Translations under genes and position numbers: made by a program
Notes under the pieces: generated by a model
Told to the model about the DNA's origin: nothing
Seen by the model: only the letters and a program-made list of their open reading frames with translations
The model's database searches: none
Part shown: positions 1-64,000 of the stretch, in pieces
Layout of the letters: each line of letters starts with the position of its first letter
Position numbering within the stretch: position 1 is the stretch's first letter
Assembly (NCBI GenBank): GCA_032622095.1
Contig: CP136062.1
Location: 11,993,710 to 12,057,709 of the forward strand
Length of the DNA stretch: 64,000 nucleotides
Direction: 5' to 3'
From: Siphonodentalium dalli
Taxonomy: Eukaryota; Mollusca; Scaphopoda; Gadilida; Siphonodentaliidae

Positions 1-170
1 AAAAATGTTTGAGTTATGGCAGAATGTGTGAATTCTAAGTCGAAAAAGGGCCATAACTCTGTAAAAAAATCTCGGATCAAACCCAAAATCGAACTCGATC
101 CGTATTTTGGGCTGAGAAACCCATATACAAAATTTGGTTCCGATCGGATAGAAAATGTTTATACACCCGA
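1..170 (+). repeat. G-family repeat fragment (GGGCCATAACTC type)
   Basis: One partial unit: GGGCCATAACTC, then CTCGGATCAAACCCA, GAACTCGAT, TTTTGGGCTGAGAAACCCAT and TTGGTTCCGATCGGATAGAA. The same order recurs at 33398-34086, 45008-45252 and 62945-63870. It starts outside the window. Confidence 0.8.
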
Positions 171-769
171 CTAGCGGCAAAAGCGGCCAGTAGCATTCAG
201 TGACATCATAAATCTATGTAGCATGTGTATACATGTTACAACCATTGGTATATCCACTTATATCTATGTAAATGATCCCAAGGAACTTCAGCAGTGCCAT
301 GGGTGCATGTGTATGAGTTTGTTGCCAACTAGTTGGGGTAGAAAAACATGCGCATGTGCACAGCGCAGAATTCAACAAACGTACATTATTTGAAGCGATT
401 CAGGTAAAGCTTACATTGTTGCGCGGTTCGCAGGATTGTAGAAAGACACCATTTCGATCACTCTTTTTGGTTTAAATTAGTATTGCATATATAATCAGTG
501 TTCTGTCATATGTGAGGAAGACGCACGCAGTTTCTTATTTGAGTCGATTTGTTTCGCGTATGCGCATAGGATAAAATGATAAATGTATGGATTATTGTGA
601 AATGATACAATCACATCAAGGATCTCCATAGTATTTAAATTTGCATTATACAGCAGCACGTTTTGACATTACACCAAAGTAGTACTGTGGAAATGGGTTG
701 CATGGTCGCAATACCATCTAGTCCGATCTACTTGCGCGTGCACATTACAAACACGTGGTCAAATCGTGC
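171..769. other. Unassigned non-coding stretch
   Basis: No long open frame, tandem repeat or recognised element seen. AT-rich single-copy-looking sequence. Confidence 0.5.
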
Positions 770-1510
770 ATTATTGAGCAATTATGTAAAGTTTAAGACT
801 CGTGGCACCATTTGAACATGACCATCACCGTGCCCTATGTCTAAAACGGGACATAATGTCATTGAATGCACAGGGAAGTGGTGTCATTCGATCACTTGGG
901 CTATATATGCTTAGCAACCATTGATACCGTTAAATACAAACTACATGTAGGTAATCTTCTGACCTGATGTATCTCCAGTTTCACAATAGGGTATTGACTG
1001 CATAGAAAATGCCGTTTCTTAGCGTGGAATTATACGATGCTATAAGCTATAATTGCATTATACTTTCAGTTCCGGTAGTTGCTTAGAAACCGTTACCAGA
1101 GAGTGATCGTGTGGCAAAGTATACCGTTCTAAAAAAAATACACAGTGGCCCATGGAAACATACCTGTATAATTTCAGACCTGTAGCACCATTTGAACATA
1201 ACCATCAGCATGTGCATGCCAAGAATGTCTAAATTGGGGCATAATACAATTGGATTCACAGGCAATGGTGTCATTCAATCATTTGGGGTATTTGCTAAGC
1301 AACCGTTGCTACCCTTAAATACAAGTTAGGATCAGACTTCTGGCCAGATATATCTCAAATTTCACAATAGGGTGTTGACTGCATCAAAAACGCCACTTCC
1401 TTGGGCTGAATTACGACTGTAAAAGCTATAATTGTATTTTACTATCAATATCGGGTAGATGCCTAGCAACCGTTACCAGGGAATGACCACGTGGCAATGT
1501 AACCAGATAG
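770..1510 (+). repeat. J repeat: two degenerate tandem units of ~385 bp
   Basis: Blocks at 805-1000 and 1190-1390 match in order: CACCATTTGAACAT, a CACAGGnAntGGTGTCATTC block, GCTAnGCAACCnTTG, then ATATCTCnAnTTTCACAATA. Each is followed by a YAGNAACCGTTACCAG block (1080, 1466). Divergence is high, so the duplication is old. Related pieces occur at 2715-2965, 3560-3850 and 7150-7275. Confidence 0.7.
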
Positions 1511-1680
1511 TGGAATTCCTTATGTCATTTTGCATTTTTGGTTTGTTAAAAGCGATCTGAAAATGGATTATGTATGCCTAGTAGGTGTGTTTTCGGGATT
1601 GACTTGTTTCCATTCTTGAATTTTGGCGGGTCGGCCTAAATCGGGGTCAACATCATTTAGAGAGCGTTTCGTATTTACAG

Positions 1681-2040
1681 AAAACGGTATATGGTGCCAT
1701 CTGGCGTATGGTGATCGGTGCGATTTGAAACTTCTCCAAACTACTAGATATGACCATTACATGTATTTTTGAAAATTTTTATGTGATCGGTTCATTCTTG
1801 TTGGCTACAGTTGTGATCAAAATTTAACACTGAGCCCTATGGAGATTCTAGTACTTTGGATAGATGGCGCCATTTCGCGTATGATGATATGTGCGTACTG
1901 ATATTCCTAAAAAATACTAAGTATGAAAAACAGACGTAGTTTTAAAAGGAATGGATGTGATCAGATGATTCTTGCTGGCTACAGTTGCGATCAAAATTTA
2001 ACACTTAACCCTATGGAGAATTTCGTGTTATGCTCAAACG
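1681..2040 (+). repeat. Two degenerate tandem units of ~176 bp
   Basis: ATGTGATCGGTTCATTCTTG at 1781 and its variant at 1957 are both followed by GGCTACAGTTGYGATCAAAA, TTTAACACT and CCCTATGGAGA. A third partial block begins near 1685. Confidence 0.7.
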
Positions 2041-2429
2041 TTGATTGTAATATCACTGATTGGCAATCGTGCGCAAATATATGAAGTTTAACACTCGTGT
2101 TGGACCCACTGTCACTATCCGTGATTTAATAGTTGCAACATATGATATAGTTATGCCTCAAGATACAGTAATTGGCAAAAGTAAGTGTCGAATGGTTTTG
2201 TAGTTTCGATAATATGCAGCCTGTTCAATCAAATGAAAATATTCACAACAAGACTGTTCACGATGTGATTACATATTATATCATTGTTTTATTTGATACT
2301 TGTCTGTATTGTTGTCCACTGACTAGTTTTAAAACCACATCGTTGATCATAACGGGATGTAGTGTCACAAATACACAGGTATAGATGGTAGTTGTTCGCT
2401 GTCATTAACTCAATCGTTGTCATAGGAGT

Positions 2430-2711
2430 CTATCCCACATGCACTGAGAGAATCTGTGTTTTCGCAGGATTTGTGCTACTGATAAACGGACATTTTGGTG
2501 CAGCTGAGATCTTTACTATAGCGGTATAGGCTTTGCTACGCCAGTTACATTTGACCAACTTCAGTGCAGCGACTGAAACCCAACATTCACCATCAATATT
2601 CTGACCACAGTTAATCTCCACGCTTCGTGTATAGCTGTGAAAATCAAGTAAATTCGAATTTCCACTAGAGTAGAGCTTAATGAGTAAAATAGGTATTAAC
2701 CATAGATGCAT
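2430..2711 (-). CDS. Weak candidate exon with hydrophobic N-terminus
   Basis: A 93-codon open frame on the minus strand begins with Met and a hydrophobic run (MHLWLIPILLIKLY) that could be a signal peptide. A Cys-containing segment follows (EINCGQNIDGECW, LVKCNW, PKCPF). I recognise no domain and find no clean splice donor at its end. The sequence around it is old J-type repeat, so a chance open frame is likely. No neighbour supports a gene here. Confidence 0.12.
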   Translation of the reverse strand: MHLWLIPILLIKLYSSGNSNLLDFHSYTRSVEINCGQNIDGECWVSVAALKLVKCNWRSKAYTAIVKISAAPKCPFISSTNPAKTQILSVHVG

Positions 2712-2714
2712 TTT

Positions 2715-2965
2715 CCTGCATTCCGAGTAGGTGCTTAGTAACCACTACTAATGAGCTATCGGGCCCGGTGGCAAAGTCTCCCGATCTTATAATGATCAGT
2801 GGCCTATGCAGAACATGGCTGCATATAGAGTTTTAGACATGCATGTGCCCAACTTTGAACAAAGCCAGCACCATGTGATTAGACACTGACTAAATTAAGG
2901 CAATACCAATAAATGATTAGTACACAATTGTGGTATTTGATTAGCAACCGTTGCTAACCTTAAAC
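2715..2965 (+). repeat. J repeat, partial copy
   Basis: Contains GCTTAGTAACCACTACTAAT, TCTTATAATGATCAGTGGCC and CAGCACCATGTGATTAGACA, in the order seen at 3700-3820, and ends in the short palindrome TTAGCAACCGTTGCTAA. Confidence 0.6.
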
Positions 2966-3136
2966 AAGTGCACCGCTGGGCGGAGGTAACGCCCCCGACT
3001 GTACAATCAGAGAGGATTTTTCTTATTTTTGTGCAAATGCTTATTAAATGGCACTTTGTAAAGTTATGTTATTCATGAGTAAACAATCCAAAATCAATTT
3101 ATCATCTGAAAACCAAAAAAAGTAGCAGAAAACCTG

Positions 3137-3462
3137 AATTTTCTAAGTCCAAAAAGGGGCGTAACTCTGGAAAAAATGGGCGGACGAAACCGCAGTTATG
3201 GGGAAATCTTGTCCTCCCGGCTGGTCTATTAGCATACCAAAGATCAACTGAATTGAGTTAGCGAAACCAAAGTTATGAGTTGAAACGTTCGTACGGACAA
3301 TTTTCTAAGTCCAAAAAGGGGCGTAACTCTGGAAAAAATGGGCGGACGAAACCGCAGTTATGGGGAAATCTGGTCCCCCCGGCTGGTCTATTAGCATACC
3401 AAAGATCAACTGAATTGAGTTAGCGAAACCAAAGTTATGAGTTGAAACGTTCGTACGGACGG
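3137..3462 (+). repeat. Tandem duplication of a 162-bp G-related unit
   Basis: TTCTAAGTCCAAAAAGGGGC at 3141 recurs at 3303, and the following 150 bases are almost identical (GGGCGGACGAAACCGCAGTT, CCCGGCTGGTCTATTAGCAT). The very low divergence points to a recent duplication. It is the GGGGCGTAACTC variant of the G family. Confidence 0.85.
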
Positions 3463-3515
3463 AAGGACGGACGAACGGAAGGACGGACGGACGGAAGGAC
3501 GGACGGACGGAGGGC
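3452..3515 (+). repeat. GGAC/GGAA microsatellite
   Basis: Runs of GGACGGAC and GGAAGGAC directly follow the 162-bp duplication. The GGAC microsatellite is the usual tail of G-family elements in this window (also 33993, 45150, 48910, 63395, 63615, 63825). Confidence 0.85.
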
Positions 3516-3559
3516 TCCACTATATACCCCCAAATCTCCATCGGAGATCGGGGGCATAA

Positions 3560-3850
3560 TAAGATATCTGGTTCACTTTGACGACCAGGTATATCTCAAA
3601 TTTCACATTTGGGTATTAACTGTATCGGAAACGCAAACGTTGAATTACGACCCTATAAGCTATAATTGCAATTTCCAGTGAATTCCTGGTAATTTCCTAG
3701 ACTAAGTTTCTCGATCTTATAATGATCAATGGCCCATGGGGCACAAACATGTACAGTTTCATATCTGTGTCACCATTTGAACATAACCAATACCATCTGA
3801 TTATAGACACTATCTCATTTACGGGAAAATACATGCATGGCCGGTTCAAA
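3560..3850 (+). repeat. J repeat copy
   Basis: Holds ATATCTCAAATTTCACA, TATAAGCTATAATTGCA, TCTTATAATGATCAATGGCC and CACCATTTGAACATAACCA in the order seen at 1340-1470 and 1140-1210. Beyond it, 3850-4510 shows only a chance-looking minus-strand frame and no recognised repeat. Confidence 0.6.
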
Positions 3851-4510
3851 GCCAAGTATATTATTTGGGGAGAACGATCCATTAAGTCGATGGTTTGTTC
3901 ATAACAGATGGAGTCATGATACATTATGAAGGATGATGGAAGGGTCCCCTTAACTATGTTCTTCGACACAGTATTGTCCCCGCACTGTGTCACTTGTATC
4001 TTACTGTGTTGTACTATATAATTTATAAGACCAAGCAAATAATGCACATATATATCTTCTTATAAATAAATTATCTCTTAGAAAGTGTCCAGAGATGTCT
4101 TGCCTATTTATACTGACAATTTATTTTTATTCTTGTGGCAAAGTATTTGAGGGAGAGATTTGTTATGTTGACTAAGATGTTAATTTAGTATGTGAAACAT
4201 GTATCCCGGGGGGAGGTATCGAGTGGACGGAGAAAGTTTTTTCTTTATACTCAGATGAACATAATTTAAACTCCCAATTTGGATAAACCCGACCAGGAAT
4301 TATAGAACCATCCATATAAGCCCAGCAATATTTAGCAATAAACATGGACATGATAACATTGTTTAACATTTTTAAACAATACCACCCTATCCACATATAT
4401 TTGGCTAAACATTTGGCATAGATGAGTTGTTGTCGTTGTTACGTTGATGCTGGTCGGGTTTCTCCAAATTTAATACTAAAACAGAATGTTCCATAAGCTA
4501 CGGTGCCTGG

Positions 4511-5722
4511 TTTAGGACATGAGAATTTGTTTTTTATTTCACGAAATACTAATTCGTGGCCACGAAATAACTAATTTGGTGGCCACAAAATACTAATTCG
4601 TGGCCAAGAAATAACTAATTCGTGGTCACGAAATACTAATTCGTGGCCACGAAATAACTGATTAACCTTTGCATATATATCCAGATACCTTTACGGTATG
4701 ATTACACTAACTTGACGATGTTTTAGAAACAATGCGTACGATCGCAGATAAGCTACCATAAACCCCTTATGGCGTGGGACCCGGGCTCTATGGGGATATG
4801 AACGTCTGATATAAACTAGCCCAGAGAAAACAGGGGAAACACGGGTCAGGTGGCTCCAAGACAAACTGACTATTCATTAGTTTTTACCACAAGGGATCGA
4901 ATGGGAATGCCATTTCTCTCGGCATATTGGCCGATTTAAGTCAAATAAGGGGTTTTGTAGGGTGGGTCCAAAACAAGCTTATAAATATTCACCCCTCTCA
5001 ACCATACCCGATCCAAAATGGTCGCCGCTCAGAAGGGGTCAAATGGGGTACACATTATTTCTCGGTCAGTTGACCGATATAGATCAAATAAAGAGTGTTG
5101 TATACCGTGGTCACAAAGAAAGCTAAATTTTCACACCTTCAGCCCACTCGAGCGAAAATGATAACTGATCAGAGGGGTCCATATATGGTACCATGCAATC
5201 CCCCCCCATTTTAGGTCGAATACAGTGTGTTGTAGGGTGACCCATGAGACAAACTAAATGTTCACCCGCTTACACCATCCCCGATCCAAAATGGCCACCC
5301 CAGATGGGTTCAAATATGACACCTATACAATTGCTCGACCCCTTAACCGTTGGATGTGGTATAATTGGTGCTGTATGGTGGCCCCCAAGATATACCGAAT
5401 GTCGTGGGTGCCCATGTAACCCACCCCAGGACGGCGGCAATTTTGGATCGGGTTGGTGAAAGGGTGATTTACTTAATTTGTTTTACGGGCCACCCTACAA
5501 CACGCTTTAACTCAAATCGCCGTGGCTCATGCCAAGATGGTGGACAACTACAACCAGATCATCTCTATCCGCTTCCATTACAACAGTGACTGACGATCGT
5601 ATATGACAATTAATAATTTAGTGGCCATGAATTATTTATTTCGTGACCACGAATTAGTTATTTCGTGGCCACGAATTAGTATTTCATGGCCACGCAATTA
5701 AAAAATATTCCCATGTCCTAAA
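4511..5722. mobile_element. Fold-back type element with compound inverted repeats
   Basis: Perfect 11-bp ends TTTAGGACATG (4511-4521) and CATGTCCTAAA (5712-5722). Next to each end lie several subrepeats of the ACTAATTCGTGGCCACGAAA type (4550-4665 left, 5618-5697 right, inverted). Inside are degenerate ~135-bp units from about 4890 to 5380 (CGATCCAAAATGG, TCAAATA, TGTTGTAnGGTG), and a copy in opposite orientation at ~5405-5520. There is no transposase frame. Inverted repeats made of subrepeats are the hallmark of Foldback-like elements. I could not define a target-site duplication. Confidence 0.75.
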
Positions 5723-5741
5723 AGTTTTGACTGACACTTAC

Positions 5742-5864
5742 ATAAATATGACACCCAGATTTGTTAGCACACAGCTCCGTATTATGCGGTACTTCGTCCT
5801 GGCAATAAACATTAATTTTGTCAATTGATGAAAAAACACCATCAATCAATTTTACAACGGCATC
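5742..5864 (-). CDS. Low-confidence candidate internal exon
   Basis: A minus-strand open frame carries a consensus donor (TAT then GTAAGT, donor at 5736-5741) and a possible acceptor (GTTTCAG before GATGCC, exon start 5864). The implied exon is 123 bp, 41 codons, phase 0 at both ends, with AVVKLIDGVF and three cysteines near its end (YCQDE, ELCANKSGCH). I recognise no domain. The polypyrimidine tract is weak, the fold-back element begins 20 bp downstream, and no partner exon was found. Confidence 0.22.
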
Positions 5865-6214
5865 CTGAAACTTTAGTCTTGATAAACATTGCATTTGTAT
5901 AATAATGGACATTATCACTGAAGCACGTGATTGTGATGTATATGATTGATGTGAACCACATTTTTTCAACTACTGTATCTGGTGGACTGACTATATTGCA
6001 TGTATCACATGTCGTTACGATAGATTACATGTAAGAGCCATGCATATATGATAGCCATTAAGTTCCACCACTGTGAACATTTGAGTAAATTGTCAAACTC
6101 TCTATAGGATCCAACGTTAGTTTTGTTCGCAACTGTGGTACTGTACCAGCGGAGACTTATCTGACGACACCATTATCAAAAATACATTTCAGAGTCATAC
6201 TTGACATATGTGCA

Positions 6215-6620
6215 CAATTTCAACTTGCACAATTCATGAAAAGGCTAATCGTGTTAGTTAATATCTCTATAATCAGGAAACGCTCTTTAAATTTTTTAAA
6301 CCGTCCAAACAATTTGTTTCCACTAAAATGTCAGACTGGAACAAGTAGACTCTGAAAGTAGACCACCATATTTGATACATTTGTTAATTTCAACTCGCAC
6401 AGTCCACCAGAAGGTTAGTTATGAGGATTAATAATTGTATAATAAGCAAACGCTCTTTAAATTCTTAAAACAGTCCAAAAAACTTTGTTTTCCAATAAAA
6501 TTTCAACTGGACACAGGTAAACTCTGAAAGTAGACACGATATTGATAAATAAACCGTTCTCATGTCGTCCTAGACAATCCGAAATGGCGCGACCGTTGTT
6601 TTCGACCAAAGGAATCTGAC
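6215..6620 (+). repeat. Two degenerate tandem units of ~165 bp
   Basis: 6218-6362 and 6387-6543 share TTTCAACTYGCACA, AAACGCTCTTTAAATT and CTCTGAAAGTAGAC. The tail (CGTTCTCATGTCGTCC, GCGCGACCGTTG) recurs at 7090-7160. Confidence 0.65.
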
Positions 6621-7025
6621 TTGTGAAATCAGCGAGGGTGGGGGTAGGGGTAGCTTTTCTGCGATATCTTTACCAAAAATCGATGTATCGAAGTTTTGTT
6701 TGTGGCATATGATCAAGATATCCTTGTAGATTGTTCATGTTCATCCATATGTGATATAGCTCAATTTAAGAATATACAATACTTTACTATTTGGGAAAGA
6801 AAATTGAAAATGCAGTCATAAATGCAATTCGTCTGATGATTTTTGATAAAATTCCACATTAGGATATGTAATTAAGTAATTTGTGGCAAGATCTCCCCAT
6901 GTTTTTCGATTTCCAAGAACAAAGAAAGCCACTTACCGAACTTGCTATGCGTAATAGCATGTTTTTATTATCAGGTGGACGGGAAAAAAATAGAGGGGTA
7001 CACAAACAAAAGCCCCACACAAACC
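6621..7025. other. Unassigned non-coding stretch
   Basis: A short G-rich patch (GAGGGTGGGGGTAGGGG near 6646), otherwise AT-rich with no gene or repeat I recognise. Confidence 0.5.
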
Positions 7026-7275
7026 TGTTTCCACTAAAATATCAAGCTGGAAACAGGTAGATTCTGAAAATAGACACACTGGTGGTATAGAAACTGTTCT
7101 CATATCGCTTTTAACATTCCGAAAACGCGCGACCATTTTTTGCGACATAAGGAATCCGACTAAGATCGTAAAATAATCAGTGGTCCATGGGGAACATACA
7201 TCTAAAGTTTCAGAAATGTGACACCACTTAACATAAACAACACCATACATCTAAACACTGGCCACAATATAAAAA
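7026..7275 (+). repeat. Fused fragments of the 6.2-kb repeat and the J repeat
   Basis: 7026-7160 repeats GTTTCCACTAAAATATCAA and the TTCTCATATCG block of 6300-6615. 7165-7275 repeats the J block (CAGTGGTCCATGGGGAACAT, GACACCACTTAACATAA). The two repeats are therefore linked. Confidence 0.6.
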
Positions 7276-7333
7276 TACCACTGGGAGCCCCGGTCAGGGT
7301 GTCGATCGTTGTGGGGAGCCAGGGTTCAAAGGG

Positions 7334-7549
7334 TTAACCATAGCAGAATTTAGGATTAAGTCGTAAATATGGCTTGTTGCCATTCATCAGAAAGCTCTCA
7401 GTGACAGCTTTCCGATGAATGGCAACAAGCCATATTTCCAGCGAGAGCTTTCCAATGAATGGCAACAAGTCATATTTCCAACAAAATCCTGAAAATTTAC
7501 CCATAATTCTGCTGTGGTTAAGGAGTCGATTATTTAGGGCATAACTGTA
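7334..7549. mobile_element. TA-Pal palindromic MITE, near full length, left tip lost
   Basis: Family description: ~215 bp, almost a perfect palindrome. Each ~105-bp arm reads TACAGTAATGCCCTAAATAA, CGACTCCTTAACCACAGCAG, AATTATGGGTAA, TTTAGTCGGAAATATGGC, TTGTTGCCATTCATCGGAAA, GCTCTC, then inverts. The ends TACAGT...ACTGTA fit a Tc1/mariner-type element with TA target duplication. No coding capacity. This copy lacks the left ~20 bp and has an extra 40-bp partial arm inside (7440-7480). Confidence 0.85.
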
Positions 7550-7607
7550 TTAATTTCATTCATCCGGGGAACATCAATCTGATCCTGTTATAGTCTCCCA
7601 GAGCATT

Positions 7608-7740
7608 TGAGGCCTAAGCAGAATGAGGTTCCCAGAGGGTGAATTTGTTGATTTTAGCCCGCTGTGTTGGATAGCATCACTAAATTCACCTTCTGGGGAC
7701 CTCATTCTGCCAATAACAGACACACTATTTGCAGGTTTGA
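7608..7740. mobile_element. GAGG-Pal, solo palindrome
   Basis: GCAGAATGAGG, CCAGAGGGTGAATTT, central GCCCGCTG, then TCACTAAATTCACC, GGGGACCTCATTCTGC, followed by CAGACACACTATTTGCAG. This is the ~130-bp single-palindrome form of the family described at 14029. Confidence 0.8.
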
Positions 7741-7934
7741 TAAACACTCCATGACATGCGTACCTGTGAATGTACTGGAATACACAAAGGAAGGTAGCAA
7801 TGTGGATTTAACCATGAACAGGGTGTATTAATCTGGAAGCTGAGATATGAACTTAGCATGTTGCATGCCTCAAACAGCCATTCGAGAGATATACCTTATC
7901 TCAAATAGATGTTAAACTATTAATTATCTCAGTA

Positions 7935-8145
7935 AAGCTACTAGGAAAGTGTGTTTAAACCAATTTGATAACCATAAGAATTCTATAGCCTCAAGAATGT
8001 GTGTTTAAACCAATTGGATAGCAGTAAGAATTCTATAGCAGTAAGATAGTGTGTTTAAATCAATTCTAAACCAATTCCATAGCAGTAAGAATTCTTTTGC
8101 AGTAAAATAGTGTGTTTAAACCAATTCCATAGCAGTAAGAATGTG
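7935..8145 (+). repeat. Degenerate ~50-60 bp minisatellite, four units
   Basis: GTGTGTTTAAACCAATT and AGCAGTAAGAATTCT alternate four times with small changes and one unit of different length. Confidence 0.8.
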
Positions 8146-8197
8146 CTCTGTGATTTATACATGTAGTTTTGGGCATTACTGTAGTTTCCGAGATTGG

Positions 8198-8273
8198 CAC
8201 CAGGCCTGACAATAAGGTGCCTGTCATTTGCAGAATGAGGTCCCAAGAGGGTGAATTTAGTGACGCTACCCCA
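8198..8273 (+). mobile_element. GAGG-Pal, left half only
   Basis: AATAAGGTGCCTGTCATTTG, GCAGAATGAGG and GGGTGAATTTAGTGACGC are present. The element stops at the palindrome centre where the F element header begins. Confidence 0.75.
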
Positions 8274-8276
8274 AAT

Positions 8277-10075
8277 ATGAAATTGTCAATGACACTGTAG
8301 CTAAACTTTGTAAAGAAGGTAATTTTTTTGTGATGAGCAATGAATACAGAGATTAAAAAGGAGTGTAAAAACGAGCAGTAAAGAATTTAGTCACACACAG
8401 AGTAAAATCCAAGATGGCTGCTGGCGGCCATGTTTTTTGGCCAAATGACCCCAAAATGACTCGTTCCCATCTACATGTTATTGTTAACATCCATGACAAA
8501 TTTCATGATGATCAGACTAAAGGTACAACCTGTAGCCCGTGCTAAAGGATTTAGTCATACAAAGAGTAAAATCCAAGATGGCTGCTGGCGGCCATGTTTT
8601 TTGGCCGAATGACCTCCAAAAAGACTCGTTCCCATCTACATGTCATTATTAACATCCATGACAAATTTTATGATGATCAGACTAAAGTTACGACCTGTAG
8701 CCCGTGCTAAAGGATTTAGTCATACAAAGAGTAAAATCCAAGGTGGCTGCTGGCGGCCATGTTTTTTGGCTGAATGACCCCAAAATGACTCGTTCCCATC
8801 TACATGTCATTGTTAACATCCATGACAAATGTTATGATGATCAGACTAAAGGTACGACCTGTAGCCCGTGCTAAAGGATTTAGTCATACAAAGAGTAAAA
8901 TTCAAGATGGCTGCTGGCGGCCATGTTTTTCGGCCGTATGACCCAAAAATGACTCGTTCCCATCTGCATGTCAATATTAACATCCATGACAAATTTCATG
9001 ATGATCAGATAAACAGTACGACCTGTGGCCCGTGCAAATGGATTGAATTTTGAAATCAAAGATGGCCACTGGCGGCCATGTGTTTTGGCTGAATGACCCC
9101 AAAATGACTCGTTCCCATCTACATGTCATTCTTAACATCCATGACAAATGTTATGGTGATCAGACTAAAGGTACGACCTGTAGCCCGTGCTAAAGGATTT
9201 AGTCATACAAAGAGTAAAATTCATGATGGCTGCTGGCGTCCATGTTTTTGGGCCGAATGACCCCAAAATGACTTGTTCCCATCTGCATGTCAATATTAAC
9301 ATCCATGACAAATTTCATGATGATCAGATAAACAGTACGACCTGTGGCCCGTGCTAATGGATTGAATTTTGAAATCAAAGATGGCCACTGGCGGCCATGT
9401 TTTTTGTCCGAATGACCCCAAAATGACTCGTTCCCATCTACATTCCAATTTCAACAGCCATCACAAATTTCATGATGATCAGACTAAAGGTACGACCTGT
9501 AGCCCATGCTAAAGGATTTAGTCATACAAAGAGTAAAATCCAAGATGGCTGCTGGCGGCCATGATTTTTGCCCGAATGACCCCAAAATGACTCGTTCCCA
9601 TCTATATGTCATTGTTAACATCCATGCAAATGTTATGATGATCAGACTAAAGGTACGACCTGTAGCCCGTGCTAAAGGATTTAGTCATACAAAGAGTAAA
9701 ATTCAAGATGGCTGCTGGCGGCCATGTTTTTCGGCCGTATGACCCCAAAATGACTCGTTCCCATCTGCATGTCAATATTAACATCCATGACAAATTTCAT
9801 GATGATCAGATAAACAGTACGACCTGTGGCCCGTGCTAATGGATTGAATTTTGAAATCAAAGATGGCCACTGGTGGCCATGATTTTTGCCCGAATGACCC
9901 AAAAATGACTCGTTCCCATCTACATGTCATTGGTAACATCCATGATAATTTTATGATGATCAGACTAAAGTTACGACCTGTAGCCTGTGCTAAAGGATTT
10001 AGTCATAGAAAGAGTAAAATCCAAGACGGCTGCTGGCGGCCATGTTTTTTTTGGCCGAATGACCCCAAAATGAAT
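8277..10075 (+). mobile_element. F element, ~11 tandem units of ~163 bp, 3' end missing
   Basis: The header TGTCAATGACACTGTAGCT (8282) is followed by ~11 units. Each carries CAAGATGGCTGCTGGCGGCC, CCCCAAAATGACTCGTTCCC, ATCTACATGTCA and GATGATCAGAC. Units come in two subtypes: a (CAAAGAGTAAAATCCAAG) and b (TTGAATTTTGAAATC). Units at ~9056, 9373 and 9857 are b. The usual tail (see 60823-60906) is absent; the C-rich array follows. Non-repetitive ends around a ~160-bp tandem core recall pearl-like and tandem-bearing non-autonomous elements of bivalves. Confidence 0.85.
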
Positions 10076-10089
10076 GATTCCGGCCCCCA

Positions 10090-10805
10090 CCACCACTCTA
10101 TTTGAATCCCCCCTGCCCCACCACAGCATCTGGTACTACCCCTGCAGATGAACATATGCAATCTATGCCTAATTGTTTATCTAATCTCCTGAGGACTTAT
10201 TATCCTCTATGACCCCTCCTACCCCTATCCCCATCCTATTCCACCCCCATCACAACATCCGGTACTACCCCGCACACAAATACCCCTACCCTATTCCACC
10301 ACACCACAGCATCCGGTACTACCCCTGCAGATGAACATATGCAATCTATGCCTAATTGTTTATCTAATCTCCTGTGGTCTTATTATCCGCTATGGCCCCT
10401 CCTACCCCTATCCCCATCCTATTCCACCCCCCCCCCCCCCATCACAGCATCCGGTACTACCCCTGCACACAAACACCCCCACCCTATTCCACCACACCAC
10501 AGCATCCGGTACTACCCCTGCAGATGAACATATGCAATCTATGCCTAATTGTTTATCTAATCTCCTGTGGTCTTATTATCCGCTATGGCCCCTCCTACCC
10601 CTATCCCCATCCTATTCCACCCCCCCCCCCATCACAGCATCCGGTACTACCCCTGCACACAAACACCCCCACCCTATTCCGCCCCCACCACAGCATCCGG
10701 TACTACCCCTGCAGATGAACATATGCAATCTATGCCTAATTGTTGGTCTTATTATCCCCTATGGCCCCTCCTACCCCTATCCCCATCCTATTCCACACCC
10801 CCCCC
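10090..10805 (+). repeat. C-rich tandem repeat, ~182-194 bp units x ~3.7
   Basis: CCTGCAGATGAACATATGCA starts at 10141, 10323, 10517 and 10708. Units contain CCTACCCCTATCCCCATCC and poly-C tracts of 9 to 14, which differ between copies. Pro/Tyr-rich frames run through it, but no exon signal supports a protein. Confidence 0.9.
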
Positions 10806-10808
10806 TTG

Positions 10809-11355
10809 CAAGCCTTGAAATAGGGTGTCTGTCATTTGCAGAATGAGGTCCCCAGAGGGTGAATTTAGTGATGCTACCCCGCATAGCCTCAGCATAGCAT
10901 ACACCTCAGCAGAATAAGGTTCCCAGAGGGTGAATTTAGTGATGCTACCCCGCATAGCCTCAGCATAGCATACACCTCAGCAGAATGAGGTTCCCAGAGG
11001 GTGAATTTGGTGATGCTAGCCTGTTATGCGGGGTAGCATCACTAAATTCACACTCTGGGGACCTCATTCTGCTTAGGCCTCTTCTTCTCTGGAAAGTTTC
11101 TTCTTCCCATAGATTCTATTTCTTTTTTAGTTTAGTTTCTCTATATCTCCAAATTGGCAGATGACACATTGCATAATCGAGGTTCCCAATAGGTGTACAT
11201 CACAATATTCACCATTTGGAATTTCAATCATAGTCTATGTCTCCCACAGCAGATGAGGCCATGCAGAATGAGGTCCACAGATGGTGAATTTGGTGATGCT
11301 AGCCTGCTATGCGGGATAGCGTCACTAATTTCACCCACAAGGGACCTCATTCTTC
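10809..11355. mobile_element. GAGG-Pal composite with triplicated left arm
   Basis: AAGCCTTGAAATAG end, then the left arm (GCAGAATGAGGTCCCCAGAG) three times at ~10836, 10909 and 10980, separated by CATAGCCTCAGCATAGCATA. A complete palindrome, the ~200-bp spacer (TTCTTTTTTAGTTTAGTTTC, TAATCGAGGTTCCCAAT) and a second palindrome to 11355 follow. Confidence 0.85.
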
Positions 11356-11431
11356 AAAAGTTATGATTTCCGCTATGGGGCTGGGGTCCCTTTAGGGTAC
11401 ACCCAAATTTCTCCTCCGACATACTAATGCC

Positions 11432-11589
11432 TACAGTAATGTCATAAATAATCAACCCTTAAACCACAGCAGATGAATGGGAAATTTTTCAGGATTTAGT
11501 CGGAAATATGGCTCGGTGACTAAATCCCTGAAAAATTTCCCATAATTGAAGCTGTGGTTAAAGGGTCATATACTTCAGGCATTAATGTA
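11432..11589. mobile_element. TA-Pal MITE, internally shortened
   Basis: TACAGTAATG at 11432, ATTTAGTCGGAAATATGGCT, then the right arm from GACTAAATCCCTG to CATTAATGTA. About 60 bp around the centre are missing. Confidence 0.85.
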
Positions 11590-12200
11590 TAGAACACACG
11601 TGAATCTGCCATTAAATAAAACCAAGAGGGAGTAATGCTGACCACTATTGAGCCATGTGGCAGCAAAATAATCAAGGCTCAAAATAAGTGGCCGGTCACG
11701 GTCAATGTCCGACGAAAATTAGCTGATGTCCAGTGCACTTCTGTATCTGTCGGACATTTTGTCCAATGCAATTCTTTAAACAATTTGTATCTGTCCAACG
11801 AGCCACTTCTGGCCAAATAGGACATTGAAAGTAAAAAATAGTTCTTTTTTAATTTCAGATCAATTCATAGTGAATATAATTATGTCGAATTGCATGTGTA
11901 TTTATTAATCAACAAAACAAAAATAACATGGGTTTTTCCTAGGTGGCAATTGGACGTTCACTAAAATGTGCGCATCATTCACAAATAATAAGTTAATTGG
12001 AAATTTAAATACTGTCTCATACAGTACATCTGAAAATTTGACAGGCACCATTTTTAAATGACCAACACCATCCATTTGGTGCCTGTCATTTTGACAATTA
12101 GTAAAAATATAATTATTTTGAGCCTTGAAAATAATGCTTTTACGGGCTACACACATTATTGCCTTATTGAAAGATGTCGAAGCAGACATCGCTAAATTGG
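11590..12200. other. Unassigned non-coding stretch
   Basis: The only structure is a loose inverted repeat of the GTCCGAC/GTCGGAC kind at 11700-11830. Open frames on both strands look like chance frames. Confidence 0.45.
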
Positions 12201-12202
12201 TT

Positions 12203-12515
12203 GATTCTGCCTGGTTACATCGCGATTACGTACCCTTACCATGCCTGGTTACATTGATTCTGCCTGGTTACATCGCGATTACGTACCCTTACCATGCCTG
12301 GTTACATTGATTCTGCCTGGTTACATTGATTCTGCCTGGTTACATTGATTCTGCCTGGTTACATTGATTCTGCCTGGTTACATTGATTCTGCCTGGTTAC
12401 ATTGATTCTACCTGGTTACATTGATTCTGCCTGGTTACATTGATTCTGCCTGGTTACATTGATTCTACCTGGTTACATTGATTCTACCTGGTTACATCGC
12501 GATTACGTACCCTTA
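12203..12515 (+). repeat. 19-bp minisatellite with an interspersed longer unit
   Basis: ATTCTGCCTGGTTACATTG recurs about 12 times, with a C-to-A variant (TCTACCTGG). A longer unit containing CGCGATTACGTACCCTTACC occurs twice at the start and once at the end (12496-12518), bracketing the array. Confidence 0.95.
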
Positions 12516-12536
12516 CCAAAAAGAAATTTTGCTGCA

Positions 12537-12893
12537 ACCGTTTCTTGAACATACATGTATTATTTGAGCATTATAGAGGGTGTTTCTTGAACATACATGT
12601 ATTATTTGAGCATTATAGAGGGTGTTTCTTGAACATACATGTATTATTTGAGCATTATAGAGGGTGTTTCTTGAACATACATGTATTATTTGAGCATTAT
12701 AGAGGGTGTTTCTTGAACATACATGTATTATTTGAGCATTATAGAGGGTGTTTCTTGAACATACATGTATTATTTGAGCATTATAGAGGGTGTTTCTTGA
12801 ACATACATGTATTATTTGAGCATTATAGAGGGTGTTTCTTGAACATACATGTATTATTTGAGCATTATAGAGGGTGTTTCTTGAACACGTATT
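12537..12893 (+). repeat. 42-bp minisatellite, ~8.5 units
   Basis: TTTCTTGAACATACATGTAT, TATTTGAGCATTATAGAGGG, TG repeated with almost no divergence. 42 is a multiple of three, so frames stay open on both strands; this is not evidence of a protein. Confidence 0.97.
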
Positions 12894-12899
12894 ATAATG

Positions 12900-13296
12900 A
12901 ATAGGAATCATTCTGCACTCTATTATCTGTCACCTGTTTATACTTTCCCAACCTCCCTCCAGATGAATAATGGCCTTTCCCATGTATATTCGAGACCAGG
13001 CAACAGATTAATTGTATATTTTGTCTCTAATTTTTCTAGATAAATTTGACATGTTCCCGGGACCAGACGACCAATTTATTCTGTTCTTTATGGTTTTACT
13101 GCATATTTTCCGTCTGATTCTCCGAGTTCAGTAAATATTAATATTGATCAAAAGCTAGAGTCGCGTCTGACAGTCTCATTCCATCTGACGATCGCAGTAA
13201 TGTTTGCATAATGCAATCAATCAAACGAGCCTCATTCGTGTTTTTTTTGTGCAGCAAATATCGTCTGATGTTCGAGTCGAGAATCAATCAGACCAC
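12900..13296. other. Unassigned non-coding stretch
   Basis: No repeat family of this window and no exon signal was found. Confidence 0.5.
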
Positions 13297-13680
13297 CAAG
13301 CCTCCAAATAGCGGGCTAGCATCACCAAATTCACCCTCCGGGGACCTCATTCTGCTTAGGCTCTCAACTCCTATCATAGACCTAGGATCAGATTGAAGTT
13401 CCCCAGTTGAAGTTGGTGATGATCACCCATTGGGCACCTCGTTTATGAATTTTATCTTCTGCAAATTAGGGGATATAGAAACTTCCTAGAAGGGAAATGT
13501 AACTAAAAACAATTTTAATTTGATACTATAGATACTTCCCAGAAGATCAGGCCTAAGCAGAATGAGGTCTCCAGAGGGTGAATTTGGTATGCTAGCCCAC
13601 TATGCGGGATAGCATCACTAAATTCACCCTCTGGGGACCTCATTCTGCAAATGACAGACACGCTATTTGCAGACTTGCAG
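13297..13680. mobile_element. GAGG-Pal, long-spacer subtype
   Basis: The right half of the first palindrome (GCGGGCTAGCATCACC) starts at 13311. The spacer here has AGGGGATATAGAAACTTCC and AACTAAAAACAATTTTAATT, unlike 14029. A complete second palindrome ends with CAGACACGCTATTTGCAG. The same spacer type occurs at 17433, 37718, 38470 and 49436. Confidence 0.85.
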
Positions 13681-13830
13681 ACCACACAACGTTTCCGAGC
13701 GCTGTCACAACTCAGCCATTTAACTCAGATGCTGCACGTAGCCTGCAGCCAAATTGAGTCAAACTTTCCATTAAATTGATGTTTTCTGCGATTGACTTGT
13801 TTCTTTCCTGATGGTTGATTGCTTGTGTTT

Positions 13831-14010
13831 CTAAATGCCCTAAATAATTGACTCCTTAAACACAAGAGAATTATGGGTGATTTTTCAGGATTTAGTCAGA
13901 AATATGGCTTGTTGCCATTCATCGGAAAGCTCTCAGTGAGAGCTTTCCAATAAATGGCAACAAGCCATATTTCCGACTAAATCCTGAAAAATTATCCATA
14001 ATTCTCTCGT
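13831..14010. mobile_element. TA-Pal MITE, right tip lost
   Basis: Left arm from AAATGCCCTAAATAATTGAC; centre AAGCTCTCAGTGAGAGCTTT; the right arm decays after CCATAATTCTC. The next element (GAGG-Pal) starts 19 bp later. Confidence 0.85.
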
Positions 14011-14028
14011 TGTGCTCAAGCTCATAAC

Positions 14029-14497
14029 CAGGCCTAAGAATAAGGTGCCTGTCATTTGCAGAATGAGGTCCCCAGAGGGTGAATTTAGTGAAGCTATCCA
14101 GCATAGCGGGCTAGCATCACAAATTCATCCTCTGGGGACCTCATTCTGCATGGCTTCATCTGCTATGGGAGACATAGACTCAGATTGACGATCGCAAATG
14201 GTCAATATTGTGACGTACACCCATTGGGAACCTCGATTCTGCAAAAATGTGTCGTCTGCCAAATTGGGGATACAGAGAAACTGAACTAAAAAAGAAATAG
14301 AATCTATGTGAAGATGTTTCTATAGAAATTTAATAAAAGAGAAACTTTCCAGAGAAGATGAGCCCTGAGCAGAATGAGTTCCCCAGAGGGTGAATTTAGT
14401 GATGCTAGCCCACTATGCGGGATAGTGTCACTAAATTCACCCTTGGGGGACCTCATTCTGCAATGACAGGCACCTTATTCTCAGGTCTGTGCATAAC
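14029..14497. mobile_element. GAGG-Pal, complete copy, AATAAGGTGCC end type
   Basis: Family description: ~465 bp with inverted ends, CAGGCCTAAGAATAAGGTGC left and GCACCTTATTCTCAGGTCTG right. A palindrome sits at each end (GCAGAATGAGGTCCCCAGAG ... CTCTGGGGACCTCATTCTGC). Between them is a ~200-bp spacer with TGTGACGTACACCCATTGGG, AAACTGAACTAAAAAAGAAA and AGAAACTTTCCAGAGAAGAT. No coding capacity. CATAAC lies near both outer edges, possibly but not clearly a target duplication. Confidence 0.85.
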
Positions 14498-14504
14498 GTT
14501 ATAA

Positions 14505-14768
14505 TTAACTTCAGTATACTCATCAATGAGTATTTAATAAAGAAAGGGTTAAATTTATAATCTGAACATTTCCTGATGGATAACTACTCGTCAATGATGC
14601 TTTAGTATAGAAAGGGTTGAACTTATTATGTGAACATTTCCTGTATGATGCTTTGGTATAGAAATGGTTGAACTTATTATGTGAACATTTCCTGAGGGAT
14701 AACTATTCGTCAATGATGCTTTAGAATAGAAAGGGTTAAACTTATTATCAACATGACAGACACACTAT
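14505..14768 (+). repeat. H repeat, ~63-bp tandem units x 4
   Basis: ACTCGTCAATGATGCTTTAG, TATAGAAAGGGTT and TGTGAACATTTCCTG recur. The same motif on the other strand (CTCATTGACGAGTAGTT) makes 45-bp arrays at 36117 and single units elsewhere. Confidence 0.85.
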
Positions 14769-15395
14769 ATCCAGGCTTGGTCAGTAAGACCTCACTGATA
14801 CAGTTTAATGTTTAACCCACAGGGAGCCTCACACAGATGGAAGCATGCACTACAGACTGTCCTCTGCTCCAGTCTATGTGGGGCTCTCTATGGGTTAGAC
14901 ACACTATATCCAGGCTTGGTCAGTAATGTAAGACATCCATCTCAAACCTCACTGATACAGTTTAATGTTTAACCCACAGGGAGCCTCACACAGATGGAAG
15001 CATGCACTACAGACTGTCCTCTGCTCCAGTCTATGTGGGGCTCTCTATGGGTTCGATACACTATATCCAAGCTTGGTCAGTAAGACATCCATCTCAAACC
15101 TCACTGATACAGTTTAATGTTTAACCCACAGGGAGCCTCACACAGATGGAAGCAAGCACTACAGACTGTCCTCTGCTCCAGTCTATGTGGGGCTCTCTAT
15201 GGGTTCGATACACTATATCCAAGCTTGGTCAGTAAGACATCCATCTCAAACCTCACTGATACAGTTTAATGTTTAACCCACAGGGAGCCTCACACAGATG
15301 GAAGCATGCACTACAGACTGTCCTCTGCTCCAGTCTATGTGGGGCTCTCTATGGGTTCGATACACTATATCCAAGCTTGGTCAGTAAGACATCCA
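14755..15395 (+). repeat. CAG-E module in four ~152-bp tandem units
   Basis: Each unit is GACACACTATATCCAGGCTT, GGTCAGTAAGACATCCATCT, CACTGATACAGTTTAATG, then the ~85-bp CAG-E module: AACCCACAGGGAGCCTCACA, CAGATGGAAGCATGCACTAC, CTGCTCCAGTCTATGTGGGG, CTCTCTATGGGTT. The module is an imperfect inverted repeat. The units are nearly identical. The linker matches the outer end of GAGG-Pal copies, so the two repeats are physically coupled (also 17866 and 24113). Confidence 0.9.
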
Positions 15396-15448
15396 TCTCA
15401 TTGAATGAGTTAAACAGGAAATCTTGTTTATTAAGTAACAATTATCAT

Positions 15449-15582
15449 TTAACCCTTTCAGTGCCAGGTCCGATTTTTCTATCAACCCATATACCCTGTG
15501 CCAATGCATTCTCTTACGCCTCGCATATATAAGAGAATGATTGGCCTAACAATTTTTCATCATTTGGCACTGAAATGGTTAA
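15449..15582. mobile_element. TTAA-hairpin element, short complete copy
   Basis: TTAACCCTTTCAGTGCCAGG left and TTGGCACTGAAATGGTTAA right. Between them are CCCTGTGCCAATGCATTCTC and CATATATAAGAGAATG of the family hairpin, then TTGGCCTAACAATTTTTCAT. TTAA plus CCCTTT ends resemble piggyBac-type non-autonomous elements. Confidence 0.8.
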
Positions 15583-15784
15583 GCATATGCCATTACGCTT
15601 AAGCGTAACAGTTTTTCATAGCCTCTCAACCTTACATATAATGGTATCATCTAAGGTAAATATTTGACAAAAGTTACTAGCATCAGTAATTGGCTCCATC
15701 CATTTCAGTTCCAGGGGAGTTTTTAAGATATGGAATTTGATTTACGCTTATATAATAGAATGCACAATATTTACCTTGACTTTT

Positions 15785-15950
15785 TAAGCCAGTGCATTCT
15801 CTTATATATGCGAGGCTCCCTATGGCAGACTCGCATATATAAGAGAATGCACTGGCACAGTGTTTACATAAAATTTGGACAGATAAATAAATGCACTGGC
15901 ACAGGATCTTTAATGCTGCACCAGCACAGCTCCGTCATGAAATGGTTTAG
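15785..15950. mobile_element. TTAA-family hairpin, GCCAGTGCATTCTC variant
   Basis: A ~70-bp hairpin: CAGTGCATTCTCTTATATAT, GCGAGGCTCCC, then CTCGCATATATAAGAGAATG. It is followed by GCACAGGATC and AATGCTGCACCAGCACAG, a tail also seen inside G elements at 57970 and 62068. Confidence 0.75.
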
Positions 15951-15959
15951 CAAAGAAAG

Positions 15960-16390
15960 GGTATGAATTATTCCAGTGATAAAACTTCTATAAAAGTTTG
16001 AACCATGCCAATTTACTTCAAGGAATTGTCTAATGTAAATACCAGAAGCAGATGGTGAAAATAAACACAAAACTATCCACTTAATGCTGACTTATTTATA
16101 TCCTATTGATAAAAAATCAAGGCATGTGAGCCACCTCATAGTGGAGGTTTAACAGATGAAGAAATCTATGAATATCTGTGTTTGATTCAGAAATGATCAA
16201 ATCTTTGTACAGACCACAAATAACTGGATGTTCTCTGATTCTCAATTAATGACATTGTGGCTTTCATGTACCTAGTCTGACTATATACAAAGAGTCCAGA
16301 ACTCTGAATTATACACATGGGACATCTTCATCCGATGCCAATTTATTGATGTCACATTGATCAGAATTTGAGGAATGCACATTTTGGTGA
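15960..16390. other. Unassigned non-coding stretch
   Basis: AT-rich; nothing recognised. Confidence 0.5.
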
Positions 16391-16394
16391 TATT

Positions 16395-16874
16395 TTAACC
16401 CTTTCAGTGCCAGGGGCCGATCTCATCGGCCCTAATTTACGGTCTGTAAAATCGGCCCTAAACAAATTAAAAAATTAAATAACATTTTTTTTTTTAGATT
16501 TGTTTGGGTTGAATTTTTTTTGGGTATGCTTAAGCATGCTATAGCGAATTTAAAAACAAACTGGATAAAACCTTAGGGGCATGTTATAACTCAAAACTAT
16601 CACCAAGTATTCATAGTAATAATTTTTATACCCATGAAAAACGTAAGATTCCCTGGCACTAAACCTACAAAATAAGTCTGTTAAAGAATATTTGAAAAAA
16701 TTATTAAAATTGTAAAAAATTGTACAAAATAATAACAAATGATGAAAAATTGTTAGGCCAATGCATTCTCTTATATATGCAGGCGACCTATGGTCGACTC
16801 GCATATATAAGAGAATGCATTGGCACAGGGTATATGGGTTGATACAAAATCGGACCTGGCACTAAAAGGGTTAG
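16395..16874. mobile_element. TTAA-hairpin element, long copy
   Basis: Left TTAACCCTTTCAGTGCCAGG, right GGCACTAAAAGGGTTAG (one base off TTAA). It contains TTAGGGGCATGTTATAACTC, CCTACAAAATAAGTCTGTTA, then the hairpin GCCAATGCATTCTCTTATAT ... AAGAGAATGCATTGGCACAG. The copy at 26330 has the same parts in reverse order and orientation. Confidence 0.85.
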
Positions 16875-16881
16875 CATTTCC

Positions 16882-17215
16882 TTAAAGGTACTCAATCCGA
16901 TTCGATGGTCTCCCATATCATCAGATTCCAACAACAACAATATTTTTTGTAATGCCGCTTCAGTTATCAGAATTGATTAATTGCCCAAAAATAATGCTAA
17001 CCATGCATAGTCAACTATAGTATAAAATTGCCCAAACCTGTTATTTATCAACATTTTGTTTGACGAAATTTTGCCGATTTGTCAAATATCTGACACAAAA
17101 AATCCACTTGATTTTAGAGTTATCCATCTTCATCCGCAATTTGGTCTGAAACAGTCTTCTCGTCGACTTTTTACTGGGCCACTATAATTTATCGGTGGTG
17201 CAGAATATTCTGGGT
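16882..17215. mobile_element. I element, left part
   Basis: TTAAAGGTACTCAATCCGAT end, CAACAACAACAAT, CAGTTATCAGAATTGATTAA, TAGTCAACTATAGTATAAAA, GATTTTAGAGTTATCCATCT. The family's full form with both ends is at 40660-41102. The right end is missing here. Confidence 0.8.
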
Positions 17216-17224
17216 AGCTTCACT

Positions 17225-17408
17225 TACAGTAATGCCCTAAATACATCACTCAGTGAGAGCTGTAACCTGCGGATGTCCTGGAGGTGGTTTATATCTCACT
17301 GAGAGCTTTCCGATGAATGGCAACAAGCCATATTTCCGACTAAATCCTGAAAAAATTACCCATAACTCTGCTGTGGTTAAGGAGTTTATTATTTAGGGCA
17401 TTACTGTA
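17225..17408. mobile_element. TA-Pal MITE carrying one minisatellite unit
   Basis: TACAGTAATGCCCTAAATA at 17225 and GGGCATTACTGTA at 17408, both ends intact. Most of the left arm is replaced by GCGGATGTCCTGGAGGTGGT followed by TTATATCTCACTGAGAGC. This is the unit expanded into the 54-bp array at 23490. Confidence 0.9.
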
Positions 17409-17432
17409 ATTCACCCTGAAGGTCTGGATATT

Positions 17433-17876
17433 GATGCAGAATGAGGCCTGGCCAAGAGGGTGAATTTAACGCTACCCCACACAGCGTCGCTAGGGCCACA
17501 TTCTGCTTAGGCCTCAACTACTATAGGAGACATACATGTAGGATGAGTTCCCCAGGTAAAGTTGGTGATGTTCACCTGGATCTGCAAAATAGGGGATATA
17601 GAAACTGAACAGAAGGGGAAAAAGTACATAAAAACAATTTGAGAATATGGATACTTCCCAGAAGATGAGGCCCAAGAAGAATGAGGTCCCCAGAAGGTGA
17701 TTTGGTGATGCCAGGCCTCTGTGCAGGGTAGCATCTCAAAATTCACCTTCTGGGGACCTCATTTCAGGGTACCGTCACAAAATTCACCTTCTGGGGACCT
17801 CATTTCAGGGTACCGTCACAAAATTCACCCTCTGGGGACCTCATTTCGCAAATGACAGACACACTATATCCAGACT
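17433..17876. mobile_element. GAGG-Pal, long-spacer subtype, tandem right arms
   Basis: The first palindrome is degenerate (GCAGAATGAGGCCTGGCC). The spacer has TAGGGGATATAGAAACTGAA. The second palindrome's right arm (CAAAATTCACCTTCTGGGGA) is present three times with a ~52-bp step (~17725, 17777, 17817). Confidence 0.85.
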
Positions 17877-18016
17877 TGGTCAGCAATGAAAGACGTCCAT
17901 CTCAAACCTCACTGATAAAGTTGAATGTTTTTAACCCACAGGGAGCCTCCCCATATGTAAGCATGCACTACATAGTGTTGTCTGCTCCAGTCTATGTGGG
18001 GCTCTCTATGGGTTAG
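17866..18016 (+). repeat. CAG-E unit with linker
   Basis: GACACACTATATCCAGACTT linker, then AACCCACAGGGAGCC to CTCTCTATGGGTTAGAC: one unit of the 14755 array type joined to the GAGG-Pal before it. Confidence 0.85.
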
Positions 18017-18159
18017 ACAAGGCTTGTTGGTATATTTTCAGGCCTGATTTGTAAAAAAAATAAAAAAATAAAGTCTGCATTTCCATCCATTTGAATGAAA
18101 TGCAGTAAATGAGAAAAACACATGAAGAATTAAGATAATTATAACTTAATCATGTCAAA

Positions 18160-18243
18160 TAACCCATACAGAGCCCCATATAGACTGGAGCAGACAACAC
18201 TCTGTAGTGAATGCCTCCATCTGGGGAGGCTCCCTATGGGTTA
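18160..18243 (-). repeat. CAG-E module
   Basis: Reverse orientation: AACCCATACAGAGCCCCATA, ACTGGAGCAGACAACACTC, GGAGGCTCCCTATGGGTTA. Confidence 0.85.
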
Positions 18244-18301
18244 TTGCAACTTGATCATGTCAAATATTCAAAGATAAAAGTCACTCAATGGTAAAACAGA
18301 T

Positions 18302-18715
18302 TTAACCCTTTACCCAACAGAACTGCCCTGTGCCAATGCATTCTCTTATATATGCGAGTCGACCATAGGTCGCCTCGCATATATAAGAGAATGCATTGGC
18401 TTAACACATATTAAAAATGATAAAATTGTTAAAAAATGTAAGAAAAAATTATAAATTTTTAAAGAATGTAAGAAAAAATGGTAAAAAGTGTTAAAAAAGA
18501 TTTTTTTTAGGCCAATGCATTCTCTTATATATGCGAGGCGACCTATAAGAGAATGCATTGGCACAGGGCATAACTGTAACCATCACAATGTGGTCAATGA
18601 ACCGGTTCCAATGATATCCATATTTGTATGGTGTTATTGAGACAGACCGAAGATATTTTAGGCTGTTGAAGCTTTATTTGGGTGTTTTTGGCCGTTTTGT
18701 TGGGTAAAGGGTTAA
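18302..18715. mobile_element. TTAA-hairpin element, TTACCCAACA end type
   Basis: Left TTAACCCTTTACCCAACAGA, right TGTTGGGTAAAGGGTTAA. Two copies of the GCCAATGCATTCTC hairpin (18330-18400 and 18510-18567) flank an AT-rich middle. The right part (AACCGGTTCCAATGATATCC) matches 54730-54800 in reverse. Confidence 0.88.
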
Positions 18716-18769
18716 CTCAACGAGTAAAAACAGTGATAACTCGATTCCTGTTTGAGATGAAATTCCAAA

Positions 18770-19030
18770 TAACTTGCCAACTATCTGACATGCGGGAGAT
18801 GCCGCGAAGATCTGAGATAATTTAGCCTGCTATCGGCAAATATCTGTTGGCACCACGAATAACCAAGATGGTTGATAAATATCGGCACCGATCAGAGAAT
18901 ATAATCACATACTGTGAGGTCCTCCAATAAAATCCCATTTTAGTACCCGATCAGGACGCATTGTTTGTGCAGTAATTGGGGTGCTATATTGTTTTCAGTT
19001 ATAGCCAGAGACATAACTTTAAAATATGTG
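18770..19030 (+). repeat. Segment duplicated at 21710-22470
   Basis: TCTGAGATAATTTAGCCTGC, AAATATCTGTTGGCACCACG, CCAAGATGGTTGATAAAT, TGTTTGTGCAGTAATTGG and AGAGACATAACTTTA occur in the same order in both places. The later copy is expanded by inserted tandem units. Confidence 0.75.
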
Positions 19031-19034
19031 GGGT

Positions 19035-19645
19035 CAGGACAGGCACCAGCCTAGAGGGCAACTTGGGAGAGGACCAGCCTAGAGGGCAATTTGGGAGAGG
19101 ACCAGTCTAGAGGGCAATTTGGGAGAGGACCAGCCTAGAGGGCAATTTGGGAGAGGACCAGCCTAGATGGCAACTTGGGAGAGGACCAGCCTAGAGGGCA
19201 ACTTGGGAGAGAACCAGCCTAGAGGGTAACTTGGGAGAGGACCAGCCTAGAGGGCAATTTGGGAGAGGACCAGCCAAGAGGGCAATTTGGGAGAGGACCA
19301 GCCTAGAGGGCAACTTGGGAGAGGACCAGCATAGAGGGCAACTTGGGAGAGGACCAGCCTAGAGGGTAACTTGGGAGAGGACCAGCCTAGAGGGCAATTT
19401 GGGAGAGGACCAGCCTAGAGGGTAACTTGGGAGAGGACCAGCCTAGAGGGCAACTTGGGATAGAACCAGCCTAGAGGGTAACTTGGGAGAGGACCAGCCT
19501 AGAGGGCAACTTGGGAGAGAACCAGCCTAGAGGGTAACTTGGGAGAGGACCAGCCTAGAGGGTAACTTGGGAGAGGACCAGCCTAGAGGGTAACTTGTGA
19601 GAGGACCAGCCTAGAGGGTAACTTGGGAGAGGACCAGCCTAGAGG
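19035..19645 (+). repeat. 28-bp minisatellite, ~22 units
   Basis: GAGGACCAGCCTAGAGGGCA then ACTTGGGA. Variants at fixed places (GCAATTT, GTAACTT, GAACCAG) recur in patterns, suggesting block duplication of several units. 28 is not a multiple of three. Confidence 0.97.
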
Positions 19646-19649
19646 GGAA

Positions 19650-19895
19650 CATCTTCTCCCTAACTTGTGTCACTTCTCCCGATATGTAATGACTTAAAAT
19701 TCTCTCTCGCAAATATAAGATTGGGGGGGGGCTAGCCCCGGGATGGTCGAAAGAGCCAATAGGCCCTCTCATTAACCCCCTCATGTGTTTTGCCTTTATT
19801 TATAATTTCTACCAAAAAAAATAAAAACTTTTTGACAAAGATGTTTTTTCTTTTATTTGGGGTGTTGTTTCTCTCCAGAAGATAGGGAGAGAAAC
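19650..19895. other. Unassigned stretch
   Basis: Includes a G run near 19725; no gene or repeat family seen. Confidence 0.5.
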
Positions 19896-19897
19896 AT

Positions 19898-20012
19898 ACA
19901 GTAATGCCCTAAATAATCAACTCCTTAACCACAGCAGAATTATGGGTAAATTTTCAGGATTTAGTCGGAAATATGGCTTGTTGCCATTAATCAGAAAGCT
20001 CTCACTGAGAGT
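19898..20012 (+). mobile_element. TA-Pal, left arm only
   Basis: TACAGTAATGCCCTAAATAA through AAAGCTCTCACTGAGAG; the right arm is absent. Beyond it, 20013-20540 is AT-rich with nothing recognised. Confidence 0.85.
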
Positions 20013-20542
20013 CTGAATATTTCATGTCTGCTGTAGTTGTTGTTGGTGTTGCAGTAATTCTTGTTAAGTATTTCTCTTTTTCATACCATTATCATATTTA
20101 TATACCTATTCTATTGTGTGTATAACACCTATTTTGTAAAGTTCATTTCGAACCCCCAAATCACATTATATAAAATATATGCCATAGTATATACCATTTG
20201 AAAGAGGAATTATCAACTTATCCGGTGTAATAAACTGTGGGCATGTTGTTTTTGTTGAGTTGCCAATGTGTTTTGTCATCTAGATTGCAGTAAAAAGCAG
20301 TATTATTTTCAATGCTTTCCCCTTCCATTGAAAAAGTTTGAATTCTGTTGCATTCTAGGGGCCAAAGGGGGAAAGTCATTCTATGATTTCAGCAGTTTTA
20401 TATTTCTCTGAGACACAGATGTTTCAAATAGTGATGGTTTGTAGTATTTTAATCATATTTTATGGCATAGATAAAGTTATTAAAACCGTATATCAAGTCA
20501 CTATAAAAAAAATAATTGGCGACTCGAAAATTAAGTTGGCCT

Positions 20543-20775
20543 TTAACCCTTTGAGTGCCAGGGGCCGTTTTCATCGGCCCTAAACCTACAAAATAAGTCT
20601 GTTAAAGAATATAAGAATAAATTATTAAAATTGTAAAAAAAAAAAAAAATTGTTAGGCCAATGCATTCTCTTATATATGCGAGGCGACCTATGGTCGACT
20701 CGCATATATAGGAGAATGCATTGGCACAGGGTATATGGGTTGATACAAAAATCGACCTGGCACGCAAAGGGTTAA
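20543..20775. mobile_element. TTAA-hairpin element, complete 233-bp copy
   Basis: TTAACCCTTTGAGTGCCAGG left, CCTGGCACGCAAAGGGTTAA right. It contains CCTACAAAATAAGTCTGTTA and a full hairpin (20655-20730). This is the clearest small copy with both TTAA borders. Confidence 0.9.
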
Positions 20776-20857
20776 ACTGTATTTTGTGATTATAATGGTT
20801 TTATAAATGGACTTACTCTTGTAATACTTAAGTGTATCATAGAAGGCTGATTTAAAT

Positions 20858-21350
20858 TCTCCCTGATTACAGTCCACTTCTCCCTGATTACAGTCCACTT
20901 CTCCCTGATTACAGTCCACTGCTCCCTGATTACAGTCCACTTCTCCCTGATTACAGTCCACTGCTCCCTGATTACAGTCCACTTCTCCCTGATTACAGTC
21001 CACATCTCCCTGATTACAGTCCACTTCTCCCTGATTACAGTCCACTTCTCCCTGATTACAGTCCACTTCTCCCTGATTACAGTCCACATCTCCCTGATTA
21101 CAGTCCACTTCTCCCTGATTACAGTCCACTTCTCCCTGATTACAGTCCACTTCTCCCTGATTACAGTCCACTTCTCCCTGATTACAGTCCACTTCTCCCT
21201 GATTACAGTCCACTTCTTCCTGATTACAGTCCACTTCTCCCTGATTACAGTCCACTTCTCCCTGATTACAGTCCACTTCTCCCTGATTACAGTCCACTTC
21301 TCCCTGATTACAGTCCACTTCTCCCTGATTACAGTCCACTTCTCCCCAAT
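20858..21350 (-). repeat. 21-bp minisatellite, ~23 units
   Basis: TTCTCCCTGATTACAGTCCA plus C, with rare A/T or G/T changes (CACATCTCC, CACTGCTCC). Open minus-strand frames through it arise because 21 is a multiple of three. Confidence 0.97.
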
Positions 21351-21544
21351 TGTCAAGTAGCAAGAACTGACTGGTGTTTCGGTCGGGATTCTAAATTCAG
21401 TAATGGGGAAGGGGTGGTAGGAACATTATAGGGGACTCAACTGTATTGAAAACAGGAGAAGACCTTGGAGCCAATTTTAGGGTCAGTCAATCTTAAAATG
21501 GAACTACATAGCTAAAGACAATGGTGCTTTTTTTTTAGCTACTG

Positions 21545-21706
21545 TACAGTAATGCCCTAAATAATCGACTCCTTAACAACAGCAGAATTATGGGTAATTT
21601 TCTCAATGAGAGCTTTCCGATGAATGGCAACAAGCCATATTTCCGACTAAATCCTGAAAAATTACCCATAATTCTGCTGTGGTTAAGGAGTCGCTTATTT
21701 AGGGCT
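21545..21706. mobile_element. TA-Pal MITE, left arm shortened
   Basis: TACAGTAATGCCC to TATGGGTAATTT, then directly TCTCAATGAGAGC and a full right arm to TTATTTAGGGCTGTA. About 50 bp of the left arm are deleted. Confidence 0.85.
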
Positions 21707-21709
21707 GTA

Positions 21710-22480
21710 TCTGACTCGCAGCTATGAGATGCCGTTCTGACATATCTGAGATAATTTAGCCTGCTATCCTGTGCTATCGTCAAATATCTGTTGGCACCAC
21801 GAAAAACCAAGATGGTTGATAAATGTCGGCACCGATCACACTGTGAGGTCCCCCCAATAAAATCTCATATTAGTCCCCAATCGAGACCCCCATTGTACCC
21901 CGCCTTGCTCATATTAGTCCCCAATCGAGACCCCCATTGTACCCCGCCTTGCTCATATTAGTCCCCAATCGAGATTGTTTTATAGAGCCCATATACAGAA
22001 TGAGCAGGTGATGCCACAGTGTCCTGGGCCCACAAACAAGGTACCCCGCCTTGCTCACCGGAAGCTTATATTATGCTAATGATGAACAGACAGTCTGCCG
22101 TAGGAGCAGTTTTAGCCAGTCAAAAATAAAATTAGTGTAAATAAAATTGTAGAGAATCCTGAATATCATGAATTGATTACACGATGGTATACACTTACAA
22201 AGCCCAACATTTACAACTATAAATTAAACAACAGTCGTAGTCAGGTTATATTGTTTACATAAAATCGGAGGTGCCCTTGTTGTTAGCGGGAGTTATCGGA
22301 ATCCACCGAGATCGCATCGGGCGCATACATTCCTATATTTTACATATTTCCGCGTTATCATATGTGTATTTTACATATTAAATATAGTATACACAAATTA
22401 TGGCATTGTTTGTGCAGTAATTGGCATGTTATTGTTTTCAGAGACATAACTTTACAAAAGCAGTTCAGTTGAAGTGGGGT
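21710..22480 (+). repeat. Second copy of the 18770 segment, with internal 44-bp units
   Basis: Shares the blocks listed at 18770 and is split by ~2.5 units of AGTCCCCAATCGAGACCCCC, ATTGTACCCCGCC (21865-21980) and by about 400 bp of unmatched sequence. Confidence 0.7.
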
Positions 22481-22539
22481 GTGGTCAGTAATGTAAATTC
22501 AGGCCCATCTAGAGTATTCATATTGGGTGAAGAAGTCAC

Positions 22540-22655
22540 TTCTCCCTATTAATATTAAGGAGAAATGGACTGTTATCAGGGAGACGTGACCGCGTCTCCC
22601 TATTAGATTATTAGGTAGAAATAGACTGTTATCGGGGAGAATCAGACATGTTAAC
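22540..22655 (+). repeat. Divergent relatives of the 21-bp unit, with hairpin
   Basis: GGACTGTTATCAGGGAGA at ~22569 and AGACTGTTATCGGGGAGA at ~22625 match the complement of the 21-bp unit at 20858 (GGACTGTAATCAGGGAGA). Between them is an exact 8-bp stem, GGGAGACG/CGTCTCCC. Confidence 0.65.
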
Positions 22656-22882
22656 TTTTGAAAATGGCAATCCGGGATATTTTTACGGGAGGTAGGCCCA
22701 AATATGCTCATGTTCCAAAAAATATTTGTAAATGGTTTTCTAAATTCTATCTTTTTCTTTAACATTTTTATGATGAAGATTACATAGTTTTAATAGTTTC
22801 TATTTGTTTTTATTTTATAATTATACAAACCTAAATAAAATGCACCATATAATTGTGCCCAGTGGTATTAGTATAGTATATA

Positions 22883-23126
22883 TACAGTAATGATCTAAAT
22901 AATCGACTCCTTAACCACAGCAGAATTATGGGTAACTTTTCAGGTTTTAATGGGAAATATGGCTTGTTGCCATTCATCGGGAAGCTCTAGGAAATATGGC
23001 TTGTAGCCATTCACTCGGTGAGTGCTTTCCGATGAATGGCAACAAGCCATATTTCCGACTAAATCCTGAAAAGTTACCCATAATTCTGCTGTGGTTAAGG
23101 AGCATATTATTTAGGGCAGTACTGTA
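22883..23126. mobile_element. TA-Pal MITE with extra inner arm
   Basis: Both ends are present (TACAGTAATG, CAGTACTGTA). The centre holds an extra AGGAAATATGGCTTGTAGCC segment. A second right tip (AGGAGTTGATTATTTAGAGC to ACTGTA) follows at 23161-23189. Confidence 0.85.
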
Positions 23127-23248
23127 GATTTCTCCATGAAAGAGTTGTGTCTATCTCTTTAAGGAGTTGATTATTTAGAGCATTACTGTAGATGGGATGT
23201 GGATGAGTTAAATAGTTTGTGGTGACTAACACAGCTCCACACAGTTTA

Positions 23249-23332
23249 ACCCATAGAGAGCCCCACATAGACTGGAGCAGCTGACACTCTAGTGCATGCT
23301 TCCATCTGTGTGAGGCTCCCTATGGGTTAAAT
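23249..23332 (-). repeat. CAG-E module flanked by short direct repeats
   Basis: AACCCATAGAGAGCCCCACA to GAGGCTCCCTATGGGTTAAA. The flanks repeat TTAAATAGTTTGTGGTGACT and AACACAG on both sides (~23207 and 23326), a ~30-bp direct repeat. Confidence 0.85.
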
Positions 23333-23479
23333 AGTTTGTGGTGACTAACACAGCCCCAGACAGTTTATGTAGATTTTCTCTTTGAATTTCAATTCTCATT
23401 ACTCTGTAAACTGCAGGAGATTATAAGAGAGAGGGAAGTGCCCTCTAAAAGATTCAAAATAACATGTAATACATGATAG

Positions 23480-23882
23480 CAGAGATGTAAGACATCCTGG
23501 AGGTGGGTTTATATCGTGTGTATTCTATGGTGCTACCTGTCGATGTCCTGGAGGTGGGTTTATATCGTGTGTATTCTATGGTGCTACCTGTCGATGTCCT
23601 GGAGGTGGGTTTATATCGTGTGTATTCTATGGTGCTACCTGTCGATGTCCTGGAGGTGGGTTTATATCGTGTGTATTCTATGGTGCTACCTGTCGATGTC
23701 CTGGAGGTGGGTTTATATCGTGTGTATTCTATGGTGCTACCTGCGGATGTCCTGGAGGTGGTTTATATCTCACTGAGAGCTTTCCGATGGATGGCAACAA
23801 GCCATATTTCCGACTAAATCCAGAAAATTTACCAAAATTTCTGCTGTGGTTAAGGAGTCGATTATTTAGGGCATTACTGTAC
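23480..23882. mobile_element. TA-Pal right half fused to a 54-bp minisatellite
   Basis: Five to six units of GATGTCCTGGAGGTGGGTTT, ATATCGTGTGTATTCTATGG, TGCTACCTGTC run from 23492 to 23757. The last unit (CTGCGGATGTCCTGGAGG) runs without a break into TCACTGAGAGCTTTCC and the complete TA-Pal right arm ending GGGCATTACTGTA at 23881. Confidence 0.92.
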
Positions 23883-23982
23883 CGGTAAGTCGCGGACTGA
23901 AGGACCCAAATAATAGGTGATGCTCGGACCGGTATAAGAACCTCATGATGAAATGAGTAAAAATAAGCATCGGGCAGTAGTT

Positions 23983-24127
23983 GCTAGCCTTGAAATAGTG
24001 TGTCTGTCATTTGCAGAATGAGGTCCCCAGAGGGTGAATTTGGTGATGCTAGCCTGCTATTCAGGGTACCGTCACAAAATTCACCCTCTGGGGACCTCAT
24101 TCTGCAAATATCAGACACACTATATCC
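23983..24127. mobile_element. GAGG-Pal, solo palindrome, GAAATAGTGTG end
   Basis: TAGCCTTGAAATAGTGTGTC left, GACACACTATATCCAGGCTT right, one palindrome between. Confidence 0.85.
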
Positions 24128-24300
24128 AGGCTTGGTCAGTTAATGTAACTTATGTAAGACATCAATCTCAAACGTCACTGATAAAGTTCAAAGTTTAACC
24201 CACATGGAGCCTCACACAGATGGAAGCATGCACTACAGTGTGTCGTCTGCTCTAGTCTATGTGGGGCTCTCTGTGGGTCAGACACACTATTTCAAGGCTT
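24128..24300 (+). repeat. CAG-E unit with linker
   Basis: GGTCAGTTAATG ... CACTGATAAAGTTCAA, then AACCCACATGGAGCCTCACA to CTCTCTGTGGGTCAGACA, then CACTATTTCAAGGCTTG, the GAGG-Pal outer end again. Confidence 0.85.
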
Positions 24301-24559
24301 GAGTAGTTGTTACTTGTACACTCTTCGATGTGATTATTAGATGAGGTATTTGGTAATACACATCGGCATTGGCTCTGCCGTTATGGTCATTCTCTATGAC
24401 CATATGTGGGGGGCACACTTCATTGTGTGCGGGTCTGGGCTGTTATTAAGATGTGTGAGGTTTCTGTAAGGAACCGAACACTTATAATCGAGTTTGGGTT
24501 CTATTATACATAGAATGGGTATAATATACAAGCAGTGCTACGAAACTTAAGTCTGGGAA

Positions 24560-25540
24560 AATAATGGGTAGTATTGTCAGATATCCCATAATGGGTAGTA
24601 TTGTCAGATATCCCATAATGGGTAGTATTGTCAGATATCCCATAATGGGTAGTATTGTCAGATATCCCCTAATGGGTAGTATTGTCAGATATCCCATAAT
24701 GGGTAGTATTGTCAGATATCCCATAATGGGTAGTATTGTCAGATATCCCCTAATGGGTAGTATTGTCAGATATCCCATAATGGGTAGTATTGTCAGATAT
24801 CCCATAATGGGTAGTATTGTCAGATATCCCATAATGGGTAGTATTGTCAGATATCCCATAATGGGTAGTATTGTCAGATATCCCATAATGGGTAGTATTG
24901 TCAGATATCCCATAATGGGTAGTATTGTCAGATATCCCATAATGGGTAGTATTGTCAGATATCCCATAATGGGTAGTATTGTCAGATATCCCATAATGGG
25001 TAGTATTGTCAGATATCCCATAATGGGTAGTATTGTCAGATATCCCATAATGGGTAGTATTGTCAGATATCCCATAATGGGTAGTATTGTCAGATATCCC
25101 ATAATGGGTAGTATTGTCAGATATCCCATAATGGGTAGTATTGTCAGATATCCCATAATGGGTAGTATTGTCAGATATCCCATAATGGGTAGTATTGTCA
25201 GATATCCCATAATGGGTAGTATTGTCAGATATCCCATAATGGGTAGTATTGTCAGATATCCCATAATGGGTAGTATTGTCAGATATCCCCTAATGGGTAG
25301 TATTGTCAGATATCCCATAATGGGTAGTATTGTCAGATATCCCATAATGGGTAGTATTGTCAGATATCCCATAATGGGTAGTATTGTCAGATATCCCATA
25401 ATGGGTAGTATTGTCAGATATCCCATAATGGGTAGTATTGTCAGATATCCCATAATGGGTAGTATTGTCAGATATCCCATAATGGGTAGTATTGTCAGAT
25501 ATCCCATAATGGGTAGTATTGTCAGATATCCCCTAATTTG
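24560..25540 (+). repeat. 27-bp minisatellite, ~36 units
   Basis: ATAATGGGTAGTATTGTCAG then ATATCCC, nearly perfect. Four junctions carry CCTAATG instead of CATAATG (near 24668, 24749, 25289, 25532). Frames are open on both strands because 27 is a multiple of three. Confidence 0.98.
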
Positions 25541-25569
25541 CAGATCTAAGACCAGAGTGTATTTTGGAC

Positions 25570-25600
25570 TACAGTAATGCCCTAAGTAATCGACTCGATT
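25570..25600 (+). mobile_element. TA-Pal left tip
   Basis: TACAGTAATGCCCTAAGTAA then TCGACTC, directly after the 27-bp array. A poly-C run (about 18 C) lies at 25705-25722. Confidence 0.7.
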
Positions 25601-25779
25601 CAATGCACTTATTTGGATACATTAGATGATAATGGTGTTGCTTAATAAACAAGATTTCCTGTTTGACTCATTCAATGTCAAGCCCCCGATGGTGTTGTCA
25701 CAACCCCCCCCCCCCCCCCCACCCCCCTCCCCTTCCAATTCAGTCTCTCTTCTGTGTACATTCAACACACTTATTTTGA

Positions 25780-25996
25780 TACAGTAATGCTCTAATTAAT
25801 CAACTCCTTAAACACAGCAGAATTATGGGTAACTTTTCAGGATTTAGTCGGAAAAATGGCTTGTTGCCATTCATCAAAAAGCTCTCGGGGAGAGCTTTCC
25901 GATGAATGGCAACAAGCCATATTTTCGACTAAATCCTGAAAAGTTACCCATAATTCTTCTGTGGTTAAGAAGTCGATTAATTAGAGCATTACTGTA
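25780..25996. mobile_element. TA-Pal MITE, complete 217-bp reference copy
   Basis: Both TA-bounded ends are intact (TACAGTAATGCTCTAATTAA; AATTAGAGCATTACTGTA). Arms pair along nearly their whole length; the centre is AAAGCTCTCGGGGAGAGCTT. Arm mismatches are few, which implies recent insertion or arm-to-arm correction. Confidence 0.93.
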
Positions 25997-26069
25997 CATT
26001 CACCAAATTTCATTCCATTCAGTTCAGGCTTACTAAAGGTATCATCCGGAAATGAAAATAGATTTGAAA

Positions 26070-26260
26070 TTCCAACAAAAAGGGCCATAACTCTGGTGAA
26101 GTTTTGGGGTGGAACCCGAGTTTGAACTTGACATGATATTTTGTGCTAGTAAACCCACATACCAAGTTAATTCCATTCAGTTATCATAATTAAAACAAAC
26201 GGGTAGACAGACGGACATACACACCACAGATACAATCAGTCAGGGGTGTGGGGTTCAAAA
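26070..26260 (+). repeat. G-family fragment
   Basis: AAAAGGGCCATAACTCTGGT, GAACCCGAGTTTGAACTTGA, AAACCCACATACCAAGTT, ending in GTAGACAGACGGACATACAC. Confidence 0.75.
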
Positions 26261-26329
26261 TTCACTGAAATTCACCCCAGTGTCAAGTAAGTACAATTGA
26301 GCATTGTGCATGGGTGGGACTTCAATGAC

Positions 26330-26734
26330 TTAACCCTTTCAGTGCCAAGTCCGATTTTTGTATCAACCCATATACCCTGTGCCAATGCATTCTCTTATAT
26401 ATGCGAGTTGACCATAGGTCGCCTCGCATATATAAGAGAATGCATTGGCCTAACAATTTTTCATCATTTGTTTTTATTTTTTACAATTTTTTACAATTTT
26501 AATAATTTTTAATATACAGACTTATTTTGTAGGTTTAGTGCCAGGGAATCTTACGTTTTTCATCGGCATCAAACTTATTACTATGAATACATGGTGATAG
26601 TTTTGAGTTATAACATGCCCCTAAGGTTTTATCCAGTTTGTTTTTAAATTCGCTATAGCCTGCTTAAGGATACCCAAACAAAATTCAAGCCAAAAAAATA
26701 TATAATAATCGGCCCGTGGCACTGAAAGGGTTAA
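26330..26734. mobile_element. TTAA-hairpin element, complete 405-bp copy
   Basis: TTAACCCTTTCAGTGCCAAG left, GGCACTGAAAGGGTTAA right, exact TTAA on both sides. Hairpin at 26370-26448, then TTTTGTAGGTTTAGTGCCAG and AACATGCCCCTAAGG. Inverted relative to 16395. Confidence 0.92.
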
Positions 26735-26785
26735 AACGTCATGTTAACAGGGATATCAAAATAAATAAATGTGAATAATTGGATG

Positions 26786-26872
26786 TTTAACCCACAGGGA
26801 GCCTCACACAGATGGAAGCATGCACTACATAGTGTCGTCTGCTCCAGGCTGTGTAGGGCTCTCTATGGGTTA
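26786..26872 (+). repeat. CAG-E module
   Basis: AACCCACAGGGAGCCTCACA to GGGCTCTCTATGGGTTAGAC. Confidence 0.85.
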
Positions 26873-26939
26873 GACAAGGTGTTAGACAAGAGTGGAAGTC
26901 CATAGATTCATAGGGATGACATGGAAGGGGGGTGACATG

Positions 26940-27053
26940 TACAGTAATGCCCTAAATAATCGACTCCTTAACCACAGCAAAATGACGGGTAATTTTTCAG
27001 GATTTAGTCGGAATTATGGCTTGTTGCCATTCATCGGAAAGCTCTCAGTGAGA
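26940..27053 (+). mobile_element. TA-Pal, left arm only
   Basis: TACAGTAATGCCCTAAATAA to GGAAAGCTCTCAGTGAGA. A G run (10 G) follows at 27091. 27120-27470 holds nothing recognised apart from poly-A near 27345. Confidence 0.85.
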
Positions 27054-27471
27054 TATATTCCAATCAATAATAAACAAGGGGGTGAGATGGGGGGGGGGGG
27101 TCACTCATAGAAGGTGTAAATGTCACTACAGTAAGGGGTTAACTTGTTACATTAGGCAGCCATCCTCTCTCTTAATCACTAATATTATGGACCCATGCTG
27201 GAAGAATTAGTTGTGTCCTGTTAATCATTAGCTGGTTAATTTTCACATGCATTTCATCACTGGCCTAATATACCAGCAGTTCTGCACCTGGTAATGCTGC
27301 CCTGCCATCGTAAAACACAGGAAAAACTACAGTAACATATGGCAGAAAAAAAAAAAAAAAACGTGTGTAAATGAAAGAAATTACCTAAGATTCTCATGCC
27401 ATGTCTGTGTCTATACTATGTACCCGGAATATTCTTTAGTCCAAGTTTCCTAGTTCAAATTTCCTTCAATG

Positions 27472-27857
27472 TACAGTAATGCCCTAAATAATTAACTCCT
27501 TAACCACAGCAGAATTATGGGTAATTTTTCAGGATTTAGTCGGAAATAAGGCTTGTTGCTCGACACCTGGAGAGGAAGAGCCAATAAATTTTATTTCAAG
27601 CTTAATAATGAGAAATAATTTATTTTTTTTTAATATACGTACATATAATCAAGTCGCCAGACACCACATATAGTTAATATTGTGCGAACAATAATACTTC
27701 TGTACTTTTCGAAGAATAGTATGAAAACTTTTGTCTATATGGATACGAGTGAGAGCTTTCCGATGAATGGCAACAAGCCATATCTCCGACTAAATCCTGA
27801 AAAATTACCCATAATTCTGCTGTGGTTAAGGAGTCGATTATTTAGGGCCTTACTGCA
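27472..27857. mobile_element. TA-Pal MITE split by a ~190-bp unrelated segment
   Basis: The left arm 27472-27558 stops at GGCTTGTTGC. The right arm 27749-27857 resumes at GAGTGAGAGCTTTCCGATGA and ends GGGCCTTACTGCA. The 190 bp between (CTCGACACCTGGAGAGG to TATATGGATAC) match no other part of the window and show no obvious inverted ends. Confidence 0.85.
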
Positions 27858-27968
27858 GCTTTCAACGCATGGTTCCACAACAAATATATTATACAAAAAA
27901 CTATAGTATACAATAAAGGCAAAAAAAAAAAATCTGATATATACTATATACACATGAGTAGAACATTG

Positions 27969-28485
27969 TACAGTGAAACCTCTCCAAACCGGACCCTATA
28001 TAAACCGAATCCCTCTCTATATCGAACAAATTTTGGTCCCGAATTCAACCAAGTGCATTCTCACTAACAATTACCTCTATAAACCGGAACCTCTATAAAC
28101 CGGAACCACTATAAACCGGAACTTCTCTATTCCGAACTTCGGACGGCTTTTCTAGTCCACAAGTGAACGAATACATTAATTTTTACCTCCAAAATCAGAA
28201 TGCGGAAAGCCATACCAACCGAACGAACGCACGTGCAGTAGATTTACATGATGCTGAGCTCTTGCTGGTGTTGACAAGTAACCTTTATAAGGTTAAAGAA
28301 AACTGTTTTGGTGACAATACAAACCATCGTGACTGAACCAATGATGCAAAGCCTAATAACAATAAATAAGAAAACTGCGTCAATACATTCCGATCGTAGT
28401 GCGATTTTCTATAAACCGAACACCTCTCTAAACCGAACAGAAGGGCCGGTCCGAAGGGTGTTCGGTTTGTAGAGGTTTTACTGTA
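27969..28485. mobile_element. Pogo/Tigger-like non-autonomous Tc1/mariner element
   Basis: TACAGTGAAACCTCTCCAAA left, GGTTTGTAGAGGTTTTACTG plus TA right, TA-bounded. Subterminal CCTCTATAAACCGGAAC subrepeats stand left, ATAAACCGAACACCTCTCTA right. CAGTnnAACCTCT ends with repeated ACCGGAA-like motifs are typical of pogo/Tigger elements. About 230 bp of interior (28190-28390) have no transposase frame. Confidence 0.8.
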
Positions 28486-28626
28486 TATTATATTATTTTG
28501 TCATGATACAAATTGATTCATTTAAATCCATGTCATGTATGAGGTATTGTTCCATGCTTTCAGAGTGTTTTTTCCCAAAGAATTGGTTTCATCTCTGTTT
28601 TAACGCAGGAATAATAATCTTATCTT

Positions 28627-28734
28627 TGAGAGTTTTCCGATGAATGGCAACAAGCCATATTTCCGACTAAATCCTGAAAAGTTACCCATAATTCTGCTGT
28701 GGTTAAGGAGTCGATTACTTAGGGCATTACTGTA
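28627..28734 (+). mobile_element. TA-Pal, right arm only
   Basis: GAGAGTTTTCCGATGAATGG to TTAGGGCATTACTGTA. Confidence 0.85.
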
Positions 28735-28894
28735 TTTCTTGCAGCTCCATGAAGAATGAAAGGGCTAATTCCCCCCTACCCCTTATACCACCCTGCATCA
28801 CAACCAAACCCCCTTCTACCCCCTACATCGGTGCCCTCCGATTGTAATTTAAGAATCTTCATGGTAATCAACTTCTGGTCATAGATTATTAATC

Positions 28895-29108
28895 AGTGAA
28901 AGAAAAACTTCTCACTTCTGTTCGACTCGTCAATCTATAGCCAATCATCGATATATTTTTTGCACGGAAAACAGAGAACGAATTGAATGAATTAGACACA
29001 GTGAAATTGGGAGGAACGAATTAAGGAGGGTCGTCTGTTAAAAAATTTGCAATTCCGCATTATAATACCACTTAGCGATTGGTCGTTTTCTGTGAAGATG
29101 CCACTTAA
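28895..29108 (+). repeat. Segment duplicated at 30530-30712
   Basis: ACTTCTGTTCGACTCG, CGATATATTTTTTGCACG, ATTGAATGAATTA, GTGAAATTGGG and GAAGATGCCACTTAAC recur in order ~1.64 kb downstream with moderate divergence. Confidence 0.8.
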
Positions 29109-29109
29109 C

Positions 29110-29222
29110 TACAGTAATGCCCTAAATAATCGACTTCTTAACCACAGCAGAATTATGGGTAACTTTCCAGGATTTAGTCAGAAATATGGCTTGTTGCAAT
29201 TCATCGGAAAGCTCTCGGGGAG
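29110..29222 (+). mobile_element. TA-Pal, left arm only
   Basis: TACAGTAATGCCCTAAATAA to GGAAAGCTCTCGGGGAGAG, inserted right at the edge of the duplicated segment (the 30530 copy lacks it). Confidence 0.85.
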
Positions 29223-29249
29223 AGACATGGCATAAATAAGCTGGCTCAA

Positions 29250-29415
29250 AAACCCTGTGCCAATGCATTCTCTTATATATGCGAGTCGACCATAGGTCAC
29301 CTCACATATATAAGAGAATGCATTGGCCTAACAAATTTTATGCTATTTTTTATAGTTGTTAAAAAATGTAAGAAAAAAATGATAAAATATTGTTAAAGAA
29401 TGTAAGAAAAATGAT
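29250..29415. mobile_element. TTAA-family hairpin, ends missing
   Basis: CCCTGTGCCAATGCATTCTC to GAGAATGCATTGGCCTAACA, then AT-rich GTTAAAAAATGTAAGAAAAA. No TTAACCCTTT border. Confidence 0.8.
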
Positions 29416-29420
29416 AAAGT

Positions 29421-29508
29421 TTTATCCCACAGGGAGCCTCACACAGATGGAAGCATGCACTGCAGAATGTCGTCTGCTCCAGTCTGTGGGGGGCTCTCTA
29501 TGGGTTAA
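29421..29508 (+). repeat. CAG-E module
   Basis: ATCCCACAGGGAGCCTCACA to GGGCTCTCTATGGGTTAAG. Confidence 0.85.
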
Positions 29509-29559
29509 GAGTCATTATTTTAGGGAATTATGTAGATGTTAACCCTTACTTTGCAAGGT

Positions 29560-29957
29560 GTGAATGAGGTCCCCAGTGGGTGAATTTAGTGACGTTATCC
29601 CTTATAGTGGTCTAGCATCACCAACTTCACCCTCTGTGAACCTCATTCTGCATGGCCTCATCTGCTATGGGAGACATAGACTCAGATTGAAGTTCCCAAA
29701 TGGTGAATATTGTGATGTACACCCATTATGCAATGTGTCATCTGCCAATATGTGGATATAGAGAAACTAAACTAAAAAAGAAATAGAATCTATGTTTCTA
29801 TAGAAATTTTATAATAAAGAAACTTTTCAAAGAAGATGAGGCCTAAGCAGAATGAGGTCACAAGAGGGGTGATGCTAGCCAACTATGATGGATAGCATCA
29901 CTAAATTCACCCTCTGGGAACCTCATTCTGTATATGACAGACACACTAAACTCAGTA
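29560..29957. mobile_element. GAGG-Pal, near full length, decayed
   Basis: First palindrome with GTGGTCTAGCATCACCAACT; AACTAAACTAAAAAAGAAAT in the spacer; second palindrome shortened (ACAAGAGGGGTGATGC); end GACACACTAAACTCAG. Confidence 0.85.
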
Positions 29958-30063
29958 ATAAAAGTTTACATTGGAATGGTCTATTATCTGGAGGAATGTT
30001 CAAGTAATATAAGCAGACGACAGATAACACAAGTATACAGAAAGTTGGGAAATGTTGAGATAA

Positions 30064-30190
30064 TACAGTAATGCCCTAAGTAATTGACCTCTCCCCGAGA
30101 GCTTTCCGATGAATGGCAACAAGCCATATTTCCGACTAAATCCTGAAAAGTTACCCATAATTCTGCTGTAGTCAAAGAGTCGATTACTTA
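30064..30190. mobile_element. TA-Pal MITE, left arm mostly deleted
   Basis: TACAGTAATGCCCTAAGTAA, then CTCCCCGAGAGCTTTCC and a right arm whose tip decays after GAGTCGATTACTTATG. Confidence 0.85.
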
Positions 30191-30525
30191 TGTTCAACAA
30201 ACAATCGTTTGTAGAGTTGTTTGTTGAACTTAGTATCTGAACATTTCCTGAAGAAACTACTCGTCAATGAGTATTTAGTATATTATTATCTGAACATTTT
30301 GTAAAGAAACTACTCGTTAATGAGTAATTAGTAAATAAAGGGTTTATCAGGTAACTACTCATCAATGAATATTTAGTAAATAAAAGTTGAAATTTATTAA
30401 TTGAACATTTCCTAAAGAAACTCGTCAATGAGTATTTAGTAAATAAAAGTTGAAATATATTATCTGAACATTTCCTAAAGAAACTACTCGTCAATGAGTA
30501 TTTAGTAAATAAATGGTTTATCATG
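30190..30525 (-). repeat. H repeat array, ~60-70 bp units
   Basis: The array starts with the inverted repeat GTTCAACAAACAATCG ... TTGTTTGTTGAAC, then units of TCTGAACATTTCCT(G/A)AAG, ACTACTCGTCAATGAGTATT, TAGTAAATAAA. Confidence 0.85.
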
Positions 30526-30529
30526 GGAA

Positions 30530-30712
30530 GAAAAAATTCGCACTTCTGTTCGACTCGGTCAATCAGATCTGTAGATGATCACTGATATATTTTTTACACG
30601 AAAAACGAAGAACAAATTGAATGAATATCGGCCGTGAAATTGGGTGGAGAGAGAACTGTTATGAGACCTCATAGAGAGTGGTTGATTTTTGTGAATATGC
30701 CACACTTAACTT
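30530..30712 (+). repeat. Second copy of the 28895 segment
   Basis: CACTTCTGTTCGACTCGG, ATATATTTTTTACACG and ATATGCCACACTTAAC match. 30715-30890 beyond it shows nothing recognised. Confidence 0.8.
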
Positions 30713-30893
30713 AATGAATATTGTATGTGGTATCTGTTAATCTGGCCAAGGTACAGACACCAGGGGGAGGCAATATGTTCCTCTGGCAAGGCACACACAT
30801 GGTAGGGGTGATATAAGGTTACACTTTGTGGAGAAAAGAAAAGTGGTTGGCATGCTGTTATTATAATTATACACATGTGATCCCTGCTAAGTT

Positions 30894-31321
30894 CAAGTCT
30901 GAGTTTAGTGTCCTGTCATTTACAGAATGAGGTCCACAGAGGGTGAATTTAGTTATGCTATCACCCTCTGGGGACCTCATTCTGCTTAGGCCTCATCTGC
31001 TATGGGAGACATATACTCAGATTGCAGTTCCCAAATGGTGAATATTGTCCTATTGGGAACCTCGATCATGTAATGTGTTGTCTGCCAATTTGGGGATATA
31101 GAGAAACTAAACTAAAAAAGAAATAGAATCTATGTGAATAAGTTTCTATAGAAATTTGATAATAGAGAAGTTGAGGCTTAAGCAGAATGAGGCTTAAGCA
31201 GAATGAGGTCCCCAGAAGGTGTATTTATGTGATGCTAGTCTTCTATGTGGGATGGCATCACTAAATTACCCTCTGGGGACCTCATTCTGCAAATGACAGG
31301 CACACTAAACTGATGCTTGGT
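30894..31321. mobile_element. GAGG-Pal, near complete, TGAGTTTAGTGTG end type
   Basis: CAAGTCTGAGTTTAGTGTCC left, GGCACACTAAACTGATGCTT right. The first palindrome lacks most of its central loop; AGGCTTAAGCAGAATG is doubled before the second palindrome. Confidence 0.88.
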
Positions 31322-31384
31322 TTAGTTATTATGGTAATATGATTATGATGTATCACATTGTCTAGCAACATGTATTGGATTTAA

Positions 31385-31560
31385 TTTAACCCTGTATGGA
31401 GCCCTGGACAGAGAGAACAATACACTGATGACTGTCGTCTGCTTGGGTCTGTGTGGGGCTCCATAAGGGAGTGTTATATATAACCCTTTCATGATGGGAG
31501 TGCCAGTGCATTCTCTTACATATGTGAGTATCCCATAAGGAGCCTCGCATATATAAGATG
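31385..31560. repeat. Divergent CAG-E module followed by TTAA-family hairpin
   Basis: AACCCTGTATGGAGCCCTGG to GTGTGGGGCTCCATAAGGG, then AACCCTTTCATGATGGGAGT and CCAGTGCATTCTC ... CTCGCATATATAAG. Confidence 0.7.
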
Positions 31561-32352
31561 AAAGTGTCAATGACACTGTAGCTGAACTTAGGTAGGGGAA
31601 TAATTTAATGGTCTACATGGAGGAATTAGGAAAGGTGCTAATTGAAATGTCTAAGTAAGACAAGATTTTTTTGGCTGAATGACCCCCAAATTGACTCGTT
31701 CCCATCTACATGTCAATGTCAACATCCATGACAAATTTCATGAAGATCAAACAAACAGATCGGTCTATAACCCATGCTAATGGATTTTGTAGAAATATTT
31801 AGTCATACAAAGAGTAAAATCCAAAATAGCCATTGGTGCAGATTGGTGACCATATTTTTTTGCCGATTGACCCCAAAATAACTCGTTCCCATCAAGAGGT
31901 CACCCCGATGATCCATATGAAGTTTGGTGATGATCAGATCAGGGATGTGGTATGTAGGGTGTGTCAAAGTATTAAGTGATGCAAAGAGAAATATCCAATA
32001 TGGCTGCCCACGGCCATGTTTTTTGGCGAAATGATCCCAAAGTGACTTGTTCCCATCAAAATGTAAATGTCAACATTCATGACAAATTTTATGATAATCA
32101 GACAAACAGTACGGCCTGTAGCCCACGCCAATGGATTCAATTTTGAAATCCAAGATGGCCACCAGTGGCCATGTTTTTTACCCCAAAATGACTCGTTCCC
32201 ATCTACATGTCAATGTCAACATTCATGACAAATTTCATAAAGATCAGACCAAAGATATGACCTGTAGCCCGCACCAAAGGAAATTGTTAAAGGACACACG
32301 GATGCCAAGCCATGGCAATAGCTCAAACTTACAAAGTAAGTTGAGCTAAAAA
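31557..32352 (+). mobile_element. F element, complete short copy with four core units
   Basis: Header AAAGTGTCAATGACACTGTA then GCTGAACTTAGGTAGGGG; four ~160-bp units, the last of type b (TTGAAATCCAAGATGGCC); tail AAGGAAATTGTTAAAGGACA, GCCAAGCCATGGCAATAGCT, AGTAAGTTGAGCTAAAAA. TAGCTnAACTTA near the start and TAAGTTGAGCTA at the end form subterminal inverted repeats. Confidence 0.88.
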
Positions 32353-32386
32353 TGCACTGGCTGACAAGGTCAAGATAAATATTAAT

Positions 32387-32450
32387 AGGCCAATGCATTC
32401 TCTTATATATAAGAGAATGCATTTTATACAGGGTTTTCACAAAATATCAT
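32387..32450. mobile_element. TTAA-family hairpin fragment
   Basis: GCCAATGCATTCTCTTATAT directly followed by AAGAGAATGCATT with no loop, then CAGGGTTTTCACAAAAT. It sits just upstream of the LINE relic. Confidence 0.8.
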
Positions 32451-32481
32451 GGAAGAGATAAACTACCCTTATGGAGCCCCT

Positions 32482-32760
32482 CAAATGAAATGATTAAAGC
32501 ATCATTACCACCGCTCTTACCCATATATGTAAAACTGTTTAATGGCGTCCTTTCTACTGGCAGTTTCCCGGACTCGTGGTGAAACAGCATGCTCAAGTAC
32601 ATTCACAAGGGTGAAGACACAAGTGACCCAAATAATTATAGAGGCATAGCCATATCGAGCTGCCTTTCAAAAAATTTCTGCAAAATACTTGATAACAGAC
32701 TGCATACTTTTCTGGAAGAGGGGAACACAATGGACCCATGTCAAATCGGATTCAAACAAG
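32482..32760 (+). pseudogene. LINE reverse transcriptase, N-terminal fragment
   Basis: Reads EMIKASLPPLL, LFNGVLSTGSFPDSW, a TGA stop at 32580-32582, then MLKYIHKGEDTSDPNNYRGI, KILDNRLHTFLEEG and QIGFKQ. This is the fingers region of LINE reverse transcriptases (P-x-NYRGI, L..RL..FLE, Q.GF). The frame ends where the G element enters after TTCAAACAAG. Its continuation at 34087 (GSRTAVHLFSLHTIV) restores the expected order. It is a dead copy: stop codon, insertion and missing 5' half. Confidence 0.88.
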
Positions 32761-34086
32761 AGGCCGATCACAATCGGCAGATGTTTAACCCATACCTTGG
32801 CGATAGTGATCAGCTATTTTCAGTTCTGACACGAAAATCCATATGCCATAACTCTGTTTAAAATATAAAAAAAATGGATCAAACCCAAATTCGAAATCTA
32901 TCTGTATTTTGGGCTGAGAAATTCACATACAAAATTTACATACATCTCAATAAAATGAGATATATCAGATGAAAGGTATTTCTGCTAAGTACAAGGAATG
33001 TTGAGAATTAAGGGTTCATTTTAACCACAAAAATCCATACAAGTGAAAGGGATATAATAGAATGATTACATGAAAAATATTCAAAAGCATAAAATTGATG
33101 ACAAGGGTTAACAATTTTAACTCAATAAAATTAGGTACAGGTATGTCACTGGAACACTGCATTGATATCCTAAACCAGAGAGCTGTATGGAAATACAATA
33201 AACATTAAACAACAGATGGTTCTCTGTCCAATTACACCTTCCACTGTGCCCAGGACAATATGATGGCTAAAAATAACTCTAATGTCCAATAATACAAGTT
33301 AATCTATTCTCTCTCTCAGTGCTAACTGATATCACAGGGGTTAGCTGCTATGGTTCTACATGATAAGCATAAAACTATCGAATCTGTTCAATCCTTAGTT
33401 AAAAAGGGCCATAACTCTGGTATAAAAAACAGGATCTAACCCATATTCAAACTTGATCTGTATTTTGAGTTGAGAAACTCACATACCAAATTTGGTTCCT
33501 ATCAGACGATAACTGGTTGAGCTATCGAAGCATGGATGAATTCTATATCAAAGGGCCATAACTCCATTAAAAATAATCTGATCAAACCCATATTCGAACT
33601 CGAATTGTATTTTAGATAGAGAAACTCACATACCAAATTTGGTTCTCATGAGATAATATTTTTTTTAGTTATCGTAGCATCCATGAATTCTAAGTCGAAA
33701 AAGGGCCATAACTCCGTAAAAACCCATATTCGAACTCGATCTGTATTTTGGGCTCTGAAACTCGCATACCAAATTTGGTTCCGATCAGATAAAAATTGTT
33801 TGAGTTATGACAGCATGCGTGAATTCGAAGACGAAAAAGGGCCATAACTCCATAAAAAAAACTCGGATCAAACCCATATTCGAACTCGATCTGTATTTTG
33901 GTCTGAGAAACTCATATACAAAATTTAGTTCCGATCGGATAGAAAATATTTGAGTTATCGCACCATGTATAAAGTGTCTACGGACAGACAGACAGACAGA
34001 CGGACGGACGGACGGACACACGACGAGTGGTCAATCCGGACGTCGACATTATGTTTACCATACTATGGTATGGGTAAACATAAAAA
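32761..34086 (+). mobile_element. G element inserted in the LINE reverse transcriptase
   Basis: Starts AAGAGGCCGATCACAATCGG (small hairpin GCCGATCnCnATCGGC) and TTGGCGATAG, as at 57776 and 61868. It contains a region matching 62790-63030 (ATGGCTAAAAATAACTCTAA), then about four units of GGGCCATAACTC ... TTGGTTCCGATCAGAT, a GGAC microsatellite (33993-34018) and CGACATTATGTTTACCATAC, and ends GGTATGGGTAAACATAAAA. AAG occurs at both junctions, so a target duplication is at most very short. Confidence 0.85.
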
Positions 34087-35788
34087 GGGTCCCGCACAGC
34101 GGTCCACCTATTTTCTCTTCACACTATTGTGGACCAAGCCTTCCGAGAAGGCCGACGAGTTTACTCATGTTTCATTGACCTAAAAAAAGGCATTTGACAC
34201 CGTGTGGCGCGAGGGATTATTTTATAAGATGAAGAGACAAGGCATTTCGGGAAATTTTCTTAGTGTAATCAGGGATATGTATGCGAAAACGCAATTCTCC
34301 ATAAAACTAAGGGATGGGCTCACGGCTCCAATTGAAACGACAATTGGTGTCAAACAAGGGTGTATCTTGAGCCCGAAAATGTTCAATATCTACCTTAATG
34401 ATCTACCAGCCGAATTTAATGACGGATGTGATCCCATAACAGTTGGAAATTCGATAATCAACTGTTTAATGTACGCTGATGACATTGTCCTACTATCGAG
34501 TAGTGAAAGTGGCTTACAAAATTCATTAGATGTCATCGCATCATACTTTAACAAATGGCAATTAACTGTGAATATTAACAAATCAAAAATATTGGTGTTC
34601 AATAAACCCGGACACCGCTTGAAGCAACTGAAATTTTAAATAAACGACTCTGCATTGTACGTCGTAAATGAATACCGCTATCTGGGGGTAAATATAACGT
34701 CTGCGGGTAAATTCAACCATAAACAGCTCACCAATAAAGGACGCAAGGCACTTTTTACCCTAGAGCGCAAACTACCACTGAGCGAACTTGACATACCAAC
34801 TTGTTGTAAACTGTTTACAAGCACAATTGAGCCAATATCTCTCTATTGTTCTGAGGTTTGGGGACCGATGTGTCTTAATATAGGCAACTGTCGACCAGGA
34901 AGGGCTTTAGAGGATCTATATGATGACCGACCGTATGCTAAACTCAGTCTACATTTCAACAAAAGGCTGCTCGGGTTATCTAAATATAGCTCCAATATCG
35001 GGACACGTGGCGAACTTGGTATATTCCCCGCGGACATCTCGTTAATCATTCGAGCAATAAAATTTTGGTTCCATTTGCTTGAGTTAGATCACAGGGAAAT
35101 AGCATCACAATGTTATAAACATTCCGTCTCAACAAAGCAGTCGACTTGGGTTTCCAGTTTTTCATCCATTTTAGAGCATCTAGGCTTTGGGCCGGTATGG
35201 CAAGCTCAGGCGACTCTCAATAAAACGGCCATTTTACGCTCAATTAAAACACAATTGCAAGGCCGCTACATTGACTGGTGGCGTGCCCAATTGAGAAAAG
35301 ACAAAAAACTCACATTCTATCGGAGGACGAAACATGATTTTCAAATGGAGACATATTTGCAGTTAAATATCAGTAGAACTAACATTTCAAAATTCACACA
35401 GCTACGCATTAGCTCTCACAAATTATCGATTGAAACAGCCCGACATCGAAAACATATCACAAAGTCAAAAGATAAACAATCTGATACATCTACCAACGAC
35501 CATCGTTGCTGTCCCATATGTCTTGACGCGACCGAGGACGAACATCATTTCCTCTTTATATGCCCAGCTTACGCCACTATCAGAACAAGTTTTTTCAACG
35601 ACATCCGTCAAATTTCGGGCATCAATTATTCAATTCTACCAACCGAGGTAGCTTCTGACATTTTCGTGGGTACGTTCGACAGTGAGATAACCACAAGATT
35701 CATCACACTCATAACTAACCTTTTCCACGAAAGAGAGAGAGCAATACTTCGAGATTATTCCAATACTGTGCACCAGTCCACCACTTGA
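34087..35788 (+). pseudogene. LINE reverse transcriptase, catalytic and C-terminal part
   Basis: Copies element RNA into DNA at the target site in live relatives; this copy is dead. In order: GSRTAVHLFSLHTIVDQAF, the motif A region FIDLKKAFDTVWREG (interrupted by one extra A in the run at 34182-34188, a frameshift), GVKQGCILSP, the catalytic YADD at 34472-34483, a TAA stop at 34637-34639 with the frame open again after it, NEYRYLGVNI, SEVWG, and a C-terminal Cys-His cluster C-x2-C-x7-H-x5-C (CPICLDATEDEHH, ICPAY, ~35510-35565). Remaining frames are long, so decay is recent. No other ORF of the element is seen. Confidence 0.92.
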
Positions 35789-35945
35789 TTAACGATAACC
35801 ACAGTGACAGTTATCTATTGTTATATTGTTATTTTTGTTCCTCATATTGTTATTTACTTGTACACTTGTCTTTTGTCATTATTTGTGTAAAGCGTTATGT
35901 ACCATTGTGGTTTCTTATAACGATTAAATCTTATCTTATCTTATC

Positions 35946-36115
35946 TGAGCAGACGACACTCAGCAATACAAGCTGCCACCTGTATGGGGCTCCCTACAGG
36001 AAGCTCCCATCATGGAACGGTTAACTGATCGTCCTGAAATTTTAAGTGTCATATTCTAAGACACATGGGTTTGAATATAGAAAATTTCAGGAAGCTCCCG
36101 TCATGGCTAGGGGTA
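35946..36115. repeat. CAG-E and TTAA-family tail fragments
   Basis: GAGCAGACGACACTC ... GGGGCTCCCTACAGG (CAG-E), then GAAGCTCCCATCATGGAACG and GAAGCTCCCGTCATGG, the end motif of the TTAA-family subtype at 42490. Confidence 0.65.
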
Positions 36116-36116
36116 A

Positions 36117-36440
36117 TTAACCCTTTATATACCAAATACTCATTGACGAGTAGTTCCCTTATTAACCGTTTATATACCAAATACTCATTGACGAGTAGTT
36201 CCCTTATTAACCGTTTATATACCAAATACTCATTGACGAGTAGTTCCCTTATTAACCGTTTATATACCAAATACTCATTGACGAGTAGTTCACTTATTAA
36301 CCCTTTATATACCAAATACTCATTGACGAGTAGTTCCCTTATTAACCGTTTATATACCAAATACTCATTGACGAGTAGTTCCCTTATTAACCCTTTATAT
36401 ACCAAATACTCATTGACGAGTAGTTCCCTTATTAATCCTC
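36117..36440 (+). repeat. H repeat, 45-bp tandem array, seven units
   Basis: TTAACCCTTTATATACCAAA, TACTCATTGACGAGTAGTTC, CCTTA, with CCC/CCG variants. Near-identical units; open frames on both strands follow from the 45-bp period. Confidence 0.97.
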
Positions 36441-36521
36441 AGATAATAAGCTCAAGAAATGTTTGTTATCTGAATGGATAGGAATCCTGGTATCGTCTGT
36501 TTGTATTACATGACCCAAAAG

Positions 36522-36616
36522 TACAGTAATGCCCTAAATAATCGACTCCTTAACCACACCAGAATTATGGAAAAAATTCCAGGAATTAGTCGGAAATATG
36601 GCTTGTTGCCATTCAG
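36522..36616 (+). mobile_element. TA-Pal, left arm only
   Basis: TACAGTAATGCCCTAAATAA to GGCTTGTTGCCATTCAGG. Confidence 0.8.
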
Positions 36617-36630
36617 GTTAAGGGACAGGT

Positions 36631-36756
36631 TAATATGGACAATTTTATACTATAGTTGACTGTTGTTAGCATTATTTTGGAGCAGTATTTAAAAAAAAAT
36701 GTTGTTGTTGGAATCTGATTATATGGGGACCATCAAATCAGATTGAGTACCTTTAA
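36631..36756 (-). mobile_element. I element, one end
   Basis: TATACTATAGTTGACTGTTG, TGTTGTTGTTGGAATCTGAT, CAGATTGAGTACCTTTAA. Next, 36760-37150 holds only a 25-bp direct repeat (CCCAGTCTAATATTGATTCA at ~37064 and 37090). Confidence 0.8.
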
Positions 36757-37154
36757 AACATTAAAATATCAGAATTTTCTCAAGCCGGAAATTTCAAATT
36801 TGTTTCTATGTGGTCGAGACAGATTGAGGATGGTAATTTCATGCATAGAAATCATTCTGAATACCCAGTATTATATAAATATTCCACCAGGGGGCGTATG
36901 AGTCACAGTGAATAATAACACAGAATTAGCATTTGGATCTTCTATATTACTTGAGTATTCCCTAAACTGCATGAGCCTATGAGCTAAACCAATTTATTAT
37001 CCTGATCCTAATTCATTTGATCTGAGAGTCGGAGGGAACCGGCGTGGGGAGTTTATGGAAATCACCCAGTCTAATATTGATTCAGACAGCACCCAGTCTA
37101 ATATTGATTCAGATATAGCAGTCTGCTCTCCTATTTTAGATTTCTGTTTCAGTA

Positions 37155-37278
37155 ATGCAAGACATCAATCTCAAACCTCAGTGATAATGTTTAACCCACA
37201 GGGAGCCTCCCCCTGGTGGAAGCATGCACAACAGAGTGTGGTCTGCTGCAGTCTAAGTGGGGCTCTCTATGGGTTACA
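37155..37278 (+). repeat. CAG-E unit with linker
   Basis: AATGCAAGACATCAATCTCA linker, AACCCACAGGGAGCCTCCCC to GGGCTCTCTATGGGTTACAC. 37280-37717 beyond it is unassigned, with poly-G tracts at 37450-37463 and around 37650-37668. Confidence 0.8.
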
Positions 37279-37717
37279 CAAACATGAATTGTAAAATCCA
37301 TGCAGGCTTTAATTTAGATTATAACCAGATAAAATGACCAGAATCATTGATGCAGATCAAACAAAATTGATTGATTGATAAGAATCTAAATTATTGGTCT
37401 GTGTTATGTCTGGACAAGCTTATAATCTATCAAGGGACCTGATGACAGGTTGGGGGGGGGGGGGTGGATGAAAACCGTATGCCCACTATTAGGGGAATTA
37501 CCTACCCCACCAAAATGTACATGCAATTTAGACAAATAAAAAGTGCTATAAAATTTGAATGCCACACTTCACAGATGGCAAACATGCTTAAAAAGATGCC
37601 CAACCACATACTCTATAATAATTGGGTCTTCAAAATTCCACAGAATGGGGGGGAGGGGGGGGGGGGGTTTGCATATGTTGGCTCATGGTCTATAGCTATA
37701 GGGGATATAAAACTCAA

Positions 37718-37915
37718 GAGAAAGAAAAAAGTAACTAAAAAACATGTTAATTTGAGACTAAAGATACTTCCCAGAAGATGAGGCCTAAGCAGAATGAGGT
37801 CCACAGAAGGAGAATTTGGCAATACTAGCCCGTTGTGGGGGATAGCATCACTAAATTCACCCTCTGGGTCAGTCTGTGAAACTCATTTTGCAATTGTCAG
37901 ACACACTATATCCAG
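37718..37915. mobile_element. GAGG-Pal, long-spacer subtype, right half
   Basis: AAAGTAACTAAAAAACATGT, ACTTCCCAGAAGATGAGGCC, then one palindrome with a damaged right arm and GACACACTATATCCAGA. Confidence 0.8.
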
Positions 37916-37954
37916 AGAATGGTGGGCAGGGGCATCTAGAGAATCAAGAACAAG

Positions 37955-38414
37955 TATGAGTTTAGTGTGCATGTCATTTGCAGAATGAGGTCCCCAGAGG
38001 GTGAATTTAGTGACACTATCCCGTTCAGTGGGCTAGCATCACCAAATTCACCCTCTGGGGACCTCATTCTGCTTAGGCCTCATTTTCTCTGGAAAGTTTC
38101 TTTATTATCAAATATCTATAGAAACTTCTTCACATAGATTCTATTTCTTTTTTAGTTTAGTTTCTCTATATTCCCAAATTGGCAGACGACACATTGCATA
38201 ATCGAGGTTCCCAATGGGTGTACATCACAATATTCACCATTTGGGAACTTCAAACTCTGAGTCTATGTATCCCATAGCAGATGAGACCTAATCAGAATGA
38301 GGTCCCCAGAGGGTGAATTTGGTGATGCTAGCCCACTATATGGGATAGTGTCACTAATTTCACCCTCTGGGGACCTCATTCTGCAAATGACATGCACACT
38401 GAACTCAGGCTTGT
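37955..38414. mobile_element. GAGG-Pal, complete copy
   Basis: TATGAGTTTAGTGTGCATGT left, CATGCACACTGAACTCAGGC right. Two good palindromes (37979-38073 and 38294-38386) and the full spacer with TTAGTTTAGTTTCTCTATAT. Confidence 0.92.
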
Positions 38415-38469
38415 TCCCATACAAATATTTTGAAAGCATGCAAAAAGCATTTGTCTTGCATTACATTTG

Positions 38470-38823
38470 GCGTAGGGGGCTAGCATCACTAAATTCACCC
38501 TCTGGGGACCTCATTCTGCTTAGGCCTCATCGTCTGGGAAGTGACTATGGTATCAAATTAACATTGTTTTTAGTTACGTTTTCCCATCTGGGAAGTTTCT
38601 ATATCCCCTAATTTGCAGAAGATAAAATCCATAATCGAGTCACCCAATGGGTGAACATCACCAACTTCAACTGGGGAACTTCAATCTGATCCTAGATCTA
38701 CCATAGCAATTGAGGGCCTAAGCAGAATGAGGTCCCCAGAGGGTGAATTAAGTGATGCTAGCCCGCTATGCGGGGTAGCGTCACTAAATTCACCCTCTGG
38801 GGACCTCATTCTGCAAATGACAG
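38470..38823. mobile_element. GAGG-Pal, long-spacer subtype, left arm lost
   Basis: Starts inside the first palindrome (GGGGCTAGCATCACTAAATT). The spacer has TTTCTATATCCCCTAATTTG. A complete second palindrome ends GCAAATGACAGGGGCG. Confidence 0.88.
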
Positions 38824-38869
38824 GGGCGAAAATAATCTGGTTCACATGCCATGGTGTGCTGTCAGTTTA

Positions 38870-39056
38870 GAGTCAATTTACAGCAGAAGTTTGAGTAATC
38901 TCTGATACATGTCAGTGGTAATTACGCTAATCTTCAGTACATCAAACAACTCCCACTAGTACAGTTTAACCCATAGAGAGCCCCATATAGACTGCAGCAG
39001 ACAACACTCTGCAGTGCATGCTTCCATCTGTGTGAGGCTCCCTGTGGGCTAAACAT
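38870..39056. repeat. CAG-E module in a host segment repeated at 40138
   Basis: GTAATCTCTGATACATGTCA, GTGGTAATTACGCTAATCTT and CATCAAACAACTCCCACTAG precede the CAG-E module (AACCCATAGAGAGCCCCATA to GGCTCCCTGTGGGCTAAAC). Confidence 0.8.
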
Positions 39057-39099
39057 TAAACTTTATATATCACCTACATGTAGGTTATTATCCCTTTCA

Positions 39100-39186
39100 C
39101 GACCCATAGAGAGCCCCATATAGACCGCAGCAGAAGACACTCTGTGGTGCATGCTTCCATCTGTGTGAGGCTCCCTGTGGGTTAAA
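39100..39186 (-). repeat. CAG-E module
   Basis: GACCCATAGAGAGCCCCATA to GTGAGGCTCCCTGTGGGTTA. Confidence 0.85.
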
Positions 39187-39195
39187 ACTTTCCTT

Positions 39196-39470
39196 ATATG
39201 GACTCATAGTTATTGATGGGAGCATTAAAGATCCTGTTCCAGTGCAATCTCTTATATATGCAGGTCCCCCATAGGGAGCCTCACAAATATAAGAGAATAC
39301 ACTGAATTACAAGGTGAAGGTAAATATTGTTATTCTTTATATAATATACAAGGCTCCCTATGGGACAATGTTATTCTTTATATAATATACAAGGCTCCCT
39401 ATGGGACAATGCATTTCCACAAGGTTTTTCACAAAATTTCAGGAAGCTCAAGTTCCAGTCATGGAAGGGT
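39196..39470. mobile_element. Divergent TTAA-family hairpin element with internal duplication
   Basis: GATCCTGTTCCAGTGCAATC, GAGCCTCACAAATATAAGAG; end TTTCACAAAATTTCAGGAAG. A 47-bp unit (TATTCTTTATATAATATACA, AGGCTCCCTATGGGACAATG) is tandemly duplicated at 39328-39420. Confidence 0.75.
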
Positions 39471-39472
39471 TC

Positions 39473-39628
39473 AAGCCTTGAAATAGTGTGCCTCTCATTT
39501 GCAGAATGAGGTCCGCAGAGGGTGAATTTAGTGATGCTAGCCCGCTGTGCAGGGTAGCATCACTAAATTCACCCTCTGGGGACCTCATTCTGCAAATGAC
39601 AGGCACACTATTTCAAGGCTTGGAAGGG
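39473..39628. mobile_element. GAGG-Pal, minimal complete palindrome (~155 bp)
   Basis: CAAGCCTTGAAATAGTGTGC left, GCACACTATTTCAAGGCTTG right. A single continuous palindrome with centre GCCCGCTGTGCAGGG. AGGGTT lies next to both ends, possibly a target duplication. Confidence 0.9.
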
Positions 39629-39674
39629 TTAACACTTTCTATAATTCGATGCACTGATGACTGTCGTGAGCTTG

Positions 39675-39925
39675 GGTCCTTTCTATACTAAATGCTCATT
39701 GACGAGTAGTTACCATATTAACCCTCTCTACACTAAATGCTCATTGACGAGTAGTTACCATATTAACCCTTTCTATATACTAAATGCTCACTGACGAGTA
39801 GTTACCATATTAACCCTCTCTACACTAAATGCTCATTGACGAGTAGTTATCCCTTAGGAAATGTTCAGATAATAAGTTCAACAATCGTTGTTTGTTGAAC
39901 TTATTATTTGAACATTTCCCTTCAA
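39675..39925 (+). repeat. H repeat, ~46-bp units x 4, plus hairpin end
   Basis: CTCATTGACGAGTAGTTACC, ATATTAACCC, TCTACACTAAATG repeat, then GGAAATGTTCAGATAATAAG and the inverted repeat GTTCAACAATCG/TTGTTTGTTGAAC. Confidence 0.9.
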
Positions 39926-39948
39926 TAAATAAGACTCCTTCTTATTTT

Positions 39949-40001
39949 ACATTGCCCTAAATAATCAACTCCTTAACCACAACAGAATTATGGGTAATTT
40001 T
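39949..40001 (+). mobile_element. TA-Pal fragment
   Basis: ATTGCCCTAAATAATCAACT to TTATGGGTAATTTTT; the rest is missing. Confidence 0.75.
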
Positions 40002-40137
40002 TTCTGTAAGATTACTGTATCTGTCATCTGCTTATTTTTCCTGAAGACCCCTCCAAATGAAAAATAGACCATTCCTTTGTATACTTTTATAAATAAAGGG
40101 AGAATCCATTCAAAATAGAAATGGAAGTCAATTTGGG

Positions 40138-40345
40138 GCAGAAGTTTTTTAGTAATCTCTGAGATATGTCAGTGGTAATTACCCATTGAGAGCCCCACGT
40201 AGACTGGAGCAGATGACACTCTGTAGTACATGCTTCCATCTGGGGGAGGCTCCCTGTGGGTTAGACATCAGAAGTTTTAGTAATCTCTGAGATATGTCAG
40301 TGGTAATTACGCTAATCTCCTGTACATCAAACAACCCGACTAATA
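40138..40345 (-). repeat. CAG-E module flanked by ~42-bp direct repeats
   Basis: CAGAAGTTTTTTAGTAATCT ... CAGTGGTAATTAC ends at 40182 and recurs at 40268-40309. The CAG-E module (CCCATTGAGAGCCCCACGTA to GGCTCCCTGTGGGTTAGAC) sits exactly between. The related locus at 38873 continues past GTAATTAC directly into GCTAATCTTC. Confidence 0.85.
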
Positions 40346-40589
40346 CATGTTCATCTATTACAGAGCAACCCACAGGATAAAAGCTGTTATATCGTATTAT
40401 CAAGCTGTATCACATTGGACTCTGTGTAAAACATTAATGCTCTATATTAATAACCTACCAATTATATCATTCTCATTCTGTGTTCTATTAATAGAACGCT
40501 ACACTGGCATGAATTGGGACATAAATTTTGGCATATTTAACGGCTGTAGTTTCCCATCTGAAATATTTTAAAGATGCATAATGCAATTA

Positions 40590-40660
40590 GTGCTCACAAA
40601 TTGCTATTTCCTTGGCTTCGGGGGTCAAAATATTTGATTTGAGTCAAGGAACCCACCCAT
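40590..40660 (+). repeat. I-element internal block, extra copy
   Basis: CACAAATTGCTATTTCCTTG, GCTTCGGGGGTCAAAATATT and GAACCCACCCAT recur at 40688-40755 and, inverted, at 57450-57540. Confidence 0.8.
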
Positions 40661-41102
40661 TAAAGGTACTCAATCCGAATTAACGCTCGCAAATTACTAT
40701 TTCATAGGCTTCGGGGGTCAAAAATATTTGATTCCAGTCGAGGAACCCACCCATCAAAGCTAGGAGTGATCAGATATCGATGTTTGAAATCTATTATTTA
40801 AATTTCAAGTGGCCCAGTAAACTGTCGACGAGAAGAACTTATCTGACCATATAGCGGATGAAGATCGATAACTCTAAAAATCCAGTGGCTTTTTGTGTCT
40901 GATATTTGACAACTGGCAAAATTTCGTTGAAAACGTTTATAAATAACAGGTTTTGGGCAATTTTATACTATAGTTGACTGTGGTTAGCATTATTTTTGGG
41001 CAATTAATCGATTCTGATAACTGAAGCGTATTTTGAAGAAATGTTGTTGTTGTTGTATCTTGATGACATGGGGACCCTCTGATCGGATTGAGTACCTTTA
41101 AA
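40660..41102. mobile_element. I element, complete copy
   Basis: TTAAAGGTACTCAATCCGAA left, TCGGATTGAGTACCTTTAA right: ~19-bp inverted ends. Interior: CTTCGGGGGTCAAAAATATT, GCCCAGTAAACTGTCGACGA, GATGAAGATCGATAACTCTA, TTTTATACTATAGTTGACTG. No ORF. Confidence 0.85.
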
Positions 41103-41445
41103 GTTCAGAGTGATCAGATTTAAATTTTTAAATCTATTATTTTTCTTTCAAAACAGATAACTTTTCAGTGGCCCAGTAAAAGCTTGACGAGAAGACGGTC
41201 TCAGACCAAATTGCGGATGAAGATGGATAACTCTAAAATTAAGTGGCAATTTTGTGTCAGATAGTTGACAAACCGGCAAAATTTTGTTGTACAAAATGTT
41301 GATAAATAACAGGTTATGGGCCATTTTATACTATAGTTGACTGTGGTTTGCAATTAATCAATTCCGATAACTGGAGCGGCATTTCAAAAAATGTTGTTGC
41401 TGTTGGATGATATGAGGACCATCGAATCGGATTGAGTAACTTTAA
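41103..41445. mobile_element. I element, second tandem copy, left end lost
   Basis: AAGTTCAGAGTGATCAGATT, GTGGCCCAGTAAAAGCTTGA, GATGAAGATGGATAACTCTA, ending TCGGATTGAGTAACTTTAA. It directly abuts the first copy. Confidence 0.85.
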
Positions 41446-41688
41446 TACCTAAAGGAAAGTTAGAAATTTCCAGCATAAAAATACTCGGAATTTCATGCAA
41501 ACAAATAAATGAATGGCCTGAGATTTATTAGGGTCCAAAGGAACGTTGGAAGTTATATGATTCCCATTCATTCATTTGTAGGAATCAAATAATGTCGTAA
41601 GCTCTGAAGATCGGCCAAGGAAATTAGATTTACCAACTTTATCATTCAGAAGAGACAGAGGGGACTTAATAGAAGCATATATCAAGAA
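41446..41688. other. Unassigned stretch
   Basis: Only a weak inverted pair (CATGCAAACAAATAAATGAATGG-like at 41500 against CATTCATTTGTAGG at 41567); otherwise nothing. Confidence 0.4.
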
Positions 41689-42035
41689 GCCTGAGTTTAG
41701 TGTGCCTGTCATTTACAGAATGAGGTCCCGAAAGTGTGAATCTAGCATAGCGGGCTATCATCACCAAATTCACCCTCTGGGGGACCTCATTCTGCTGGCC
41801 TCATCGGCTATGAGTGATATATACTCAGATTGTTCCCAAATGGTGAATATTGTGATGTACACCCATTGGGAACCTCAATTATGCAATTTTTCATCTGCCA
41901 ATTTGGTGATTTCCAGAGAAAATGGGGCCCAGAGGGTGATTTTAGTGATGCTAGCCTGCTATGCGGGGTAGCATCATTAAATTCACCCTCTGGGGACCTC
42001 ATTCTACAAATGACAGACACACTATTTCAAGGCTT
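41689..42035. mobile_element. GAGG-Pal with mixed end types
   Basis: The left end is GCCTGAGTTTAGTGTGCCTG and the right end GACACACTATTTCAAGGCTT. The two ends belong to different subtypes. The spacer is shortened. Confidence 0.85.
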
Positions 42036-42489
42036 GCAAAGAAGGAAATAAAATGATTTTACCATTGAGGGCTGACATCGCAGAAAGACCTAAAAATTTA
42101 CCATCGAAATCGGGACAGCAAACTGAGAGACTAGTTTTTCAATTAGGATAAAAATTTACGGAATAGTATCAAGTCAGATGTATGTGAAAACCATGCATGG
42201 TTTATCTCCCTTGGAATAGTCTCTGATCAGATGTACGCGGAAAGCCTAAATGGATTCAAAAACAATCTTGACACTTTTCTCATGGACTAAATTACTCACA
42301 CATGCTTGTCATACAAAGCCATGTGACCAACCATCTAATCTGATGTACATCAAGCAACTCCAACTAATTCTGTTCATATATTACCCAACGACCCAATGTG
42401 TGCCTGACAAATATTTTGGTAACTTTTGGAAAACAATTTTGAATTTTCATACTAGTAATTGGCTGATATGATGAATAAAATCTCTTCTT
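42036..42489. other. Unassigned stretch with one shared block
   Basis: TGATGTACATCAAGCAACTC at ~42340 resembles the host segment at 38935 and 40322. No gene seen. Confidence 0.45.
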
Positions 42490-42964
42490 TAAGCCCTTCA
42501 ATGGCGGGAGCTGCGCTGGCACAACATTTTAAAGACCCTGTGCCAATGCATTCTCTTATATATGCGAGTCAATCATAAGTCACCTCGCATATATAAGAGA
42601 ATGCATTGGCCTAACAATTTTTTATTATTTTTTATCATTTGTTCTTACATTCTTATAAATTTTTATAATTTTAATAATTTGTTCTTAAATTCTATAACAA
42701 TTTTTATCATTTTTTTTCTTATATTCTTTAACAATTTTATCATTTTTTCTTTAATAATACATTCTTTAACAAATTTTTCACATTTTTTCACATTTTTTCT
42801 TACATTCTTTAATTTTTATCATTTTTTTCAATATTTCTTACATTTTTTAACAATAATAAAAAAAAATAATATAAAATACCTATGGTCGACTCGCATATAT
42901 AAGATAATGCATTGGCACAGGGTTTTCACAAAAATTCAGGAAGCTCGCATCATGAAAAGGTTAA
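42490..42964. mobile_element. TTAA-hairpin element, GGGAGCT end type
   Basis: Left CCCTTCAATGGCGGGAGCTG, right GGAAGCTCGCATCATGAAAA plus GGTTAA. A hairpin at 42541-42614 and half a hairpin at 42886-42920 flank ~270 bp of AT-rich sequence built from CATTTTTTCTTACATTCTTT units. Confidence 0.85.
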
Positions 42965-43008
42965 TTCATTGTTTATTCTACTTTTATATTGAAATCACAG
43001 TAAAATAT

Positions 43009-43165
43009 CCTCTTTAATTCAATGCCAGCGGCTCGTTTGATCCAGCGATCTGACCTCCTTAATTCAATGCCGGCGGCTCATTTGATCCAGTGATCTGACC
43101 TCTTTAATTCAATGCCGGCGGCTCGTTTGATCCAGTGATCTGACCTCTTCAACTCAATGAGATAC
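43009..43165 (+). repeat. ~45-bp tandem repeat, 3.3 units
   Basis: TTTAATTCAATGCCGGCGGC, TCGTTTGATCCAGTGATCTG, ACCTC. Confidence 0.95.
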
Positions 43166-43860
43166 ATGTACTTCACCCAGATCAATTCACTGCAGCCATA
43201 ACATGTTGTCGCCTCGGTACTATATCCATTTTGGCGGGAAAATGAGTAATGGTACCTTTCGATTTGGCGCGGTATTTTCTGTCCGAAAATCACAGATAGT
43301 GAGTATAGCATATACTAGATATGAATGAGAGGCTATGGAAATATGTTCCATCTCCCGATTTAGTTTTTATGTCAGTGCTGTATTGTTCTGTCTCCACTGT
43401 GGACCAATGAATTGATTTCCCGACTGGAAATAGTGCTTTTGTACTCTTATATATGAAAATCTTAATTCTAACTGAATTTCGTTGGTTAAAATAGCACAGA
43501 AAATGACATAATGTTTGAGTTTTGTACTTTGGAATGATTTAAAAACCTAAAAACCACTTTATCACTCACAAAAAAAGCCAAATTGTTAAGCCAAGTGTTC
43601 TATCTCCAAACACATGTCAACGAATTACATGAATAATACTGACATTTAAAGCAAGACAATTTAAACATATTAGTTTTTCATTTCCAAGGATAAAATGAAA
43701 ATAACATAAGGTGAAAATAAAGCAGACATATAGGAAAACCAGATGGTCAAATTTTCAAATGGAGTTTTCCACACAAACAAAATGGATATACAAATGTAGA
43801 ACATTACAGCACCGATACGACAATGTATATACCATCATAACATGATTCTTAAAAGGTTAC
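43166..43860. other. Probable intron, downstream side of the receptor exon
   Basis: AT-rich with no repeat family and no second exon recognised. By strand it follows the donor at 43872-43873. Confidence 0.5.
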
Positions 43861-43873
43861 TAAGGTTACTCAC

Positions 43874-44477
43874 CCATAAACAGGATCAGCAATGATAGCT
43901 TTTGGATTGGACAGTTGATAGCCAATAAGAATGCTGCGTCCACTCCCGTCATAGTTAGCGATCTCCACGGTTTCCAGCTCAGAATCGGTCCAGTACACAT
44001 GGTTAGATACCCAGTCTACTGTCAAGCCATTACAGCTCGGAATATCTGAAACAGAATCGGTCCAGTACACATGGTTAGATACCCAGTCTACTGTCAAGCC
44101 ATTACAGCTTGGAATATCTGAAACAGAATCAGTCCAGTACACATGGTTAGATACCCAGTCTACTGTCAAGCCATTACAGCTCGGAATATCTGAAACAGAA
44201 TCGGTCCAGTACACATGGTTAGATACCCAGTCTACTGTCAAGCCATTACAGCTCGGAATATCTGAAACAGAATCGGTCCAGTACACATGGTTAGATACCC
44301 AGTCTACTGTCAAGCCATTGCAGCTCGGAATATCTGAAACAGAATCGGTCCAGTACACATGGTTAGATACCCAGTCTACTGTCAAGCCATTACAGCTCGG
44401 AATATCTGAAACAGAATCGGTCCAGTACACATGGTTAGATACCCAGTCTACTGTCAAGCCATTACAGCTTGGAATAT
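43874..44477 (-). CDS. LDL-receptor-related protein exon (YWTD blade) with 7 tandem 72-bp units
   Basis: Encodes part of a six-bladed YWTD beta-propeller of an LDLR-family membrane receptor, extracellular. The innermost form (43874-44045, 172 nt) reads DIPSCNGLTVDWVSNHVYWT, DSELETVEIANYDGSGRSIL, IGYQLSNPKAIIADPVYG: a standard blade with GL.VDW, YWTD, I...DG and P.AI..DP. The donor is consensus (TATGG then GTGAGT, GT at 43872-43873). The first 66 nt plus TTTCAG are repeated 7 times (24 aa each, frame kept), so each unit has an acceptor (GATTCTGTTTCAG). The outermost acceptor has the best tract (GACTTTTATTTCAG, exon start 44477). Entry phase 1 matches the exon at 49817. Read through all units, ~144 extra residues would disrupt the blade. 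The family is clear; the paralog is not. Confidence 0.9.
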
Positions 44478-44512
44478 CTGAAATAAAAGTCACAAATCTT
44501 CATAGTCACGAC

Positions 44513-44713
44513 CGATTTTAAAGTACCCAGTTATGAGAGAGTTGCCAGGGTCAGCCCAATATACATGGTTATACCCAATCTGAAACCAGGGTCAGCCCAA
44601 TATATATGGTTATACCCAATCTGAAACCAGGGTCAGCCCAATATACATGGTTATACCCAATCTGAAACCAGGGTCGGCCCAATATACATGGTTATACCAG
44701 GGTCAGCCCAATG
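44513..44713 (-). pseudogene. Decayed YWTD-type exon piece with 41-bp tandem units
   Basis: After TTTCAG the minus strand reads IGYNHVYWADPGNSLITGYF, close to the W.G.NLYWAD..N.I pattern of LRP propellers, but a TGA follows soon after (~44490). The TTTCAG plus VYWADPG core is repeated ~4.5 times with a 41-bp step (44545, 44586, 44627, 44668, 44697). 41 is not a multiple of three, so read-through would shift frame. Only ~35 bp separate it from the next exon. It is probably a relic or an abandoned alternative exon. Confidence 0.5.
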
Positions 44714-44719
44714 GATCAA

Positions 44720-45000
44720 ATCAATCATTAATTTCCATGGTTAGTTTAGATTTTATTTTGATAACATTTAAGAAATAAATACACTGACGGAGTAATAAAT
44801 AAATGGTGTTAGTGTTTCCAATTTTGTTAACAATAAAAAAAAAAAAAATTAATTCAGCAAGAAGTTATATAAAAAAACAAATATATATAATTTTGTTCTC
44901 AATTTTTTTTTTTTATTAATTTTTTTTTTGCTTCAGTGTTTTTGCTTTGCATAAATTGAGAAAGGAATTAAATAAAAAAAAAAATTTGTTAAGAGTGAAT
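44720..45000. other. AT-rich intronic stretch
   Basis: Poly-A and poly-T runs (44835, 44910); nothing else. Confidence 0.6.
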
Positions 45001-45252
45001 AATTTCCGGAAAAGGGCCATAACTCCATAAAAAAAAAACATATTCCAACTTTATCTGTATTTTGGGCTGAGAAACTCATATACAAGTTTCGATTAGATAG
45101 AAAATGTTTGAGTTATTGCATTATGCGTAAAGTGTCAGACCGATGGACAGACAGATGGATGGATGGACGATGAGTTGTCAATCTGGACGATGAGTGGTCA
45201 ATCTGGACGTCGACACTATGTCTACTATACTATGTTATGGGTATACAGAAAA
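45001..45252 (+). mobile_element. G element, single-unit copy
   Basis: AAAAGGGCCATAACTCCATA, TTTTGGGCTGAGAAACTCAT, GTAAAGTGTCAGACCGATGG, GATG/GGAC microsatellite, GTGGTCAATCTGGACGTCGA, ending TATGTTATGGGTATACAG. A 25-bp piece (ATGAGTKGTCAATCTGGACG) is duplicated at 45171. Confidence 0.85.
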
Positions 45253-45359
45253 ATAGTATAACAGTATTTGTATACAAATTGTGTGTATAACATAAGTAAA
45301 ATCGGTTTCTACATACATGTATTTATACTGTGATATATAATATATATCAAAATCTCATT

Positions 45360-45512
45360 TAAAGCCAGGGACGCCGGAAGCACCAAAGGGCAAGGGGGCA
45401 AACCAGTCAGGAGGGCACTTTTTGGGTACCCACTGGACTCCCCTGGGTCAGGGCAAGGGGGGCAAGTGCTCCCACATGCCCCCCCCCCCTTCTCCGGCGT
45501 CCCTGTTTAAAG
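45360..45512. mobile_element. Short MITE with AGGGACGCCGG ends
   Basis: TTTAAAGCCAGGGACGCCGG left, CCGGCGTCCCTGTTTAAAGC right: ~20-bp inverted ends. The interior is C/G-rich (AGGGCAAGGGGGGCAAGTGC, poly-C), unlike the AT-rich surroundings. Confidence 0.82.
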
Positions 45513-45631
45513 CTGTGATGTGTAAAAATAATAATGCAGAATCTAGAAATCAGTTAGGTGCATTGTCATGTGATCGAATGTTATCGGGGATAATATAATA
45601 AGCAGGCCGATACCCAGCTATTATGGTCCCT

Positions 45632-45722
45632 GTGGCCACCCAGTCACACGAGAGGCCACCCAGTCACACGAGAGGCCACCCAGTCACACGAGAGGCCACC
45701 CAGTCACACGAGAGGCCACACA
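45632..45722 (+). repeat. 18-bp minisatellite, ~4.5 units
   Basis: GAGGCCACCCAGTCACAC, exact repeats. Confidence 0.95.
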
Positions 45723-45756
45723 ACAGGTTTGGAACTTCCTACTCTACTAAACCAGG

Positions 45757-45920
45757 TACAGTAATGCCCTAATTAATCGACTCCTTAACCACAGCAGAAT
45801 TATGGATAATTTTTCAGGATAGTGAGAGCTTTCCGATGAATGGCAACAAGCCATATTTCCGATTAAATCCTGAAAAATTACCCATAATTCTACTGTGGTT
45901 AATGGAGTTGATTATTTAGG
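45757..45920. mobile_element. TA-Pal MITE, left arm shortened
   Basis: TACAGTAATGCCCTAATTAA, TTTTTCAGGATAGTGAGAGC; the right arm loses its tip after GATTATTTAGGC. Confidence 0.85.
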
Positions 45921-45946
45921 CTGATGGGGTCATTGTTACAGACAGA

Positions 45947-46163
45947 TACAGTAATGCCCTAAATAATCAACTCCTTAATCACAGCAGAATTATGGTTAAC
46001 TTTTCAGGATTTAGTCGGAAATATTGGATGTTGCCACTCATCGGGTTACTCTCAGTGTGAGCTTTCCGATGAATGGCAACAAGCCGTATTTCTGACTAAA
46101 TCCTGAAAAATTTCCGATAATTCTGCTGTGGTTAAGGAGTCGATTATTTAGAGCATCACTGTA
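45947..46163. mobile_element. TA-Pal MITE, complete
   Basis: TACAGTAATGCCCTAAATAA to TTAGAGCATCACTGTA, 217 bp, arms somewhat diverged. A duplicate of its right tip (GGTTAAGGAGTCGATTATTT) follows at 46183-46215, running into the next element. Confidence 0.9.
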
Positions 46164-46222
46164 TGAACTGGGACCTCATGGTGTGGTTAAGGAGTCGATT
46201 ATTTAGAGCATCACTCATGGTG

Positions 46223-46602
46223 AAAATGACAGGCACTTTATTCTCAGGTCTGACTGATACTGATTCTGATGATCGTCTGCTATGGGAGACATATAGACTC
46301 CAATGGAAGTTCCCAAATGGTGAATATTGTGATGTACACCCATTGAGAACCTCGATTATGCAATGTGTCGTCTGCCAATTTGGGGATATAGAGAAACTAA
46401 ACTTCTTCAAATAGAATCTATGTGAAGAAGTTTCTGTAGAAATTTGATAATAAAGCAACTTTCCAGAGAAGATGAGGCCTAAGCAGAATGAGGTCCCCAG
46501 AGGGTGAATTTAGTGATGCTAGCCTGCTATGCAGGATAGTGTCACTAAATTCACCCTCTGGGGACCTCATTATGCAAATGACAGACACCTTATTCTCAGG
46601 CC
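46223..46602. mobile_element. GAGG-Pal, first palindrome lost
   Basis: AAATGACAGGCACTTTATTC at the left, spacer with ATTGTGATGTACACCC, complete second palindrome, right end GACACCTTATTCTCAGGCCT. 46605-46960 beyond it is unassigned. Confidence 0.85.
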
Positions 46603-46963
46603 TGACTGATACCACCCACCTATTCTGATGATCATCTGCTAATTTCACCATTCATAAATCTCCAGTTCCCACCTGGCCCTTATCATGGTTTGTGAATTGG
46701 GGGGAAACAGTAGAAGCTATTTTCCTATTTCCTGATTGGAAACGAGATTAGTAAAATGTTTATTGTTTCCTCACACCATCCTGGCGGCTGTTTACAATTC
46801 AAGTAACTGAGGAACTCGCTCCTCAAGTGCTAAATTACATAACAGTTACTTTCTGTGGAAACTATTCTGACATGACTGCTGAAAGCAAGAGGCCAATTTG
46901 TCTGAGAGCATTATTTTATGGTGTAGGCTTGAAGGTGGAGGCAAGCCTGAGTTTAGTGTGTAT

Positions 46964-47106
46964 ATAACCCATTGAGAGCCCCACGTAGACTGGAGCAGAC
47001 AACACTCTGTAGTATATGCTTCCATCTGGGGGAGGACACACGGTCGGACGCCAGACGCCAACCCATGCCAATAGCCCAAACTTGAGTTTGTCAATTTGAG
47101 CTAAAA
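46964..47106. repeat. CAG-E half fused to an F-element tail
   Basis: AACCCATTGAGAGCCCCACG to CCATCTGGGGGAGG, then GACACACGGTCGGACGCCAG, CATGCCAATAGCCCAAACTT and TTTGAGCTAAAAAG, which is the end of F. Confidence 0.8.
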
Positions 47107-47153
47107 AGCAAAAACACTTCCTGGACAGAATGACAGTCAAGCTGATTCCAATG

Positions 47154-47300
47154 TACATTAATGCCCTAAATAATCGACTCCTTAACCTTAATCTCAGGGA
47201 GAGCTTTCCGATGAATGGCAACAAGCCATATTTCTGACTAAATTCTGAAAAATTACCCATAATGCTGCTGTGGTTAAGGAGTCGATTATTGAGGTCATTC
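47154..47300. mobile_element. TA-Pal MITE, left arm mostly deleted
   Basis: TACATTAATGCCCTAAATAA, CTCAGGGAGAGCTTTCC, right arm to GAGTCGATTATTGAGG. Confidence 0.82.
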
Positions 47301-47364
47301 CAATGTACATGTACATAATTTAGTAATGAGTGAAGGGGGTGTATAATAAACACATCTTTTCAAA

Positions 47365-47505
47365 TGTCGTTGGTCCCTCTTTTGAAAGCAGTTGTGTGAT
47401 GGTGAAACTCCATACTAAATTTTATTCAGATCCAATAACACATAGCTGATAAATATGTACAGATGGGCAGACAGACACACAGATGGACAAACCCAATCCA
47501 GTATA
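47365..47505 (+). repeat. G-family remnant
   Basis: CATACTAAATTTTATTCAGA and ATGGGCAGACAGACACACAG: the middle and microsatellite parts of a G unit. Confidence 0.55.
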
Positions 47506-47563
47506 TAAGGAATGCTTGTTATGCTTAATCATTGGAAACCTTAGCTTCGGCACCTTGGTACAA

Positions 47564-47785
47564 GCCTCAATTTAGTGTGTCTGACATTTGCAGAATGAGG
47601 TCCCCAGAGGGTTAAAAAGAATGGAAAGTGTCACAGATAGTTCTATCAAATTCCAACAAATCCATTTCTCAATAAGCCCATTCTATACTAAATTTATACT
47701 CATTGATGAGTAGTTACTCCTAACGAAATTCAGATAATATATAATTATTATCTGAACATTTCCAACCAATGAATAGGATTCCTTC
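47564..47785. repeat. GAGG-Pal left tip and one H unit
   Basis: CAAGCCTCAATTTAGTGTGT, GCAGAATGAGGTCCCC (47564-47614); then TTATACTCATTGATGAGTAG and CAGATAATATATAATTATTA (47690-47770). Confidence 0.75.
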
Positions 47786-47787
47786 TC

Positions 47788-49160
47788 AAGTCTGAGTTTA
47801 GTGTGCCTGTCATTTGCAGAATGAGGTCCCCAGAGGGTGAATTTAGTGACGCTGTCCCGCATAGCGGGCTAGCATCACCAAATTCACCCTAGTGGGGACC
47901 TCATTCTGCTATGGGTGACATAGACTCAGATTCAAGTTCCCAAATGGTGAATATTGTGATGTAAATCCATTGGGAACCTTGATTATGCAATATGTCGTCT
48001 GCCAATTTAGGGATAAAGATAAACTAACAAGAGCTACGCTGGGCGTGCAATATACGCCCTCTCTTGGGTCGGCGGAAACTGGTAAAAAAGGGGCATAACT
48101 CTGGTAAAAATTGGCGGACGGAACTCATATTTGAACTTGACCTGTGTTTTTGGTGGGAGAAAGTAATATACCAAATTATCATTGAATCCGATAAGCTCTA
48201 GTAAAGTTATCATCCGGACAACAAATTTCAGGGATTTTCTAAGTCAAATTACGTCAAATAAGGGGCATAACTCCGGTGAAAATTGGCGGACGGAACCCAA
48301 ATTCGAACTTGAGCTGTCTTTTCTCCTAATAAACCCACATACCAAATTTGATTGAAATCGGTTCACTCTAACTAAAGTTATCATCCGGACAACAAATTTC
48401 AGGGATTTTCTAAGTCAAATTACGTCAAAAAAGGGGCCATAACTCTCGCAAAAAATATCGGATTAAAACGAAATTCGGACTTGAGCTGTATTTCGATATA
48501 TGTAATCCACAAAAAAACGGGTTTTGCGTATAAACATTCCAAAATCGAGTTATCATCCGGAAACCAAAAAACATAAGAAAAACTGAATTTTCTGAGTCGA
48601 AAAAGGGGCATAACTCTGCCAAAAATGGTCGGACAGAACCCAAGTTCGAACTTGACCTGTGTTTTGGTGGGAGAAAGTAATATACCAAATTTGGATTCAT
48701 TCCGATAAACTATACTAAAGTTATCATCCGGACAACAAATTTCAAGGATTTTCTAAGTCAAAAAACGTCAAATAAGGGGCATAACTCCGGTGAAAATTGG
48801 CGGGCGGAACCCAAATTCGAACTTGAACTTACTTTTCGGCTAATAAACCCACATACCAAATTTTATTAAATTTGGTTCATTCTAACTAAAGTTATCATCC
48901 GGACAACAGGTTAACGGACGGATGCCCGCCCGGACGCCCGCCCGGACGCCCGGACGCCCGGACGGACAGACCAATACTATAATACGGCCTTTTTTTCAAA
49001 AGGGCGTATAAAAATGAAATAGAATCTATGTGAGTAAGTTTCTATATATATTTGATAATAAAGAAACTTTCCAGAGAAGATGAGGCCTAAGCAGAATGAG
49101 GTCCACAATGGGCTAGCATCACCAAATTCACCCTCTGGGAATCTCATTCTGCTTAGACCT
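47788..49160. mobile_element. GAGG-Pal interrupted by a G-type insertion
   Basis: Left part 47788-48027 (CAAGTCTGAGTTTAGTGTGC, palindrome, spacer to GGATAAAGATAAACTAA); right part 49012-49160 (GAAATAGAATCTATGTGAGT, CAGAGAAGATGAGGCC, damaged palindrome). Together they restore the usual spacer order. Confidence 0.88.
48028..49011 (+). mobile_element. G-type element (GGGGCATAACTC subfamily), ~980 bp
   Basis: Starts AAGAGCTACGCTGGGCGTGC, AATATACGCCC. About five units of AAAAGGGGCATAACTCYGG, ATTGGCGGACGGAAC, AACTTGACCTGTGTTTT, AAAGTTATCATCCGGACAAC. Then a CCCGGACG microsatellite (48910-48970) and the end CAAAAGGGCGTATAAAAA. ATACGCCC near the start and GGGCGTAT at the end are inverted. Confidence 0.85.
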
Positions 49161-49606
49161 CAACTGAGGCCCCCACCCCCCCTTTTCGTACGCCGTATTC
49201 CATGCCCTGTTATGAGGTAAGCCGTATTCCGGCCTATCTGGTAGGAGGTAGGAGGTATTCCAAAAATACCGGTATTCGTACGCCGACCTTCGACACCTTC
49301 CAAAAAATGATCATAATAATAATATAAATGCGATTTTTGTCACAATAAATTCACGGTTTAACATAGATCGTCGATCATCGTCATTTTAGATCAATTTAGA
49401 CGTGGACACTTCAGGATGACTGGCATTCGTACGGGAAAAGTAACTAAAACAATGTTATTTGAGACTATATAGATACTTCCCAAAGATGAGGCCTAGGCCA
49501 GAGGATGAAATTGGTGATGCTAGCCTGCCGTGCGGGATGGCATCACTAAATTCACCCTCATGATGACCTCATTCTGTAAATGTCAGACACACCAAATTCA
49601 GGCATG
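49161..49606. mobile_element. GAGG-Pal, long-spacer subtype, with foreign middle
   Basis: 49436-49606 is a standard spacer and second palindrome (AAAGTAACTAAAACAATGTT, ATGCTAGCCTGCCGTGCG). 49175-49435 does not match the family: it has TTTTCGTACGCCGTATTCC near its start and GGCATTCGTACGGGAAAA at its end, perhaps an insertion. Confidence 0.7.
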
Positions 49607-49674
49607 CATGGGTAATTTTTACTAACTATGGAATGTAGTCTCAGGCTGAGATACATGTATATCATTAGAAACCT

Positions 49675-49797
49675 TACAGTAATGCCCTAAGTAATCGACT
49701 CCTTAAACACAGCAGAATTATGGGTAACTTTTCAGGATTTAGTCGGAAATATGGCTTGTTGCCATTCATCGGAAAGCTCTCAGGGCATCACTATAGT
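49675..49797 (+). mobile_element. TA-Pal, left arm, 20 bp from a receptor exon
   Basis: TACAGTAATGCCCTAAGTAA to GGAAAGCTCTCAGGGCATCA then CTATA. The centre is joined directly to a right tip, so most of the right arm is deleted. It ends ~20 bp into the intron from the donor at 49815-49816. Confidence 0.85.
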
Positions 49798-49816
49798 TAA
49801 TGACAGTGATTAGTAC

Positions 49817-49949
49817 CTGGCACTGCGACGTCCATATCAGTTCCATCGAGCTTCGACCGATAGATGGCCCGATGACCCTCAGCAACATCGCACCAGAATA
49901 AGAGCTCATCCTGTATGTCGACAGCCAAACCAATGATTACACCACCATC
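49817..49949 (-). CDS. LDL-receptor-related protein exon (YWTD propeller, upstream exon)
   Basis: Minus-strand exon of 133 nt: DGGVIIGLAVDIQDELLFWC, DVAEGHRAIYRSKLDGTDMD, VAVP plus one G. It has the GLAVD, LFW.D and I.R..LDGT pattern of LDLR class B repeats; the usual YWTD Thr is Cys here (FWCD). The acceptor is ACTGTTTTCAG before GAT (AG at 49950-49951); the donor is CCAG then GTACTA (GT at 49815-49816). Entry phase 0, exit phase 1. Joined to the exon ending at 43874, the last G plus AT makes Asp and gives VAVPDIPSCNGLTVDWV, exactly the blade transition seen in LRP proteins. The next upstream exon was not found before the window end. Which LRP it is stays open. Confidence 0.88.
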
Positions 49950-49971
49950 CTGAAAACAGTAAATGTGCAAT

Positions 49972-50277
49972 TTAACCCTTTCATTACAGGAGCTGCGCTG
50001 GCGCAACATTAAAGACCCTGTGCCAATGCGTTCTCTTATTTATTGGATGTCCCTACCCTTATTGCATTCAATAAACCAATTCTATAAATTGTGATATTAA
50101 ACGTTCGTTTCATAATAGGAAATAGTGCCAGGTGACCGATTTGTCGCCTGTTTAAATTCCATACTCTATGTCTCAAAATACTATGGCTTCCGTTATTTTT
50201 TCAACAAAACTCTAACGAATGAAGAAATTGAAAAGTTATTTCAATAAATATTCGCCATTAAATGCGTGAAAGGGTCT
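49972..50277. mobile_element. Probable TTAA-hairpin element, degraded
   Basis: TTAACCCTTTCATTACAGGA, GAGCTGCGCTGGCGCAACAT, CCCTGTGCCAATGCGTTCTC; a possible right end GCGTGAAAGGGTC at ~50264. It sits 22 bp upstream of the exon acceptor. Confidence 0.6.
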
Positions 50278-50340
50278 TTATTTATCTGGGACTATTTCTT
50301 TACGCGGGCAAACAATGCATAGTTACATGAAACGTCATCG

Positions 50341-53300
50341 CATGCCTTATAGAAGACGATGTTAGCCTTATAGAAGACGATTTGTTGATTTAAGTATGGT
50401 TTATCGAGGTTTTGGATCATGTACGTAATCATTGTAATACTGCATGCCTTATAGAAGACGATGTTAGCCTTATAGAAGACGATTTGTTGATTTAAGTATG
50501 GTTTATCGAGGTTAAGGATCATGTAATAACAGATATAGAGGATCTATAGAAGACGATTTGTTGATTTAAGTATGGTTTATCGAGGTTTTGGATCATGTAA
50601 TAACAGATATAGAGGATCTATAGAAGACGATTTGTTGATTTAAGTATGGTTTATCGAGGTTTTGGATCATGTAATAACAGATATAGAGGATCTATAGAAG
50701 ACGATTTGTTGATTTAAGTATGGTTTATCGAGGTTTTGGATCATGTAATAACAGATATAGAGGATCTATAGAAGACGATTTGTTGATTTAAGTATGGTTT
50801 ATCGAGGTTTTGGATCATGTAATAACAGATATAGAGGATCTATAGAAGACGATTTGTTGATTTAAGTATGGTTTATCGAGGTTTTGGATCATGTAATAAC
50901 AGATATAGAGGATCTATAGAAGACGATTTGTTGATTTAAGTATGGTTTATCGAGGTTTTGGATCATGTAATAACAGATATAGAGGATCTATAGAAGACGA
51001 TTTGTTGATTTAAGTATGGTTTATCGAGGTTTTGGATCATGTAATAACAGATATAGAGGATCTATAGAAGACGATTTGTTGATTTAAGTATGGTTTATCG
51101 AGGTTTTGGATCATGTAATAACAGATATAGAGGATCTATAGAAGACGATTTGTTGATTTAAGTATGGTTTATCGAGGTTTTGGATCATGTAATAACAGAT
51201 ATAGAGGATCTATAGAAGACGATTTGTTGATTTAAGTATGGTTTATCGAGGTTTTGGATCATGTAATAACAGATATAGAGGATCTATAGAAGACGATTTG
51301 TTGATTTAAGTATGGTTTATCGAGGTTTTGGATCATGTAATAACAGATATAGAGGATCTATAGAAGACGATTTGTTGATTTAAGTATGGATTATCGAGGT
51401 TTTGGATCATGTAATAACAGATATAGAGGATCTATAGAAGACGATTTGTTGATTTAAGTATGGTTTATCGAGGTTTTGAATCATGTAATAACAGATATAG
51501 AGGATCTATAGAAGACGATTTGTTGATTTAAGTATGGTTTATCGAGGTTTTGGATCATGTAATAACAGATATAGAGGATCTATAGAAGACGATTTGTTGA
51601 TTTAAGTATGGTTTATCGAGGTTTTGGATCATGTAATAACAGATATAGAGGATCTATAGAAGACGATTTGTTGATTTAAGTATGGTTTATCGAGGTTTTG
51701 GATCATGTAATAACAGATATAGAGGATCTATAGAAGACGATTTGTTGATTTAAGTATGGTTTATCGAGGTTTTGGATCATGTAATAACAGATATAGAGGA
51801 TCTATAGAAGACGATTTGTTGATTTAAGTATGGTTTATCGAGGTTTTGGATCATGTAATAACAGATATAGAGGATCTATAGAAGACGATTTGTTGATTTA
51901 AGTATGGTTTATCGAGGTTTTGGATCATGTAATAACAGATATAGAGGATCTATAGAAGACGATTTGTTGATTTAAGTATGGTTTATCGAGGTTTTGGATC
52001 ATGTAATAACAGATATAGAGGATCTATAGAAGACGATTTGTTGATTTAAGTATGGTTTATCGAGGTTTTGGATCATGTAATAACAGATATAGAGGATCTA
52101 TAGAAGACGATTTGTTGATTTAAGTATGGTTTATCGAGGTTTTGGATCATGTAATAACAGATATAGAGGATCTATAGAAGACGATTTGTTGATTTAAGTA
52201 TGGTTTATCGAGGTTTTGGATCATGTAATAACAGATATAGAGGATCTATAGAAGACGATTTGTTGATTTAAGTATGGTTTATCGAGGTTTTGGATCATGT
52301 AATAACAGATATAGAGGATCTATAGAAGACGATTTGTTGATTTAAGTATGGTTTATCGAGGTTTTGGATCATGTAATAACAGATATAGAGGATCTATAGA
52401 AGACGATTTGTTGATTTAAGTATGGTTTATCGAGGTTTTGGATCATGTAATAACAGATATAGAGGATCTATAGAAGACGATTTGTTGATTTAAGTATGGT
52501 TTATCGAGGTTTTGGATCATGTAATAACAGATATAGAGGATCTATAGAAGACGATTTGTTGATTTAAGTATGGTTTATCGAGGTTTTGGATCATGTAATA
52601 ACAGATATAGAGGATCTATAGAAGACGATTTGTTGATTTAAGTATGGTTTATCGAGGTTTTGGATCATGTAATAACAGATATAGAGGATCTATAGAAGAC
52701 GATTTGTTGATTTAAGTATGGTTTATCGAGGTTTTGGATCATGTAATAACAGATATAGAGGATCTATAGAAGACGATTTGTTGATTTAAGTATGGTTTAT
52801 CGAGGTTTTGGATCATGTAATAACAGATATAGAGGATCTATAGAAGACGATTTGTTGATTTAAGTATGGTTTATCGAGGTTTTGGATCATGTAATAACAG
52901 ATATAGAGGATCTATAGAAGACGATTTGTTGATTTAAGTATGGTTTATCGAGGTTTTGGATCATGTAATAACAGATATAGAGGATCTATAGAAGACGATT
53001 TGTTGATTTAAGTATGGTTTATCGAGGTTTTGGATCATGTAATAACAGATATAGAGGATCTATAGAAGACGATTTGTTGATTTAAGTATGGTTTATCGAG
53101 GTTTTGGATCATGTAATAACAGATATAGAGGATCTATAGAAGACGATTTGTTGATTTAAGTATGGTTTATCGAGGTTTTGGATCATGTAATAACAGATAT
53201 AGAGGATCTATAGAAGACGATTTGTTGATTTAAGTATGGTTTATCGAGGTTTTGGATCATGTACGTAATCATTGTAATACTGCATGCCTTATAGAAGACG

Positions 53301-53904
53301 ATGTTAGCCTTATAGAAGACGATTTGTTGATTTAAGTATGGTTTATCGAGGTTTTGGATCATGTAATAACAGATATAGAGGATCTATAGAAGACGATTTG
53401 TTGATTTAAGTATGGTTTATCGAGGTTTTGGATCATGTAATAACAGATATAGAGGATCTATAGAAGACGATTTGTTGATTTAAGTATGGTTTATCGAGGT
53501 TTTGGATCATGTAATAACAGATATAGAGGATCTATAGAAGACGATTTGTTGATTTAAGTATGGTTTATCGAGGTTTTGGATCATGTAATAACAGATATAG
53601 AGGATCTATAGAAGACGATTTGTTGATTTAAGTATGGTTTATCGAGGTTTTGGATCATGTAATAACAGATATAGAGGATCTATAGAAGACGATTTGTTGA
53701 TTTAAGTATGGTTTATCGAGGTTTTGGATCATGTAATAACAGATATAGAGGATCTATAGAAGACGATTTGTTGATTTAAGTATGGTTTATCGAGGTTTTG
53801 GATCATGTAATAACAGATATAGAGGATCTATAGAAGACGATTTGTTGATTTAAGTATGGTTTATCGAGGTTTTGGATCATGTAATAACAGATATAGAGGA
53901 TCTA
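50341..53904 (+). repeat. 74-bp satellite array, ~47 monomers
   Basis: Monomer: ATAGAAGACGATTTGTTGAT, TTAAGTATGGTTTATCGAGG, TTTTGGATCATGTAATAACA, GATATAGAGGATCT. Almost no divergence over 3.5 kb. A longer 102-bp variant (GTACGTAATCATTGTAATAC, TGCATGCCTTATAGAAGACG, ATGTTAGCC) occurs at the very start (50341, 50443) and once near the end (53262-53330). On the gene's strand it lies upstream of exon 49817, so probably intronic. Confidence 0.98.
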
Positions 53905-54035
53905 CATCTCGTCCCCCCGTTTATAGCGGAATTTACAAAACTCATCCAGTAAATTAGTTCTGGACCTTTAACCTAATTTACTGGACTCGTTTATAAATTC
54001 CACTATAAACTGGGACTCGTTGTAGATCCGCTATA
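53902..54035. mobile_element. Inverted-repeat hairpin element
   Basis: TCTACATCTCGTCCCCCCGT, TTATAGCGGAATTTAC and TCCAGTAAATTAG on the left pair with CTAATTTACTGGACTCGT, AAATTCCACTATAAACTG and GGGACTCGTTGTAGA on the right: ~55-bp imperfect arms, short loop. Confidence 0.75.
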
Positions 54036-54039
54036 TCTG

Positions 54040-54425
54040 TGAGTCGACCATAGGTCGCCTCGCATATATAAGAGAATGAATGCATTGGCCCAACAATTAT
54101 TTTTTATCAATTTGTCTTATATTCTTTAAAACAAATTATTTATTTTTATCATTTTTTCTTACATTGTTTAACAATTTTATAATTTTTTCTTACATTCTTT
54201 ATCAATATTTATTATTTTTTCTTACATTCTTTACCAATTTTTTATAATTGTTTTCATATTTTCTTACATTTTTTAACAATTATAAAAAATAATATAAAAT
54301 TTGTTAGGCCAATGCATTCTCTTATATAATCGAGGCGACCTATGGTAGACTTGTGTATATAAGAGAATGCATTGGTACAGGATTTTCGCAAACAATCAGG
54401 ATTCAGGAACTCCCATCATAAAAGG
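54040..54425. mobile_element. TTAA-family element, two hairpins, GGAACTCCCATCAT end
   Basis: Right half of a hairpin at the start (GAGTCGACCATAGGTCGCCT), AT-rich TTTTTTCTTACATTCTTT units, a second hairpin 54305-54375, then CAGGATTTTCGCAAACAATC and AACTCCCATCATAAAAGG. Same plan as 42490. Confidence 0.8.
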
Positions 54426-54487
54426 CATAATAGTAAATATGTATAATATTCCTACTGGTATATGTTCAGACTTGCTCTCAATGTAGA

Positions 54488-54629
54488 TACAGTAATGCCC
54501 TAAATAATCGACTCCTCTCACTGAGAGCTTTCCGATGAATGGCAACAAGCCATATTTCTAACTAAATCCTGAAAAGTTACTCATAATTCTGCCGTGGTTA
54601 AGGAGTCGATTATTTAGGGCATTACTGTA
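54488..54629. mobile_element. TA-Pal MITE, left arm shortened
   Basis: TACAGTAATGCCCTAAATAA, GACTCCTCTCACTGAGAGC, complete right arm to GGGCATTACTGTA. Confidence 0.9.
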
Positions 54630-54680
54630 CCGTTACCATCACTCAGCACGTAAAAGGTTATTATACAATTGTTTTCACAG

Positions 54681-55021
54681 TTAACCCTTTACCCAACAAA
54701 ACGGCCAAAACCGGCCAAATAAAGCTTCAACAGCCTAAAATATCTTCAGTCTGTCTCAATAGAACCATACAAATATGGATATCATTGGAACCGGCTCCTT
54801 GACCACATTGTGATAGTTACAGTTATGCCCTGTGCCAATGCATTCTCTTATATATGCGAGTCTCTTATATATGCGAGTCGACCATGCATTCTTTAACAAT
54901 TTTATAATTTTTAATGTGTTAAGCCAATGCATTCTCTTATATATGCGAGGCGACCTATGGTCGACTCGCATATATAAGAGAATGCATTGGCACAGGGCCC
55001 TTCTGTTGGGTAAAGGGTTAA
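54681..55021. mobile_element. TTAA-hairpin element, TTACCCAACA end type, complete
   Basis: TTAACCCTTTACCCAACAAA left, TTCTGTTGGGTAAAGGGTTA plus A right. Contains CTTCAACAGCCTAAAATATC and GGATATCATTGGAACCGGCT (also at 18590-18700, inverted), a truncated hairpin and a complete hairpin (54925-55000). Confidence 0.92.
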
Positions 55022-55036
55022 TCCCCCTTTGTCTGT

Positions 55037-55075
55037 TTGGATCATGTACGTAATCATTGTAATACTGCATATTAC
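55037..55075 (+). repeat. Isolated piece of the satellite long monomer
   Basis: TTTGGATCATGTACGTAATC then ATTGTAATACTGCAT, identical to the 102-bp variant and 1.1 kb past the array end. Confidence 0.85.
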
Positions 55076-55079
55076 TGGT

Positions 55080-55326
55080 GACACGCAAACCACATATTTA
55101 TGATGTCCGTATGTTATAACCTGTGAGTATAAAACAATAGGTTAATTAGCTGAAAGTGAATGACTACGGATTAATTTGTTGTTCTTTGTTGCCAACAAGG
55201 AGATAATAACATGCCATATGTTTGATGACAGCCGCTACGGTACTTGTAGGTGTTTGATGATGACTATGTACAAGTAGCAATATTAAACATAGTTTGGGGT
55301 GTTGCTTTGATATTAATTTTAAATAC
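55080..55326. other. Unassigned stretch
   Basis: No repeat or exon recognised. Confidence 0.5.
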
Positions 55327-55503
55327 TAACTTGCTTTACTAGATCATTCTATCTGTGTATGCGATTAGTTTTTACATTATATAACTAACTTGCTTTACTA
55401 GATCATTCTATCTGTGTATGTGATTAGTTTTTACATTATATAACTAACTTGCTTTACTAGATCATTCTATCTGTGTATGTGATCAGTTTTTACATTATAT
55501 AAC
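55327..55503 (+). repeat. 59-bp tandem repeat, ~2.8 units
   Basis: AACTTGCTTTACTAGATCAT, TCTATCTGTGTATG, ATTAGTTTTTACATTATATA. Confidence 0.95.
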
Positions 55504-55599
55504 AAAGATGAAAAAAGATGAATTTCCCCCAAAATAGCCTCAATTATATTTGGCAAGAGAAAATTTTGGTCCAGCACCAAAACTGCAGACAACACTCCG

Positions 55600-56082
55600 T
55601 AGTGCATCTAACCCACAGAAATCCCCACATGCTGTAGTCCATGCTTCCATCTGTGTGAGGCTCCCTGTGGGTTAAACATGAAACCCTCGTATTCCCATAG
55701 AGAGCCCCATATAGACTGGAGCAGACCACACTCGGTAATGCATGCTTCCATCTGTGTGAGGCTCCCTGTGGGTTAAACATGAAACCCTCATATTCCCATA
55801 GAGAGCCCCATATAGACTGGAGCAGACCACACTCTGTAGTGCATGCTTCCATCTGTGTGAGGCTCCCTGTGGGTTAAACATGAAACCCTCGTATTCCCAT
55901 AGAGAGCCCCATATAGACTGGAGCAGACCACACTCTGTAGTGCATGCTTCCATCTGTGTGAGGCTCCCTGTGGGTTAAACATGAAACCCTCGTATTCCCA
56001 TAGAGAGCCCCATATAGACTGGAGCAGACCACACTCTGTAGTGCATGCTTCCATCTGTGTGAGGCTCCCCATGGGTTAAACA
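55600..56082 (-). repeat. CAG-E array, 101-bp units x 4 plus one divergent unit
   Basis: Reverse orientation: CATGAAACCCTCGTATTCCC, ATAGAGAGCCCCATATAGAC, GGAGCAGACCACACTC, GTAGTGCATGCTTCCATCTG, GTGAGGCTCCCTGTGGGTTA. The linker differs from that of the 152-bp array at 14755. Confidence 0.92.
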
Positions 56083-56646
56083 TTACAGACACACTATCAA
56101 TTAAGATTATGATGGAATCAGATCCATACAAACAACAGTCCTTAATTAGTGGAATCTTAAGTGACTCACTGAGACTGAGTGTCCATTCAGAGGTTACAGA
56201 GGTATTGATCTGGAAGGGTTTTATCATCAATCTTATATCAATAGAGGCGTCCCAGGAGAATTCTGTAATGTCTCAATACCACTGTGTGATCACTCAGATG
56301 GCAATATCATACGACTTTGACTTCCGGGTCGGCGCCCAATGTTTTGAATTTTTCAAACAAAACATAACTATAATATTCCCGTTATTTAGTAAAATCTTAC
56401 CTTTACTAAATAACGGGCACACCAAAAGAATGACACCACAAAGAGACGCGTTTCAAAAACACTGTAGGAAAAAACACTTGTAGGGTGGGTGGGCTTGGGG
56501 GAGGGCGGCACTTTAAATCAAACTTCAGCCCAAAATTTACTTGACGGGGAAGTCGTGTGAGATTGCCACTCAGACCCATGATAAATTCCCATAATACATT
56601 TCTTTTACCTTTCTGTACACCACTGTGCTATAATAATATTTCTGTT
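56083..56646. other. Non-coding stretch with a strong hairpin
   Basis: At 56378-56418, CCCGTTATTTAGTAAA and TTTACTAAATAACGGG pair perfectly around a loop of ~8 bases. A 124-codon plus-strand frame (56109-56483) has no recognisable domain or splice context; I do not call it. Confidence 0.55.
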
Positions 56647-57110
56647 CAAGTCTGAGTTTTGTGTGCCTGTCATTTGCAGAATGAGGTTCCCAGAGGGTGA
56701 ATTTGGTGGGTGATGCTAGCCCACTATGCGGGACAGTGTCACAAAATTCACCCTCTGGGGACCTCATTCTGCTTAGGCCTTATCTTCTCTGGAAAGTTTC
56801 TTTATTACCAAATTACTATAGAAACTTCTTCACATAGATTCTATTTCTTTTTTAGTTCAGTTTTTGTTTATCCCCAAATTAGCAGACGACAAATTGCATA
56901 ATCGAGGTTCCCAATGGGTGTACATCACAATATTCACCATTTGTGAAATTCAATCTGAGTCTATGTCTCCCATAGCAGATGAGGCCATGCATAATGAGGT
57001 CCCCAGAGGGTGAATTTGTGATGCTAGCCCACTATGCAGGATAGCATCACTAAATTCACCCTCTGGGGACCTCATTCTGCAAATGACAGGCACACTAAAC
57101 TCAGACTTGA
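56647..57110. mobile_element. GAGG-Pal, complete copy
   Basis: CAAGTCTGAGTTTTGTGTGC left, GCACACTAAACTCAGACTTG right; two palindromes and full spacer. Same length and order as 37955. Confidence 0.92.
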
Positions 57111-57167
57111 ATAGTTCTGGTTCTCAATTTCCTTCATTAATATTTTGATCACATTAATTTGATGTCC

Positions 57168-57555
57168 TTAAAGGTACTCAATCCGATTTGATGGTCCCCA
57201 TATCATTAGATTACAACAACAACATTTTCTGAAATGCCACTTCAGTTATCAGAATTGATTAATTGCTAAGCAAAATTTGACCGGTTAGTCAAATATCTAA
57301 CACTAAAGCCATCTGATTTTAGAGTTACCCATCTTCATCCGCAATTTTGTCTGAGACCGTCGGCTTGAGGAATATTTACCAGGCCGCCAAAAATTACATA
57401 TCTCGAGAAATAACAAATTTCAAAAATCAATATCTGATCACCCTGAGCTTTGATGGGTGGGTTCCTTGACTTAAATCAAGTATTTGTTACCCCCAAAGCA
57501 GCTGCCCAAAGCCAAAGAAATAGTATTTGAAAGCATTAATTCGGATTTATGCATT
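57168..57555. mobile_element. I element, right end diverged
   Basis: TTAAAGGTACTCAATCCGAT, CAACAACAACATTTTCTG, CAGTTATCAGAATTGATTAA, GAGCTTTGATGGGTGGGTTC, CATTAATTCGGAT. Its last TTAA is also the first border of the next element. Confidence 0.8.
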
Positions 57556-57775
57556 TTAACCCCTTCATGATGGGAGCTTCCTGAATTTTTGTGAAAACCC
57601 TGTGTCAATGCATTCTCTTATATATGCGAGTCGACCATTGGTCCTGCAAATTTTATACTATTTTTTATAATTGTTAAAGAATGTAAGAAAACATGAAAAA
57701 CATTATAAAAAATTGTTGAAGAATGGAAGAAATAATGATAAAAAATAATCAAAATTGTAAGAAATGTAAGAAACA
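57556..57775. mobile_element. TTAA-hairpin element cut by a G element
   Basis: TTAACCCCTTCATGATGGGA, GCTTCCTGAATTTTTGTGAA, CCCTGTGTCAATGCATTCTC, then AT-rich AAGAATGTAAGAAA units that stop at the G-element start AACAAGAGGCC. Confidence 0.8.
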
Positions 57776-58440
57776 AGAGGCCGATCATGATCGGCAGATG
57801 TTAACCATCCCTGGCGATAGTAAATTACTATGATCGGAATCATAAATGAGAGTTTTGACATTGAATATAGAGTATACTGTTATGTACTATTATAGACAAA
57901 TGTACATAACACAAATTATTGGAATTTATGGGTCACTCGCATGTATAAAAGAGAATGCACTGATACAGGATCTGTAATGCTGCACCACCACAGCCTTGGG
58001 TTAAATGTGAAAAGGGTGACCTGGACATGGAATACTTGGGTTAAGAGAGTCAAATTTTAAGTTTACAAGGATAGTGTATCAAATTCTACCAACACCCATC
58101 AAGATAAAGACACCTCACTGCTGACCCATTAATATCAATTATATAGCAGAGCTGTCAACAAATCACAGACATTGTTTATATTGATGCTGGCATCTCTGTT
58201 AAACCAATAACATTTATAATGACCTCAGGCCATCTGTCTCAGTGATATACATGTACATAGCTTTCTTTATTTGCACATTGGCATAAGAGATATCAGAAAA
58301 TAAAATCGCCTTATCAATAGCTAAGTAGTCCAAAGGCATGGGATGGAATTGGTGAATTGGGTTTAAAGTCGCTCCAAACAAATTTACCAGTACATAACAC
58401 AAGATTATGGACCGATTTAAACCAAATTTGGTGTGGTGAC
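57776..58440 (+). mobile_element. G element, 5' head without its repeat units
   Basis: AACAAGAGGCCGATCATGAT, CGGCAGATG, TGGCGATAGTAAATTACT, ATGATCGGAATCATAAATGA, GAATGCACTGATACAGGATC, ATCAAGATAAAGACACCTCA. Parallel to 61868-62275. No GGGCCATAACTC units follow. Confidence 0.8.
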
Positions 58441-58474
58441 TCGGGGAACCCTTGGCAGAGTTATAATGGTGTTA

Positions 58475-58561
58475 GTTGTTGCCATATTTCCGACTAAATC
58501 CTGAAAAGTTACCCACAATTTTGCTGTGGTTAAGAAGTCGATTACTTAGAGCATTACTGTA
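58475..58561 (+). mobile_element. TA-Pal, right arm only
   Basis: TTGTTGCCATATTTCCGACT to TTAGAGCATTACTGTA. Confidence 0.85.
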
Positions 58562-58590
58562 CATGTACACCAGTCATAATTCACCCCACG

Positions 58591-58850
58591 CCTGAGTTTA
58601 GTGCGCCTGTAATTTGCAGAATGAGGTCCCCAGAGAGAACCTCAGTCTGCATGGCCTCATTCACCCTCTGTGAACCTCATTCTGCATGGCCTCATCTGCT
58701 ATGGGAGACATAGACTAAGATTGAAGTTGTGATGTACATTCATTGGAACCTCAATTATGCAATTGTGCCCTCTGCCAATTTGGGGATATAAAGAAACTAA
58801 ACTGCTCCAGTCTATGTGGGGCTCTCTATGGGTTATACACACGATATGTT
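58591..58850. mobile_element. GAGG-Pal remnant joined to a CAG-E half
   Basis: GCCTGAGTTTAGTGCGCCTG, truncated palindrome, spacer AGACATAGACTAAGATTGAA ... AAAGAAACTAAACTG, then CTCCAGTCTATGTGGGGCTC, TCTATGGGTT. Confidence 0.78.
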
Positions 58851-58969
58851 TTAAGTAAGTTAAGTTTCTTGTGGGCTGAATAACTTAGTTTTGCCGATAT
58901 ACCACAGGATGCTTTAAAACCACTCTATACTAAATATAACAGAGATAAACAAGGGTCGCGCATCAAAGA

Positions 58970-60906
58970 TGGCTCGGTCGGGTTTTTTTGCCTACAAGAG
59001 AGCATATGTCTACCCGAGAATCATTAATGAAAGTGTCAATGACACTGTAGCTCAACTTAGGTAGGGGAATAATTTAATGGTCGACAGTAAATGGAGGAAT
59101 AGGAAAAGTGCTAATTGAAATGTCTAAGTAAGAATAGATGTTCATGTCAATATCAACATTCATAACAGGTTTCATAATGATCGGATCAGGGATGTGGTGA
59201 TTATGGTGTGACAAAGGATTTATTGATGCAAAGAGTAAATTCTAAAATGGCCACCGGCAGCCATGTTTTTTTCCGAATTACCCCAAAATGACTTGTTCCC
59301 ATCTACAGCCTTTACAAATCTCATAATGATCTGATCAAAGGTATGACCTGTAGCCTGTGCCAATGGATTTAGACATGCAAAGAGTAAAATCCAAGATGGC
59401 TGCTGGCGGCCATGTTTTTCGGCTGAACGACCCCAAAATGACTCGTTTCCCATCTACATGTCATTTTTAACATACATGACAAATTTCTTGAAGTTCCGAC
59501 CAAAGCTACGACCTGTAGCCTGCACCAAAGGATTTATTCATGCAAAGAGTAAAATCCAATATGGCTGCTGGCGGACATGTTTTTTAGCCAAACGACCCCA
59601 AAATGACTCGTTCCCATCTACATGTTAATATTAACATCCATGATAAATATCATGATGATCAGACAAACAGTACGACCTGTAGCCCGTGCCAATGGATTGA
59701 ATTTTGAAATCCAAGATGGCTGCCAGCGGCCATGTTTTTTGGCCGTATGACCCCAAAATGACTCGTTCCCATCTACATGTCAATGTCAACATTCATGCAA
59801 AATTTCATAAAGGTCAGACCAAAGGTACGACCTGTAACCCGCGCCAAAGGATTCAGTCATGCAAAGAGTAAAATCCAAGATGGCTGCTGGCGGCCATGTT
59901 TTTTGGCTGAACGACCCCAAAATGACTCGTTCCCATCTACATGTCATTGTTAACATCCATGACAAATTTCATGAAGTTCTAACCAAAGCTACAACCTGTA
60001 GCCCGCGCCAAAGAATTTAGTCATGCAAAGAGTAAAATCCAAGATGGCTGCTGGCGGCCATGTTTTTTGGCTGAACGACCCCAAAATCACTCGTTCCCAT
60101 CTACATGTCAATATTAACATCCATGACAAATTTCATGATGATCAGACGAACAGTACGACCTGTAGCCCGCGCCAATGGATTGAATTTTGAAATCCAAAAT
60201 GGCCACCAGCGGCCATGTTTTTTGGCCAAATGACCCCAAAATGACTCGTTCCCATCTACATGTCAATGTCAACATTCATGACAAATTTCATAAAGATCAG
60301 ACCAAAGGTACGACCTGTAGCCCGCGCCAAAGGATTTAGTCATGCAAAGAGTAAAATCCAAGATGGCTGCTGGCGGCCATGTTTTTGGCCGAACAACCCC
60401 AATATCACTCGTTCCCATCTACATGTCATTGTTAACATCCATGACAAATTTCATGAAGTTCCGATCAAAACTACGACCTGTAGCCTGCGCCAAATGATTT
60501 AGTCATGCAAAGAGTAAAATCCAAGATGGCTGCTGACTGCCATGATTTTTGGCCGAACGACCCCAAAATGACTCGTTCCCATCTATATGTCAATATTAAC
60601 ATCCATGACAAATTTCATGATGATCAAACGAACAGTACGACCTGTAGCCCGCGCCAAAGGATTGAATTTTGAAATCCAAGATGGCCACCAGCGGCCATGT
60701 TTTTTGGCCGAATGACCCCAAAACGACTTGTTCCCATCTACATGTCAATGTCAACATTCATGTAAAATTTCATAAAGATCAGACCAAAGGTACGACCTGT
60801 AGCCCGCGCCAAAGGAAATTGTTGACGGACACACGCACACACACACGGACGACGGACGCCAAGCCATGGCAATAGCTCAAACTTACAAAAGTAAGTTGAG
60901 CTAAAA
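58970..60906 (+). mobile_element. F element, complete long copy with a-a-b higher-order units
   Basis: Start AACAAGGGTCGCGCATCAAA; header GAAAGTGTCAATGACACTGT, AGCTCAACTTAGGTAGGGG (59030). About ten ~160-bp units; from 59395 on the subtypes run a, a, b, a, a, b, a, a, b, a ~480-bp higher-order period. Tail GGAAATTGTTGACGGACACA, GCCAAGCCATGGCAATAGCT, AAGTAAGTTGAGCTAAAAA. Both subterminal TAGCTCAACTTA repeats are present. Confidence 0.9.
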
Positions 60907-60914
60907 AGAACCAG

Positions 60915-61012
60915 AACTAAGGGCCATAACTCAGGTAAAAACAAGAAGGCTGCCATGTTTTCATCGAAAATCGTTCAATTTGATAGCTCCCATCTAGAGC
61001 CTATCCTAAACA
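60915..61012 (+). repeat. G/F-related fragment
   Basis: AAGGGCCATAACTCAGGTAA, GAAGGCTGCCATGTTTTCAT, GATAGCTCCCATCTAGAG. Confidence 0.6.
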
Positions 61013-61163
61013 AGAGAATGCATTGGCCTAACAATTTTTTACAATTTTAATAATTTTTTCTTGTATTATTTAATAATTTCACCCATACAGAGCCCCAGAC
61101 AAACATGAGCAGACGACACTCTTCTATATGCTTCTATATATGTGTGGGGCTCCCTGTAGGGTA
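61013..61163. repeat. TTAA-family tail and CAG-E module
   Basis: AGAGAATGCATTGGCCTAAC then AT-rich; ACCCATACAGAGCCCCAGAC to GTGGGGCTCCCTGTAGGGT. Confidence 0.75.
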
Positions 61164-61215
61164 ATGGATGTTTTTTATTTTATGTCCTAAAAATTGTAAG
61201 ATATATTTATTTTTT

Positions 61216-61314
61216 TAAAATGATAAAAAATTGTTAGGCCAATGCATTCTCTTATATATGCGAGGCGACCTATGGTCGACTCGCATATATAAGAGAATGC
61301 ATTGGCACAGGGTA
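61216..61314. mobile_element. TTAA-family hairpin, ends missing
   Basis: TTGTTAGGCCAATGCATTCT ... AAGAGAATGCATTGGCACAG plus GGT; a perfect ~75-bp hairpin with loop GACCTATGGTC. Confidence 0.85.
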
Positions 61315-61319
61315 AAAAA

Positions 61320-61867
61320 AGGCTGTAAAGATTCAAAACAATTCTCCGATTCTCTGCTGATCGATTCACATTTGAACCCAAGATTGCTGCTGGCTTTTTT
61401 TTTTTACAAATTTTGGGAAAAAAGGGAGGCTCCCATCTAGAGGTTTGTTTGAGTTATCGCACTAACGGTCTCGCACTTGTCAGGACGCCCACCCACCTGC
61501 TGACCAACCTTGCCAAAGTCAAGTTTTTGAAAAAACTCTACTAAAAATTGCATTAGTGTAAACATAATTCCAATTCCAAACCAATAACATAATATACAGA
61601 TTACACATACATGTATAGAATAGAAGTGTTAATATATGGAAATGAGGATCAGACAACAAGCCCGAGGGGTAACCCAAACCAGCCATTTCTTTGACCTAAT
61701 AGTAGTATAGACTTTAGCATAATTTTTTTTCCATTTCAGGTCACCATTCATTGAAGCTCTGTTACTTGACTGATAACAGATAGAATTTAAAAATTGGGTC
61801 TGATTACAACCTTTACATGAGGTTTCCTCATGGTTTTCAAGAAATTTTTCAGAATTCTTTTATAAAA
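61320..61867. other. Unassigned stretch
   Basis: No gene or window repeat recognised, apart from GGGAGGCTCCCATCTAGAGG near 61424 (G-like end). Confidence 0.45.
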
Positions 61868-63500
61868 CGAGAGGCCGATCACGATCGGCAAATGTTAACC
61901 CATCCCTTGGCGATAGTAAATTACTCTGATCGGAATCATAAATGAGAGTTTTGATATTGAATTAAATAGTATACTGTTAGGTACTATTATAGACAATTAA
62001 TGCACATAACACAAATTATTGGAATTTATGGGTCACTCACATTTATATAAGAGAATGCACTAGAACAAGATCTGTAATGCTGAACCACCACAGCCTTGGG
62101 TTAAATGTGAAAAGGTGACCTGCACATGGAATACTTGGTTAAGAGATTCCAATTTAAGTTTATAATGATAATGTATCAAATTCTACCCACAACAGCCATC
62201 AAGATAAACACCTCACTGCTGACCGATTAATATCAATTATACAGCAGAGCTGTCAACAAATCACAGGCTTATGTTAAATAGAGCAAGGAATTCAAACTAA
62301 ATTGTTTTTTTTTAAGAGTGAATATTTTTTTCGAAAAAGGGCCATAAATCAGTTAAAAATAGTCTGATCAAACACATATTCGAACTCGATCTGTCTTTTG
62401 TGCTGAGAAATTCATATACAAAATTTGGTTCCGATCAGATAGAAAATGTTCGAGTTATCGCACCGTGCGTAAAGTGTCTACAGACAAACAGACGGATGGA
62501 CTAATGACAGGTGGTCAATCCGGACGTTGACACTACCATACTATGATGTGGGTAAACATAAAAATCAGTCTTTTGTGGGTATTAAAGTATCAATTTTCCC
62601 ATCTCCACTAGCATGGGCGTGATTTTTTTGTCTGTGAAACACTGGACAAACATGACAGAATATGTGATAAAACACAATTTATTCCCATCTTTCCTGGCAT
62701 AGAGACCCTCTCAGAAACCCAGACTAAGAGTGCAAATTAATTACATAGAGCTGCAGCCTGTATGTGAGTGTCCTATCTCTCAAAAAAGTATCTCTGGTTA
62801 CACCTCACACTAATGGCTAAAAATAACTCTAATTACCAATAATACAGATTTACTGTTTGTCTCTCACAGTTGCTCAGAGCTAAAGTGATACCACTGGTAA
62901 TTAATTAGTTGTAGACTGCTATGGTTATCTGTTCAATTCTTAGTTCAAAAAGGGCCATAACTCTGGTATAAAATGTCAGATCTAACCCATATTCAAACTA
63001 GATCTGTATTTTGAGAAACTCACATACTAGTACCAAATTTGGTTCCTATCTGACAGTTGAAAAATTGTTGATTTATCAAAGCATGCATGAATTCTATGTC
63101 AGAGGGCCATAACTCCGTATAAAAAAACTCGGATCAAACCCATATTCGAACTCGATCTGTAAATTTTGGGTTGAGTAACTCGCATACCAAATTTGGTTCC
63201 GATCAGATAAAAATTGTTTGAGTTATGACAGCATGCATGAAATCGAAGTCGAAAAAGGGCCATAACTCCATATAAAAAACTCGGATCAAACCCATATTCG
63301 ACCTCAATCTGTATTTTGGGCTGAGAAACCCATAAACAAAATTTGGTTCCGGTCGGATAGAAAATGTTTGAGTTATCGCACCATGCGTAAAGTGTCTATG
63401 GACAGATGGACAGACAGACGACGGATGGACGGACTAACGACGAGTGGTCAATCCGGACGTTGACACTATGTTTACCATACTATGGTATGGGTAAACATAA
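61868..63500 (+). mobile_element. G elements, long copy, probably nested or tandem
   Basis: Head AACGAGAGGCCGATCACGAT (61866), region parallel to 57776-58200, an inner G end at 62300-62560 (microsatellite, TGTGGGTAAACATAAAAA), the ATGGCTAAAAATAACTCTAA region shared with 33264, then four GGGCCATAACTC units, GGAC microsatellite and GGTATGGGTAAACATAAAAG. Confidence 0.82.
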
Positions 63501-63870
63501 AAGGGCCATAACTCCGTATAAAAAACTCGGATCAAACCCATATTCGAACTCGATCTGTATTTGGTTCCGGTCAGATAGAAAATGTTCGAGTTATCGCACC
63601 ATTCGTAAAGTGTCTACGGACAGACGGACAGACAGACAGTCGGACAGATGGACTAACGCGAGTGGTCAATCCGGACGTTGACACTATAAAAAACTCGGAT
63701 CAAACCCATATTCGAACTCGATCTGTATTTTGGGCTGAGAAACCCATATACAAAATTTGGTTCCGGTCAGATAGAAAATGTTGGAGTTATCGCACCATGC
63801 GTAAAGTGTCTACAGACAGATGGACAGACAGACGACGGACGGATGGACGGACGGACTAACGACGAAATTT
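63500..63870 (+). repeat. G-element 3' units, two further copies
   Basis: Two more unit-plus-microsatellite blocks (CTCGGATCAAACCCATATTC, CACCATTCGTAAAGTGTCTA, GGAC runs at 63615 and 63825). The GTTTACCATAC end is lost. 63871-64000 is AT-rich. Confidence 0.85.
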
Positions 63871-64000
63871 TATTTTTTTCATTAATGTTTTTATTTTTAC
63901 ATATTAATATGACTTTTAATGGGCTTATTTCACTCTGCAAGATTGAAATAAAACTACTTTTGACTGTTTTGTATAAATGTTAATATTACACAATACTCTT

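Follow-up and report, generated by a model that had tools for sequence, protein, structure and literature searches.

The window analyzed here, namely the whole 64,000-nucleotide stretch of S. dalli DNA, corresponds to C2:11993710-12057709 of a 2.23-Gb, nine-contig assembly and contains a seven-fold tandem array within a large, LRP-like gene on the minus strand (C2:11954598-12043658). The exons of this host gene were placed by YWTD similarity together with splice signals, and the resulting model covers 13 propeller exons, all of which are open and compatible in phase, giving 793 aa with no stop; the gene carrying the array is intact. It has the YWTD blades (PF00058) of LDL-receptor-related proteins, and its best solved relatives are LRP2 (E 2e-161), LRP4 and LRP6, with LRP2 and LRP6 matching the protein across the entire first propeller. 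The array lies at the acceptor of exon B, whose flanking introns are long (about 5.3-5.8 kb and 45 kb), exon C being located ~45 kb downstream. The relevant features, in window positions, are as follows.

49817-49949, minus strand: exon A, which precedes exon B; 133 nt, ending in phase 1, with the donor CCAG/GTACTA.
44545-44698, minus strand: decayed array of the exon B acceptor, 41 bp x 3.8, three units of which start with TTTCAG.
44484-44544, minus strand: intron between the 41-bp and 72-bp arrays, which holds the native polypyrimidine tract and shows no homology to the exon (p=0.69).
43980-44483, minus strand: array of seven 72-bp units, each consisting of TTTCAG (intron end) and the first 66 nt of the exon.
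44412-44483, minus strand: unit 1, adjoining the native intron, with A at variable site 14.
44052-44411, minus strand: units 2-6, with weaker acceptors.
43980-44051, minus strand: unit 7, continuous with the remainder of exon B.
43874-44045, minus strand: exon B in its single-unit form; 172 nt, 57 aa, a YWTD blade, with the donor GG/GTGAGT in phase 2.
43874-44477, minus strand: exon B in its longest form; 604 nt, open throughout, if the unit-1 acceptor is used.

The original prediction described TTTCAG plus 66 nt of a YWTD exon repeated seven times at 72-bp steps in nearly identical form, and our analysis bears this out: TRF reported a period of 72, 7.0 copies, 98% matches and a score of 980, and the units vary at only three positions (14 G/A, 20 T/C and 65 C/T). 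The junction was likewise found where it had been placed, between exonic TCTG and intronic TTTCAG (GATTCTG^TTTCAG), and each unit combines the intron end with the exon start, which were thus duplicated jointly as claimed; the repeat spans the exon-intron boundary, the splice signal is present in all seven units, and the intron contributes only 6 nt to each. The proposal of seven frame-preserving acceptors also holds, as the minus-strand frame is open throughout the seven units and the phase 1 end of exon A fits 7/7 acceptors. Because 66 of the 72 nt were already open exon, any period divisible by 3 keeps the frame (a chance of ~1 in 3). The interval originally singled out is the longest possible exon B, and the 41-bp array was absent from that account. 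The single-unit form scores above the cut-off for PF00058, and no second copy of exon B or of the junction sequence was found anywhere in the 2.23-Gb assembly. A single-sequence structural model of the seven-unit reading frame (pLDDT 61) showed two strands per unit and low TM, and a PDB search with this model gave no match below E 0.001, so that it was uninformative.

The 41-bp array is homologous to the 72-bp unit (0/2000 shuffles were as good), begins with the same TTTCAG and stops at almost the same point in the exon, which indicates that the exon B acceptor had been amplified before and that this earlier copy has decayed. We also considered the 41-bp array as an alternative exon; this was ruled out by its frame-breaking period, an in-frame stop and a tail that is not exon-like (p=0.69), and the tail peptide had no other match in the genome.

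Tandem repeats are abundant in the surrounding DNA, covering ~27% of the window. They include long minisatellites with highly uniform units (27 bp x 36 at 24561-25537, 21 bp x 23 at 20857-21346 and 28 bp x 22 at 19037-19650), a 74-bp array of ~46 nearly identical copies directly upstream of exon A (50471-53904), and one 164/319/483-bp repeat family whose two arrays, ~50 kb apart, lie on either side of exon B (8379-10073 and 59314-60816). A 382-aa open frame on the plus strand (34640-35785) resembles, by eye only, a reverse-transcriptase or retroelement fragment.

The exon B array is not exceptional within this genome. In the host gene, 7 of 26 exon edges lie within local tandem duplications, as counted by an ungapped diagonal scan (gapped self-BLAST misses the short ones at exon N), and both sides of exons are affected, namely the acceptors of B, G and N and the donors of C, H, K and N. 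The exon C donor carries ~10 repeats, mostly at 21-bp steps (C2:11992209-11992469, outside the window), the exon H donor ten repeats at 91 bp (C2:11969356-11970175, likewise outside), the exon G acceptor four repeats at 136 bp, and the exon K donor and both edges of exon N two copies each. The duplicated share is 27% of exon edges vs 30% of intron positions (p=0.83), and 12% of exon bodies; exon edges and introns are thus hit at similar rates, with no preference for splice sites, and a targeted origin at these sites was rejected. Among LRP, kinesin and myosin exons sampled elsewhere, 8/59 showed an edge duplication (L072, L075, L087, L093, L025, L039, L042 and L043), against a flank coverage of 11% in this control set; L042 and L043 are paralogues, leaving seven independent cases. 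As edge duplications do not exceed the intron background, the array can be explained without an evolved splicing device. A cluster of ~10 matches to myosin head exons was observed at C4:274.2-275.5 Mb, almost every match containing a single in-frame TAG.

The paralogous LRP exons L042 (C4:9308336-9308455) and L043 (C4:10533617-10533736) lie 1.2 Mb apart and share an 82-bp acceptor array, present in 7 copies in the former and 5 in the latter; as the flanking stretches are ~92-95% alike, this difference points to turnover in copy number. In these arrays, as in that of exon G, every unit has its own tract. The alternative sites at the C, G, H, K and both N edges also behave alike: each one examined gives a stop, and only the exon-nearest site keeps the frame open, so that the exon-nearest site must serve at these six edges if the gene makes this protein. 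Exon B is the only one of the seven edge duplications in the host gene that leaves every alternative site frame-safe.

The seven acceptors of exon B are unequal. With no more than 6 nt of intron copied into the unit, unit 1 alone still has the native polypyrimidine tract (GTGACTTTTATTTCAG) ahead of it and retains the best acceptor score: on a model of 69 acceptors, most of them picked by the model itself (an earlier 12-site model being too small), unit 1 scored 12.9 (84th percentile), whereas the inner acceptors scored 5.5-7.3 (4th-14th percentile) and the exon-side, last acceptor at 44045, which has lost the native tract, scored 5.5 (4th percentile). A shorter acceptor model leaves little difference between them (11.3 for unit 1 vs 10.0, the 57th percentile, for the inner sites). 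Furthermore, all three substitutions among the 72-bp units are synonymous (chance ~0.03), although two of the three fall at CpG and allowing for this raises the value to p ~0.08 by a hand estimate. The L042/L043 decoy units, by comparison, show 1 synonymous to 11 nonsynonymous changes (Fisher p=0.009 vs the exon B units); these comparisons were chosen after the data had been seen, and few changes underlie them.

We give about an even chance to the explanation that splicing mainly uses the unit-1 acceptor, with all or a good part of the array being translated. To judge from its anatomy, a young boundary minisatellite, termed a mirage in amphioxus, would have arisen at the exon-intron boundary through tandem duplication, and slippage or unequal exchange would then have enlarged it to seven units. 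As unit 1 alone still follows the native pyrimidine tract and branch region, it would remain the main site; translation of the array would place as many as six half-blade repeats of 24 residues each (DIPSCNGLTVDWVSNHVYWTDSVS) ahead of the true blade, and the six inner TTTCAGs would probably serve as weaker in-frame alternatives. This explanation is favored by the array itself with its junction and open frame, the intactness of the gene, the like arrays at other edges, the amphioxus precedent, the unit-1 acceptor score, the synonymous-only changes and the frame-safe alternatives.

A serious, though less likely, alternative is that the last acceptor is used, which would leave the protein at its ancestral length and the array as neutral decoys. 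By analogy with the six other edges, 44045 would be the site serving at exon B. The inner sites are ordinary on the shorter acceptor model, and they are preceded by an exonic, branch-point-like CTAAC ~30 nt before the AG and by a 40-nt AG-free stretch, which counts against the predominance of unit 1 and, for the sequence context, in favor of decoys. Under the exon-definition rule, long flanking introns favor a short exon, and the long introns on both sides of exon B would thus favor the 172-nt form. The single-unit length agrees with that of solved relatives (residues 8-205 vs LRP6 35-231), LRP6 and LRP2 having no large insertion at the array position, and the amphioxus mirages were reported not to disturb splicing (PMC3087553); both points argue against unit-1 use. 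Conversely, the exon-side acceptor lacks the native tract, unlike the units of exon G and L042/L043, and synonymous-only substitutions are unexpected in untranslated units.

It is doubtful that splicing is shared about evenly among several acceptors to yield a ladder of isoforms with between one and seven half-blades: each of the seven sites fits the phase of exon A and the shorter model makes the inner ones usable, but unit 1 is clearly stronger on the long acceptor model, and edge duplications at the background rate give no sign of an evolved device. We likewise consider it improbable that the array serves as a module of variable length subject to coding selection, with individuals or tissues choosing among the seven in-frame acceptors to produce one to seven half-blades. 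An assembly artefact, or a collapsed or expanded repeat, is suggested by the near-identity of the units but is very improbable, as three sites differ among them, 504 bp is short relative to long reads, the contigs are chromosome-scale, similar arrays occur at many loci, and the 7 vs 5 copies in L042/L043 look like real turnover.

Taken together, these results partly support the original prediction and alter it on two counts: the array is not an isolated oddity, and its seven acceptors are not equivalent. Isoforms with one to seven half-blades are possible; with unit 1 as the strongest acceptor, its use alone would give one long product. The duplicated edges (7/26 in the host gene and 8/59 in the sampled exons) constitute a natural experiment in splice-site choice, with up to ten near-identical sites presented to the spliceosome. 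The amphioxus genome, in which mirages were described, is much smaller than 2.23 Gb, and such edge duplications occur here in a far larger genome.

Other known systems resemble the locus in part. As in LRP2, LRP4 and LRP6, the gene encodes YWTD propeller blades (PF00058), but these solved relatives have no half-blade repeats at the array position. The units were also considered as Dscam-like, mutually exclusive exons; each has an acceptor, but no frame-compatible donor was seen. The array as an intron gained by tandem duplication was similarly rejected: the intron position and phase fit the phase chain of the gene, and no usable donor was seen, the donor-like word TGG/GTATCT in the 72-bp unit leading, when read by eye, to a very short or out-of-frame intron. 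Intron gain by tandem genomic duplication (PMC4974935) also copies splice signals within a gene, but no new intron is evident at exon B.

The exon B array matches the mirages already described in the amphioxus globin genes BflGb6 and BflGb9 and in the Adh3, TnC and PGBD5 genes (PMC3087553, PMC3902484); our literature search for such boundary arrays in molluscs found none. BflGb6 repeats the 3' end of an intron together with the 5' part of the exon that follows, with 6 units in one haplotype and 3 in another (PMC3087553), and across amphioxus mirages many units bear AG/GT signals, both exon ends are affected and length is unstable (PMC3087553, PMC3902484). The exon B array shares with them a minisatellite-like tandem duplication over an exon-intron boundary whose units carry splice signals. 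The splicing of amphioxus mirages was checked by RT-PCR, which suggested that it is left undisturbed (PMC3087553). Unlike the amphioxus mirages, the exon B unit is 72 bp long, includes only 6 nt of intron and preserves the frame; because any choice of acceptor is frame-safe, which holds for no other duplicated edge of the host gene, this array could reveal how protein repeats emerge from a boundary repeat.
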